Shown: piece after piece, positions 1-64,000 of the stretch
How positions within the stretch are numbered: the first letter of the stretch is position 1
Layout of the letters: the number at the start of each line of letters is the position of its first letter
Assembly (NCBI RefSeq): GCF_022539665.2
Contig: NC_081335.1
Coordinates: 5,890,001-5,954,000 of the forward strand
Reading direction: 5' to 3'
From: Daphnia carinata
Taxonomy: Eukaryota > Arthropoda > Branchiopoda > Diplostraca > Daphniidae
DNA length: 64,000 nucleotides
Program-made: the position numbers and the translations under genes
Notes under the pieces: generated by a model
Database searches by the model: none
The model's input: only the letters and a program-made list of their open reading frames with translations
Told to the model about the DNA's origin: nothing

Positions 1-326
1 CTATATCTTTTGGGGAAAATAATTTTTTTAGCTCAATTCTAAGTATTTTATTTAAAAAATTTTAAAACCTAGTCTTAGCGTTACGCTTATGGGGAAAAAC
101 CGGCTGTGCCTATTTCGTGAACGAGGACCTAGAGCCTTAGCGGTAAGTTCTACAAAAAAACTAAGTGTTAGTGAATTGTAGATCACGACTTCATCTGATC
201 AGCAAAAATAAAAATAAAAGTCTACCTGTATCCATTAAATAGCAATGGGAGTTTAAGTGACGCCGTAGCGCCATAAGAATACACGTAAATGGAGGAGGTG
301 TGCCTAATAATTTGGTGGGTACTGTA
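1..326. other. unresolved AT-rich DNA, possible fragment of a Tc1-family MITE
   Basis: No gene is supported. The last bases (about 313-326) read TGGTGGGTACTGTA, which resembles the TGAGGGTACTGTA terminus of the Tc1-like elements ending at 16269 and 16922. The recognisable G2 LTR homology starts just after it, at about 341. A MITE end inserted in the LTR would explain this, but the other end lies outside the window. Confidence 0.25.
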
Positions 327-340
327 TTTGAGCCTAGTAA

Positions 341-927
341 AGATAAAATGGCGTCAAACAAAATTTGTCTTACCGTCACACGCAGTTGCGAAGATAGAAT
401 AAAGATGATAAACTTTGTAGTGAAAAATAAAGATAACAGGTCTCGTCGGTCGCACAAGAAGCGATGAGAAAGCACTCACAATAGTATTTGAATAAGATAT
501 AAAACTGAACTCACTAGACTTGATTAATTGAACAGCACTGTAAAAAATGTAGAACTAGTACTAGCTTTGGGGAACAAAAAGGGCATCCTTTTATAGGTCT
601 TACATTGTTGTGGGAAACATAGCGCTTCCGACAGATGGACTCCGCGTACAAGTTATTGAGTGTCACCCGTGTCAACATTTCAGGTTCACGGAAATGTATG
701 GCGCGATGTTCTACGCATGAGACACATCCAATCAGCAACAAGTAGGATGTAAAGTACAGTATATCAAAATAGAATTCAACGAAATGTCAATGACACTTGA
801 ATTATTATATTTATAACGTATACTTTCAAGATAACCAACAACAAACATAATATATAATTTTAGGATAAAGAAAACAAATAATCAAGATAAAAATGTAATT
901 AAAATGTGTATTTGATGACATCGTTAC
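341..927 (-). mobile_element. Gypsy family G2 LTR, copy 1 (left end not recognised)
   Basis: Read on the minus strand this starts TGTAACGATGTCATC at 927, immediately after the env stop codon. It can be followed base by base against the G2 LTR at 33880-34627, with matches around 540-740 (tctttggggaacaaaaaggg and neighbours) and the shared block TGTGACGGTAAGAC. Similarity stops near 341, so about 150 bases of LTR end are missing or replaced. As it follows env, it is the 3' LTR of this copy. The conserved GGTAAG could be a splice donor. Confidence 0.7.
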
Positions 928-928
928 A

Positions 929-2692
929 TCACTCCCGGCGGTGGGAAATTACGTCCCGTAATGAGACTTGATTTGCGATCTCCGGTTCCGGTTCTTGAAC
1001 TGGACGAAAGCATAGCTTGCAGATGAGCCCAAAAAACCCACAACCATAACAGATGCGTAGAAAAAGAAGACCCAGGGGGCAGAGGACACCGATGAAGAAA
1101 TAATTTTTTATAGTTTCCCACCAGCTAGTATAAGTATTCACTCCAGAGGCTGATAACAAGACGTTGGTTATACTTGGTCGATTAATTGCTGAAAACTCAC
1201 TCGGCGAATGTTCATTCATAGCTGCGGCAATATTAGCCATTATACTCATTTGTTCCATAATAGTTTCACTATGCGCAGGGTTACTTTTATGTTCATAGTA
1301 AAAAAATTTCACATCCTCATAACGAAAGGAATGCGCAAGAGTTTGTACCGGTAATACGATACTTGCGTTCACGGGCTTCCAGGTGTTATTGCGAAACGCA
1401 CAAGGAATGTCATTGAAGTTCACGAATCTATTGGTCCAATAACACGGCGAATATTTGACGAGTTCCCAACCGTCCAGGTTAATTGTATAACTTTTGAATT
1501 TTGGTTGCGGTCCGCAACATGTTATGACAGTCTCGAAATTCACATTTAAAGGTTTGCATGATATGACAATGGCGGTTTTTCCAAAGGCTTGTAATTTTGT
1601 GCACTTGGATAGATCTAGATGCGAAGCAGCTAACCAAACATTATATTGTGCCACAATAATCGCTCTAACATGTTTTGAATTTCTTGAATCGCACTGTAGG
1701 ATTTGAATTAATCGTGATAATTCATTTTCATGGTCCGTAAGATGATCACGAACATATTGTCAGTCAGCGGAATGGTCCAAATTTTGAGCGCTAGGTGGCG
1801 TGGGGTCCGCCAATGTTATTGTAGAAAAATTTTCCATGATTGCCGCCGTTTTAACGAAGAGTTTTGATTGGCCGAGAATATTAAAGGCATCAAATTTCTT
1901 TGAACAAGAGTTTTGTATGGGAATACAACGTGATTTTTCAATCAGATCAGATAAATGAAAATCCAATTGCTTTTTATCGCCTTGAAGGCGAAAAATTTTA
2001 TCATTGTCCGTTTTCCGAATTAATTTTCCAATTCGAGATTCAAAGAGATGAGCTTTTGGTTCAAATCGTTGAGTATAGGTTTTGTCCCAAACCAATGTTA
2101 AATGATTATGCGACAAATGACCTGTTGATGCGGAAGCAATACCAATCGGCGTGGAAAAATTACTATCTTCCACATCTTGAAATAGACGAATTTTCTCGAG
2201 CACACAATTAATATTTTCCACACCAATCGTTTGTAGCCAATGACCGAAAATTTGAGGTTCACGATCAAATATATATTTATTTTCCGCAGCAATCATTTTT
2301 TGATCGTCGCACCGAATGCTGTTAATCATATCGTTGCACTCATTTGGCGTAATGTCAAGCGGAATTTTATCGGGCACAATCACCAATTGTCCAAAAAAGT
2401 TCATGGTGACATGACGAATTTGCTTCCACTTCGCACAAATATATCCAGGAAATTGAACTGCGGCACGAACTTCACTATACACTGAATATTGTACGTCAAC
2501 GGAGTGTTTAGCGTTTATTTCCGGATGACAATCGGCATCCGAAAATTGAATTATCCCCATTTTCGACGATTCAGTACAATCGCACATGGTCGCTTCAAAG
2601 GCTCGAGCGTTAAGTCCGTAAAGACGTAGCAGTAATACAATTGGAAAAGGCGACATTTCTACATATGTCAGAAATATAAAAAAACAATACAT
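929..2692 (-). pseudogene. env: env-like glycoprotein of Gypsy family G2, broken by one in-frame stop
   Basis: This is a class I-style membrane glycoprotein frame of 588 codons on the minus strand. It has one in-frame TGA at 1760-1762, so it is open as 1760-2692 and 929-1654. The N-terminus has a hydrophobic signal-like stretch followed by a CDC motif (about residue 37). The ectodomain is cysteine-rich, and there is a membrane segment about 60 residues before the end (around 1000-1110) followed by a short cytoplasmic tail. The 3' half shares a block with the G3 env at 25.9-27.1 kb: GW...YS.C.W...VN.N, then a PAH..T.MEQ motif. The stop codon touches the 3' LTR, so the purine-rich end of env may serve as the polypurine tract. 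The CDC start and cysteine spacing recall glycoproteins shared between arthropod retroelements and chuvirus-like viruses. That is a resemblance, not a demonstrated assignment. No clear furin site is visible. Confidence 0.72.
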
Positions 2693-2743
2693 AAGAAAAA
2701 TTTAAACAGAGCAGTGGCCAAAAATATTCTACATCGACATTGG

Positions 2744-2776
<33 letters not shown>
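2744..2776. repeat. (TA)n microsatellite
   Basis: An uninterrupted TA dinucleotide run of about 30 bases lies just 5' (in the minus sense) of the env frame. G2 homology cannot be followed beyond it. Confidence 0.9.
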
Positions 2777-2778
<2 letters not shown>

Positions 2779-3977
2779 AAGTAGAATAAAAGACAAGAAG
2801 AAGGGAAAAGAAAGTGAAAGTGAAAAAATTTTCCGACGGCTTTTGAAAGGTCAACAGTTTCCTGTCGGCTTTTCAGTACGGCAAAAGATAGGAAAATAAA
2901 AGGGCATCGCATTATAATTGAGTTTTCGGGCATAGGGAAAAATTATTTTTAACCGAAAGTGGTATCGTTGGAAAGAGGAGAAGACGCTCGTATTTATCAA
3001 AAAGAAATATTTGAAAAAGATTGACCCGATTAGCTATGCGGAGAAGAAAAGATACGATTAAAATTCTACCGCGGAAAAAGTCCGTGCGCGAAAGGTCAAA
3101 CTCAGATGTTCGTTTTTTTCTAAGTCCAACGCAGGGAAAAAGAGACTTGGCTAGAAAAGGAGCGGAGAAAATGTGAAATAGGAACAGGTGGACGGAGCTA
3201 ACGCGCCTTGAAGAGAACAATGAATTTTCAGAATGTGAATGCAAGTGGATGGCAAAGCTTTAGTCCTCCGGCAAAAAGAGCGAGCGAGAATTTTTTCTCT
3301 ACTTGTTTCGAAGTGTTGGAACGCTTCAGTATTCAAGAAAAAGGAAAAGTGAAAAGAAGTGCGAAAGGAAGCTGATAAAAGTCAACAAGAAAAATATTTT
3401 TTCTTCACTTGCTGCGAAGTGTTGGAACAGCTTCAGTGTTCAATAGAAAGAAAAAGTGGGAAGAAGAGTAAAAGGGAGCTGATCAAAGTCAGAGCATTGG
3501 CGATACCACTAGTGAGGAAAATGTATCAGAGAGCTTGGCGTATGAGGAATAAAATAAGTTTTGTGCGTGAAAAAATTTTTTTTTGTGCGTCTAGAAGAAA
3601 AGTATTGTTTTCTACAATAGTGATAACTTAATATATTGTGTTACTGTTGTTAATGAAATTGTAAGCTGAAGAGATAATAAAATGTTCTACTTTCCATTAA
3701 GTATTACGTTAATGGTTGTTAATAATTTCATATTTTATTAAAAATGAAACCCCAAAATTTCATAGTTTATAATTTGGAAGAAAGACACATTGCAGGACAC
3801 ATTACTTTTGTAACATTGTATAAGATGGAAACACAAAGTGAGAAATAGAAGTGTAAAGACAAAATGCGTAAAACACGCATAATAGCAAAATGTGTTTATC
3901 ATTCTCTTATACTTTCTCTTTTTTTTTCAAATGAACTGTGTTGTCAGATGGTCTTTACTCTGTTTTCTAAGTCGGTA
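2777..3977. other. no gene recognised
   Basis: A-rich plus-strand DNA with short reading frames and no recognisable domain. A local duplication lies at about 3303-3500. No pol sequence is found where the G2 env at 929-2692 should be preceded by integrase, so that copy is truncated here. Confidence 0.5.
3303..3500 (+). repeat. imperfect tandem duplication of about 102 bp
   Basis: The block starting cgaagtgttggaac at 3309 recurs at 3415, followed in both by gcttcagt.ttcaa and a run of aaag-rich sequence ending in agctgat.aaagtca. Both copies could encode a similar short peptide start (F.TC.EVLE), but in different frames, and the first soon hits a stop. It is probably a simple duplication in non-coding DNA. 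Confidence 0.5.
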
Positions 3978-4707
3978 CAGTAGTGGTCCACAAAGTGGGA
4001 GGCCTGCAAAGTGGGAATTCCTGCAAAGTGGGAAGGGGCGGTGCTTGCACGGAAATGAACCCTCAGGGTCTGCCTAACGCCAACAAAGCGCGGTAGGTTT
4101 GAAACTACGCAATGTTTGAAACAATTCTGATGTTTCATGCCGCCGGAGCTTGTTTAGATAACTTAACAACTATAACAATTTCTGGTTAAAAAATGTTTCT
4201 AGAAATACATGAAATATTTTGGAGAAAATATCCCTATTTTACGAATTTATTCAGTTTGTTTTAGTCGCAGTAGTGGTACAACAGTGTTTTGTCTGCTTCT
4301 TTCGAGAACAGCAACTTACTGTGATTCCACTATTCGTGACTATCCTACAAACTGTTTACTTAAAAGAATTCTTTATATTTTCTTTTAAAATAATTTAACT
4401 TTTATAAATCTGCTACAGAAGTTTAAAATAGCTACTATTCATAATGTATTTCGCATTCAATTATACTAAAGCTTACGTAAAAAATAAATAATAAAAATTA
4501 AAAGCTGTAGCCAATATGTACAATCTACTGAATTGGTTCCGCAACTCATCTTTGGAGAAGCGTACATTTGGATAGTCCTCGCTGAGCCTAGCCGGGTTGC
4601 CTAACCTCATCCATGTATTTATATGGGAACCCGCAAAGTGGGACAAACCCGCAAAGTGGGAAGGGTGTACCCTTGCACAGCATGTCCCACTTTGTGGACC
4701 GCTGCTG
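3978..4707. mobile_element. 730-bp MITE with Tc1/mariner-type ends
   Basis: The left end CAGTAGTGGTCCACAAAGTG and the right end (complement CAGCAGCGGTCCACAAAGTG) form terminal inverted repeats, each flanked by TA (3976-3977 and 4708-4709). This is the TA duplication of the Tc1/mariner superfamily. CAAAGTGGGA occurs three times in direct order inside the left end. Near the right end it occurs twice in the same orientation and once inverted. There is no coding capacity. It belongs to a different family from the Tc1-like element at 5781. Confidence 0.8.
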
Positions 4708-4897
4708 TACTTATTACCATCTTTTATGTTTTTTTATACGATATTTAAAAAAAAAAGGATTAAGAGAATCAATTATAGATACATATAGATCATATAAATC
4801 CATATATAGATACCATTCGCAACTACACAAGACTACATAAAATACAAAGCACACGAAAGGAAAAAAAGAACACAGTACAAGATGATGATAGTATAAT

Positions 4898-5340
4898 TTA
4901 AAAACTTCTTCTTTGCGGGCGCCTTCCCGGCCGTTGACAGGTGGGACATACGTCTTGCACCCACCATCCGGATAACACTCACTCTTCCGTCGGAGGATGG
5001 CGATTTTGGGGATCTAATTCCATGATCTCTTGAAGTTTCTCCACCAGTTTTCTTCATTTAGGGTTATGTTCAGCTCCAATTTCAAAATTGAAGTGCGAAC
5101 GTTTAACTCACGTTGGTGCAACGCATGTCGCAACGTCCAGGTAGGGTCCCGATAAACGATGTTAGGTTCAGCCTCGGGAGTGTTAGGTCGGACCTGAGGA
5201 GGATCGAGGTGTTGTTGGAGGCCAGACGGCCCGGCTTCCGGCTCGTCTGGGTTTTCTGGCCTAGGCTGCCGAGAACTTTCTAGCCCAGGCTGACGAGGAT
5301 TTGAGGGAAGCCAAGATCTTTGATTAGAATCCTTAGGCAT
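4898..5340 (-). pseudogene. gene A: short unrecognised protein, paralog of gene B, frame broken
   Basis: The ATG at 5340 opens a frame that runs to a stop at 5014 and gives a Pro/Glu-rich N-terminal half (GPSGLQQ region). In the next frame a conserved C-terminal block is seen at about 5040-4900: an LQEI.ELDP.NR segment, a GWW..D segment and C..C. The same block occurs in gene B at 17.34-17.46 kb. One frameshift near 5035 and one stop near 5003 separate the pieces here. A TATATAA box lies about 100 bases upstream. Intact length would be about 145 residues. I do not recognise the family. The paired cysteines suggest a small metal-binding knuckle, but only two of the expected ligands are clear. 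It could be host or the cargo of an unknown element. Confidence 0.5.
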
Positions 5341-5436
5341 TTTATTTCTCAACAAAAGAAAAATTTTCTTCTTTTTGTAAAGCGAATTAACAAAACTGTG
5401 AGAAGGGATTGATTCCTCTCCATGCGTCCACGTTGG

Positions 5437-5443
5437 TTATATA
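5437..5443 (-). promoter_or_regulatory. TATA box of gene A
   Basis: TATATAA on the minus strand, 97 bases before the ATG at 5340. Gene B has the same heptamer 57 bases before its ATG, which supports both being real core promoters. Confidence 0.5.
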
Positions 5444-5444
5444 G

Positions 5445-5780
5445 GAAGTATTGTCATCGTCAGCTTTTTGTAATAACTTTCTGGAATTGATAATTATTTC
5501 CATTTCTTCTTCAATATTGACACGTTTAATGTCTTACCTATTTGCTTTTTCTTGATGTAGGAAGCATTTCCTATTGGTTTGTGAATCCATCGTTGGAGCG
5601 AAGAAAGCGGAGATGTAACCGTATAGGGGCAACAGCAAGAAAGGAACAGGTTACAAATTCCACGAAATACAACACATACGTAGAAATTCATATATAACGA
5701 AACATATATATATAACAGAAGTAACAAATGGCATAACGTATACATAATTATAGGGAAACGAACAATGTATTGGCAATATA
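5445..5780. other. no gene recognised (upstream of gene A)
   Basis: AT-rich sequence with short TA runs near 5690-5715. Nothing coding or structured is supported. It ends at the TA target site (5779-5780) of the Tc1-like element. Confidence 0.5.
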
Positions 5781-6258
5781 CAGTAACCTCACTAATTATC
5801 CGAACACCAAGCGTTTTTTGGGCTTTATTACATGGTGTCTTATGGCGGTAGGGTGTCTTGCGCAAACGTAAAAAAGGGCCAATAAATTTAACTACAAAAA
5901 AATGAAATTTGGTGCTGGTGTTGATGAAATAATGTTCTATCAAGCACAATTTTTTTTTCTATCTATAAGAGGGATTAGTATGCTAGTCATCAAATATCCG
6001 AACACCGTGTTACCTAATGGGATGCGTAATGGCACTACGGCATTTTTTGAGAATTTTTTTTTTATACAAGGAGGTATTTTATAGACACCGAAATTGCATG
6101 AATCGATAGAATCTTCATTTAACTATATCCCTTATAAGTGCTATTACTTAACGCTAACTATATTAGGAAAGGGAATTTTTTTAAGGGAAGACGCTACTAG
6201 CTTTCCCCCCTCGAAAATAGTTCAACTGACTCCCACTTGAGACGCTGAATTCACTACG
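5781..6258 (+). repeat. left terminal inverted repeat of the Tc1-like transposon
   Basis: About 478 bp, matching the complement of 8298-8774 with scattered differences. The outer site CCGAACACC is at about 5800 and the inner one at about 5998. The inner boundary is CCCACTTGAGACGCTGAATT. Confidence 0.85.
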
Positions 6259-6938
6259 TTTTTTTGTGACAGTTAACAGTATGCTGTACAAGCAGACGAA
6301 TTAAGTTTTTGGATAAGACAACTATTAAGTTATTGAAAAGAATATTATTAATTGTACTAGTGAAAATAAAGGAAAATACAGGTATTTATGTTATCTACTA
6401 CTGAATCATGTTGTTTCTCGTAACGCTAAATTGTATTTGGAATTGCTATTCTAGAATGGTAAAGGTTATTTTATCGGAAGACGGTAGACCCTTCGTGGCA
6501 GATATAACCGGCCCCCAATACAACAACCTGCCTGTAACGAAGATAGTGCTAGCTCCCAAAGTGCTATTTCTACTGCAAAATCCCAAAATGTCTTGCTGCT
6601 CCTTGTCAACCCTACGTTGGGAGACCAAACCTCTCCAATATTGGATAATAAACAAGCCTAAGTTATAAATTTACTTTTCGAAGTGTTCATAATTTCTTAC
6701 TTTAAGCTTATAGATAATGTGTTCATGGCAAAACCAGAACGGGCATATACTTCATCATGGCTATCGTGGCTGTCATTAATCAGCTTGGGTGGGTACGAAA
6801 TAAAATAATAGCATTATTGGATTATTACTATTATAAAAACAAATAACTATAGGTTAGGCAGGTTGTATTATGGTTATCAAGTAATAGGCAAATTTTACAC
6901 AAATTACAATAGCATCGCTAACAATAAAGCTCCCCCTA

Positions 6939-8151
6939 TCAGTATTGTGTATGGCCACCTTTTGCATCAATAATGGCCTGGCATCGCCTACGCATACTGT
7001 ATACATATTTGCACAGCGTCTCCCTTGCATAGAATGCCACGCATTGCGTAACACATTGAACAAATTAGCCGCTGATGTTCTGGGGACTTTTTTAGTCATG
7101 GCATCTAGCAGTTCCCAGATCTGTTCGATTGGATTGAGATCTGGGCTTTGCGGTGGCCAGACCATACGTTGCAGGATACCTTAATGGAAAAAGTTCAAGC
7201 TAACATTAATCATTACTTATTCTATCCCAACATGCTTTAACTATACATTGTGTAGTTACAAAACGGAAAACTAACGTAAACAACACCCGTGCAGTTTCAT
7301 ACCTTTGGCTTCTTTTCTCTGCAAATATCCCCTGCATAGTTTTGAAGCGTGTTTCGGATCGTTGCCTTCCTGAAACACGAAACCTTTTCCTATTAAGGAA
7401 AGCCCTGCTGGAATAGCCTGATGGATAAGGATGTTATGATAGACCTTTTTATCCATAATTCCGTCAACCCCTTTTAAGACTGATACGCCATTTGCGCATA
7501 TACCGCCACATACCAAAATAGAGCCACCACTGTGCTTGGCGGTAGGTATAATACAGTGCCTGCTTTAGCGCTCTCCGGCCATCCGTCGAACATAAATCCG
7601 GCTGTTGCTACCGAAAAGGCAAAATTTGCTTTCGTCGGTGAACAAAACCTAATAGGAATTTCATAAATTGGCGTTACAATATATTCTACGTGCTGTTAGT
7701 ACCTTAGCCAATCTGCCCTTGCCCACGAAAGGTGTTGTTGAGCAAAACGCAAACGCTTAGCTATATTAGCCTTGCGAAGCAAAGGCTTTTTACATCCAAC
7801 CCGTCCATTCATCCCAAACTTCTGTAGCAATTGTCGGATGGTTATTTTGGACACTGGATGTTTCCTCCCTGTATTGAATTCTAGCGTGATTTCGGTGACA
7901 GTCTTCCTTTGGTTTCTTCTCGAAAGATACACGATGTATCTTTTGTCACGCTCACTTAATACACTGTATCTTCCACGGCCCGGTCTATTAAAATTGCACT
8001 TTGTTTCTGAAAAGCGGCGGATTGTGTCATGTGCTGTACTGGCACTACAACCAATAACTCTCGCAATGGCTCTAAACGAAGAGCCATTACCACGCATAGT
8101 AATAATTTTTTCCCTTTCACTAACTGACAATTCTTTCCTGCGCGTTGGCAT
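6939..8151 (-). pseudogene. Tc1-family transposase, two probable introns, catalytic Asp lost
   Basis: The ATG at 8151 (MPTRRKEL) opens exon 1 with paired helix-turn-helix DNA-binding domains and a GRPGR-type linker. Exon 1 ends near 7695 and a GT..AG intron of about 55 bases follows. Exon 2 holds FTDESKF, the first catalytic Asp, then GGSI..CGGICANG and FQEGNDPKH, where the second catalytic Asp is replaced by Gly. A second GT..AG intron of about 125 bases follows at about 7180-7305. Exon 3 gives WPPQSPDLNPIEQIW with the catalytic Glu and, after a one-base frameshift, an RRCQAIIDAKGGHT end with a stop at 6939. With this splicing 38 residues separate the second D position from E, which fits DD38E-type relatives of Tc1. 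There is another frameshift in exon 2 near 7560. The introns are inferred from frame continuity and the consensus dinucleotides. Confidence 0.82.
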
Positions 8152-8297
8152 TTTTGCACCTTTTCGTTTGCGATAAACATCTAAAACTAAATATTTTTCG
8201 CTAGAAATAACCAAAATAGAAACTAAGTAAAACGAAAGATTATTTTTCTTTTTTTTTCGTTTTGAAAATCATGCAAATGCGTTTTCCTCAAAAAAAA

Positions 8298-8774
8298 GCG
8301 TAATGAATTCAGCGCCTCAAGTGGGAGTCAGTTGAACTATTTTTGACGGGGTAAAGCGAGTACCGTCTTCCCTTAAAAAATTCCCTTTCCTAATATAGTT
8401 AGAATTAAGTAATAGCACTTATAAGTGATATAGTTGAATGAAGATTCTAGCGACTCATGCAATTTCGGTGTCTATAAAATACCCCCTTGTATAAAAAAAA
8501 ATTCCCAAAAAATGCCGTAGTGCCATTACGCATCCCATTAGGTAACACGGTGTTCGGATATTTGATGACTAGCATACTAGTCAAAAACTCTTATAGATAG
8601 AAACAAAAATTGCGCTGGATAGTCCATTATTTCACTAACACCAGCACCAAATTTCATTTTTTTGTAGTTAAATTTATTGGCCCTTTTTTACGTTTGCGCA
8701 AGACACCCTACCGCCATAAGACACCAGGTAATAGTGCCCGAAAAACGCTTGGTGTTCGGATAATTAGTGAGGGT
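8298..8774 (-). repeat. right terminal inverted repeat of the Tc1-like transposon (interrupted)
   Basis: Inverted match of 5781-6258. The outer GGTGTTCGG is at about 8751 and the inner copy at about 8551. The last bases are cut off by BEL1 and continue at 16266-16269. Confidence 0.85.
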
Positions 8775-9329
8775 TGTTCGGGAGTCCCAACACCCGCACA
8801 AGTAGCGCTAATCATTTAAATTCGAGAAAGGCCCCAAGACCCAGACGTCAGGTGACATTCTCGCCAGACACCTCCTCGAGCCATAGACGACACCCCGCCG
8901 AGGAGACAAAGAATGAGAAGACAGAGGAAGGGCTAAAAAATTGATATTCGGGTGAATTTTTCGACTCAACGGGTTACTCGCAATTTTGGTGCTGTAGTAG
9001 ACGAACGTCTCGTGTGCTCGTCTCCCTTCCGCTTATTCACCTCGTGTCAAGTCTCCATTTCTTTTTTTGTAGCAGCATCGACAATTCTAGAATCACGAAA
9101 ATCTGCCGACATCGACTACGTGGAAATTTCGATTCTCACGGGTCGGCAGATGAAATCGTGTGTTGTGTTTATCCTTAAATGTCGTATCGATTGACGGACA
9201 AGCACCCATTTATCGCCCTTCCTTTACCTTTTCGTTCGTAGGCTGACAGGCAATCAGTTTACTAAATACATCGTGTTAAAAAACTTCATTTCGTTTCGTT
9301 TTTGTCCACCGACGTGACACTTGGCAACA
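8775..9329 (+). repeat. BEL1 5' LTR
   Basis: 555 bp from TGTTCGGGAG to CTTGGCAACA. Its first ~170 bases equal the last codons of the integrase frame, because the pol reading frame runs into the identical 3' LTR. Confidence 0.93.
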
Positions 9330-9332
9330 TTT

Positions 9333-9350
9333 TGGTGCATCGACCGGGAA
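9333..9350 (+). other. BEL1 primer binding site, tRNA-Gly type
   Basis: TGGTGCATCGACCGGGAA starts 3 bases after the LTR. Its complement matches the 3' end of animal tRNA-Gly(GCC) including CCA at all but one position, as far as I recall that tRNA. The leader from 9351 to 9725 holds no other feature. Confidence 0.75.
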
Positions 9351-9725
9351 ATTAAACTTCCTCTCGATCCGGCCAACGTGCATGCTGCGTGGAACTCTCG
9401 TTCCACAAGTCCTGCGTGGCAGTCCTCGCTCGTAGGCACTCGTTCGTTCAAACCTTCGCGTTTGTGGAGGTAATTCTCCTAAGGAAATTCCCCTAACCTG
9501 GTGTCGCTATCGAACCTTCACCGCGTGTTTCAAGGCGACCTTCTCACCTCGTGTTTGGAGACATACAATCGCCGCGCTAGGCCTCGTCTCCTGGTCTTTC
9601 GTGATCGGTCACGCTGACGTCCTTTGCGTCTAACGTGACGTAACATCTCCGTGTGATCAACTGCCATCTCTCTGCTAACAGTGACTACTCGTCTCATTAT
9701 TACTGTAACTCCCCGCTCCGTCACC

Positions 9726-12101
9726 ATGGCAGAAGCGACCCCTGATCCCACCTTCATTCTTCTGACTGCCCACCAGGATGACGATCCCGAAACTTGGGAA
9801 AGCATAATCGATCCTGAGAAGTTGAAGCGAGCTCGTACCGTCGCTAAGGCCACCCACACGAAGTCTGGCAAACGAATGATGGCATCGGTCAGAACAGGAG
9901 ACGACAGAGACACTATAAGAACTCTGCGAGCTGTTTACGTTCGTGATTATGACGAACTTGAAACTCGACATGACCGATACCTAACCTACGCACGACTGTC
10001 TCTTGAACAAGCTGGTGTCGAGAAATTTTGGTTGCAGTTCGTGTCTTCTGAGCATGAAGAGCTCATCAACAAGGTCGACCAATACCTAGCAAGCCTTCCT
10101 CCCAGGTCTACAGCATCTTCACGTTCTCAACGATCTGCCCGTAGTTCCAGTGCATCATCCACACTCACAAAAATTCATGAAGTTGACCGACTTCAGAAAG
10201 AGGCCGAGCTGAAACTGCGTCAAGAACAGGAGGAGGCGAAGATCAGAGAAGAGGAGGAAACCTGTTTAATGAAAGTAGAGGTGGACTGTTTGCAGCAGCA
10301 GATTGACTCCCAGATCCAGCAGAGCAAGATCGACTCCCAACGAAGACAGATCGACTCTCAGAGGAGACAACGAGAACTGCGCGACGAAGCCGAAAGACAA
10401 CGACTCAATGGAGTAATCATGCGTCAGCAGCTTGCTGAAGTTTTACTGGATGACGAAATACTTGGTAGAAATGAGCCCACCTCTGAGCAGTTACCTGTGA
10501 AATTGGAAGTACAACCGATAAATGCTTCACTGCGTACTACGCCACTATCGAAAACCCCTCCAGCGATTCAAACTACTGCTGCCTTTACACCCATGGCTTC
10601 TTGTGCAGCTTCGCTACCGCCACACCAACCGGCTATTGAAAACACGACCAATCGATCCTTACCTTTTCCCAACAACGTTTCTGCCCCAGTCTTTTCTACC
10701 TTCAATCCATCGGTGCAAAACCATACCTCACCGCAGGAAAACGGCCATCGTCTATCAACGACAGATGCCTATACGCCAGATGCTTGGATTCATGCGCTTA
10801 ATCCATCATTCCCATCGACCGCCCGCTCTGGAATAAAACCGCCGAGACTCCAGGTACCGTCCTTCCATGGAGACCCACGCAGCTGGCCAATGTTTATACA
10901 AACATTTAAAATCCTCGTCCACGACGCCGTGGGGTCCGATGCTGAAAGACTGACTCATCTTCGTGAGGCACTCGCGCCGGGGATAAGGAGAACTCTCGGG
11001 GAGGCGTTGCTGAACCCTGGGCTCTACCAACACGCTCTTTTGGAACTCCACAAGAGATATGGGAACCCGCAAGTCGTAGCGCAAGCCTGCGTTTCTTCCC
11101 TTCTAAAGCTCCACGCCTTTAAAGAGGGAGACTTCCAGGCACTGAAAAATTTCTCCGCGGACCTACATTCAGTCGCCGCAACCCTACGCCTCGGTGGTTA
11201 CGGAATGGAGCTGCAAAGTCATGCTACACTGGCGCAACTAGTGTCGATGCTCCCTTCAAATTTGAGGAGCAAATGGGGTGAACATAGCTGGTCTATGCAG
11301 CCGAATTTACCCACCATCGAAGAATTTAACCAATGGCTGGACAATATAGCCATGGCTGAACTTTCCATTCGGTCATCGTTCATTGATATGAACCCGTCAA
11401 CTACTTCACGCGGAAATGGAGCAGACCACTTAAAGAATCGACAGTCAACCAACCGCCAAGTCTTCAACATTTCGACGTCGTCTACGTGTCCCGCTTGCGA
11501 CAGCCATAATCGACATCCGTTGAGCCAATGTCGACAATTCAGGCAACTTCCTGTGGAAAAGAGAGCTGCCCTCGTCAAGGATTTCAAGGCCTGTTTTCGC
11601 TGCTTGGAGCGCGATCACCTGAGTCACGACTGTAAACGGCGAGAGCGATGTTCAACCGCAAATTGTGAGGGATTTCATCACCCCTTGATGCATGGCGCCC
11701 CGAAAGTCTACCCACCTAAACGGTCGGAAACAAGACAGTCGGACGCCGCTGGAGTCACCTTCACTGGATCCACAGCCTCCAATTCGACGTCTCGTCGAAC
11801 CCTTTTGCCAATAGTGCCGGTAATCCTGAAGGCAAATGGAATGGAGACTCGTACCTTTGCTCTTCTAGACTCGGGTAGCGAAATCTCGGTCCTAAAACGA
11901 CAAACCGCTGATCATCTAGGTATTAGAGGGAGACTGGAGCGGACTACGACGAAGACTGCGAATGGCGAAAGTCAAGCTGTCGACACTGAAGTCGTCTGCT
12001 TCACAATCACCTCCATCGATCGGACATCCGACTTCGAGGCAGTAGATGTGCACGTTATGCCGTCATTTGAGCTTACCAAACGACCGCTCGACTTAGTTTA
12101 G
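9726..12101 (+). CDS. gag: BEL1 gag and protease (5' part of the gag-pol frame)
   Basis: The ATG at 9726 sits in a strong CACCATGG context and is preferred over upstream in-frame non-ATG codons. In order the protein has an N-terminal region, a charged Gln/Arg-rich coiled coil (residues about 150-240), a linker, a DUF1759-type capsid region (about 375-560: PSFHGDPRSW..F...F), zinc knuckles (CPACDSHNRHPLSQC near 600 and CFRCLERDHLSHDC near 640), and an aspartic protease start with ALLDSGSEISVL (about 720). TAG at 12099-12101 stops the frame inside the protease domain, and the next codon continues in the same frame with clear protease/RT homology. The stop is therefore a nonsense mutation or a readthrough site. 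Its position within a folded domain favours mutation. Confidence 0.9.
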   Translation: MAEATPDPTFILLTAHQDDDPETWESIIDPEKLKRARTVAKATHTKSGKRMMASVRTGDDRDTIRTLRAVYVRDYDELETRHDRYLTYARLSLEQAGVEKFWLQFVSSEHEELINKVDQYLASLPPRSTASSRSQRSARSSSASSTLTKIHEVDRLQKEAELKLRQEQEEAKIREEEETCLMKVEVDCLQQQIDSQIQQSKIDSQRRQIDSQRRQRELRDEAERQRLNGVIMRQQLAEVLLDDEILGRNEPTSEQLPVKLEVQPINASLRTTPLSKTPPAIQTTAAFTPMASCAASLPPHQPAIENTTNRSLPFPNNVSAPVFSTFNPSVQNHTSPQENGHRLSTTDAYTPDAWIHALNPSFPSTARSGIKPPRLQVPSFHGDPRSWPMFIQTFKILVHDAVGSDAERLTHLREALAPGIRRTLGEALLNPGLYQHALLELHKRYGNPQVVAQACVSSLLKLHAFKEGDFQALKNFSADLHSVAATLRLGGYGMELQSHATLAQLVSMLPSNLRSKWGEHSWSMQPNLPTIEEFNQWLDNIAMAELSIRSSFIDMNPSTTSRGNGADHLKNRQSTNRQVFNISTSSTCPACDSHNRHPLSQCRQFRQLPVEKRAALVKDFKACFRCLERDHLSHDCKRRERCSTANCEGFHHPLMHGAPKVYPPKRSETRQSDAAGVTFTGSTASNSTSRRTLLPIVPVILKANGMETRTFALLDSGSEISVLKRQTADHLGIRGRLERTTTKTANGESQAVDTEVVCFTITSIDRTSDFEAVDVHVMPSFELTKRPLDLV

Positions 12102-14798
12102 TTGACGAAGACGTGGCCCTATCTCTCCCACGTGCTTATACATTCATTTAAAGCCGAAGATGTTGCGGTTCTCAACGGGCAGGATCAACCGGCGGCTCTG
12201 GAAATATTCGAAACACGGAAAGACCCGCTGCAACCAAGATCTCCTCGCGCCCACTTAACTGCCTTCGGCTGGTATATCGCCGGTCCCACGCATCGTTCAG
12301 GTTCACAAGAAGCAGGCTGTTTTCATATCAGCTCCGGCGAAGATGAAATAACGTCCATGGTTCGTCAGTTCATCGAGGTAGACACGTTTGGGACGGAGCC
12401 GAACGTGAAGTCGCCGATGTCGCAAGACGAGCAGCGAGCGTGGAAAATCCTGGAAGAATCGGCTAAACACAACGGCGAACGATATGAATGTGGGCTGTTG
12501 TGGAAGACCGATTCTCCAAATCTCCACAACAACATTTTCACTGCCGAACGACGGCTATTCAATCTGGAAAGGAGATTCGAAAAGGACCCCAGCTTGGCAG
12601 AGACCTATCGCAGCGTTATTGAAGGATACGTCAATTTAAAACACGCCCGAAAACTCTCGCGAACCGAAATAGATGAGGGACCTCTAGGCCGCATATGGTA
12701 CAACGCCCACCACCCGGTATTCAATCCAAATAAACCTGGAAAGTGTCGAGTGGTCTTCGACTTAAGAGCTAAAAGCCGAGGCGTCTGCCTGAACGATCTC
12801 CTATTGAAGGGACCTGATCTCTTGACGAGCCTCATCGGCGTACTCCTCCGTTTTCGCCAGTACCACGTCCCCTTGGTGGCAGACGTAGAGAAGATGTTTC
12901 ATCAGGTCCGGGTCCGGTCATCCGACGGGCCGGCCTTTCGTTTTTTGTGGCGCACACCCGGCAGCAAAGAACCACCGGATGTGTACCAAATGGACGTCCA
13001 CCTTTTCAGAGCTGCTTTATCTCCAGCTGTCTGCTCAAACGCCCTTCGACAAGCAGTCAGAGACAGTGGTGATGCAGATACTCTCCTACCGCAAGTTACC
13101 CGTCATTTCTACGTTGACAATTGGCTGGTTTCGTTCCAATCTGTCTCGGAAGCTTTGTCAACGGCCCATCGTCTTACCGAAGCATTGAAAGCAGGAGGCT
13201 TCCCTTTGACGCAATGGGCTACGTCACATACAGCCGTGCGATCCGGTCTCCCCGACATGCAACACCGAGAACCAATTATAGACATGGACCTGGACGCTTT
13301 ACCCATTGAGCGTACTCTCGGTTTAGTGTGGGACTTCCGTCGCGATGCCTTCGTTCTAAAAACTGCCGTCTCCCCAGTAGGTACCACGAAACGAGCCTTG
13401 TTAAGGGCGGTGTCCAGCATATTCGACCCCCTAGGCTTCCTCTCGCCCATCGTCTTCCAAGCCAAACACCTGCTTCAAGATGTTTGGCGTCGCCAGTTTG
13501 ATTGGGATGACGAATTGGACTCCGACCTACAAGACCGTTGGAAACACTGGGCCCACACTCTACCATCGCTGAACGGGCTAGTTTTACGCCGCTGCGTGTC
13601 TCCAAATCGACAAGACGTCTCCTCGACTGAGCTCCATATCTTCGGAGACGCATCTGAAGCTGGATTTGGAGCGGTGGCCTACGCGCGCTTCGTTTACGCC
13701 GACGGAAGGGCGGACGTTTCTTTTCTCATCGCGAAATCGAGAATCGCGCCGCTCAAATTTCTGACGATCCCTAGGCTGGAGTTGTCAGCCGCAGTCTTGG
13801 TCATCCGACTTTCCAACTTGCTGATGGAGGAGCTGGACATCAAATTCGACCGAGCGCTCTACTGGTCCGATTCGACGACGGTATTGAGCTGGATCAAGTC
13901 GACTTCCTGCCGCTTCAACGTGTATGTTGGAAACCGCGTCGGCGAAATATTAGAAACATCGTTACCAGACCAGTGGCATTACGTGCCGAGCAGCTTAAAC
14001 CCGGCCGACGAAGCCAGCCGAGGTTTGAATGCCGGGGAATTTACTGGCCAGCATCGATGGTTCATGGGTCCAGCCTACCTACGGGACCCTATGAACTGGC
14101 CCAAACACCCCTTTCTTCCCTCTATCGATCCCAGCGATCCCGAAATTCGTCCATCTACGTGGATCGGCGCAGTGCAAAGAGAAGAGGATGGCATTGACAC
14201 GCTAATTCCAAACGTTTCACGCATCCACATCATCATTCGTGCAGTGGCCTACGTGCAACGGTGGGTAAAAAATGTGGGGTCCTCCAGCGGTAATCGTTCG
14301 TTTGGTGAGCTGATGGCTGAAGAGATTCGACAAGCCAAAGAGTTTTTGTTGCGGCGTGCTCAAAAGAATGCATACCAGTTGGAGATTGTCCACTTACAAA
14401 CCGGCCGCCAGATTCCCTCTAACTCGACGTTATTGAAGTTGGCACCCCACCTCGATCATCGCGGACTACTTCGCGTAGGTGGCCGTATCGAAAGAGCCCC
14501 GCTTCCTAAAGACGCACGCTATCCGATCATTCTCCCGCCGAAGGAACGTTTGACCGAGCTAATTTTGTTCCAACTCCACCGCGAACGCGGCCATCTATCC
14601 CCCGAGCAGCTTCATCACGAAGCCCGAAAACAATTTTGGATACCGAAGGGACGTATAACAACTCACCGTGTGTGGAACCTATGCTATATCTGTCGCAGGT
14701 ATAGAGCTCAAGGTTCAACGCCTAAAATGGCCGACTTGCCCGCAGTACGACTACGGGCCGGCCTACCAGCCTTCACGCACACAGGGGTGGATTATTGA
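12102..14798 (+). CDS. pol: BEL1 pol: protease end, reverse transcriptase, RNase H, integrase N-terminus
   Basis: This continues the gag frame after TAG without an ATG. It begins with the end of the DUF1758-type protease (QPAALEIFETRKDPLQPRSP). RT follows with VVFDLRAKS, LVADVEKMFHQV and FYVDNWLVSF. The usual second Asp of the YxDD box reads Asn here, which may be a family trait or a loss. The peptidase A17/RNase H-like region (LHIFGDASEAGFGAVAYAR) and the integrase zinc-binding domain (H..RGHLSPEQLHHEAR, CYICRR) come next. The frame stops at TGA 14796-14798, right after the GVDY that carries the first integrase catalytic Asp. The following codons continue the domain, so this is a second nonsense mutation. 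Confidence 0.88.
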   Translation: MTKTWPYLSHVLIHSFKAEDVAVLNGQDQPAALEIFETRKDPLQPRSPRAHLTAFGWYIAGPTHRSGSQEAGCFHISSGEDEITSMVRQFIEVDTFGTEPNVKSPMSQDEQRAWKILEESAKHNGERYECGLLWKTDSPNLHNNIFTAERRLFNLERRFEKDPSLAETYRSVIEGYVNLKHARKLSRTEIDEGPLGRIWYNAHHPVFNPNKPGKCRVVFDLRAKSRGVCLNDLLLKGPDLLTSLIGVLLRFRQYHVPLVADVEKMFHQVRVRSSDGPAFRFLWRTPGSKEPPDVYQMDVHLFRAALSPAVCSNALRQAVRDSGDADTLLPQVTRHFYVDNWLVSFQSVSEALSTAHRLTEALKAGGFPLTQWATSHTAVRSGLPDMQHREPIIDMDLDALPIERTLGLVWDFRRDAFVLKTAVSPVGTTKRALLRAVSSIFDPLGFLSPIVFQAKHLLQDVWRRQFDWDDELDSDLQDRWKHWAHTLPSLNGLVLRRCVSPNRQDVSSTELHIFGDASEAGFGAVAYARFVYADGRADVSFLIAKSRIAPLKFLTIPRLELSAAVLVIRLSNLLMEELDIKFDRALYWSDSTTVLSWIKSTSCRFNVYVGNRVGEILETSLPDQWHYVPSSLNPADEASRGLNAGEFTGQHRWFMGPAYLRDPMNWPKHPFLPSIDPSDPEIRPSTWIGAVQREEDGIDTLIPNVSRIHIIIRAVAYVQRWVKNVGSSSGNRSFGELMAEEIRQAKEFLLRRAQKNAYQLEIVHLQTGRQIPSNSTLLKLAPHLDHRGLLRVGGRIERAPLPKDARYPIILPPKERLTELILFQLHRERGHLSPEQLHHEARKQFWIPKGRITTHRVWNLCYICRRYRAQGSTPKMADLPAVRLRAGLPAFTHTGVDY

Positions 14799-15875
14799 GG
14801 TACCGTGGATGTCACCCTTTTCCGAAGAACGGTCAAGCGTTGGGGATGCTTATTCACCTGCCTCTCCTCACGCAGCGTTCACTTAGAGATGGCCTACTCC
14901 CTCGACACCAGCTCTTTCATTGCTGCACTTGATCGGTTTCAGAACCGCCGTGGTGTTCCGGCATCATACCACAGCGACAACGGTACTAACTTCGTCGGTG
15001 CTCATCGTGAATTGGCCGTCTGCCTAGAAAATTTAAACCAGTCGACCATTCTTCGTCATCTCAGCCGACAACCAACTTCGTGGCACTTCAACCCGCCAGC
15101 TTCTCCGCATTTTGGCGGAGTATGGGAGCGTATGGTGCGCGCCGCAAAACATGCGCTCCAATTCGTTTTAGGTCGTCAACGTCTAACAGATGAAATCCTC
15201 GTCACGGCGTTAACGCATGTGGAGAACATTCTCAACAGCCGCAAGTTGACCCCGCTAACCGAAGACCCGAGCGACCCAGAATGTTTGACGCCAAACCATC
15301 TTTTGCTAGGTCGAGCAAACCCGAATGTTCCTCCAGACGTTTTTTCTGACCAAGACCTCTCATCGAAAAAACGCTGGCGTATTTCTCAAGCCATTGCCGA
15401 CCAGTTTTGGCGACGCTGGATGCGCGAGATCGTACCAGGCCTTACCGAGCGGAAAAAATGGTACGAAACCCAAAACAATTTGGAGGTCGGTGATATCGTC
15501 ATCATAATCGACCCAGCCACTCCGCGCGGTTCTTGGCCCCTTGGAAGAATCACGGAAGTCTTTGCTGGGCCTGACAAAGTTGTCCGCTCAGCCATGGTCC
15601 AAGTGCGTGGCACCAAATTACATCGCCCAGCTCACAAACTCTGCCTTCTAGAGTCCGTCAGCATACGAAAAATTTGTCCAGTCAAACCGGACCCAGGGCC
15701 GGCGATGTTCGGGAGTCCCAACAACCGCACAGGTAGCGCTAATCATTTAAATTCGAGAAAGGCCCCAAGACCCAGACGTCAGGTGACATTCTCGCCAGAC
15801 ACCTCCTCGAGCCATAGACGACACCCCGCCGAGGAGACAAAGAATGAGAAGACAGAGGAAGGGCTAAAAAATTGA
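14799..15875 (+). CDS. BEL1 integrase core and C-terminal domain, ending inside the 3' LTR
   Basis: In the same frame as the preceding segment. The integrase core has YHSDNGTNFVG (second Asp) and HFGGVWERMVRAAKHAL (Glu), then LTPNHLLLGR and the DUF5641-type C-terminal domain (KKWYETQ..L..GDIVII, PRGSWPLGRI..V..G.D..VR). The 3' LTR starts at 15706 and the frame stays open to 15875, so the last 56 codons are LTR-encoded. The LTR-encoded tail is Arg/Ser/Glu-rich and may be disordered. Confidence 0.88.
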   Translation, partial: GTVDVTLFRRTVKRWGCLFTCLSSRSVHLEMAYSLDTSSFIAALDRFQNRRGVPASYHSDNGTNFVGAHRELAVCLENLNQSTILRHLSRQPTSWHFNPPASPHFGGVWERMVRAAKHALQFVLGRQRLTDEILVTALTHVENILNSRKLTPLTEDPSDPECLTPNHLLLGRANPNVPPDVFSDQDLSSKKRWRISQAIADQFWRRWMREIVPGLTERKKWYETQNNLEVGDIVIIIDPATPRGSWPLGRITEVFAGPDKVVRSAMVQVRGTKLHRPAHKLCLLESVSIRKICPVKPDPGPAMFGSPNNRTGSANHLNSRKAPRPRRQVTFSPDTSSSHRRHPAEETKNEKTEEGLKN

Positions 15876-16260
15876 TACTCGGGTGAATTTTTCGACTCAA
15901 CGGGTTACTCGCAATTTTGGTGCTGTGGTAGACGAACGTCTCGTGTGCTCGTCTCCCTTCCGCTTATTCACCTCATGTCAAGTCTCCATTTCGTTTTTTG
16001 TAGCAGCATCGACCATTCTCGAATCTCGAAAATCTGACGACATCGACTACGTGGAAATTTCGATTCTCACGGGTCGGCAGATGAAATCGTGTGTTGTGTT
16101 TATCCTTAAATGTAGTATCGATTGACGGACAAGCACCCATTTATCGCCCTTCCTTTACCTTTTCGTTCGTAGGCTGACAGGCAATCAGTTTACTAAATAC
16201 ATCGTGTTAAAAAACTTCATTTCGTTTCGTTTTTGTCCACCGGCGTGACACTTGGCAACA
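15706..16260 (+). repeat. BEL1 3' LTR
   Basis: 555 bp, same ends and length as the 5' LTR. No strong polypurine tract lies just before it (the adjoining bases are cccagggccggcga). A purine-rich stretch occurs inside the LTR at about 15832-15864. Confidence 0.93.
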
Positions 16261-16295
16261 AGGGTACTGTATATATATATAATATATATAATATA

Positions 16296-16922
16296 CGCTA
16301 GGTCTTTTTGGGACTATTTTACATGGCGTCTTATGGCGGTAGGGTGTCTTGCGCAAACGCTAAAAAGGACCAGTAAAAATGACGACAAAAAATAAAATTT
16401 TGCCCTCGTGTTAATTGAATAATGCACTATCCAGTCAAATTTTTGTAAATTTTTATCTATAAAACTTTTTGACTAGCATGCTAGTCATGTATTACCCGAA
16501 CAGCGCGTTTGCTTATGGGATGCCTAATGACATTACATCAGTTTTTGAAAAATTTTGAAAAATATAAGAACGTGTTTCATTGATCCCGCAATTACGTTAG
16601 TCGATAGGATATTCATTAAACTATATCCCTGTTTAATATTATGCCTTAACATTAAGTATATTAGGAAAGGGAATTTCTTTAAGTGAAGAAGTTTTTCCCG
16701 TCAAAAATTGTTTATCTTGTTCCCACTTGAGGCGCTGAACTTAACGCTTTTTTTCTGTGGCAGCTAAAACAGTTTGCTGTAAAAGCAGACGCATTTCTGT
16801 CTGGTTTTACGTAATCTGCTCAGCGCCTCAAGTGGGGCGCTAGGCCTCACCCTACCGCCATAAGACGCCATGTAAAATAGCCCCAAAAAGACCTAGCGTT
16901 CGGATAATTAGTGAGGGTACTG
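16296..16922. mobile_element. MITE derived from the same Tc1-like family
   Basis: The right end CGGATAATTAGTGAGGGTACTG followed by TA equals the terminus of the 5781-16269 transposon. Its left part matches the body of that transposon's repeat (cttatggcggtagggtgtct). The inner repeat borders CCCACTTGAGGCGCTGA (about 16720) and TCAGCGCCTCAAGTGGG (about 16818) face each other about 80 bases apart, so the transposase gene has been deleted and the two repeats joined. The extreme left ~30 bp is missing and is replaced by a TA-rich tract (16270-16295). The perfect 16-bp palindrome GACTAGCATGCTAGTC lies at 16471-16486. Confidence 0.75.
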
Positions 16923-17338
16923 TATATATAGATGCGCATCTCTTGCACTCATGTACTCTACTCCCGGTTTCTTACAGCAGTGTAATACTACTCTTCATTT
17001 TGCTATAGTTGAAGTTCAACTTTGTTTTTTATTTTTTTAGTGCCTTCATCAACTTGCTCCTTTTTGATAATGGAGGAAGAAAAGAAACTCTTTGTTTTGT
17101 TTTGCCATTCATTATTACTTAAAAAAATTTATACCAATATTTTTTGATTAAAAGAATGAATATATTGTTGTTTGAAACATGACTACAAGAGATGTTATTC
17201 TACATAAGCTACAGACTAGCAACAAGAATACAACCATACAACAAAACACATAAACAAGAGAATGCATAATCAAACAAGGACAACTACAGTAAAGAAATAA
17301 AGTAAAGAGATAACATGACTAAAAGATGTCTTCTTCCT
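16923..17338. other. no gene recognised (3' flank of gene B)
   Basis: AT-rich DNA that begins with a short TATATATA tract. On the minus strand it is the sequence downstream of the gene B stop codon and probably includes its 3' UTR. No clear polyadenylation signal could be fixed. Confidence 0.4.
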
Positions 17339-17464
17339 TTAATCCTTCTTGCAGAAACGGCAGCGATAATCAGGATTCCAGTCTTCATGGAACCAACCAT
17401 AGAGAAGTGGGCTCCTATTTTCCGGGTCCAGATCCTGAATTTTTTTCAGCTTTACCACTGCTTT
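17339..17464 (-). pseudogene. gene B, 3' part (conserved C-terminal block)
   Basis: On the minus strand this encodes VVKLKKIQDLDPENR, then a GWFHEDWNPD segment, CRFC and a lysine-rich end with TAA at 17339-17341. The block matches gene A (LQEI.ELDP.NR, GWW, C..C). The GCTTT at 17460-17464 is repeated at 22596-22600 across BEL2. Removing BEL2 and one GCTTT would make this frame continuous with the frame arriving from 22.6 kb, so it is the distal part of one exon split by the retrotransposon. Confidence 0.7.
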
Positions 17465-17612
17465 TGTCACCGATTTGATCGGTAAGGGCAAGACGCTGTA
17501 GAGGGCTCCCTAATCGCCTAACCTTTTTGTTTTCTTTTGTTTTCTTGGGGCATGTTCGGGTCGATCAAGATCAGGGTTCTTTTCTTGTTGTGCTCGACAC
17601 ATAGCTGTCGAA
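17465..17612 (+). repeat. BEL2 left LTR fragment
   Basis: Matches 22338-22485 from TGTCAC.GATTTGATCGGTA to CTGTCGAA.CCCCC, with a few substitutions. It then jumps directly into protease-coding sequence, so the rest of the LTR, the PBS and gag are deleted here. Confidence 0.8.
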
Positions 17613-20600
17613 GCCCCCAAGGAGAGAAGGCCTTCGATACCTTTGGATTTCTAGACAGCGGAAGCGACTCCACCTTAATCCGAAGTGATGTGGCCAGAAC
17701 CCAGCCGGCTTTTCGGGCTTACGAGCAAAGGCATTCCCTCATCTACAAGGCCTGAAGCTCCCAGAAGTCCAATCCGACCAAGTAACGATTCTAATTGGCC
17801 TTGATGTAGCAGACGCTCACGACCACAGTGAATCGCGTAAACCAATGGATGGGTCGACTGGACCGGTGGCTTTCAACACGCCGTTTGGATGGTGCTTAGG
17901 AGGAAAAGTGGGCCCGCCAGGCGAACATGAGCAAAAAAGCCATTATGTAGCTCACATCACATCGCAGGAAGGGGAAAGGAGTCTTTCCGAGCTTGAAGGA
18001 CTCTGTGCAATCTTCCACACTCATGTCAGCAGAAGATCGTCGAGGAGAGGAGATCCTGAAAAGGATCTCCAGATACATAGAGAATCACCATCAAGCCGGT
18101 TTGATGTGGAAAACCGACAATCCAGAATTGCTGGACAACCAAAGTATGGCGCTCAACCGCCTTTTCCAAATCGAACGGCGATTCAAGCGAGACTCCAGTT
18201 ACGCCAAACGGTATGATGACGTCATCCTAGAGTACATAAAACTTGGCCATGCTCGTCGCTTATCAACCGAAGAAGCTAAACGGAGAACACCAAAGACAAA
18301 CTATACGCCTCATCATGGTGTTCAAAGTTCGACCAGTTTGACGACAAAAACAAGAGTGGTTTTCGACTGTTCAGCAAAGTGTGAAGGTACCTCCTTGACA
18401 AAAATCTTCTTCGTGGTCCGAACTGCCTCCTAACTTACTTGGAATAATCTTGCGCTTTCGCAAGCACCAAATTCCTATCAGTAGTGACATCGAAAAGATG
18501 TATCATCAAGTTTTAGTTCCGGAGGAGGACTAAGATGCTTTTCGATTTTTGTATCGGTCGCCAAATAGCACGTCGGCACCACCTACTTACAGAATGGCAG
18601 TTCATGTCTTTGGAGCCGTCTCGTCGCCGTCGACTTGCTTGTTCACTTTAAATAAAACAGCAGAAGACAACAAATTGAAATTTCCAGACGCAGCAGTCAG
18701 CGTAAGAACAAGTTTCTACGTCGCCAAATATTTGGATTCGTTCAATTCCGAAGGAGAGGCAATCAAACGGGCCCGCCAACTAAAGGAACTGTTGCAACTT
18801 GGGGTTTTTAATCTCGCCATGTGGTCGTCGTCGTCAAGAAAGGTCATAGCAGCACTCAAACCATTAGGCTTGGCCAATCCAAAACTGGATTTAGATTTAG
18901 ACAAATTGCCTATGAATTGCGCCTTAGGTATTCTTTGGGACAGTGAAATCGATGCGTTCATTTTCAAGGCAGGAGAGAAAATTCAGTTGCACGCCACACC
19001 CACTAAAAGAAATCTCGTAAGTGTGGCGGCCACTGTATATGATCCGCTTGGGTTCGTTGCTCCCGTGGTGTTCGCCATAAAGATGTTGACGCAAGAAGTA
19101 TGGCGAGCCAAGGTGGATTGGGACGAAGAGCTACCCGAACCCTTGAAATGTCGATTTCCAAAATGGTGTCAAAGTTTGCCAAACTTAGCACGCATTACAG
19201 TTCCCCGATTCCCAATAAACGAAGAGCATCTAACAGTTCAACGGATACACATCTTTGCTGACGCCAGTCAACTAGGGTTTGGAGCAGTCGCATACGCGCG
19301 AACAACGTACGCCAGTGAAAGGGTCGACATATCTTTCATCATGGCCAAGACATGTTGCACCGCTAAAACAACTCTCGATCCCTCGACTCGAACTTCCAGG
19401 AGCTGTCGAAGCTTTACACCTAGTCATAATAATTTGCCGTGAGATGAACCTGGATCTGAGCCAAACTACGTTTGACGTCGACTCCCAGACAGTTCTTAGA
19501 TGGAACCCTTCTGCCAACGTCAAATACGAAGTGTCTGTGGACAATAGAATTGGAAAGATTTTAATGAACAGCGATTGTCGTCAATGGCGCCACGTACCAG
19601 GAATCATGATTCCAGCAGATGTTTGCAGTAGAGGACTGGAGCCCGACGATCTCAAAGAGCTACTGCAGTTCCATCAGCGACCAGCCTTTCTGTTGTTGGA
19701 ACCTACATTATGGCCAAGGTGGGATCAAATCGAACAAAACGACCATTAAGATCCCGAAGCCATTCATGTCTACAAAACGAAAATTGAGCCAGTGATAACG
19801 TGATCGACAAGTGCGTAGAATATTATTCAAGCAAAGTGCGCCTTGAGCGAGGGCTTACGTGGTGTTTGCGGTTCATTGCAAACTGTTGTGCCAAAGTAAA
19901 GAAATTGAAGGTAACTTCAATTCAGGAGAACTAACGCCAGTCGAAGCTGAAGCAGCTCTAGCAATGTGCATTCAACATGCATAAGAAGTGGCCTACCCAG
20001 AAGATATGTTGTTCTTAAAAAAGGGAAAGGAACTGCTAAACCGGTCGAAACTCAAGCAGTTTCGACCATTCATCGATGAACAACACCTAGTGCGAGTGGG
20101 CTGTCGAATTTGCCAAGCACCTGTCAACTATGTAACAAGACATCCAGTGATTTTACCTCCAGAGGAACGCATCACAAGTCTAACAGTCTGGGATGCTCAC
20201 GTTCGAAATTACCACATTAGGGCCGACCGCTTATTGTGCGAACTTCGAACGATGTACTGGATAACCGCTGGATGAAGGATAATCAAATCTCTACTCAGCA
20301 AGTGTATTCCCCGCAAGCGAAGAAATCCACAACCAGTCGCACCACTCATGGCTCAGTTACCAGTTCATCGTATAACGCCTTTCTTGCCTCCGTTCGCTCA
20401 TACAGGAGTCGACTATTCTGGTCCACTGACTGCCAAAGTAGGAGAGAGAGGCTGAAGCCACGAAAAAAGATGGATCTGCCTTTTTACGTGCCTTACAACA
20501 CGAGCAGTGCATCTAGAAGTGACTGCCAGCCTCAGTGCAGAGGCATTTTTATTGGCCTTTTCTAGATTCTCCAGCATAAGGGGAAAGCCAGTCGTTATGT

Positions 20601-21219
20601 ATAGCGACAATGACACAAAGTTTGTAGCTGGCGAAAAGGAGTTGAACGAGGCAGTCGAAGAACTTCATAACAGCAAAGACTACCTGGAAGCACAATTCGC
20701 TTGTCGACACATCGAGTGGCGTTTTTCTCCGTCAAGTGGACCTCACTTCGGGGGAGTTTGGGAGAGGCTCGTGCAATCTTGCAAAAGAGCTTTGAAAGTG
20801 ACCCTCGGAAATAGTGTCGTAAGTGACCAAGTCTTAAATACAGTTGTGGCAGAGATCGGGGCATTGCTTAATGCTCGGCCGCTAATTCATCTCAGCGTAA
20901 ACTCCGAAGATCCCGATCCTCTCAATCCAAGCCCTTTTTACACGCCAGACCAATGCCGTATTTCCCGTTGGCATTCGTCGATCTCGACAATATGAGCCTC
21001 CCGAAAAATCAGTTCACACACAAAATCAGTCAGCTCATTGTAAATCACTATTGGAAAAGATGGATTAGCGAATGTCTACCGTACCTCACCGAAAGAAAAA
21101 AATGGACCAAGAGTCACAAAAACATTAAAGTGAAAGATATTGTACTCGTTGTCGACCCATTAACTCCTCGAGGGCAGTGGCCTTTTGGAAAGGTAGTCGA
21201 AATTTTACCTAGCGTGTGA
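17612..21219 (+). pseudogene. pol: BEL2 pol remnants: protease, RT, RNase H-like, integrase
   Basis: Segments in shifting frames, in canonical order. Protease start with FGFLDSGSDSTLI at about 17636. Pre-RT block near 18090-18400 (VVFDCSAK). RT palm near 18690-18730, with SFYVAKYLDSF where the Y.DD box should be. A17/RNase H-like block IHIFADASQLGFGAVAYAR near 19245-19310. Zinc-binding region with RHPVILPPEERI near 20130. Integrase core with YSDNDTKFV near 20600 and GPHFGGVWERLV near 20740. C-terminal domain with PLTPRGQWPFGKVVEI near 21160-21210. Many stops and shifts are present. The relationship to BEL1 is close enough to align by eye, but they are different families. Confidence 0.82.
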
Positions 21220-21401
21220 CAATGTCGTGCGCGTAGCCAAAGTGAAAATTTCCGGCGCAAAAAGTACCTTATCTCGTCCCGTGACAAGATTATGCGTTCA
21301 TTCAACGAAAACGAAATCGCACTTGAAACGAGCCAGACACCCACGCTGCCAAACTCGCTTAAATGCAAAGAAGAAAAAAAAACCCATCCAATTAGCGCAA
21401 T

Positions 21402-21621
21402 TGACAGTACACGTGACGTGTCTAGGACCGCCCTCTAGTAAGCCCCTCAGCAATTTACTCTTTAGGAGGTTGCCTAACGTACTGTGCTGCACCGCCCTAC
21501 GATCATTAGGAAATTTCTAGCCATCAGTTATAATCGACTTCCTCAGTGCCTTGAATTGTGCTTTAAACAAACTCGTGTCGGACTAAAAGTGCTAGTGACC
21601 ATCCTTATCGAAGATTGAACA
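21402..21621 (+). repeat. possible internal LTR within BEL2
   Basis: A TGACAG...GAACA segment sits directly after integrase sequence and an A-rich tract (agaagaaaaaaaaa, like a polypurine tract). It is followed by TTG and then TGGCAGTGGCATTTTAAC, which looks like a primer binding site, and then gag. This placement is what a 3' LTR/5' LTR junction would give. Only one copy is in the window, so the boundaries are not verified. Confidence 0.35.
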
Positions 21622-21649
21622 TTGTGGCAGTGGCATTTTAACGGCGTGA

Positions 21650-22214
21650 AAATGGAAAAGATCAACAATCGTCAAACGAAACTATTGTCCCAACTCTAAA
21701 GTGTCGTGCAAAGCTTCGACTGCGAAGAAAAAAGGGCCTGGATTTTGCTGACTCATCGTCCCTTAGACGTCAGTGTCGTGCAACAAACTATCGGTGCTCT
21801 AATTTCCAGCCGAAACTACATAGATAAAATACTGTACGAAGAAATCATGGCGACCATCCCACCAAGCGATTCCCTTAGACAAGTAGATCCACCAGCCACT
21901 CCCACGCCTTCACTACCCGCTGTAGCCGCCCCACGTTTTACGCCGTCGGTGCCGTGCTTTGTGGATGACGTCGAAACCCTGCATCCCCACAACATAGACC
22001 AGTGCCGAGTCTTCATAGAAAAACTGAACGAGCAAAGCTGATCGCCCAACGCTCATTATGCTTCCGCTGTTGGGAAAGAGGAGCCTTCATCGGGGAAGCG
22101 AAGCATGTAGGAGTCAGCTGCAATCACCTTCGACATTGTTTCCGCTGTAACAGTGCCACTCATTACCAGTTGCTTTGTCGAGCCAATTTCGTAACTCGTC
22201 AGAGTGACCAATAG
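21650..22214 (+). pseudogene. gag: gag fragment with zinc knuckles, downstream of pol in BEL2
   Basis: A Pro-rich segment near 21880-21960 leads to a CRVFIEKLNEQS block and, in the next frame, a knuckle region with CFRCWERGAFIGEAKH and CNHLRHCFRCNSATHYQLLC. This is typical BEL/Pao gag, which normally precedes protease. Here it follows integrase, and the right LTR comes about 120 bases later. Frames are broken near 22000. Confidence 0.72.
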
Positions 22215-22337
22215 TGGGTTTTGTGGTCGACATCCTCTCCTTCGCGTTTATAATCTAGAAATTCCCCCTTTTGTTTCATGCTATGTTTTTTGTTCTCACC
22301 TGAATATTGTTCGTTGAAAAAACGAACAAGGGCCCGC

Positions 22338-22595
22338 TGTCACAGATTTGATCGGTAGGGGCAAGACCCTGTAGAGGGCTCCCTAATCGCCTAACTTTTT
22401 TGTTTTCTTTTGTTCTCTTGGGGCATGTTCGGGTCGATCCAGATCAGTGTTCTTTTCTTGTTGTGCTCGACACATAGCTGTCGAAACCCCCTCCAAACTT
22501 GTCCAAATAAAACAAAACGTGTCTCCTGTGTGTTTCAATACATTCCCTTAAACTTCGTTAGTATTTATTATTTCGCCAAGACAGGGGAACCAGGG
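22338..22595 (+). repeat. BEL2 right LTR
   Basis: About 258 bp beginning TGTCACAGATTTG. Its end is set by the GCTTT duplication and by restoration of the gene B frame. The end then reads CCAGGGG rather than the usual ..CA, which is atypical. Confidence 0.7.
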
Positions 22596-23066
22596 GCTTT
22601 AAGACTGTCGGTCTGTAAAGCCATTGCTACTCTTTCGAGAGACGCAACATCTTTCTTCCACTTTTTCCTGGCGGGTGTGAAGTTGAAGTTCTTCAGCCAT
22701 TTCTCTTGTCCTTTTCCGCATCTCCCTGTTGAACCGCCGCTTTTCGCGACGCCACGAGAATTACTGATCCGAATCGTGAGAATGGGGTCCTGGGCTTCGA
22801 TAGTTATCCCAGACCTCGTCCCATCTCCACGTGTCTGCTTCTCGCCTCTTCTTGTCTTCTTCCGCCAATGTTGGTTGTTGCACGAACTCCTCGGCGGCCT
22901 TCTCCAACCTTATTTTTTCCTCCTCGTCGGTGCTCTCCAATTCACCCTCCTCGAGCTCGTGCCGCTTGTTTGCAGGTTCTTTCTTCGGCGATCTCGATGT
23001 CGCCGTCACTTCTACGTTTTGGGCGACGTACCACTCGTCCCATTCAACATTAGCTTGCGATTCCAT
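22596..23066 (-). pseudogene. gene B, 5' part (start to BEL2 insertion)
   Basis: The ATG at 23066 (MESQANVEWDEWYVAQ) opens a highly acidic frame (ELEEGELESTDEEEK) ending at 22761. The continuation toward the insertion is in another frame, with KWLKNFNFTPARKKWKKDV at about 22705-22650 and a run of codons up to the duplicated GCTTT. One frameshift or a short intron near 22700-22780 is needed. Intact length would be about 200 residues: an acidic N-terminus, a basic middle and the conserved LDPENR/GWF/C..C end. A TATATAA box lies 57 bases upstream. It shares only its C-terminal block with gene A. Function unknown. A truncated G2 element ends about 40 bases upstream of the TATA box. Confidence 0.6.
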
Positions 23067-23122
23067 GATAACAAAAGCCAACGTACACGAACTCTTGAAT
23101 ATCGGCGACTACCTGTCGCGGC

Positions 23123-23129
23123 TTATATA
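23123..23129 (-). promoter_or_regulatory. TATA box of gene B
   Basis: TATATAA on the minus strand in a GC-richer context (ggcTATATAAgccgcg), 57 bases before the ATG at 23066. Confidence 0.55.
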
Positions 23130-23168
23130 GCCTGCTCTTTCCATAATTACAGCAGAGACGAAAAAGTG

Positions 23169-24053
23169 TCAAATTAAAATCCAGCGGTGTATCGAATTGG
23201 TTTTCAGCGATTGCTTTGAGGACGTGGTGTTCAAGACTGTTTGTGGGTCATCTTTTTTCAAATTTTTATGGGTAGTTTCAGGTTGCATTTCAATTGTCGG
23301 ACACATCTCTGGTGTGTCCTTTGCGCAATTTTCAGAATCTTGCGAATTCAAATGAATGAAATCCGTCTTTATCGCTGTTTCCATATAATTTGGATTATTC
23401 TCCGTCGTTCGCAATTGCAATATTTCACATTCTTTTCCGGTGTGCACTTTCATGTCTTCGCCGAGAAGTGTGGTGTTTACAGCTGGAGGGTTTACAAATT
23501 TCTTGGACATCACATAAATCATCAAATCCATTTATAGGCCCATCCTTATTGTCTGAAAAAATCAATTGTTTGAGTTGAAATCCTTTTACGAAATTGACTC
23601 TCAAACTCTAAAGGAGTCTCAAATGGTGGACAATGCTCGGTCTTCCAAAGCATTGTTTCATACAAAGGTTTTAATCTGTTAACGTGAGTACGTTGACAGA
23701 TATACGAATTATCCGCTATATCTACTGTATTATTAGAATACACTTTAACCACCCTCTACAGTCCTTTATATTTAGAGGTGAATTTCCCACTATTCCCGTC
23801 TTTTTTAACTACACGAATATCCAATAACACTCTTCCCAGCTTTTTCGGTTTCTTCCCTAACTCTTTGGAAACTATATCGCAAACGCTCCGCTAAATTACC
23901 CATATAATCAGAAGAGGATTTGAATGTTTTTGAAGACGCATTGAGAAATTCATTAATTGGAATATTCAGATCCCTACGTGGAGTAAATAATAAGGGGTGT
24001 CAAGGGTTGAAGCGTGCACTGAGCTACGATAAGCAAATAATACATTGTCTAAC
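23169..24053 (-). pseudogene. G2 integrase C-terminal region and tail
   Basis: Continuing the integrase beyond the solo LTR, the minus strand reads VLFAYRSSVHAST (about 24040-24000). Stops and shifts follow, then an SH3-like C-terminal part ending THVNRLKPLYE (about 23670), typical of Gypsy integrases, and a polar tail of about 110 codons (23531-23169) with no recognised domain. Homology ends at 23169, roughly 40 bases short of the gene B TATA box. Confidence 0.7.
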
Positions 24054-24057
24054 ATAT

Positions 24058-24800
24058 TGTAAAGCATCTTACCGTGTGGGAAGATGGACTTTACGGATTA
24101 AGACAAATGAATGTAAATTGAACTCGAGGCGTTTTACCCACAATGATGTATGTATTATATCAGCTAAGACATAAGAGTTAAAAAGACAAAGAACAAAGAA
24201 GAAGAAGAAACATTCAAGAAACAAGTTAAAAGAAACAAATATAATTGGGTCTTACCGTGATCACACGTATAGAGAACGAGAAGAAAAACGACACAAGGCG
24301 GGCGTGATACGCAACTTCCACGAGAGCGATACACAAACAATAGTTCAAAACAAATGGAACTAGACAGTCGAATCACCGCGAATAATTCTAAGACTAAACA
24401 ATTTTACTGGACTGACTCGGCGAATAAAATGTTAAGTAAAAGGCACAAATTCAAGCATAACATTAATAAAGTAATACAAATGCTTTCAGGCAACTACTCG
24501 AATCGGCTGCAAGTTCTAGTCTGATCTTCCTCAGATGCTGGGTTAACCACGGAACTTTGCATATTGCAAAGTGGCGTGATTGGGAGGAGCTTGTAGGCTG
24601 CACGCGGTTGACCAATTAAAAGACGCGTTCAATATGGCGTGATATTGATGACGTATCGCCTGCGTGAATCATCTTGCAGGTGTTCATCTAGGTCACCCGC
24701 GCTGCGTATGTTGCGGTGCAATTAATATGTTCACCCTTGATGAGTAATAAAGACATCGAGAAGAAATATATGTTGAAGATGTCTATTTGGCTTCGTTACA
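24058..24800 (-). mobile_element. solo LTR (743 bp) of a G2-related Gypsy family
   Basis: TGTAACGAAG...GCTTTACA on the minus strand, flanked on both sides by ATAT (24054-24057 and 24801-24804). No internal sequence is present, so it arose by recombination between the two LTRs. It is alignable to the G2 LTR (shared ACGGTAAGAC core and the end block aaagcatctt.....gtgggaag), but is clearly diverged. It interrupts the integrase frame between KWEDI and VLFAYRS. Confidence 0.85.
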
Positions 24801-24804
24801 ATAT

Positions 24805-25646
24805 CCTCCCATTTAGAATGCTCCCCATCCTTTAATTCTTTCCTTAACATTGTTGTTATGTCTTATCAAATCTCTCTGTTTCCCCATTACTAGCTGGATT
24901 ATATGCAGTCGTTAATCTCTGATCAATTTTTAATTTCTTACAAAAATATCGAAATAATTTGGACGTGAAATTTGTTCCACTATCAGAGAGAATGGCTTTC
25001 GGCATCCCATGACGTACAATAATAGTTTTGAATACACACTCAGCCGCTGTTAGCGCAGTTTGATCTTTCAAAGCAACAGCTTCCACCCATCGGCTAAAAT
25101 AATCGGTAATAACTAAAATATAACTATTTCCATTAGGCGAAACTGGTGTAATAGGCCCTAAAAAATCCATTCCAATTACTTGAAATGGCGCTTTGGCAAC
25201 TTCATGAGGGTGCAAAGGTGCTCTATATGTAGAGGAAGTGTTAGCTATACATATTTCGCAAGCTTGGCAATATTCTTTAATATCGCCCCTCATATTAGGC
25301 CAATAATAATGATTTTTAACTTTTAAATAAGTTTTATAAAAAGCTAAATGTCCTCCCATCGGTGCATCATGTAATTTTTTGAGCACTAGATAGCGGAGCG
25401 ATGCGGGCAATACCAATTGATAATTTATTTCGCTGCGTTTGCTATTTGAGGAAGGCAACTCATGCCGATAAAGAGTACCTTCAATAATTTCAAAATAGCC
25501 GATTTCATTTACCCAATCTGGCCTAGATTGCTGAAAAATTACATCCAGCTCTCCCTTCTCTAAATAATTCTTAATAGCTACACAAAGTTCATCTTCTAAC
25601 TGTTTTTCACAAATCAACTTAATATTTTGTCCTGTTTGAATACTAG
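24805..25646 (-). pseudogene. G2 integrase (zinc-binding and catalytic core)
   Basis: The minus strand shows a zinc-binding HHCC region (LKKLHDAPMGGHLAFYKTY, then C..C at about 25250) and the catalytic core: first Asp in VIGMDFLGPI, second in LSDSGTNFTS, and Glu in NPASNGETERF. One frame is open for 279 codons and a shift near 24865 is needed to go on to the solo LTR junction. Upstream the frame is cut at the G3-derivative LTR (25647). The DD35E spacing is as expected for Gypsy. Confidence 0.83.
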
Positions 25647-25850
25647 TGTAACGAGCCCAAAGGCTATCCAAAGGAAGCCACACCTCATCCATCCCTCAAG
25701 CGTTTCACAAGTGAAAGTGAACGTATCTCCTCCCAATTTACCTTCAATATCTGTATCCTTTAGTAGTATAAATACTGCATGATTGTAACATGTAATTAGG
25801 AGTTGTTTCGGCTTCTCACTGAAAATACACGAGGAATTGGAAACTTTACA
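25647..25850 (+). repeat. G3 derivative 5' LTR
   Basis: 204 bp, TGTAACGAGCCCA...ACTTTACA. It is clearly homologous to 53140-53340 and has the same TATAAAT box (25767-25773) and TGTAACATGTAATT block. Confidence 0.88.
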
Positions 25851-25852
25851 AT

Positions 25853-25870
25853 TGGAGGTCCCAACGAGAC
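25853..25870 (+). other. G3 primer binding site, probably tRNA-Gln
   Basis: TGGAGGTCCCAACGAGAC two bases after the LTR, identical at 53343-53360. The complement of TGGAGGTCCCA.CGAGA fits the 3' end of animal tRNA-Gln as I recall it, with one or two mismatches. Confidence 0.6.
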
Positions 25871-25879
25871 TGAAGCTTC

Positions 25880-27094
25880 ACCAATTAATGAAAATTTGGA
25901 GAGCGGTCTACCGAACAATATTGAAGAATTCAACGACAAAATTAAATACGAATTAAATAAATGCACGACCAATATAAAATCAGCATCGAAACGGAATACG
26001 AGAACAAGCTTGCAAAAGAAATTCGAGACGTTTATTGTCAACTATCAGAAATTAAAAGAACACAAGCTGTTATATTAGCCCAAACCAATGGAATTTTGGC
26101 TGCAGCTGCAGTAGGCTTACCTATGTGCACGAGAGAGACTTACCTACAAGGCTTCGGTCAAGCAATGACACTTCAACAATGCGAAGCCAAAAGGATTTTG
26201 ATATCAGCAAATGAAACAAAATGCGGATTTCAACCGTTCTTTACTTACGAAGGAAAGAATTGTACGATCGGAACAGATGGATGGTCAATTCACCAATATT
26301 CCGATTGTTTTTGGAAAACACCGTTAGTAAATCTAAATGGAAATCCACATACCTGGGAACACAATTCTACAACAGGAGATTGGATACGCCAGAAACCTAC
26401 CGTTCACATGCCTTATATAGACCTCATTACAGAATTTGAAGAACTCCACCTTAATAATTTCAACTTCTCGCTGAAAATTCACCCAGCACACGAGACAATG
26501 GAGATGGAACAATTAAATATCCTGAATGACCTAGTAGGCAGAATGCAAGAGGGAAATTCCAATTCTGTTGAAGATATTGTGATGTCAGAACAACAAGATA
26601 ATCAGATAGATCATATGTTCTCATGGTTCGACAAATTGAAAATAATAGGTCTTTCAGCAATTGGATTTGTGCTATTTCTTGTATGCTTACGGATCTTCAT
26701 ATTTTGCAACCCTATCTCGAAGATTAAAAATCATATCCGCAGAAACCAGAAGCTTACAAGAAAATACGACGATGGCATAGAGGAAGAACACGAACTCGCA
26801 TCAATGCTACCAGCACGAGAAGCAAATTACCATTCAGACATTGTCATCGAACAACCATTCATAAGAACGTCCGCACCCGCACAGCTGTCAACTGAAAGAC
26901 AAGGTCAAACGAGCCCACCACGGCCAAGCGCACCAAATTCATCAATCTACCCATCTATCAAAGAAGCTGACACACCCAAACGATGTACAGGAAAACATAC
27001 CACATGTACTTACGTCGTCGGGTATGGCATGGTCTGGGAAGACCTATGTCGGTGCATACCAGAAACAGACAACAGTAATTCAGCCAGAAAGTAA
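25880..27094 (+). pseudogene. env: G3 env-like glycoprotein, C-terminal half
   Basis: Starts near 25880, just after the leader, in one frame, shifts near 25960, and is then open to 27094. It aligns with the 3' half of the G2 env: cysteine-rich block with GW...YSDCFWKTPLVN and HPAHETMEMEQ, then a membrane segment near 26640-26705 (LSAIGFVLFLVCLRIFIF). The cytoplasmic tail is long, about 125 residues, and contains a PSAP motif (26924-26935) and YPSI. The ectodomain N-terminal half, with signal peptide and CDC motif, is deleted here. It is present in the G3 copy at 60054, where the gap then cuts it. Without a signal peptide this fragment would not make a normal envelope. Confidence 0.75.
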
Positions 27095-28345
27095 AATCCC
27101 CAAGGTTATTGAAAGTGAAAGTCCATTAACAATGATCCGCTAACAAGTTAGGGAATTCCATAATAAAGTAGCACCCTCCCAGCAAATAACGCACTTACCA
27201 ACATTTAAAGCTCCAATAATTAAGTAGATTATCATTTTAAATCCACCAATCAAAAAAAAAAAAAAATAAAAAATTTCCCCATAACTTACCACTATCCAAT
27301 ACTTGAAAAATTTATAGTAAAAACAAACAAAACAACCAAACTCAAATAACAATTTTGTATTTCCGACTAACACAACTAGAAAACTAACAGACTCAGAAAT
27401 CAATAACAAAATCATCAGGAGCATCAGTATCCATATAATTATGCTCGAAAACAAAATGTTTTTCCAAAATTCTAATAACGGCAACATCTCTTCATCGTGC
27501 TCGCGCTGGATAACCTCCTTCACCAACCAAGAGGAAGACGGAGTGGGATGGAAAATGTCAATCCCCGACTCTAACCACCAAAGAAAGCGAGCGAATCTCA
27601 ATGGGTAGCGGACGCGATATCGCGCATACCCAGGATGGTTCCTAGAAGAAATGAGATAATTATCATTATCTTTAAAAAAAAAAAAATCATACAAGTAATA
27701 GTTGTCATTAATCCATGGACGCTCGTTTTTAAAATGCACAAAATCCGCAACAGAAAAGTAAATTGAAACGAGTTAAAAAACATCTGCCGATCATGGGGTC
27801 GAAATCGTTGGAAATGACTCTCAGGAGTAGGATATAGAGCCCTATCAGTACTGCACAACGCAGTTTCGACTTGTCGCCGATACCACGAAAAGTAGTTAAA
27901 ATCGAAAATTGGCATCACAAAACAACGAAAGAAGCGAACAGAACAAAACAGGCAGTGTTCCTTAAAAAAGGACGGTGAATACTAGCTCACGAAGAGGAAT
28001 AAAAAACGAAAGAACCCCTATCAAAGAATGAGAAAAACTAAAAAGGAATACAGAAAATGCGACACAAACAAGATATTCGTCAATTGGCCCTGCGGCTAAT
28101 ATCAGAGCGACACAAGACATAGGTGGAGTATAAAACAGTAGAAGGATCATGACAAACCTGTTCTCAAAATAAGAAAAGAGAAAAGCTAAGAGAAAAAGAA
28201 AAAGCAACGGAAAGATATTTTGGACAAGCAAGATTTTGCAAAAATGAAAAAGAAAACTCAAACTCTTCCCATTGTCTCAACGACATAAATCCAGCAAAGT
28301 TTCACAATTCAGAGTGTGCATCACATACCATTAATTCATTTCAAA
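27095..28345 (+). other. spacer between G3 env and the ankyrin gene, no convincing gene
   Basis: A-rich plus strand. A short plus-strand frame of about 55 codons begins at 27441. A TATAAAAC motif lies at about 28130 and a CAG that could be a splice acceptor at about 28310. Either could serve to express the downstream ankyrin frame, but neither is proven. Long minus-strand frames here look like mirror images of A-rich sequence. Confidence 0.4.
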
Positions 28346-29683
28346 ATGGCTAATAATTTCATCACCAAAGTTTACGACTATAAAGGTACCATCATCCCCA
28401 GGAAAATGGAAAAAGTATACGAACTGATCACCATCGACGACACCGAAAGGGAGGATAGCCAACCAGACTGCAGAGCAAAAGAAAGTGCGAAAAGTACGGA
28501 TGAAAACAAGCAATTAGTGCAATACATGGGATGGAATGGAATAGAAACGGAAAAGAACGACTTTTACGGAAATAAAGAGGAAGTAAATGACAGCAGTGAA
28601 TCAAGTGATGATGAAAACGAGGGATTAATGGCGTATAGTGGAATGGAACCCGATATGGAAAGTGAACACAGTGTTGATTTTATATTAGGATATGACAGTG
28701 ACACCTACCTTCAATGTGGACCTCCCCAAAAAAGGAACAAGCCGGACGACCAACAGAGGGAAACGGAATCATGCAAAAACTGTCGGATGAAAACGATGGC
28801 ATCCATATCAGCAGAGCGAGCAGAAAAAATCCAACTACGAAGACAAGCCATGATAGACTTAGAAAACGGAAAACTTTCATTAAAGATGATGGGAGCTCCA
28901 ATGCAGGTAGTAAGAAGGTGCATCCAAAACAAACTCAAAACGTAACAGGGTTGGCCAAGACAGAAGATGGCCACATTCCTCAATGAAAGATTCAAAGAAG
29001 AACAGACGCTACTCCACACAAGCGTACGAAGATGTAGGTACGACATTACCGACCTTTTACTATCCTACGGAGCGGATCCAGAGATACTCTACCATGGAAA
29101 AACACTTGGCCATATCGCAGCGGCCGAAAATGATCTACTGTTACTTAGGATCCTAAAACATAACAACTGCGAATTTACAGCTCGCAACTACAACGGAGAA
29201 ACTCCCTTAATGTTGGCAATCTCACACAAAAACCAAGAATGTGCAAAGTTAATATGAACACCAACTAACATCAACATTGCAACACCTGATGGCAGAACCG
29301 TTCTGCATTATTTAGCCATATATGGCCTAGAAGATCTGGCCACCCAAATTTGCGCAAAGAGAATCATCAATATCAACCAACAAGACGACTCAGACGATAC
29401 CGCCTTACACGTAGCAACCGGATTCCACCGAATCGACATGATCGAGATTTTACTGCTACAAGCGCAAACCATATTCCAAAAATGGGAACTAAAACATAAC
29501 AGTAATTCCCTGACTAAAATTAAAAGAAAAGAACACCAACAATACAGCCGCGAGGAAAATGAACAAGCTATAATCAACATAGCCGAAATACCAGGCAGAA
29601 AGAAAAGCAAGAATAAGAGACGAAAAGAGAGAAGACAATACGCCAGCAACTTTGTTAAAATTACCTACAATTCTTTTCCATAA
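28346..29683 (+). pseudogene. accessory ankyrin-repeat gene of Gypsy family G3, two in-frame stops
   Basis: ATG at 28346. The whole region to 29683 is one reading frame with in-frame TAA at 28943-28945 and TGA at 29255-29257. The first third (about 200 residues) is acidic and low in hydrophobic residues (SSESSDDENEG near residue 80) with a CKNC pair near 148. About five ankyrin repeats follow at about 28990-29465. Their signatures include TLLHTSVRR..LLLSYGADP, GKTLGHIAAAEND, GETPLMLAISHKNQ, GRTVLHYLAIYG and DTALHVATG. The last ~70 residues are Lys/Arg-rich. This acidic N-terminus plus ankyrin block resembles IkB/Cactus architecture, but no DSGxxS phosphodegron is present. Its place between env and the purine tract/3' LTR makes it retroelement cargo. 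A role in host signalling is inference. Confidence 0.78.
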
Positions 29684-29777
29684 ATTTTAGGTGGAGGAAC
29701 CAGTTACTTTATTTACCCATAGCAACGAATGTAGTTGGTGACGGAAAATGCAAATTAGAGGACCAATTCTTCTTATC

Positions 29778-29792
29778 GAAGAGGGGAAGGAA
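29778..29792 (+). other. G3 polypurine tract
   Basis: GAAGAGGGGAAGGAA immediately before the TGTAAC start of the 3' LTR at 29793. This is the expected place for plus-strand priming. It also shows that the ankyrin frame lies inside the element. Confidence 0.75.
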
Positions 29793-29865
29793 TGTAACGA
29801 GCTCAAAGGCTATCCAAAGAAAGCCACACCTCATACATCCCTCAAGCGTTTCACAAGTAAAAGTG
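29793..29865 (+). repeat. G3 derivative 3' LTR, truncated
   Basis: 73 bases matching the start of the 5' LTR (TGTAACGAGC.CAAAGGCTATCC to CACAAGT.AAAGTG), then G2 RT sequence in the opposite orientation. The missing ~130 bp means no target duplication can be checked. Confidence 0.82.
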
Positions 29866-30359
29866 CTAAATCGAGAGTAGTGAAAAATTTCTTTCCATAA
29901 TTTCTTTCCATACAGTTTATCTAATGTTTCATCTATTCTTGGCATCGGAAAGGAATCTTTCTTTGTAATACTATTAAATTTTCGATAATCGACGCAAAAT
30001 CTGGCTTCTCCACTTTTCTTCTCTACCAAAACCACAGGTACAGCACATGGCGAATGCGAATACTGAATTATATTCGCATCGAGCATTTCTTGTACCTTAT
30101 CCTCCAATAATTTTCTTTGGTTATTTGTAACTCTGTAAGGACGTTGTCGAATAGGGCTCCGTCCCTGTGTATCAATCGTATGTTTTATAAGATCTGTATT
30201 GCCAAATTCTGAGTCTTTTGACGCGTACAAGTCGTGAAAGCCATGTAATAATCTAGTGAGCTGTGTTTGAAATTCAGGGTTGACTTCCGGAATTACAATA
30301 GGCTCTTGTACTGCATTAGGCCTGTCCTCAACTTTACTTAAAGCAATTTTCCCAATCAC
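29866..30359 (-). pseudogene. pol: G2 reverse transcriptase, N-terminal part
   Basis: The minus strand has the spacer after protease, then RQRPYRVTNNQRKLLEDKV, SPCAVPVVLVEKKSG, RFCVDYRKFNSIT and FPMPRIDETLDKLYG. One frameshift later comes the start of the palm (FFTTLDLA), where the G3 LTR interrupts. The YxDD box and RNase H are absent from the window. Confidence 0.8.
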
Positions 30360-30383
30360 GTGAGTTGTAATTTCAATGCCACC

Positions 30384-31010
30384 TTACTTAGTATCCCTAT
30401 TAGTTTTGACTTGATTTAACGAATGATTTTCAACCAGAATGTTATATGTTCCATCTCCCGATACTTTTCCTACAAACTCCTCAATAAAAACGCCGGCCAG
30501 CAAATCTTCTGCTGGGGTAAATATAAAAACTGTACTAGGCCCAACAAACGGAAATGATCCTTTCATTTGCGCGGCAATTACTATCGACGTCTGACGAGAT
30601 AACGTCATCTTTTTGACCGTCGTAATTGCCATGTCCGGTATGCTAGAAATAGCTGATCCCTGCTTATCTCTTGCTGAATAAATACTCTTGGCTTCTCCAT
30701 CAAGCCGAAATCCGTCTTTCTGGATTGCGTCCCATCCAAGGATACAGTCTTCAGAAACACCATTTGTAACAATAAACTCCTGTTTTAAAATTGACTCTCC
30801 GTATCGTACGGGTAAAGTAACTCTTCCCAGCGTATGTAATTTCTTCTCCCCAACATCGTACAAATCGAAATCAAGCTGACTGCAGATCACTTGACCTTTT
30901 TGGGGTAATTTCCTTAATAACCTTTCGTGAATAATACTCTTAGACGCGCCTGTATCGAATAATGCTTGGAACGGAATCTGAAAATTTTTTAATGGAATTC
31001 TCGGTGTCAA
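30384..31010 (-). pseudogene. G2 aspartic protease region
   Basis: The minus strand shows FQALFDTGASKSII (active-site DTGA) and CILGWDAIQKDGF (the second conserved retropepsin motif) in one open frame of 209 codons. The start is not defined because gag and protease are probably one polyprotein separated by frameshifts. A stop ends it just before the RT segment. Confidence 0.8.
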
Positions 31011-31096
31011 TTCATTCGTTATGGTTGTTAATTTTGCGACTTGTCGGTATTTAAACTGAGGCTCCCTATCAACTGACCCGAAGTTACAGTTGATAC

Positions 31097-33645
31097 TTAT
31101 TGGTTTCCCTGACGTGGGGGAGGACCTGGAATGTTAGGCCTATTCGAGTGTTTTTGCCCTTGGACAGTTGTTTCACTTATGGCCAATTTCCCTACATGAA
31201 TAGAAAATTGGTGGTTGAGCTTGTTCCAAACCTTGCCGTTGATGACAATGACCTGAGAATGACCTCGATATCCACAAAAGTTACAAGTCAGCGGTGACTG
31301 TGTAGGCCTATAGTTAGAACCACTGGCTGGTCTCGAAAAAGGGGGTCTAGGAGCTGTAGGCCTATTCGGAAATTTCGTGAATAGTTGAGCGCCATTGTAA
31401 TTATTACTCTGCGGAGTAGGTCTCCAATTTCTATCCGGGTTACCGTTACTAGCTTGGAATGAAACCTGTTTCTTATATGGTGCACTCGGTGTGTAAGACA
31501 CGCTATCTTTTTTATCAAATTGCAATTGCCTTATCGCTTGCGTTAGCTCGAGAAGAGCTCTCTTAATTTCGTCCTTCTCAGTTTTAGGGTCATTACTTGT
31601 TTACTCCCCTGCCTAATGTTTGCTACAGCATTACTGATAAATTCTTTTTGGTCCAATATCATTTCCTTTAGTTCTTTTAATTCGGCGTGCCTTGGTGTCA
31701 GACGACTCAGTCACTGCCCGAATAAAATCGTGTTTTCCCCTACCTGTTTCCATGGCTTCTAATCGCAATGCATACACTCGCGTTGCAGCAACAAAATCGT
31801 TTAAGTTCTTGAATTCTCTATCTTTAACTTTTGATTGTAATTGGAATCCAATCCCTCTATAAATTTTTTCATAAGAATTATAGCAAAGGATGCTTCTGAA
31901 TAGCCTACAGGATATGCGCGGTTGAAAATCTCCTGCAAACGACTAGCATATTCTATAATCTTTTCTCTGACTTAAGCTTCGCTTTATTAGATTTCTTTTG
32001 ATAAAAATCCGCATTTTCCTTCCCATGAAAATGATCAATCAGATATTCTTTTATCATGCAATAATTGTGAGGATGAACCTTCAAAGTTGTCTGAATGATC
32101 GAAAAAGCCTTATCTACCAATTTAGCCCTCAACATCTGAATAATTTTCCCCTCAGATCCATCTACAATACTTTCGAAAGGTTCGAGCCATGAATCAAAAC
32201 GTACAAGGAGATTTCCAGAAAAAGAAGGAAGTAGCTGTAAACGGGAGAAGATATGTTGGTTATTTTGGAAATCGTTCAAATCGTTGACCGTAGCCGCTCT
32301 TGAAGTAGAAATAGGCTCCGCCATGTTTGAATTGAAACTGGGGAAATTCAAAGTTCTTCCCTGTGGATTCTGAGGGTGTTCTGAAATGCAGTCCGTAATT
32401 GCCTGAGACTCTTTAGCGTTTCTTCCAGTTGGCTGGATTGCTGTGCACGAGGACAGTGAAGAGTGTGTGATTGATTGGAACGTTAGTTTCTTTTGCTTGT
32501 CCGTTTCCTCTTCGGGATGTTCTCCGACAGCGACGATGTTTGTTGAGTTGATGTGCTTGGTTGATGTGTTTGACGCGTTGGTATGAACGACAGCGATTGT
32601 CTCAATTTTATTTCCATTTGTTCGATAATTGGCTCGATGTCCCTCGCCTGCTGTTCGTAGAATGGGTTGTTGGCTTCCGGGAAATTGCTTAGTTTGCCCA
32701 AGAGTAATATGATTTCAGGCTGCAACACCTCCAAATTGGTGATCAATTGTAGTTTCTTTGAGTACGACGCTAGGTTGGCCACCTCTTTCAGGAACGTTCG
32801 TTGTGCCGCCAACAAGAACTCTTCCAGATGAACTGATGGGTCGCTCACCACCGTGATAATCTCCACGTATATCCCGTCCTCGTCTCTGTCGGTGATGTCC
32901 CGTCTCGGAACGAAACCGAACAGTTCCTGCTCTCTTGTTGGAGTGATCTTTTGCAAGTCGGTTATGTTGTAAATTTGCACCTGCAGGCAAGTCAAAACCT
33001 GTCTCGCGTGTTGCGTGAAAATTTCCTTGAGCTCTGCCACTAGTTCCTCTGTCTGCTTCTTCGTTCTCCGATGGTCGGTCTACTGGCTTTCACTTCCAGA
33101 ATGGATATCAAATACCTTAGAAGAGTCTTCGGTTGTTTCCAATCCGTCTGTGTTAGCTGTTCGACGTGGTAATTCCTCTGAATGTCGCGCATCAACTGGA
33201 CAAGTTGATCCCAGATTTTCGGGTCGCTCGATTGGTCCTTTCCCCTCTCCTTGAAGCTCCTGATGGCTAGCAGTAAGAACGGTAGCTGGCTGCTCGGTAG
33301 CTGGAAGAAGTTGTCCTCTTTCTTCTTCACTTCTTGAAATAGATGCTGGAGGTTGACGTTTAGCTGGTCTTTAATTGGTTGTGTTCTTTTTTGAAAAAGT
33401 CTCGAAACGGTGTTCGAAAGAACGTTTGCTGGAGAAAAGGTTGTGGAAACGGTTTTCTTGGGTGAAAGATGGGACACTAATTGGGCAAGGAGGGAAGGAG
33501 AGTTTCTTACAGTCGAAGTGTTAGCTTTACTTTGGGCTCGTGGTTTGCGAACGCTTGAAAGGTCTACTCCCGTTACCAACTCATACGCATAGTTCGATCT
33601 TAACTTTCTTAACTGAGGATTATCTGGAATTGCTCTAGGCTTCAA
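31097..33645 (-). pseudogene. gag: G2 gag, frameshifted
   Basis: Minus-strand segments 33645-33040, about 33060-32483, 32351-31953 and 31525-31097 lie in different frames and together resemble a Gypsy gag: a basic, Ser-rich N-terminus, a helical region (YVEIITVVSDPSVHLEEF), a capsid-like part (LLPSFSGNLLVRFDSWLEPF) and a Pro/Asn-rich tail with a C..C....H knuckle (CNFCGYRGHSQ) whose last Cys is not visible in the same frame. No ATG lies near the start of the first segment. Confidence 0.65.
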
Positions 33646-33854
33646 AACAGGAAAGGCAAATTTCCTTTCGTCTTACAACCCGTAAATGTATCAGATACAG
33701 TAAGATTTGTAGTGGAAGATTTATCAAAATTAATAGATCTGGCTACAGCTTCGTCAATTTACATAACTGGCTAAATAGGACTTTTAGTAGCAAATACAGG
33801 AGTACGAGAAAGTTTAGGCCTACTAAGAAAAATATTGTCCTTCATTGTCGGTGA

Positions 33855-33879
33855 GTTCGAGAAATCGCTGCCACCGTTA
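33855..33879 (-). other. G2 primer binding site, possibly tRNA-Leu
   Basis: On the minus strand the sequence after the LTR reads CGGTGGCAGCG followed by a CGAAC block. It resembles the complement of a tRNA-Leu 3' end (TGGTGGCAGCG..) with mutations. Assignment is tentative. Confidence 0.35.
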
Positions 33880-34627
33880 TGAAAAGCATCTTCTTTGTGG
33901 GAAGGATGACTTAACGTTATTAAGATAAATAATGAATAAAAGAACTCGGGAGGCGTTACCACAATGTCGAATATATTTTAGTCTAACGAACCAAGGCCAA
34001 ATGAATAAAGAAGTTTACACAGTTATACGTCATCAATGGGAAACGGAAAAGATAAAATGGAGTCAAACGAAATTAGTCTTACCGTCACATGCAGTGGCGA
34101 AGATGGAATAAAGATGATAAACGTTGTAGGGAAAAAAGATAACAGAGCGCGTCAGTCGCACAAGAAGCGATGAGAAAGCTTTCACAATAGTTTGGAATAA
34201 GATATAAACTGAACTCACTAGACTAGATGAATTGAACAGTACAGTAGAAAAGGTAGAACTAGAACTAACTTTGGGGAACAAAAAGGGCATTCTTTTATAG
34301 GTTTTACATTGTTGAGGGAAACATAGCGCTTCCGACAGATGAACTCCGGATACAAGTTAATGAGTGTCACACGCGTCAACATTTCAGATTCACGCAAATG
34401 TATTGCGCGATGTTCTACACATGAAACACATACCATCAGCAACAAGTAGGATGTAAAGTACAGCATATCAAAATAGAATTCAAGGAAATGACACTTGAAT
34501 AATTATATTTAAAACGTAAACTTTAAAGTTAACGAACAACAAACATAATATATAATTTTAGGATAAAGAAAACAAATGATCAAGATAAAGATGTAATTAA
34601 AAGGTGTATTTTGATGACTTCGTCACA
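33880..34627 (-). repeat. G2 copy 2 5' LTR
   Basis: About 748 bp on the minus strand, starting TGTGACGAAGTCATC at 34627. Homologous to 341-927 over the shared part and to the 24058-24800 solo LTR over its 3' end (aaagcatctt...gtgggaag). The ACGGTAAGAC core, a possible splice donor, is conserved in all three. Confidence 0.8.
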
Positions 34628-37600
34628 ATATCAGTATATTAACATTGAATAAACATATATTGAAACTGTTTGAATAAAGATCAGGAAGCTCATTCTATAT
34701 CACTATATTAACTTTGAATACACGTATATGTCATACTGTTTGAATGTAGATCGTAAAATTCACTCTATCACACTATAATCACATTGAATACACGCATATT
34801 TGATACTGTTTGAATGTACATCATGAAACTCAATGCATCTCACATTGAATACACGTATATTTTATACTGTTTGAATGTAGATCATCAAACTCATTCTATA
34901 TCACTATATTCACATTATACTCGTATATTTGATACTGTTTGAATGTAAATAATCAAATTCATTTGATATTACTATATTCACAATGAATACACGTATATTT
35001 GATGCTGTTTGAATGTAGATCATGAAACTGATTCTATAACACTATATTCACTTTGAATACACGTATATTTGACACTGTTTGAATGTAGATCATGAAACTG
35101 ATTCTATAACACTATATTCACATTAAATACACGTATATTTGATACTGTTTAACGTAGATCATCAAACTCACTGTATAGCACTATATTCACATTGAATACA
35201 TGTATATTATATACTGTTTGAATGTAGATTATCAAACTCATTCTATATCACTATATTCACATTGAATACACGTATATTTGATGCTGTTTGAATGTAGATA
35301 TTGAAACTCACTGTATCACACTGTATTCACATTGAATACACGTATATTTGATACTGTTTGAATGTAGATCATGAAACTGATTCTATAACACTATATTCAC
35401 ATTGAATACACGTATATTTGATAGTGTTTGAATGTAGATCATGAAACTCATTCTTTATCACCATATTCAAATAAAATACACGTATATTTAATACTGTTCG
35501 AATATCGATCTTGAAATTCATTCTGTCACACTATATACACATTGAATAAACGTATAATTTAGTGTTTGAATGTAGATCTTGAAACTTACTGTACCGCACT
35601 ATATTCCCATTAAATACACGTATATTTTACAATGTTTGAATGTAGATCATCAAACTGATTCTATGTCAGTATATTCTTTATGAATACACGTATATTTGAT
35701 ATCGTTTGAATTTAGATCATGAAACTGATTCTATATCACTATATTCACATTGAATACACTTATATTTGATACTGTTTGAATGTAGATATTGAAACTGATT
35801 CTTTAACACTATATTCACATTGCATACACGTGTATTTGATACTGTTTGAATGTAGATATTGAAACGGATTCTATAACACTATATTCACTTTGAATACACG
35901 TATATTTGATGCTGTTTGAATGTAGATATTGAAACTCACTGTATCAAACTATATTCACATTGAATACACGTATATTTGATGCTGTTTGAATATAGATATT
36001 GAAACTGATTCTATAACACTATATTCACATTGAATACACGTATATTTGATGCTGTTTGAATGTAGATCATAAAACTGATTCTATAACACTATATTCACAT
36101 TGAATACACGTATATTTGATGCTGTTTGAATGTAGATATTGAAACTCACTGTATCACACTATATTCACATTGAATACACGTATATTTGATGCTGTTTGAA
36201 TGTAGATATTGAAACTCACTGTATCACACTATATTCACATTGAATACACGTATATTTGATTCTGTTTGAATGTAGATATTGAAACTCACTGTATCACACT
36301 ATATTCACATTGAATACACGTATATTTGATACTGTTTGAATGTACATCATAAAACTGATTCTATAACACTATATTCAAATCGAATACACGTTTATTTGAT
36401 GCTGTTTGAATGTAGATATTGAAACTCACTGTATCACACTATATTCACATTGAATACACGTATATTTGATACTGTTTGAATGTATATTATGAAACTGATT
36501 CTATAAAACTATATTCACATTGAATACACGTATATTTGATGCTGTTTGAATGTAGATATTGAAACTCACTGTATCACATATATTCACATTGAATACACGT
36601 ATATTTGATACTGTTTGAATGTACATCATAAAACTGATTCTATAACACTATATTCAAATTGAATACACGTATATTTCATCCTGTTTGAATGTAGATCATG
36701 AAACTGATTCTAAACCACTACATTCACCTTGAATACACGTATATTTGATGCTGTTTGAATGTACATCATAAAACTGATTCTATAACACTATATTCACATT
36801 GAATACACGTATATTTGATGCTGTTTGAATGTAGATATTGAAACTCACTGTATCACACTATATTCACATTGAATACACGTATATTTGATGCTGTTTGAAT
36901 GTAGATATTGAAACTCACTGTATCACACTATATTCACATTGAATACACGTATATTTGATACTGTTTGAATGTACATCATGAAACTGATTCTATAACACTA
37001 TATTCACATTAAATACACGTATATTTGATACTGTTTGAATGTACATCAAGAAACTGCATTGAATGTAGATATTAAAATTCACTGTATCACACTATATTCA
37101 CATTGAATACACGTATATTTGATGCTGTTTGAATGTAGATATTGAAACTAACTGTATCACACTATATTCGCATTGAATACACGTATATTTGATGCCGTTT
37201 GAATGTAGATATTGAAACTCACTGTATTACACTATATTCACATTGAATACACGTATATTTGATGCTGTTTGAATGTAGATATTGAAATTCACTGTATCAC
37301 ACTATATTCACATTGAATACACATATATTTGATGCTGTTTGAATGTAGATATTGAAACTCACTGTATCACACTATATTCACATTGAATACAAGTATATTT
37401 GATACTGTTTGAATGTACATCATAAAACTGATTCTATAACACTATATTCACATTGAATACACGTATATTTGATGCTGTTTGAATGTGGAGATTGAAACTC
37501 ACTGTATCACACTATATTCACATTGAATACACGTATATTTGATGGTGTTTGAATGTAGATAATGAAACTCACTGTATAACACTATATTCACATTGAATAC

Positions 37601-40600
37601 ACGTTATTTGGTGCTGTTTATTTAGTGCCGTAGATATTGAAACTCACTTTATCACACTATATTCACATTGCATACACGTATATTTGATGCTGTTTGAATG
37701 TAGATATTTAAACTCACTGTATCACACTATATTCACATTGAATACACGTATATTTGATGGTGTTTGAATGTAGATATTGAAACTCACTGTATCACACTAT
37801 ATTCACATTGAATACACGTATATTTGATGCTGTTTGAATGTAGATATTGAAACTCACTGTATCACACTATATTCACATTGAATACACGTATATTTATTGC
37901 TGCTTGAATGTAGATATTAAAATTCACTGTATCAAACTATATTCACATTGAATACACGTATATTTGATGCTGTTTTAATGTAGATATTGAAACTCACTGT
38001 ATCACGCTATATTCACATTGAATACACGTATATTTGATGCTGTTTGAATGTAGATATTGAAACTCACTGTATTCACTATATTTACAATGAATACACGTAT
38101 ATTTGATACTGTTTGAATGTACATCATGAAACTGATCCTATACTGTATCACACTATATTCATATTGAATACACGTATATTTAATGCTGTTTGAATGTAGA
38201 TATTGAAACTCACTGTATCACACTATATTCACATTAAATACACGTATATTTGATACTGTTTGAATGTACATCATAAAACTGATTCTATAACACTATATTC
38301 ACATTGAATACACGTATATTTGATGCTGTTTGAATGTAGAGATTGAAACTCACTGTATCACACTATATTCACATTGAATACACGGATATTTGATGGTGTT
38401 TGAATGTAGATAATGAAACTCACTGTATAACACTATATTCACATTGAATATACGTTTATTTGGTGCTGTTTATTTAGTGCTGTAGATATTGAAACTCACT
38501 GTATCACATTATATTCACATTGCATACACGTATATTTGATGCTGTTTGAATGTAGATATTGAAACTCACTGTATCACACTATATTCACATTGAATACACG
38601 TATATTTGATACTGTATAAATGTACATCATGAAACTGATTGTATAACACTATATTCACATTGAATACACGTTTATTTGGTGCTGTTTGAATGTAGATATT
38701 GAAACTCACTGTATCACACTATATTCACATTGAATACGCGTATATTTGATGCTGTTTGAATGCAGATATTGAAACTCACTGTATCACACTATATTCACAA
38801 TGAATACACGTATATTTGATACTGTTTGAATGTACATCATGAAACTGATTGTATAACACTATATTCACATTGAATACACGTTTATTTGGTGCTGTTTGAA
38901 TGTAGATATTGAAACTCACTGTATCACACTATATTCACATTGAATACACGTTTATTTGATACTGTTTGAATGTACATTATGAAACTGATTCTATAACACT
39001 ATATTCACATTGAATACACGTATATTTGATGCTGTTTGAATGTAGATATTGAAACTAACTGTATCACACTATATTCACATTGAATACACGGATATTTGAT
39101 GCTGTTTGAATGTAGACATTGAAACTCACTGTATCACACTATATTCACATTGAATACACGTATATTTGATGCTGTTTGAATGTAGATATTGGAACTCACT
39201 GTATCACACTATATTCACATTGAATACACGTATATTTGATACTGTTTGAATGTACATTGAAACTGATTCTATAACACTATATTCACATTGAATACACGTA
39301 TATTTCATGCTGTTTGAATGTAGATATTGAAACTAACTGTATCACACTATATTCACATTGAATACACGTATATTTGTTGCTGTTTGAATGTAGATATTGA
39401 AACTCACTGTATCACACTATATTCACTTTGAATACACGTATATTTGATGCTGTTTGAATGTAGATATTAAAACTCACTGTATCACACTATATTCACATTG
39501 AATACACGTATATTTGATACTGTTTGAATGTACATCATAAAACTGATTCTAGAACACTATATTCACATTGAATACACGTATATTTAATGCTGTTTGAATG
39601 TACATATTGAAACTCACTGTATCACACTATATTCACATTGAATACACGTATATTTGATGCTGTTTGAATGTAGATCATGAAACTGCATTGAATGTAGATT
39701 TTAAAATTCACTGTATCACACAATATTCACATTGAATACACGTATATTTGATGCTATTTTAAGGTACATTATGAAACTGATTCTATAACACTATATTCAC
39801 ATTGAATACACGTATATTTCATGCTGTTTGAATGTAGATATTGAAACTCACTGTATCACACTATATTCACATTGAATACACGTATATTTGATACTGTTTG
39901 AATGTACATCATGAAACTGCATTGAATGTAGATAATAAAATTCACTGTATCACACTATCTTCACATTGAATACACGTATATTTGATGCTGTTTGAATGTA
40001 GATATTGAAACTGATTCTATAACACTATATTCACATTGAATACACGTATATTTCATGCTGTTTGAATGTAGATATTGAAACTCACTGTATTCACTATATT
40101 CACATTGAATACACGTATATTTGATACTGTTTCAATGTACATCATAAGACTGATTCTATAACACTATATTCAAATTGAATACACGTACATTTGATACTGT
40201 TTGAATGTACATCATAAAACTGATTCTATAACACTATATTCAAATTGAATACACGTATATTTGATGCTGTTTGAATGTAGATGTTGAAACTCACTGTATC
40301 ACACTATATTCACATTGAATACACGTATATTTGATGGTGTTTGAATGTAGATATTGAAACTCACTGTATCACACTATATTCACATTGAATACACGTATAT
40401 TTGATGCTGCTTGAATGTAGATATTAAAATTCACTGTATCAAACTATATTCACATTGAATACACGTATATTTGATGCTGTTTTAATGTAGATATTGAAAC
40501 TCACTGTATCACGCTATATTCACATTGAATACACGGATATTTGATGCTGTTTGAATGTAGATAATGAAACTCACTGTATAACACTATATTCACATTGAAT

Positions 40601-43600
40601 ACACGTTTATTTGGTGCTGTTTGAATGTAGATATTGAAACTCACTGTATCACATTATATTCACATTGAATACACGTATATTTGATGCTGTTAGAATGTAG
40701 ATATTGAAACTCACTGTATCACAATATATTCACATTGAATACACGTATATTTGATACTGTATAAATGTACATCATGAAACTGATTGTATAACTTATATTC
40801 ATATCGAATACACGTTTATTTGGTGATGTTTGAATGTAGATATTGAAACTCACTGTATCACGCTATATTCACATTGAATACGTGTATATTTGATGCTGTT
40901 TGAATGCAGATATTAAACTCAATGTATCACACTATATTCACATTGAATACACGTATATTTGATACTGTTTGAATGTAGATATTGAAACTCACTGTATCAC
41001 ACTATATTCACATTGAATAAACGTATATTTGATACTGTTTGAATGTACATCATGAAACTGATTGTATAACACTATATTCACATTGAATACACGTTTATTT
41101 AGTGCTGTTTGAATGTAGATATTGAAACTCACTGTATCACACTATATTCACATTAGATACACGTTTATTTGATACTGTTTGAATGTACATTATGAAACTG
41201 ATTCTATAACACTATATTCACATTGAATACACGTATATTTCATGCTGTTTGAATGTAGATATTGGAAACTCACTGTATCACACTATATTCACATTGAATA
41301 CACGGATATTTGATGCTGTTTGAATGTAGATATTGAAACTGATTCTATAACACTATATTCACATTGAATACACGTATATTTCATGCTGTTTGAATGTAGA
41401 TATTGAAACTAACTGTATCACACTATATTCACATTGAATATTTGTATATTTGATGCTGTTTGAATGTAGTTATTGAAACTCACTGTATCACACTGTATTC
41501 ACATTAAATACACGTATATTTGATACTGTTTGAATGTACATCATAAAACTGATTCTATAACACTATATTCACATTGAATACATGTATATTTGATGCTGTT
41601 TGAATGTAGATATTTAAACTCACTGAATCACACTATATTCACATTGAATACACGTATATTTGATGCTGTTTGAATGTAGATATTGAAACTCACTGTATTC
41701 ACTATATTTACAATGAATACACGTATATTTGATGCTGTTTGAATGTAGATCATGAAACTGATTCTATAACACTATATTCACATTGAATACACTGATATTT
41801 CATCTTGTTTGAATGTAGATATTGAAGCTCACTGTATCACACTATATTCACATTGAATACACGTATATTTGATGCTGTTTGAATGTAGATATTGAAACTC
41901 ACTGTATCACACTATATTCACATTGAATACACGTTTATTTGGTGCTGTTTGAATGTAGATATTGAAACTCACTCTATCACACTATATTCACATTGAATAC
42001 ACGTATATTTGATGCTGTTTGAATGTAGATATTGAAACTCACTGTATCACACTATATTCACAATGAATACACGTATATTTGATACTGTTTCAATGTACAT
42101 CATAAAACTAATTCTATAACACTATATTCAAATTGAATACACGTATATTTGATACTGTTTGAATGTAGATCATGAAACTGATTCTATAACACTATATTCT
42201 TATTGAATACACGTATATTTGATGCTGTTTGAATGTAGATATTGAAACTCACTGTATAACACTATATTCACATTGAATACACGTTCATTTGATACTGTTT
42301 GAATGTACATTATGAAACTGATTCTATAACACTATATTCACATTGATACACGTATATTTGATGCTGTTTGAATGTAGATATTGAAACTCACTGTATCACA
42401 CTATATTCACAATGAATACACGTATATTTGATACTGTTTAAATGTACATCATAAAACTGATTCTATAACACTATATTCAAATTGAATACACGTATATTTG
42501 ATGCTGTTTGAATGTAGATATTGAAACTCACTGTATTCACTATATTCACATTGAATACACGTATATTTGATGCTGTTTGAATGTAGATATTGAAACTCAC
42601 TGTAATCACTATATTCAGATTGAATACACGTATATTTGATTCTGTTTGAATGTAGATATTAAACTCAATGTATCACACTATATTCACATTGAATACACGT
42701 ATATTTGATGCTGTTTGAATGTAGATATTGAAACTGATTCTATAACACTATATTCACATTGAATACACGTATATTTGATGCTGTTTGAATGTAGATATTG
42801 AAACTCACTGTATCACACTATATTCACATTGAATACACGTATTATTGATGCTGTTTGAATGTAGATATTGAAACTCAATGTATCACACTATATTCACATT
42901 GAATACACGTTTATTTGGTGCTGTTTGAATGTAGATATTGAAACTCACTCTATCACACTATATTCACATTGAATACACGTATATTTGATACTATTTGAAT
43001 GTACATCATGAAACTGATTGTATAACACTATATTCACATTGAATACACGTATATTTGATGCTGTTTGAATGTAGATATTGAAACTCACTGTATTCACTAT
43101 ATTTACAATGAATACACGTATATTTGATACTGTTTGAATGTACATCATGAAACTGCATTGAATGTAGATAATAAAATTCACTGTATCACACTATATTCAC
43201 ACTGAATACACGTATATTTGATGCTGTTTGAATGTAGATATTGAAACTCACTGTATCACACTATATTCACATTAAATACACGTATATTTGATGCTGTTTG
43301 AATGTAGATATTGAAACTCACTGTATTCACTATATTCAGATTAAATACACGTATATTTGATTCTGTTTGAATGTAGATATGAAACTGATTGTATCACACT
43401 ATATTCACATTGAATACATGTATATTTGATGCTGTTTGAATGTAGATAATGAAACTCACTGTATAACACTATATTCACATTGAATACACGTTTATTTGGT
43501 GCTGTTTGAATGTAGATTTTGAAACTAACTCTATCACACTATATTCACATTGAATACACGTATATTTGATACTATTTGAATGTACATCATGAAACTGATT

Positions 43601-46600
43601 GTATAACAATATATTCACATTAAATACACGTATATTTGATGCTGTTTGAATGTAGATATTGAAACTCACTGTATCACACTATATTCACATTGAATACACG
43701 TATATTTGATGCTGTTTGAATGTAGATAATAAAACTCACTGTATCACACTATATTCACATTGAATACACGTATATTTGATGCTGTTTGAATGTAGATATT
43801 GAAACTCACTGTATCACACTATATTCGCATTGAATACACGTATATTTGATACTGTTTGAATGTACATCATAAAATTGATTCTATAACACTATATTCACAT
43901 TGAATACACGTATATTTGATGCTGTTTGAATGTAGATATTGAAACTCACTGTATCACTATATTCACATTGAATACAGGTATATTTGATGCTGTTTGAATG
44001 TAGATATTGAAACTCACTGTATCACACTATATTCACATTGAATACACGTATATTTGATACTGTTTGAATGTACATCATAAAACTGATTCTATAACACTAT
44101 ATTCAAATCGAATAAACGTATATTTGATGCTGTTTGAATGTAGATATTGAAACTCACTGTATCACACTATATTCACATTGAATACACGTTTATTTGGTGC
44201 TGTTTGAATGTAGATATTGAAACTCACTGTATCACACTATATTCACATTGAATACAGGTATATTTGATACTATTTGAATGTACATCATAAAACTGATTCT
44301 ATAACAATATATTTACATTGAATACACGTATATTTGATGCTGTTTGAATGTACATCATAAAACTGATTCTATAACACTATATTCACATTGAATACACTAT
44401 ATTTGATCTGTTTGTATGTAGATATTGAAACTCACTGTATAACACTATATTCACATTGAATACACGTTTATTTGATGCTGTTTGAATGTAGATATTGAAA
44501 CTCACTCTATCACACTATATTCACATTGAATACACGTATATTTGATGTTGTTTGAATGTAGATATTGATATGGTAACTTATTGTATCACACTATATTCAC
44601 AATGAATACACGTATATTTGATACTGTTGAATCAATGTACATCATAAAACTAATTCTATAACACTATATTCAAATTGAATACACGTATATTTGATGCTGT
44701 TTGAATGTAGATATTGAAACTCACTGTATCACACTATATTCACATTGAATACACGTATATTTGATGCTGTTTGAATGTAGATATTGAAACTCACTGTATC
44801 ACACTATATTCACATTGAATACACGTTTATTTGGTACTGTTTGAATGTAGATATTGAAACTCACTCTATCACAGTATATTCACATTGAATACACGTATAT
44901 TTGATACTATTTGAATGTACATCATGAAACTGATTGTATAACACTATATTCACATTAAATACACGTATATTTGATGCTGTTTGAATGTAGATATTGAAAC
45001 TCACTGTATCACACTATATTTACATTGAATACACGTATATTTGATGCTGTTTGAATGTAGATATTGGAATTCACTGTATCACACTATATTCACATTGAAT
45101 ACACGTATATTTGATGCTGTTTGAATGTAGATATTGAAACTCACTGTATCACACTATATTCACATTGAATACACGTATATTTGATGCTGTTTGAATGTAG
45201 ATATTGAAACTCACAGTATCACACTATATTCACATTGAATACACGTTTATTTGGTGCTGTTTGAATGTAGATATTGAAACTGATTCTATCACACTATATT
45301 CACATTGAATACACGTATATTTGATGTTGTTTGAATGTAGATATTGAAACTGATTGTATCACACTATATTCACAATGAATACACGTATATTTGATGCTGT
45401 TTGAATGTAGATCATGAAACTGATTCTATAACACTATATTCAAATTGAATACACGTATATTTGATGCTGTTTGAATGTAGATATTGAAACTCACTGTATC
45501 ACACTATATTCACATTGAATACACGTATATTTGATGCTGTTTGAATGTAGATATTGAAACTCACTGTATCACACTATATTCACATTGAATACACGTATAT
45601 TTGATGCTGTTTGAATGTAGATATTGAAACTCACTGTATCACACTATATTCACATTGAATACACGTATATTTGATACTGTTAGAATGTACATCATGAAAC
45701 TGATTGTATAACACTATATTCACATTGAATACACGTATATTTGATGCTGTTTGAATGTAGATATTGAAACTCACTGTATTCACTATATTTACAATGAATA
45801 CACGTATATTTGATACTGTTTGAATGTACATCATGAAACTGATTCATTGAATGTAGATAATAAAATTCACTGTATCACACTATATTCACATTGAATACAC
45901 GTATATTTGATGCTGTTTGAATGTAGATATTGAAACTCACTGTATCACACTATATTCGCATTAAATACACGTCTATTTGATACTGTTTGAATGTACATCA
46001 TAAAATTGATTCTATAACACTATATTCACATTGAATACACGTATATTTGATGCTGTTTGAATGTAGATATTGAAACTCACTGTATTCACTATATTCACAT
46101 TGAATACACGTATATTTGATGCTGTTTGAATGTAGTTATTGAAACTCACTGTTTCACCCTATATTCACATTGAATACACGTATATTTGATACTGTTTGAA
46201 TGTACATCATAAAACTGATTCTATAACACTATATTTAAATAGAATAAACGTATCTTTTGATGCTGTTTGAATGTAGATATTGAAACTCACTGTATCACAC
46301 TATATTCACATTGAATACACGTTTATTTGGTGCTGTTTGAATGTAGATATTGAAACTCACTGTATCACACTATATTCACATTGAATACACGTATATTTGA
46401 TACTGTTTGAATGTACATCATAAAACTGATTCTATAACACTATATTCACATTGAATACACGTATATTTGATACTGTTTGAATGTACATTATGAAACTGAT
46501 TCTAAAACACTATATTCACATTGAATACACGTATATTTGATGCTGTTTGTATGTAGATATTGAAACTCACTGTATCCAACTATATTCACATTGAATACAC

Positions 46601-49600
46601 GTATATTTGATGCTGTTTGAATGTAGATATTGAAACTCACAGTATCACACTATATTCACATTGAATTCACGTTTATTTGGTGCTGTTTGAATGTAGATAT
46701 TGAAACTCACTCTATCACACTATATTCACATTGAATACACGTATATTTGATGTTGTTTGAATGTAGATATTGAAACTCACTGTATCACACTATATTCACA
46801 ATGAATACACGTATATTTGATACTGTTTCAATGTACATCATAAAACTAATTCTATAACACTATATTCAAATTGAATACACGTATATTTGATGCTGTTTGA
46901 ATGTAGATATTGAAACTCACTGTATCACACTATATTCACATTGAATACACGTTTATTTGGTGCTGTTTGAATGTAGATATTGAAACTCACTCTATCACAC
47001 TATATTCACATTGAATACACGTATATTTGATACTATTTGAATGTACATCATGAAACTGATTGTATAACACTATATTCACATTAAATACACGTATATTTGA
47101 TACTATTTGAATGTAGATCATGAAACTGATTCTATAACACTATATTCACAATGAATACACGTATATTTCACAATGAATACACGTATATTTGATGCTGTTT
47201 GAATTTGGATATTGAAATTCACTGTATCACACTATATTCACATTGAATACACGTATATTTGATGCTGTTTGAATGTAGATATTGAAACTCACTGTATCAC
47301 ACTATATTCGCATTAAATACACGTCTATTTGATACTGTTTGAATGTACATCATAAAATTGATTCTATAACACTATATTCACATTGAATACACGTATATTT
47401 GATGCTGTTTGAATGTAGATATTGAAACTCACTGTATTCACTATATTCACATTGAATACACGTATATTTGATGCTGTTTGAATGTAGTTATTGAAACTCA
47501 CTGTTTCACCCTATATTCACATTGAATACGTATATTTGATACTGTTTGAATGTACATCATAAAACTGATTCTATAACACTATATTTAAATAGAATAAACG
47601 TATCTTTGATGCTGTTTGAATGTAGATATTGAAACTCACTGTATCACACTATATTCACATTGAATACACGTTTATTTGGTGCTGTTTGAATGTAGATATT
47701 GAAACTCACTGTATCACACTATATTCACATTGAATACACGTATATTTGATACTGTTTGAATGTACATCATAAAACTGATTCTATAACACTATATTCACAT
47801 TGAATACACGTATATTTGATGCTGTTTGAATGTACATCATAAAACTGATTCTAAAACACTATATTTACATTGAATACACGTATATTTGATGCTGTTTGAA
47901 TGTACATCATAAAACTGATTCTATAACACTATATTCACATTGAATACACTGATATTTCATCTTGTTTGTATGTAGATATTGAAACTCACTGTATCCAACT
48001 ATATTCACATTGAATTCACGTTTATTTGGTGCTGTTTGAATGTAGATATTGAAACTCACTCTATCACACTATATTCACATTGAATACACGTATATTTGAT
48101 GTTGTTTGAATGTAGATATTGAAACTCACTGTATCACACTATATTCACAATGAATACACGTATATTTGATACTGTTTCAATGTACATCATAAAACTAATT
48201 CTATAACACTATATTCAAATTGAATACACGTATATTTGATGCTGTTTGAATGTAGATATTGAAACTCACTGTATCACACTATATTCACATTGAATACACG
48301 TATATTTGATGCTGTTTGAATGTAGATATTGAAACTCACTGTATCACACTATATTCACATTGAATACACGTTTATTTGGTGCTGTTTGAATGTAGATATT
48401 GAAACTCACTCTATCACACTATATTCACATTGAATACACGTATATTTGATACTATTTGAATGTACATCATGAAACTGATTGTATAACACTATATTCACAT
48501 TAAATACACGTATATTTGATGCTGTTTGAATGTAGATATTGAAACTCACTGTATCACACTATATTCACAATGAATACACGTATATTTGATACTGTTTGAA
48601 TGTACATCTTGAAACTGCATTGAATGTAGATAATAAAATTCACTGTATCACACTATATTCACATTGAATACACGTATATTTGATGCTGTTTGAATGTAGA
48701 TATTGAAACTCACTGTATCACACTATATTCGCATTAAATACACGTCTATTTGATACTGTTTGAATGTACATCATAAAATTGATTCTATAACACTATATTC
48801 ACATTGAATACACGTATATTTGATGCTGTTTGAATGTAGATATTGAAACTCACTGTATTCACTATATTCACATTGAATACACGTATATTTGATGCTGTTT
48901 GAATGTAGTTATTGAAACTCACTGTTTCACCCTATATTCACATTGAATACACGTATATTTGATACTGTTTGAATGTACATCATAAAACTGATTCTATAAC
49001 ACTATATTTAAATAGAATAAACGTATCTTTGATGCTGTTTGAATGTAGATATTGAAACTCACTGTATCACACTATATTCACATTGAATACACGTTTATTT
49101 GGTGCTGTTTGAATGTAGATATTGAAACTCACTGTATCACACTATATTCACATTGAATACACGTATATTTGATACTATTTGAATGTACATCATAAAACTG
49201 ATTCTATAACACTATATTCACATTGAATACACGTATATTTGATGCTGTTTGAATGTACATCATAAAACTGATTCTAAAACACTATATTTACATTGAATAC
49301 ACGTATATTTGATGCTGTTTGAATGTACATCATAAAACTGATTCTATAACACTATATTCACATTGAATACACTGATATTTCATCTTGTTTGTATGTAGAT
49401 ATTGAAACTCACTGTATCCAACTATATTCACATTGAATTCACGTTTATTTGGTGCTGTTTGAATGTAGATATTGAAACTCACTCTATCACACTATATTCA
49501 CATTGAATACACGTATATTTGATGTTGTTTGAATGTAGATATTGAAACTCACTGTATCACACTATATTCACAATGAATACACGTATATTTGATACTGTTT

Positions 49601-52600
49601 CAATGTACATCATAAAACTAATTCTATAACACTATATTCAAATTGAATACACGTATATTTGATGCTGTTTGAATGTAGATATTGAAACTCACTGTATCAC
49701 ACTATATTCACATTGAATACACGTATATTTGATGCTGTTTGAATGTAGATATTGAAACTCACTGTATCACACTATATTCACATTGAATACACGTTTATTT
49801 GGTGCTGTTTGAATGTAGATATTGAAACTCACTCTATCACACTATATTCACATTGAATACACGTATATTTGATACTATTTGAATGTACATCATGAAACTG
49901 ATTGTATAACACTATATTCACATTAAATACACGTATATTTGATGCTGTTTGAATGTAGATATTGAAACTCACTGTATTCACTATATTTACAATGAATACA
50001 CGTATATTTGATACTGTTTGAATGTACATCTTGAAACTGCATTGAATGTAGATAATAAAATTCACTGTATCACACTATATTCACATTGAATACACGTATA
50101 TTTGATGCTGTTTGAATGTAGATATTGAAACTCACTGTATCACACTATATTCGCATTAAATACACGTCTATTTGATACTGTTTGAATGTACATCATAAAA
50201 TTGATTCTATAACACTATATTCACATTGAATACACGTATATTTGATGCTGTTTGAATGTAGATATTGAAACTCACTGTATTCACTATATTCACATTGAAT
50301 ACACGTATATTTGATGCTGTTTGAATGTAGTTATTGAAACTCACTGTTTCACCCTATATTCACATTGAATACACGTATATTTGATACTGTTTGAATGTAC
50401 ATCATAAAACTGATTCTATAACACTATATTTAAATAGAATAAACGTATCTTTGATGCTGTTTGAATGTAGATATTGAAACTCACTGTATCACACTATATT
50501 CACATTGAATACACGTTTATTTGGTGCTGTTTGAATGTAGATATTGAAACTCACTGTATCACACTATATTCACATTGAATACACGTATATTTGATACTAT
50601 TTGAATGTACATCATAAAACTGATTCTATAACACTATATTCACATTGAATACACGTATATTTGATGCTGTTTGAATGTACATCATAAAACTGATTCTATA
50701 ACACTATATTCACATTGAATACACTGATATTTCATCTTGTTTGTATGTAGATATTGAAACTCACTGTATCACACTATATTCACATTGAATACACGTATAT
50801 TTGATGCTGTTTGAATGTAGATATTGAAACTTACAGTATCACACTATATTCACATTAAATTCACGTTTATTTGGTGCTGTTTGAATGTAGATATTGAAAC
50901 TCACTCTATCACACTATATTCACATTGAATACACGTATATTTGATGCTGTTTGAATGTAGATATTGAAACTCACTGTATCACACTATATTCACAATGAAT
51001 ACACGTATATTTGATGCTGTTTGAATGTAGATCATGAAACTAATTCTATAACACTATATTCAAATTGAATACACGTATATTTGATGCTGTTTGAATGTAG
51101 ATATTGAAACTCACTGTATCACACTATATTCACATTGAATACACGTATATTTGATGCTGTTTGAATGTAGATATTGAAACTCACTGTACATCATGAAACT
51201 GCATTGAATGTAGATAATAAAATTCACTGTATCACACTATATTCACATTGAATACACGTATATTTGATGCTGTTTGAATGTAGATATTGAAACTCACTGT
51301 ATCACACTATATTCACATTGAATTCACGTTTATTTGGTGCTGTTTGAATGTAGATATTGAAACTCACTGTATTCACTATATTCACATTGAATACACGTAT
51401 ATCTGATGCTGTTTGAATGTAGATATTGAAACTCACTGTATTCACTCTATTCAGATTGAATACACGTATATTTGATTCTGTTTGAATGTAGATATGAAAC
51501 TCACTGTATCACACTATATTCACATTGAATACAGGTATATTTGATACTGTTTGAATGTACATCATAAAACTGATTGTATAACACTATATTCACATTGAAT
51601 ACACGTTTATTTGATGCTGTTTGAATGTAGATATTGAAACTCACTGTATCACACTATATTCACATTGAATACACGTATATTTGATGCTGTTTGAATGTAG
51701 ATATTGAAACTCACTGTATTCACTATATTTACAATGAATACACGTATATTTGATACTGTTTGAATGTACATCATGAAACTGAATTGAATGTAGATATTAA
51801 AATTCGCTGTATCACACTATATTCACATTGAATACACGTATATTTGATGCTGTTTGAATGTACATCATAAAACTGATTCTATAACACTATATTCACATTG
51901 AATACACTGATATTTCATCTTGTTATGTAGATATTGAAACTCACTGTATCACACTATATTCACATTGAATACACGTATATTTGATGCTGTTTGAATGTAG
52001 ATATTGAAACTCACTGTATCACACTATATTCACATTGAATACACGTATATTTGATACTGTTTGAATGTACATCATAAAACTGATTCTATAACACTATATT
52101 CACATTGAATACACGTATATTTCATGCTGTTTGAATGTAGATATTGAAACTCACTGTATCACACTATATTTACATTGAATACACGTATATTTGATGCTGT
52201 TTGAATGTAGATATTGAAACTCACTGTATCACACTATATTCACATTGAATACACGTATATTTGATACTGTTTGAATGTACATCATAAAACTGATTCTATA
52301 ACAATATATTCAAATTGAATACACGTATATTTGATGCTGTTTGAATGTAGATATTGAAACTCACTCTATCACACTATATTCACATTGAATACACGTATAT
52401 TTGATACTGTTTGAATGTACATCATAAAACTGATTCTATAACACTATATTTAAATAGAATACACGTATCTTTGATGCTGTTTGAATGTAGATATTGAAAC
52501 TCACTGCATCACACTATATTCACATTGAATACACGTATATTTGATGCTGTTTGAATGTACATCATGAAACTGCATTGAATGTAGATAATAAAATTCACTG

Positions 52601-53139
52601 TATCACACTATATTCACATTGAATACACGTATATTTGATGCTGTTTGAATGTAGATATTGAAACTCACTGTATCACACTATATTCACATTAAATACACGT
52701 ATATTTGATACTGTTTGAATGTACATCATAAAACTGATTCTATAACACTATATTCACATTGAATACACGTATATTTGATGCTGTTTGAATGTACATCATA
52801 AAACTGATTCTATAACACTATATTCACATTGAATACACTGATATTTCATCTTGTTTGTATGTAGATATTGAAACTCACTGTATCACGCTATATTCACATT
52901 GAATACACATATATTTGATGCTGTTTGAATGTTGATATTGAAACTCACTGTATCACACTATATTCACAATGAATACACGTATATTTGATACTGTTTCAAT
53001 GTACATCATAAAACTAATTCTATAACACTGTATTCAAATTAAATACACGTATATTTGATGCTGTTTGAATGTAGATAATAAAACTCACTGTATTCACTAT
53101 ATTCACATTGAATACACGTATATTTGATGCTGTTTGAAT
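34628..53139. repeat. 70-bp satellite array, about 18.5 kb
   Basis: Head-to-tail 70-bp monomers, about 260 copies. Landmarks per monomer are ctgtttgaatgta, ctatattcacattgaatac and acgtatattt. There are two main versions: gatGctg...gtaGatatTgaaactCactGtatcAcac, and gatActg...gtaCatcatAaaactgattCtataAcac. They alternate irregularly. Monomers are most divergent in the first ~1.5 kb and more uniform inside, as expected for homogenisation away from an array edge. TATTCA-CAT-TGAATA forms a dyad in each monomer. Translated frames in the array are chance products of the repeat. Elements G2 and G3 abut the two ends. Confidence 0.97.
45900..50900. repeat. higher-order repeat of about 1.42 kb within the satellite
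   Basis: Rare monomer variants recur at fixed spacing. The variant gtttcaccct is at 46151, 47503, 48924 and 50346 (intervals 1352, 1421, 1422). taaatagaataaacgtatct appears in step with it, about 80 bases later each time. actgatatttcatcttgttt is at 47948, 49371 and 50722. One unit holds about 20 monomers including irregular ones. The first interval is about one monomer shorter. Confidence 0.85.
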
Positions 53140-53340
53140 TGTAACGAGCCCACAGGCTATCCGAAGACAGCCACACCCTCAACATCCCTCAAGCGTTTCA
53201 CAAGTGAAAGTGAACGTGTCCCCTCCCATTTTACCTTCATTTTGTATGTGTGTTAGTAGTATAAATACTGCATTTTTGTAACATGTAATTCGGACTTGTT
53301 ACGACAATCCACTGCAATACACAAGGTTTGAAACTTTACA
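53140..53340 (+). repeat. G3 5' LTR
   Basis: 201 bp, TGTAACGAGCCCACAGG...GAAACTTTACA, with TATAAAT at 53260-53266 as the likely core promoter. Confidence 0.88.
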
Positions 53341-53342
53341 AT

Positions 53343-53360
53343 TGGAGGTCCCAACGAGAC
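53343..53360 (+). other. G3 primer binding site
   Basis: TGGAGGTCCCAACGAGAC, identical to 25853-25870; probably tRNA-Gln. Confidence 0.6.
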
Positions 53361-53471
53361 TCACACTTGTTGTCCAGTAAAAAGTTTCTACCCGTACCTT
53401 ATTTCAGTGATTGTGCTCTACACTTCCCCGACGAGTCTCCAACAACTCTACCAGACCAAGGAACACCATCA

Positions 53472-53480
53472 AAGGTAAGC
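53472..53480 (+). promoter_or_regulatory. candidate 5' splice site in the G3 leader
   Basis: AAG|GTAAGC with the cut after 53474, a near-consensus donor between PBS and gag. It could pair with the acceptor at 60053 to make a spliced env mRNA. A nearby TTAG (53518-53521) would instead remove 47 bases and keep the leader frame open into gag. Confidence 0.5.
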
Positions 53481-53521
53481 GAATGCCGCTTGATCATATT
53501 GTATCAGAGACTACTCGTTAG

Positions 53522-56500
53522 GAGAATACTTTGTATCCGAACATTGCTGACGAACTATCTCCACCGTTGTACCCCGTATTTCCCGAGCCAGACACAACCA
53601 ACCAAAATCCCAACTACTCTCGAGAAAAATTTTTAGACCACTGGAAAACTCTTGTGGACTTAGAATTTGAACAAGAAGTAGAACAAAACAAAACCTATCA
53701 GACTACCACGACAAAAGCAAAAATCCAACAAATAGAATCCAAAAAACAAGAAGTTATTATTAAAGAGACCCACAACGCATTACAATTGTATTCATATACG
53801 TTGTTAGAACCATCGTTGCAAGTACCAAGTGGTATAACAGCAGAAACTATTACAAACACCACAAAGATAGTCAAAAATTACGTAGAATCCCTTGGTGGCA
53901 ACACCGAAAACCTTGACAGTTTATTACAGCAAATTAGCATTGTACATGGTAAAGAGAAAGAATTCTTATTAGGTACCAGCCGTATTTTACAAAGAGAAGT
54001 AGTACTTGCGCAGATTACAGAGAAAAAATGTTCGTCTGAACTCAATTTTGAGTTACAGAGCTTAAGAAAACAGCTAGAGAGCAACAAGAAAAAGGCAAAG
54101 AGTTCCAAATACACCTTAAGTAGCTCCCTTGAACAACTCCAAGAAAGTAACGAAACTCTAAAAAACTCCCTTGAAAAAACTGCCAATCGAATAAGCGAAT
54201 TAGAAACAAGCCTTGAAAGTGCCACAGCAACAGAAAACCAACTACAAAACCTGTTACAAAAAAAAAGAAGCCAATATCATAGCAGTTGAGAGAGAAGGGC
54301 AAGAAATAATTAGCAAACTTGAAAGTGAAAGAAAACAACTGGTTACGAAGTTAGAAACCGACGAGCAACAGATAAAAGCAGCTTTAGAAACAAACAAACA
54401 ACTTCAGACAGAAACAAAAGAAACAAAAGAGATCCTTGAAAAAACCTTAACAGAAAAAGTCGCCTTACGAAGAAGTCTGATAGATATTACTACAAAGAAT
54501 AAAAATCTTGAAACAGAATTACAAAAAATCAACGCGCAGACAATAAACCAAGAAGAAAAGATTAAGTATCTGGAAAACAGGATAAGAGAATATAGAAAGC
54601 AACAGGTAACATTCGCTGAAACCGAAGACTTAGACAACTCCAACGAACCAGGAGAGATAACGAAATTAGTAAGTGAGATAAACGACCTAACCTCAATAAC
54701 AGAAGGAGACAAATCCCTTCACTTCGAGTTAGAATCTGAACAAGTTGAAAAACTACAGCAACTCAACAACGACCTACAGAACCAAATCGAGATCCAAAAC
54801 GACAACCTTCTTCAACTAGAGCGAAAGTACCAAACTCTCAAAAATAAAATCGAAATGGGACTTTCACACAAAGAAGCTTCAAGAATTGACCGCGACACAA
54901 CAGATACCGATAGCCTTGATACATCCTTAACCCAACCAATTGTAAAAGCATTAGAAGAATTATTTTCCAGAGAAGACAAAAAGTCAATTCCAATCTTCAA
55001 AGGGAAAAGTACTGATAAACTAATAACAGAATGGCTGAAGGACGCCGAACATGTCGCACGCAACAACGACTGGGACGACAACCAAAAAATACGATTCTTC
55101 TCTGACAGACTAAAAGGCGATGCCTTAGAATGGCATGGAAACTACGTGGAAGAGCAAGGTGACGAATTAAGTTATGACGAATGGAAAACTGCCATTATTG
55201 CAAGATTCCAGGATGCATACGACTTAGCAGCACAAAGAAAAAAGTTATCCACGCTAAAACAAAAACCTGAAGAGAAATGCAAAGCCTTTATTTCAAGAAT
55301 CAACAGTCTCTACGAGTCCATTGAAGGCAAAGAAGAAAAATCTGACCAAAACCAGACCATAGTTGAAGGTCGACTCATAAACACAGTCAAAAGAATGAGA
55401 GATTATACCAAAATCAAAATTCTGATGCAAGGCATTTTACCAAAATTCAGAGCAGAGCTCTATTTTCGAATGCCCGAAGACCCTGAGGATTTTGATCAGC
55501 TTTGTAAACAATTAATCATATCCGAAGGTATCCTATATAGCAAGGAAACTGCAGAAGATAAGGAAATAAATGCGGTGATAGCAGGGATAACGCACCACGA
55601 GAAACAACAAGACAACGAACTTTCACAACAAAAGACAGAAATTGAATTCTTAAAACAAAAAATTCAGGAACTGGAAAAAACTAATAAAAACCGTAACTTG
55701 GCACAGGATACTGATATAACCGTAGCAGCAGCAGATCGATACGAACCAAGATCCTCACGATCAAGTGATCGGTACTCCAGATCACAAAATCTGCGAGTTC
55801 GATTCGACGACAGTTCAAATAGCAGAGGCCCCAGTAGTGACCGAAATTTCGGCCGAAGCAGGGAGAACAGCCCATACCGCAACAATTATACTTCACCACG
55901 AAGACAAGGTACTTCCCCAGGGTATCGACAACCCAATTACCCTTCATATCAACAAACACCGAGACCTTCATACAACAACGGACCGACCCATTACAATCAA
56001 CCACACTTTCAACCGAGCAACAATCAACAAGCGTATCACCAAAACCCAGGTTATCCACGACAATACCCGCAGCAACGACAAAACCAGCCGAACACGCACG
56101 ACACTCTTGGAAATAAGATTATTATCTGTTACAAGTGCAATAAAAAAGGACACATTGCACGAGAATGTTGGACAGATATGGCACGTATCAACAACCCGAA
56201 CCACCGTCCAATGCACACAATATCCCTACCAACCAACCCTTTAACACAAAATTTAGAAATAGCGATACCCAAACTAATCCGTATACCAGTAAGAATTTTT
56301 GGAAAAGAAATTAAGGCTTTAGTAGACACAGGAGCAGCAGCCAGTTTAGTTTCTGACAGCATATTTTTTAATCTAAAGAAGTATGAAGAACTTAAACATG
56401 TTAAAGACTCCCCTTCGCCAATATTTAGAACGGTGTCAGGAGAAATACTAAAATCAAAAGGGAAATATGGATTTTCAATCACCATTAACACCAATCACGT

Positions 56501-56522
56501 CATTAAGCTTGATGATGAATGA
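53522..56522 (+). pseudogene. gag: G3 gag-pro with long coiled-coil N-terminus, one frameshift
   Basis: Open from 53522 (after an in-frame TAG) to about 54266. A shift occurs in a run of nine A (54258-54266) and the next frame is open to 56522. There is no in-frame ATG in the first ~200 codons, so the start is unknown (TTG at 53531, a spliced-in ATG, or a lost ATG). A PPLY motif lies near the start (53561-53572). About 450 residues of heptad-rich, Glu/Lys/Gln-rich coiled coil follow (to about 54870). Next come a Gypsy-type capsid (IPIFKGKSTDKLITEWL to about 55540), an Arg/Ser then Gln/Asn/Pro/Tyr-rich linker, a CCHC knuckle (CYKCNKKGHIAREC, about 56127) and the protease DTGA (56325). The usual Gypsy gag lacks such a long coiled coil. 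The frame ends within the protease, before its ILG motif. Confidence 0.82.
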
Positions 56523-58158
56523 TTTCTTTATTATGGAAAACTTGAACGAAACTTGCATATTAGGATTAGACTTCTTATCGAGCAACAATGTAAAAATTAA
56601 TACTAAAAACAGGCAGATCAATTACGATCATTCCGGAAAAGAACATAGCTTTGGTAAAAACACACTCCCAGTATATAGCATAACTTTTGGCAAGACAGGT
56701 ATTAATATTCCACTCCTCCGAGACCGTTCGTCAGATAGTAACTACAACAACGATCTGACAGTAGCAGATTATCGCAGCCTAGAATCTTTCTCCCAATCAG
56801 AAATTAACAAGAAATCTAAGCGAATTGGACAAACCCAAGAGAGTGAAACGACTAACATCTCCGACGAGATACGCATTAAAATTGAAAATCTATTGAAGAA
56901 ACACGAAACTCTATTTGCAGAAAGAGAATCAGATTTGGGTCTAGCAACTGATGTAAAACATTCCATTAACATAGGATACAACGCCCCAATTACTCAACGA
57001 TTGCGTAGAACACCAGAAGCATTAAAACTAATTGTCAAAACAAAGATTGAAGTAATGGTAAATAACAATATTATTAGAGAAAGTCACAGCCCATTTGCAG
57101 CAGCAATTGTAATGGTTCCCAAAAAAGATGGAAAAATGCGTATGTGTATTGATTATAGGGCACTTAACAAAATAACCGTAAAAGACAAATACCCATTACC
57201 AAGAATCGACGACACAATTGATGCATTGAGCGGATCAGTTTACTTCTCAACATTGGACTTACTAAGTGGCTACTGGCAGATCGAGATAGAAGAAAACGAC
57301 AAACACAAAACCGCCTTCATTTGTGAACTTGGACAATACGAATTTAATAGAATGCCATTTGGACTAACAAATGCACCAAGCACTTTTCAACGAGCAATGA
57401 ACAACATATTGAAATCAGTATTGTTCAGGTTCGCATTGGTTTACCTGGATGACATCATAGTGTTCAGTAATGATATTGCTGAACATGTGATACATCTAGA
57501 AGCAGTGTTTAAACTTCTTAAAGACGCAGGATTAAAATTAAAACTAAAGAAATGCGAATTTTTCAAAGAAGAATTAGACTATTTAGGATATATTGTTTCG
57601 AAAAAAGGAATAACACCGAGTACAAAAAAGTTAGAAGCAATCATCAAATACCCAGCTCCCAAAAACGTGAAAGAATTAAGCTCATTTCTAGGTTTGGCTA
57701 GCTATTACAGAAAGTTCATCAGGGCTTTTGCTGATAAAGCCCACCCACTGACAGCGCTAACGAGAAAATCAGCCGAGTGGAAATGGGGAGGGGAACAAAG
57801 GGACGCCTTTGATTGTATCAAGAACTGTCTCATAACTAGACCTATCCTAGGGTATCCAGATTTCACGCGCGAATTTATCATCTACACAGATGCCTCAGGA
57901 TACGGTATAGGAGCAGTCTTGGCTCAGATGCAAACTCTACCTCAATCAGCGGATTCAGCGGAGTCCAACGTACAGGAACCCCGTGAATCAGACGGCGCGG
58001 AAGTCGTCATAGCGTATAGCTCTAAACATCTGAACGACCGCGAAGCCAAGTGGTCAACCACAGAGAAAGAGGCTTACGCCATCATCCACGCAATTGACGT
58101 ATTTAGAACGTATCTATACGGACGCAGTTCACCGTATTTACAGACCATAGACCTTTAG
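56523..58158 (+). pseudogene. pol: G3 pol part 1: protease end, reverse transcriptase, RNase H start
   Basis: The frame open around 56467-58158 enters at about 56515, one base out of phase with gag-pro. It contains CILGLDFLSS (second protease motif), RT fingers (PKKDGKMRMCIDYRALN), PRIDDTIDAL, FSTLDLLSGYWQI and the intact YLDDIIVFS box at about 57442. The thumb and RNase H follow (FIIYTDASGYGIGAVLAQ, SSKHLNDREAKWSTTEKEAYA). A one-base shift near 58130 breaks RNase H just before its TDHRPLEWL motif. The phase change inside the protease argues for a mutation, although a programmed shift at the gag-pol border cannot be excluded. Confidence 0.87.
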
Positions 58159-60029
58159 AATGGTTAATGAGCAAGACAGAACCCGCAGGAAGATTAGCTA
58201 GATGGGCACTAAAAATACAAGAATTCGACATCGTCATTGGGTACCGGCCTGGGAAGTCGCACCAAAATGCAGACACCCTAAGCCGTATTCCCATAGTGCC
58301 AATAGCACGGGTAGAAACAAGGGCAATGGAAAGAGGAACTGTCACAAGAGAGCTAGAAAATATTCGAAAAGAAGGTGAAAATCTAAAAGAAAAACTAAGG
58401 ATTGAAAGATTAAAGAAACAAGAACAGCTGGAGAAAGAAAACGAAAGTATTCAAAAAGAAAACGAAAGTTTTGAGAGGGAAAGTCAAAGGAAGAGCGTAG
58501 GTTTCGAAAGAGAAATTGGAAGTGAAAGTAAAAGGTCTGAGAAAGAAGACAGATGGATAGAATTACAGCAAGCAGATAAATATTGTCAAAAACTAATGAT
58601 GGAAATACAAGAAGATAGCCAGAAAAATAGAAATAAAAGATTCTCAAGCAACTTTATAATCAATGAAAAGGGTCTATTAACAGATAGAAAAGGAAAATTA
58701 GTAGTCCCTGTACCGTTAATCGACGGAATTTTACGAGCAAATCATGATCACATGATGGCAGGGCATTTAGGAATCGAAAAAACAATAGCCAGACTTAGAG
58801 AACAATACTTCTTCCCATACATGCGACAAAACGTAACAGAACACATCAAAAATTGCCTTAAATGCGCAAAACGCAAGGCTGTGGGAGGAAGTAAAGCACC
58901 ATTGCAACCTATGCCCCCAGCCGAAAGGGTGTGGGAAAGACTTGCGATGGATATTGTGGGTCCCGTTCAAGAAAGCGCAAAGGGACATAAGTATATTTTA
59001 GTCCTATCAGATTATGCCAGTCGTTTCGTCTTCACGGTTCCAATGAGAGATCAAACTGCCCAAACAATTGCTACAATACTGGTTAATGATATTTATACAA
59101 AATATGGATCCCCCGAAGTAGTACTAACAGATCAAGGAACTAATTTCCTGTCGAGCTTAATCCAAGATATTTGCAAATTATTTAAAATAAAACAAATCAG
59201 AACAACAACATACCATCCCCAGACAGACGGATTAGTAGAACGATTTAACAGAACCCTATGTGACATGTTGGCTTGCTACGTAACGGATGAACCAGAAAAT
59301 TGGGACAAATATCTACCATTTGTCACATTTGCTTACAACACAGCGAAGCAATCAACACTGCAGCAAAACCCATTCTTTCTATTCTTCGGGAGACAACCAG
59401 TGCTCCCAAACGACATCAAAATAGACAGGCGATACGAAACATACGAGGATACCAGTGTAATGTACTCACACCAATGGAAGAAGGCTCAGCAACTAGCGAA
59501 GGAACACCTATTTCGGGCACAGACAAAACAAAAAAGATACTACGACAAAGGAACACAAGCGATCAAATATAACATTGGTGACTTTGTGCTACTGAAAGCT
59601 CCACCAACTGCCGGAAAATTCATCAACAGGTGGAATGGACCATTCAAAATCATCAGAAATTTCTCAAATCTCACTTATGAGATTCAACACGCGAGCAATG
59701 AAAAACTAAAATCAGTGGTACACGTCAACCGCCTAAAACTCTACGTCCCGGCAAACCAAGAAACAGAAAAATTATCTAGTGTTCCACAACAACCAGGAAG
59801 TGAAACAGTGCGACGAGGACCAGGCAGACCAAGAAACAACTTCATCAACAACAAAAGAATACCTGTCCGTAGAGCGTGTTGGCATCCGCATCATCATGTT
59901 GCAGAAACGGAAAATTGTAAAATCATCTCACCAAATCTCCCCGGTCCTATACCAATTAATCCTGCACACACTAGAATGACGAATCCACGATACAACTTAC
60001 GGCAACGCAACGAAGTCTCGAGATTCTAA
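58159..60029 (+). pseudogene. pol: G3 pol part 2: RNase H end, coiled-coil insert, integrase
   Basis: Begins with the last RNase H block (RLARWALKIQEFDIVIGYRP, HQNADTLSRIP). A charged coiled coil of about 90 residues follows (about 58330-58620, Glu/Lys-rich). The integrase has HMMAGHLGIEKT..C..C zinc binding, then the core with Asp in AMDIVGPV, Asp in LTDQGTNF and Glu in DGLVERFNRT. Its C-terminal part has GDFVLLK.P and a GPF motif (WNGPFKII), ending VNRLKLYVP. The tail is about 90 residues, basic and Pro/Arg-rich. All three catalytic residues are present. Env starts 24 bases after the stop. Confidence 0.88.
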
Positions 60030-60039
60030 AACATCCAAA

Positions 60040-60053
60040 TTTTCTTTTCGCAG
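60040..60053 (+). promoter_or_regulatory. 3' splice site in front of G3 env
   Basis: A pyrimidine-rich ttttcttttcgCAG placed exactly before the env ATG at 60054. This is the arrangement expected for env expressed from a spliced subgenomic RNA. Confidence 0.6.
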
Positions 60054-60196
60054 ATGGAACTGATACTATCACTCATCCAATTACTCACCATCATTCCATC
60101 CACATATCCCATCTATTCAACCGTATGCGACTGCCAGAACGTAAAGACCAGAGGAATTTTAGATATAGAGGCACCCTATTACTGTAATAACAAAGA
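60054..60196 (+). CDS. env: G3 env-like glycoprotein, N-terminus only (runs into gap)
   Basis: ATG at 60054, then a hydrophobic signal peptide of about 22 residues (LILSLIQLLTIIP) and a CDC motif at about residue 25, as in the G2 env. 47 codons are visible before the N run. The matching C-terminal half is known only from the derivative at 25880-27094. Confidence 0.75.
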
Positions 60197-60296
60197 NNNN
60201 NNNNNNNNNNNNNNNNNNNNNNNNNNNNNNNNNNNNNNNNNNNNNNNNNNNNNNNNNNNNNNNNNNNNNNNNNNNNNNNNNNNNNNNNNNNNNNNN
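60197..60296. other. assembly gap of 100 N
   Basis: A run of exactly 100 N, probably a placeholder of unknown true length. The sequence to the right (from 60297) shows no G3 homology, so an unknown amount of the element is missing. Confidence 0.98.
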
Positions 60297-62299
60297 GGCT
60301 ACATTGTTCAAGTTTGGCAAGCAACGAGCGGTTGAATTTTGGGTTTACCATTGCCATTTACTAAAGTGTGGTTTGAGTGAAATGAATAGTATACCAACTA
60401 TTTCAGTTGATATTCAATTTGGCTCTTACTGAAAATCGATAATCTTCTTCTACTAAAGATTTCCGTGGCTATGGCGTTGATGAAATCTATTTTTATTATC
60501 GCCTGGTCTTTAGATTGGGCACTTGGTCAAAACATAAATAGTTCTGTACGTAACCTAGGAGTATTTCAAGTGGATGAAAATCGATAAATAGGTAAAATGC
60601 CGAGGGCGCCAGCGCTATTGCCGCAAATTCCATGCAAATGTAGAAGCACGGTATCCATTGGCCAAATTGAAAATTGCCGAGGGCGCAGCGCCTGATGCAA
60701 ATTCAAATATTCCATTTTCGGGGCCCGAATACATTCAATTGGGGCCAAGCCTGAAGAAGTGAATTGAGCGAAAAACTCAAAAAAAAAAAAAAAGAAAGAA
60801 AATTTCCAACGCCATTCAATAGGATTCAGATTATAAGTATTTATTTCTATTGCAAAGTGCGGGGCTGCCAGAGGCCTGTTCCAGTTCAAGAAATACAGAG
60901 TCATTTAATCGAAAAGGAAGGAAAGAGGCGATTACTGCATGCCGTTAAGCCCTGAAGCCTGTTCTGCCTTCCCCTTACAATCTGCACCTACCAAACTCCG
61001 ATTATGCTGATGACGAGTTTAGTGCGATCGATCAACATGCAATGATCACGAAGTAGTGCCTTCAAAGTCATCCACATCAAGCATCTCTCCTTGTAGCGGC
61101 TGTGATTAGCAAATGCCATTACAGCTGCGTGTTCAGCTATCGAATGTATTTCTGCAAATGAGCACGATGAAAGTAACTGGATGCCCTTCAAGAGACTACT
61201 ACGTTTAATTTCCGTAGTGGTATAAATATCGTCGTTGTTTTGCCATCGGGTTGATAGTGGTAAATGAACAAAACGCAAAGTGTCGCTGTGTAGCGCTTTT
61301 TGACAAGATTCACTTCTAGAATGAACTCGTTAACTAGCAAAACCGCGGCAACTTTCGTATAGATACGTTAATGCTGTTTCATTTTGCATAATCTATTTAT
61401 TCTTTAGCAACTGAATTCAACATTAAGATCATACTTCACAGGATCATTTCTGTAGTATATCTCGACGAGTTTCCCACCAGAAACAATCCTCCATTCAACC
61501 CGCGATGACGAGTAATGACGCTGGCTTCTGAGAGTGAAACAGGTTTCGGGTGTAACTACTTCTGTGGTTCCTGCTCGTAGCTATTGAGGACCGTTTCCGA
61601 TGTTCCCTTGTGGTACACTGGAAGGGAACTAGCGTTTTCAGAGCGGTATTTAAACAACCCAAAAAGAAATGAATTTACTGGCATACGTAAACCCGTCGAA
61701 CTCCATTACATCATAATCGATGTCGAAATTGCTAATGCACCCATGTTTAGATTTCAGTAATGAAACCTTGGGCACTTTTAATGAAAATTTTACATTCGGG
61801 GCATAGTATTTAGATGGGTGTCGTCCATTATTGGGTTCATGTAACATTGTTTAATGCTGTTAGGTTTTCTGTCTGTGTAACTTTAATTTAGTTGTAAATA
61901 TTGCCGCGTTTCGTCTACCGTGGATTTGAGCTACGTACAAAACGTTTTACCAAGTTTCTAACTAACACCTTCCTCTGTCTGTTTAATAGGCAGTTTAAAG
62001 TCTGCAGTACTCTCTACTAGGTGGAGTTCATCGAGTTAAATTCAGGGTGCTTTGCATTCAACAGCTTCCCAAATAACTTAATATTTGAACGACTCATCCT
62101 AATATAGCATTCCTATCAAAATAGAAGATAAAAACTTATGAGTTGTATTGGCTTTTAGCAGTGCCAGGTGGTGCTCTAGCAACAACCTGTTTTATTGATG
62201 AATTTCATTGTTTTTGGATAGGGGTTTGCTTTTTTTGTACATCAGTCAGATTTTCGAGAACAGCATAGCATATAATACCCAGTAACTTGAATCTCAGTT
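60297..62299. other. no gene recognised
   Basis: Mixed-composition DNA without a supported reading frame. There is an A-rich run at 60780-60795. A degenerate direct repeat lies at about 60600-60640 and 60675-60705 (tgccgagggcgc.agcgc, then gcaaatt). Confidence 0.5.
62245..62257 (+). promoter_or_regulatory. candidate proximal sequence element of U2
   Basis: GTCAGATTTTCGA, about 55 bases upstream of U2. A similar GTCAGTATTGTTT lies about 58 bases upstream of U1. Position fits a snRNA PSE, but the similarity is short. Confidence 0.3.
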
Positions 62300-62487
62300 A
62301 TCGCTTCTCGGCCTTTTGGCTAAGATCAAAGTGTAGTATCTGTTCTTATCAGCTTAATATCTGATACGGGTTCAAATGGACCCCAGAATATTAAACTGAT
62401 TTTGGAATTCGGTGGGAAATCAATGCTTGCATTGATCCTGTCACGGGTTGACCCGGTATTGCAGTACCTCCGGGATCGGCTCACCCT
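62300..62487 (+). ncRNA. U2: U2 spliceosomal snRNA
   Basis: Starts ATCGCTTCTCGGCCTTTTGG. The branch-site recognition element GTGTAGTATCTG is intact, followed by TTCTTATCAGCTTAATATCTG (stem IIa), a TGATTTTGGAA Sm-type site (about 62397-62407), and the stem IV region with CACGGGTTGACCCGGTATTGC and GTACCTCCGGGATCGGCTC. The extra A in ATCAAAGTGTAGTA and the CTGTCACGGGTTG block agree with arthropod U2. Length about 188, as usual. It pairs with intron branch sites in the spliceosome. It looks complete and could be functional. Confidence 0.93.
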
Positions 62488-63128
62488 TTAAAAGGGATAT
62501 CTCTATGAATGAAATAAATGTATATCTGCTCATCTTTATCACGCATCATCTTGTTGGAACTAATGATGTAACACCAATGTCTGTATATTTACATCTCATA
62601 CATATTTGTCATCCCCAGTATGTCAATATTGCATCTGCAATCATGTGGCTGCTGTAGTGTTATGGTGTACCTCTTTTAGTAAGTGTCAAACATGGTTAAC
62701 TAATTGCAGCCCAACGAGTTATGTTCATCTAAAAAGGACAAACTGCCTTTCAGTTCTAACTGTTAAAGTTGTCTCGATTTGAATTGATTGTTCGGTAATC
62801 TGTCATGAAACATTTGTCTTACTGAATCTGTCGTTTACATCAGTTGAGCGTCTAACGAGGGTTAAACAGTGCCGTTCGCCGTCTGCTGTTGGGCGCAGAA
62901 ATTTTTCGTCAAATGGAAGCATTTTTCTTCTCACCTAAGAATGGCTGTAGATTTCCTATTATTTCAACAAGAGCTTTATGGAATCGACTATGCTCAGTGG
63001 GATCTTTCGATTCTTTGCGCCATTCTATACGCAATGGCTCTTTGTTAAGCTCTTTGGTTTAGTGTGCTTCGTCAGTATTGTTTGGGTACCAAAAAACTAT
63101 GAGTTATCGTCAAGTATTCACTAAACTC
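62488..63128. other. U2-U1 intergenic region
   Basis: 640 bases with no coding frame supported. It should hold the U2 3' processing signal and the U1 promoter. Only the candidate element at 63071 is noted. Confidence 0.5.
63071..63083 (+). promoter_or_regulatory. candidate proximal sequence element of U1
   Basis: GTCAGTATTGTTT, 58 bases before the U1 start, similar in place and sequence to the element before U2. Confidence 0.3.
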
Positions 63129-63292
63129 ATACTTACCTGGCTCAGAGGCAACCATGATCACTAGGGTGGTTCCTCCAGGGTGAGGCCCTACCATTGCACT
63201 TCGGATGGGCTGACCCTTGCGATTAATCCAAATGCGATTAACTCGGGAGTACAATTTTTGGTAGTGGGGGGCTGCGTTCGCGCTGTCCCCTG
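63129..63292 (+). ncRNA. U1: U1 spliceosomal snRNA
   Basis: Starts ATACTTACCTGG, the 5' splice site recognition sequence. Stem-loop I follows (AACCATGATCACTAGGGTGG), then CCATTGCACTTCGG (loop II), the TGACCCTTGCGATTAATCC stem III side, the Sm site ACAATTTTTGGTAG (about 63251) and the 3' stem-loop GGGGGGCTGCGTTCGCGC..CCCC. Length 164, the standard length. All key elements are intact, so it may be functional. Confidence 0.94.
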
Positions 63293-64000
63293 GTTAACAG
63301 AATATATAATATCAAGTGTACCATACATCACGGGATCCTGTTCATTAGGCAGATTTGTCAGCTAAGGTATGTCATTTGATTTAATAATGTTTTATTTCTT
63401 TAAGTATAGAAATCGTCAAGGAAAATTCTAACATTTAGTTGATCATGCACAATTACTAAGTGTTTTTTATGTAGTAAACGATAAACTTGATTAATTTTCT
63501 ATTTTTTCATTTAAGGTTTCTATGCAACTATTCTTTTTCAATTTGCAAGTTTTTGTTTGAATAATATTATTTTCACGGTCAAAAGTGAAAATAGTATTAC
63601 CACGTAGAACTCTAAATTCGGTCTCTTCAGCTCCCGGACGTGTTTTTTGACAGTTTTTGCCAAATTTTTTTTTCACAAACTTGAAAAATTTTGGCATTGC
63701 TGTTTTCTCTTTCAGTTAGTTTCTTTACTCTCTATTTATCTTCTGTTCTATTTTTCATATTTCAGTTAGTTTTTGTTTGAATAATATTATTTTCACTTCA
63801 AAAGTGAACAATAGTATTAAACATAATAAAATAAATTTCGTCTCTTCTTCCTATTTGTAGTCAATTTTAAAGTTTTTGCAAATTTTTTTTCAATTAGTCC
63901 CTTTAGAAATTTTCATATTTTGGTTGGAAATTTGAAACTCTTTTTCTCACTTATTATTCTTTATCTGTTTAATCTTTTTGTCAATCTTCTTGCAAAAACT
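63293..64000. other. AT-rich 3' flank, no gene recognised
   Basis: T-rich sequence on the plus strand containing an imperfect tandem duplication of about 220 bp (next entry). No coding frame is supported. Confidence 0.5.
63548..63890 (+). repeat. two copies of a ~120-bp hairpin-bearing unit, 220 bp apart
   Basis: agtttttgtttgaataatat at 63548 recurs at 63768. Each copy continues with tattttcac....aaaagtgaa and a.tagtatta, forming a stem (AATATTATTTTCAC against GTGAAAATAGTATT in copy 1). Each then has an aa.ttc.gtctctt block and a run ending in tttttgc.aaatttttttt. Confidence 0.7.

What the first reader, a model, noticed from the sequence alone, without database searches (positions are those of the whole stretch)
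28346..29683. Ankyrin-repeat accessory gene inside an envelope-bearing Gypsy element
The sequence shows a frame with about five ankyrin repeats, preceded by an acidic region, lying after env and before the polypurine tract and 3' LTR of family G3. It is therefore inside the element. Gypsy elements normally encode gag-pol, some with env. Ankyrin genes are known as cargo of poxviruses and polydnaviruses, where several act on NF-kB/IkB signalling. A retroelement with this cargo could be an endogenous-retrovirus lineage with a captured host IkB/Cactus-like or other ankyrin gene. The captured origin and any immune role are inference. No DSGxxS degron is visible, and this copy has two in-frame stops.
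Basis: partly seen in the sequence, partly recalled or inferred. Interest (0 to 1): 0.87.

Follow-up and report, generated by a model that had tools for sequence, protein, structure and literature searches.

The report
Ankyrin gene in water-flea retrovirus-like elements
A family of retrovirus-like mobile elements in water fleas carries an extra gene, built of ankyrin repeats, after its envelope gene, and evolution has kept that gene working, which suggests that the elements use it on their host.

Summary
The window (inferred host Daphnia carinata) carries a decayed copy: LTR, PBS, a deletion of gag, pol and most of env, an env remnant, an ankyrin gene broken by two stops, PPT and a truncated 3' LTR. 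The gene is not a local pick-up: one genome search gave 97 loci. In the 37 of these that I held, the same LTR starts 106-226 nt after the ankyrin match. Pieces of other copies read gag-pol-env-ank-LTR with Ty3/Gypsy proteins. A second, divergent lineage has its own ankyrin gene at the same place (25 loci). Two D. magna gene models join this env to this ankyrin protein. Env and ankyrin trees agree across species, so the gene looks old. Ankyrin genes of two subfamilies show dN/dS 0.17. The protein is an acidic disordered arm, a CxNC motif and 6-7 ankyrin repeats. Most likely it is a host-directed adaptor, a retroviral-type accessory protein. A Cactus/IkB origin is neither shown nor excluded; the IkB degron is absent. 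At least one copy with env and LTR lacks ank. Env itself carries ricin-B-type lectin domains.

The parts
25647..25850 (+). 5' LTR (TGTAACGAGC...ACTTTACA)
   Evidence: Repeat of the head at 29793-29865; matches 3' LTRs of other copies, for example 82% to L054 and 85% to L039; end read from the PBS
25853..25869 (+). PBS-like site TGGAGGTCCCAACGAGA; the tRNA was not identified
   Evidence: Sequence; the same 17 bases follow the 5' LTR in L057
25869..25875 (+). Junction of the internal deletion that removed gag, pol and most of env
   Evidence: Bases up to about 25874 and bases from about 25869 match other copies only as separate pieces
25875..27094 (+). Env remnant: C-terminal third of a roughly 1360-aa env, with the transmembrane segment
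   Evidence: Open frame 25961-27091; 84-92% identical to most of the genome matches that cover all 377 residues; weak Baculo_F match, 21.1 bits against a cut-off of 24.1
27095..28345 (+). Spacer between env and ank, taken as untranslated
   Evidence: 58-63% identical between the window copy and L041, L050, L039, against 67-81% for ank
28346..28945 (+). Ank gene, piece 1: acidic N-terminal arm, CxNC motif and start of the helical part; ends at TAA
   Evidence: CxNC in 10 of 12 relatives aligned
28946..29257 (+). Ank gene, piece 2: ankyrin repeats; ends at TGA
   Evidence: Ank_2 E 7.5e-12
29258..29683 (+). Ank gene, piece 3: ankyrin repeats and basic C-terminal tail; ends at TAA
   Evidence: Ank_2 E 5.7e-8; 97 loci in the genome
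29778..29792 (+). Polypurine tract
   Evidence: Sequence; the same tract stands before the 3' LTR in L041 and L054
29793..29865 (+). 3' LTR, truncated to its first 73 bases
   Evidence: 95% identical to 25647-25719

Best explanation
Shown: the ankyrin frame is the fourth gene (gag-pol-env-ank) of env-bearing Ty3/Gypsy elements of Daphnia. It sits in the place where complex retroviruses keep accessory genes, and in the two subfamilies tested it evolved under purifying selection. The window copy is a dead, internally deleted relic. Indicated by the trees: the gene was already there before the two element lineages found in both D. carinata and D. magna separated. Inferred: after transcription from the LTR, probably from a spliced or separately initiated mRNA, the gene makes a soluble protein of about 410-510 residues. 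Its ankyrin solenoid grips a host protein, and its long acidic disordered arm carries a second activity. It is thus a host-directed adaptor that blocks or diverts a host defence or regulatory factor so that the element can replicate. Which host protein it binds is unknown; an NF-kB/Relish-type factor is one candidate among several. The conserved-gene part is near certain (about 0.95). The host-directed role is the most likely function (about 0.45).
For: 97 ank loci; at 25 of them one search lists an open frame of 440 codons or more (my count from its rows; in 6 of the 25 the listed match itself runs past a stop). An LTR begins 106-226 nt after the end of the ankyrin match in 46 of 46 held pieces, which hold 37 of the 97 loci. 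Control: 8 pieces with host ankyrin genes have 0 LTR matches. Env and ank co-occur at 82 of 105 env loci. Gypsy gag, PR, RT, RH and IN were read piece by piece in other copies. A second lineage has 25 ank loci (one of them only 36% identical), 4 full-length without stops. D. magna gene models P0124 and P0140 join env to ank. Env and ank trees agree. dN/dS of ank L041/L050 is 0.17, bootstrap 0.12-0.24, against 1.3 and 1.56 in the two wrong frames; changes by codon position are 48, 37 and 105. Predicted structure: residues 1-159 disordered, ankyrin solenoid with block-mean pLDDT 89-97 over residues 231-400.
Against: No expression, binding or phenotype data. The ankyrin fold binds almost anything, so it does not tell host-directed from self-directed roles. 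One copy (L062) has env, spacer and LTR but no ank, so ank is dispensable at least for a copy's presence in the genome; whether it lost ank or never had it is not decided. 23 of 105 env loci have no ank hit, and only 3 of those were opened. In the metagenome and D. pulex env relatives ank could not be looked for. dN/dS rests on few subfamilies; within the youngest copies it is uninformative.
Confidence: 0.55

Rival explanations
1. Ank is a self-directed nuclear regulator of the element (like Tat, Rev or Tax in position, not in sequence). The acidic arm acts as an activation region, and basic clusters bring the protein to the nucleus, where it controls LTR transcription or RNA export.
For: Acidic N-terminal arm in 6 of 6 proteins (for example 41 acidic to 17 basic residues in L041, 56 to 18 in C58). 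Basic clusters such as PPKKRSRP in L041, KKSKNKRKKERRR in L039 and RGRKRK in D. magna P0140. The gene lies just before the 3' LTR.
Against: No nuclear import or activation was tested. The basic clusters are not at one conserved place, and L041 lacks the C-terminal one. An acidic disordered arm is common in many proteins.
Confidence: 0.25
2. Ank is a partner of the element's own Env or Gag: it binds the long cytoplasmic tail of Env, as ankyrins bind membrane proteins, and helps trafficking or assembly.
For: Ank accompanies this env in both lineages and both species. Env has, by eye, a transmembrane segment followed by a long tail.
Against: Within family 1 the ank block and env have different histories: L041 and L039 env dS 0.36, but ank dS 2.9 (saturated). 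Env groups L039 with L041 (support 0.941), while ank groups it with the window copy (1.000). Such exchange argues against a tight fit between the two.
Confidence: 0.15
3. Ank is an IkB mimic in the strict sense: a captured Cactus-like gene without degron that holds Rel/Relish dimers inactive, as polydnavirus Ank proteins do. (A special case of the host-directed reading; its odds are part of that reading's, not added to it.)
Against: Bcl-3 ties with FEM1C, gankyrin, Notch and designed ankyrins within 1 Z. The sequence matches shown (capped lists) are generic ankyrin proteins. No tree against Cactus was built.
Confidence: 0.15
4. Cargo by accident: one copy captured a host exon, and a single burst spread it as a passenger without function.
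For: Host capture is a usual origin of such genes (general knowledge). A copy without ank exists (L062).
Against: Two lineages and two species with concordant trees, dN/dS 0.17, and ank more conserved (84-86%) than the spacer next to it (73%) between L041 and L050.
Confidence: 0.03

Closest known systems
Ty3/Gypsy elements with env (errantivirus-like, Metaviridae)
   Same: LTR, PBS, Ty3_capsid gag with a zinc knuckle, PR-RT-RH-IN order, env after pol, PPT
   Different: Carries a fourth gene, ank. Env is about 1360 aa with ricin-B-type lectin domains and a threonine-rich linker, and its Baculo_F match is under the cut-off
Bdelloid rotifer LTR retrotransposons with captured ORF3 (Vesta and TelKA; PMC5408684, passages seen)
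   Same: Retrovirus-like elements of a small freshwater invertebrate with extra genes beyond gag-pol
   Different: There the extra genes are GDSL esterase, DEDDy exonuclease or a paramyxovirus-like F. 'Ankyrin' occurs 0 times in that paper's main text. Here ank is added to an env, not in its place
Polydnavirus Ank/vankyrin genes (PMC3359993 abstract; PMC3757122 search listing)
   Same: Virus-derived element with multi-copy ankyrin genes; vankyrins are said to lack sequences for regulated degradation, and here DSGxxS is absent
   Different: Not a retroelement. Those proteins are described as IkB homologues; here an IkB affinity was not established, and a long acidic arm is present
Poxvirus, mimivirus and other giant-virus ankyrin proteins
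   Same: Named top structural matches in the viral library include ankyrin proteins of avipox viruses and giant viruses
   Different: 14-26% identity in the 50 rows shown; the match is the shared ankyrin fold

Membership tests
Ty3/Gypsy LTR retrotransposon | Gag capsid, PR, RT, RNase H and integrase of the Ty3 type in that order | tested here: met
   Ty3_capsid, zf-CCHC, RVT_1, RT_RNaseH, rve and Integrase_p58_C in sister copies; absent from the window copy itself (deletion)
Ty3/Gypsy LTR retrotransposon | LTR, PBS, PPT | tested here: met
Env-bearing (errantivirus-like) element | Env after pol with a transmembrane segment and a viral fusion-protein relative | tested here: inconclusive
   1364-aa frame after pol. 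Baculo_F 19.1-21.1 bits, cut-off 24.1. Low-confidence model (mean pLDDT 50.8); its Foldseek matches are mostly beta-trefoil lectins and lectin-bearing enzymes
IkB/Cactus family | 6-7 ankyrin repeats | tested here: met
   Predicted solenoid at about residues 170-400; aligns to Bcl-3 over 209 residues
IkB/Cactus family | DSGxxS phospho-degron (motif recalled) | tested here: not met
   0 of 6 proteins
IkB/Cactus family | Closer to IkB than to other ankyrin proteins | tested here: inconclusive
   Tied structures; capped lists of generic sequence matches. No tree against Cactus was built
IkB/Cactus family | Binds Rel dimers | not testable with these tools
   Needs a binding assay
Polydnavirus vankyrin | Encoded in a polydnavirus genome | tested here: not met
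   Encoded in a Ty3/Gypsy element
Retroviral accessory gene (works like) | Conserved frame outside gag-pol-env, under purifying selection | tested here: met
Retroviral accessory gene (works like) | Expressed, usually from a spliced mRNA, with a host or self-regulatory target | not tested
   No transcriptome was available. D. magna gene models join env to ank, but how they were made was not seen

The most novel reading that the evidence does not exclude
Daphnia hosts an endogenous-retrovirus lineage with complex-retrovirus architecture, gag-pol-env(lectin)-ank. The ank gene is a genuine host antagonist whose fast divergence and exchange between subfamilies record an arms race with a crustacean defence, possibly Rel/Imd signalling or small-RNA silencing.
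Probability: 0.3. Interest if true: 0.88.

Novelty: new variant of a known kind. Interest (0 to 1): 0.74.

Why it matters
Accessory genes are well known in vertebrate retroviruses, but to my knowledge (recalled) few are known from invertebrate Gypsy-type elements, and my searches returned no report of an ankyrin gene in one (open-licence PMC papers only). Here the gene is shared by two element lineages and two host species and is under selection, so its function can be tested in Daphnia, a model with genetics, clonal lines and sequenced relatives. Practically, gene catalogues of D. carinata and D. magna list these element genes as ordinary proteins (for D. carinata 'ankyrin repeat domain-containing protein 1-like' and 'tankyrase-2-like'), which can mislead studies of host gene families.

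Tried and rejected
Rejected: host exon at one locus (97 loci; LTR beside 37 of 37 held). Rejected: chance frame. Rejected as a reading of the numbers: that the L041/L039 ank difference is only fast protein evolution. Silent sites are saturated there while env is not, so exchange between subfamilies is more likely; env-tree support for this is only 0.941.

Led nowhere: IMG/VR scans with the ank and env alignments (no relative). Phage records (4 Wolbachia phage records with generic ankyrins at 28-30%). NCBIfam (ankyrin matches far under cut-off). tRNA search of the window for a primer (none). Profile search of PDB sequences (IkB not among the 60 shown of 451). Env against PDB sequences (none). 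Search for this copy's deletion junction elsewhere (not found whole; 40 of 205 candidates scored). No target-site duplication was seen by eye for the copy in L057/L041. Not pursued.

Paper searches listed no paper that I recognised as a report of ankyrin in a Gypsy element or of a ricin-B lectin in a retroelement env (five of them listed none at all: 21, 39, 40, 72, 73). Only open-licence PMC papers are held.

Rows dropped before counts: for the 105 env loci, 11 of the 120 rows were left out as second pieces of loci already typed. For the 25 second-lineage loci, 46 of the 87 rows were left out; one search confirms that all 46 lie at family-1 ank loci. Unlisted matches (180 found, 150 listed) are not counted.

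Not done: a tree of ank against Cactus/IkB; ank in D. pulex or metagenome relatives of the env. No ank protein from a contig with the length of the metagenomic env contigs appears among the 120 rows shown of 286, but that is weak.

Full report
What is in the window. On the + strand the window holds an LTR (25647-25850), a PBS-like site (25853-25869), the C-terminal third of an env gene (to 27094), a spacer, an ankyrin frame (28346-29683) broken by TAA at 28943 and TGA at 29255, a purine tract (29778-29792) and the first 73 bases of a 3' LTR (29793-29865). Pieces 2 and 3 of the ankyrin frame match Pfam ankyrin models over the curated cut-offs; piece 1 is acidic and matches nothing over a cut-off. 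The copy lies between parts of a minus-strand Gypsy element: integrase on the left, a protease-like match under the cut-off and, by eye, the start of RT on the right. But this copy has lost gag, pol and most of env through an internal deletion; its junction was not found whole in any of the other 39 matches.

Host. The assembly is 108 Mb in 106 contigs. The closest database proteins are named Daphnia carinata and lie on contigs of the same lengths (for example 13,273,426 bases, which is C3). The species is my inference from that.

A multi-copy gene of the element. Piece 3 of the window gene, searched against the genome, gave 180 matches, of which 150 were listed; these merge into 97 loci, a lower bound. 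I held 46 pieces covering 37 of the 97. In 46 of 46 the same LTR starts 106-226 nt after the end of the ankyrin match. As a control, 8 pieces fetched with the Ank_2 model as the strongest ankyrin matches of the genome have 0 LTR matches, and their best identity to the element protein is about 31% (2 of the 8 do not match it; some of the 8 overlap). Of the 16 larger loci fetched, 13 show env by tblastn. The other three are L042 and L043 without an env hit (L043 is a short LTR-to-LTR copy of about 3 kb that keeps ank) and L051, cut by a contig start. In neighbouring stretches of other copies, read apart, the order is LTR, PBS, gag (Ty3_capsid, zinc knuckle), pol (PR, RT, RNase H, IN), env of 1364 aa, ank of 413-499 aa and 3' LTR. 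The two LTRs of one such copy are 98.1% identical over 208 bases.

Copies without ank. The env piece of the window, searched against the genome, gave 105 env loci after merging. 70 have a family-1 ank hit downstream on the same strand, and 12 more have an ank found with the second-lineage protein, 11 at 61% identity or more and one at 36%. That leaves 23 without. I opened 3 of these 23. One breaks off 377 nt after env, followed further on by what looks by eye like an integrase frame of another element. One breaks off inside ank, at a satellite. One has env, spacer and LTR but no ank (L062); I read this as a deletion, because ank is present in both lineages, but an ank-less state is not excluded. 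Many of the rest match only part of env or contain stops; I did not open them.

A second lineage and a second species. Env copies at about 70% identity have a 511-aa ankyrin frame at the same place (L058), about 29-36% identical to that of family 1. 25 such loci were found, one of them at only 36%; 4 are full-length without stops. All 87 matches were assigned to element loci of one lineage or the other, 46 by overlap with family-1 loci and 41 by their identity or an env beside them, so no closer host gene was seen, though only 84 of 217 candidates were scored. In Daphnia magna, the deposited gene models P0124 and P0140 contain this env and this ankyrin protein in one model, and several separate D. 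magna ankyrin proteins belong to the family (P0143-P0147, P0149-P0151). Env and ank trees show the same split: D. carinata C58 with D. magna P0124 on one side, D. carinata L041/L039 with D. magna P0140 on the other (support 0.937 or more for env, 0.999 for ank). The simplest reading is that ank was already in the element before these two lineages parted, and before the split of the two species. Horizontal exchange between the species is not excluded.

Selection. Between subfamilies L041 and L050, ank has dN 0.097 and dS 0.573, a ratio of 0.17 (bootstrap 0.12-0.24). Reading the same alignment in the two wrong frames gives 1.3 and 1.56, and changes fall 48, 37 and 105 on codon positions 1, 2 and 3. 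The disordered arm (0.21) and the ankyrin part (0.15) are both constrained. The env C-terminus gives 0.07. The spacer is 73% identical, ank 84-86%, env 87%. The gene was therefore maintained during the divergence of these subfamilies, not merely carried along.

Exchange of the ank block. L041 and L039 have env dS 0.36 but ank dS 2.9, and the env and ank trees place L039 differently. Their LTRs are 89% identical, while ank is 65-68%. Ank with its spacer has thus probably been exchanged between subfamilies. Saturated distances make the exact number unreliable.

The protein. AlphaFold2 on 12 relatives gives a disordered acidic arm (1-159) and a confident ankyrin solenoid with leading helices (about 170-400). 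A CxNC motif before the solenoid stands in 10 of 12 relatives. Basic clusters that could be nuclear signals occur at differing places. There is no DSGxxS in 6 of 6. Structure matches are ties between designed ankyrins, FEM1C, GLP/EHMT1, Bcl-3, gankyrin and Notch, and viral matches include ankyrin proteins of avipox and giant viruses. The fold therefore shows binding capacity, not a target.

How it most likely works. Shown: conserved position, selection. Predicted: fold. Indicated: age. Inferred: expression as a separate or spliced mRNA, action as a soluble adaptor, and a host target. I rank a host-directed adaptor first. In other viruses ankyrin proteins are used on host defence (polydnavirus Ank proteins bind Rel dimers, PMC3359993, abstract), and the exchange and divergence of the ank block fit changing pressure. 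A self-directed nuclear regulator and an Env partner remain open.

Comparison. The nearest known pattern that I found is the capture of extra genes by LTR elements of bdelloid rotifers (PMC5408684, passages), where the genes are different and ankyrin is not mentioned. The element is a member of Ty3/Gypsy by tested features. The ank gene is not filed under IkB, because the degron is absent and the affinity test is inconclusive; it may still work like one. Novelty: new variant of a known kind.

Env. The same elements have an unusual env: Pfam Ricin_B_lectin at 3.8e-15 in L054, beta-trefoil lectins as top matches of a weak model, and, by eye, a threonine-rich linker and a transmembrane segment. 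Relatives occur in D. magna, D. sinensis, D. pulex and metagenomes.

Noticed in passing
L041:1250-5341 and L054:1228-5322 (env of sister copies); window 25875-27094 is its remnant: The env protein of about 1360 aa carries ricin-B-type (beta-trefoil) lectin domains ahead of a long threonine-rich linker, a long helix and a transmembrane segment. Relatives lie in D. magna, D. sinensis, D. pulex and metagenomes. The Pfam scan of L054 env showed no other domain, so no catalytic toxin part was seen.
   Followed up: partly
L043:2107-5155: A short LTR-to-LTR copy of about 3 kb keeps ank but shows no env match by tblastn and is too short for pol: a non-autonomous derivative.
   Followed up: partly
L062 (C7:1989000-1991000): A copy with env, spacer and LTR in which the ank stretch is missing.
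   Followed up: partly
window 34530-35997; L047, L050, L053 from about 7700-7850: A satellite with a 70-base period lies near this copy and directly beside several others, so copies collect in or next to satellite arrays.
   Followed up: no
L050 and L052 (contigs C64 and C69): The two copies have zero silent differences in env and ank. This may be one copy present twice in the assembly, so copy counts may include such doubles.
   Followed up: no
window 24856-25646 and 29866-31133, minus strand: A Gypsy element on the other strand is split at this copy and, by eye, lacks most of RT and RNase H at the break, so the insertion is associated with a deletion of the target.
   Followed up: no
P0001, P0005 (D. 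carinata) and P0143-P0147 (D. magna) in the protein database: Deposited gene models list element ankyrin genes as ordinary proteins, for example 'ankyrin repeat domain-containing protein 1-like' and 'tankyrase-2-like' in D. carinata.
   Followed up: no
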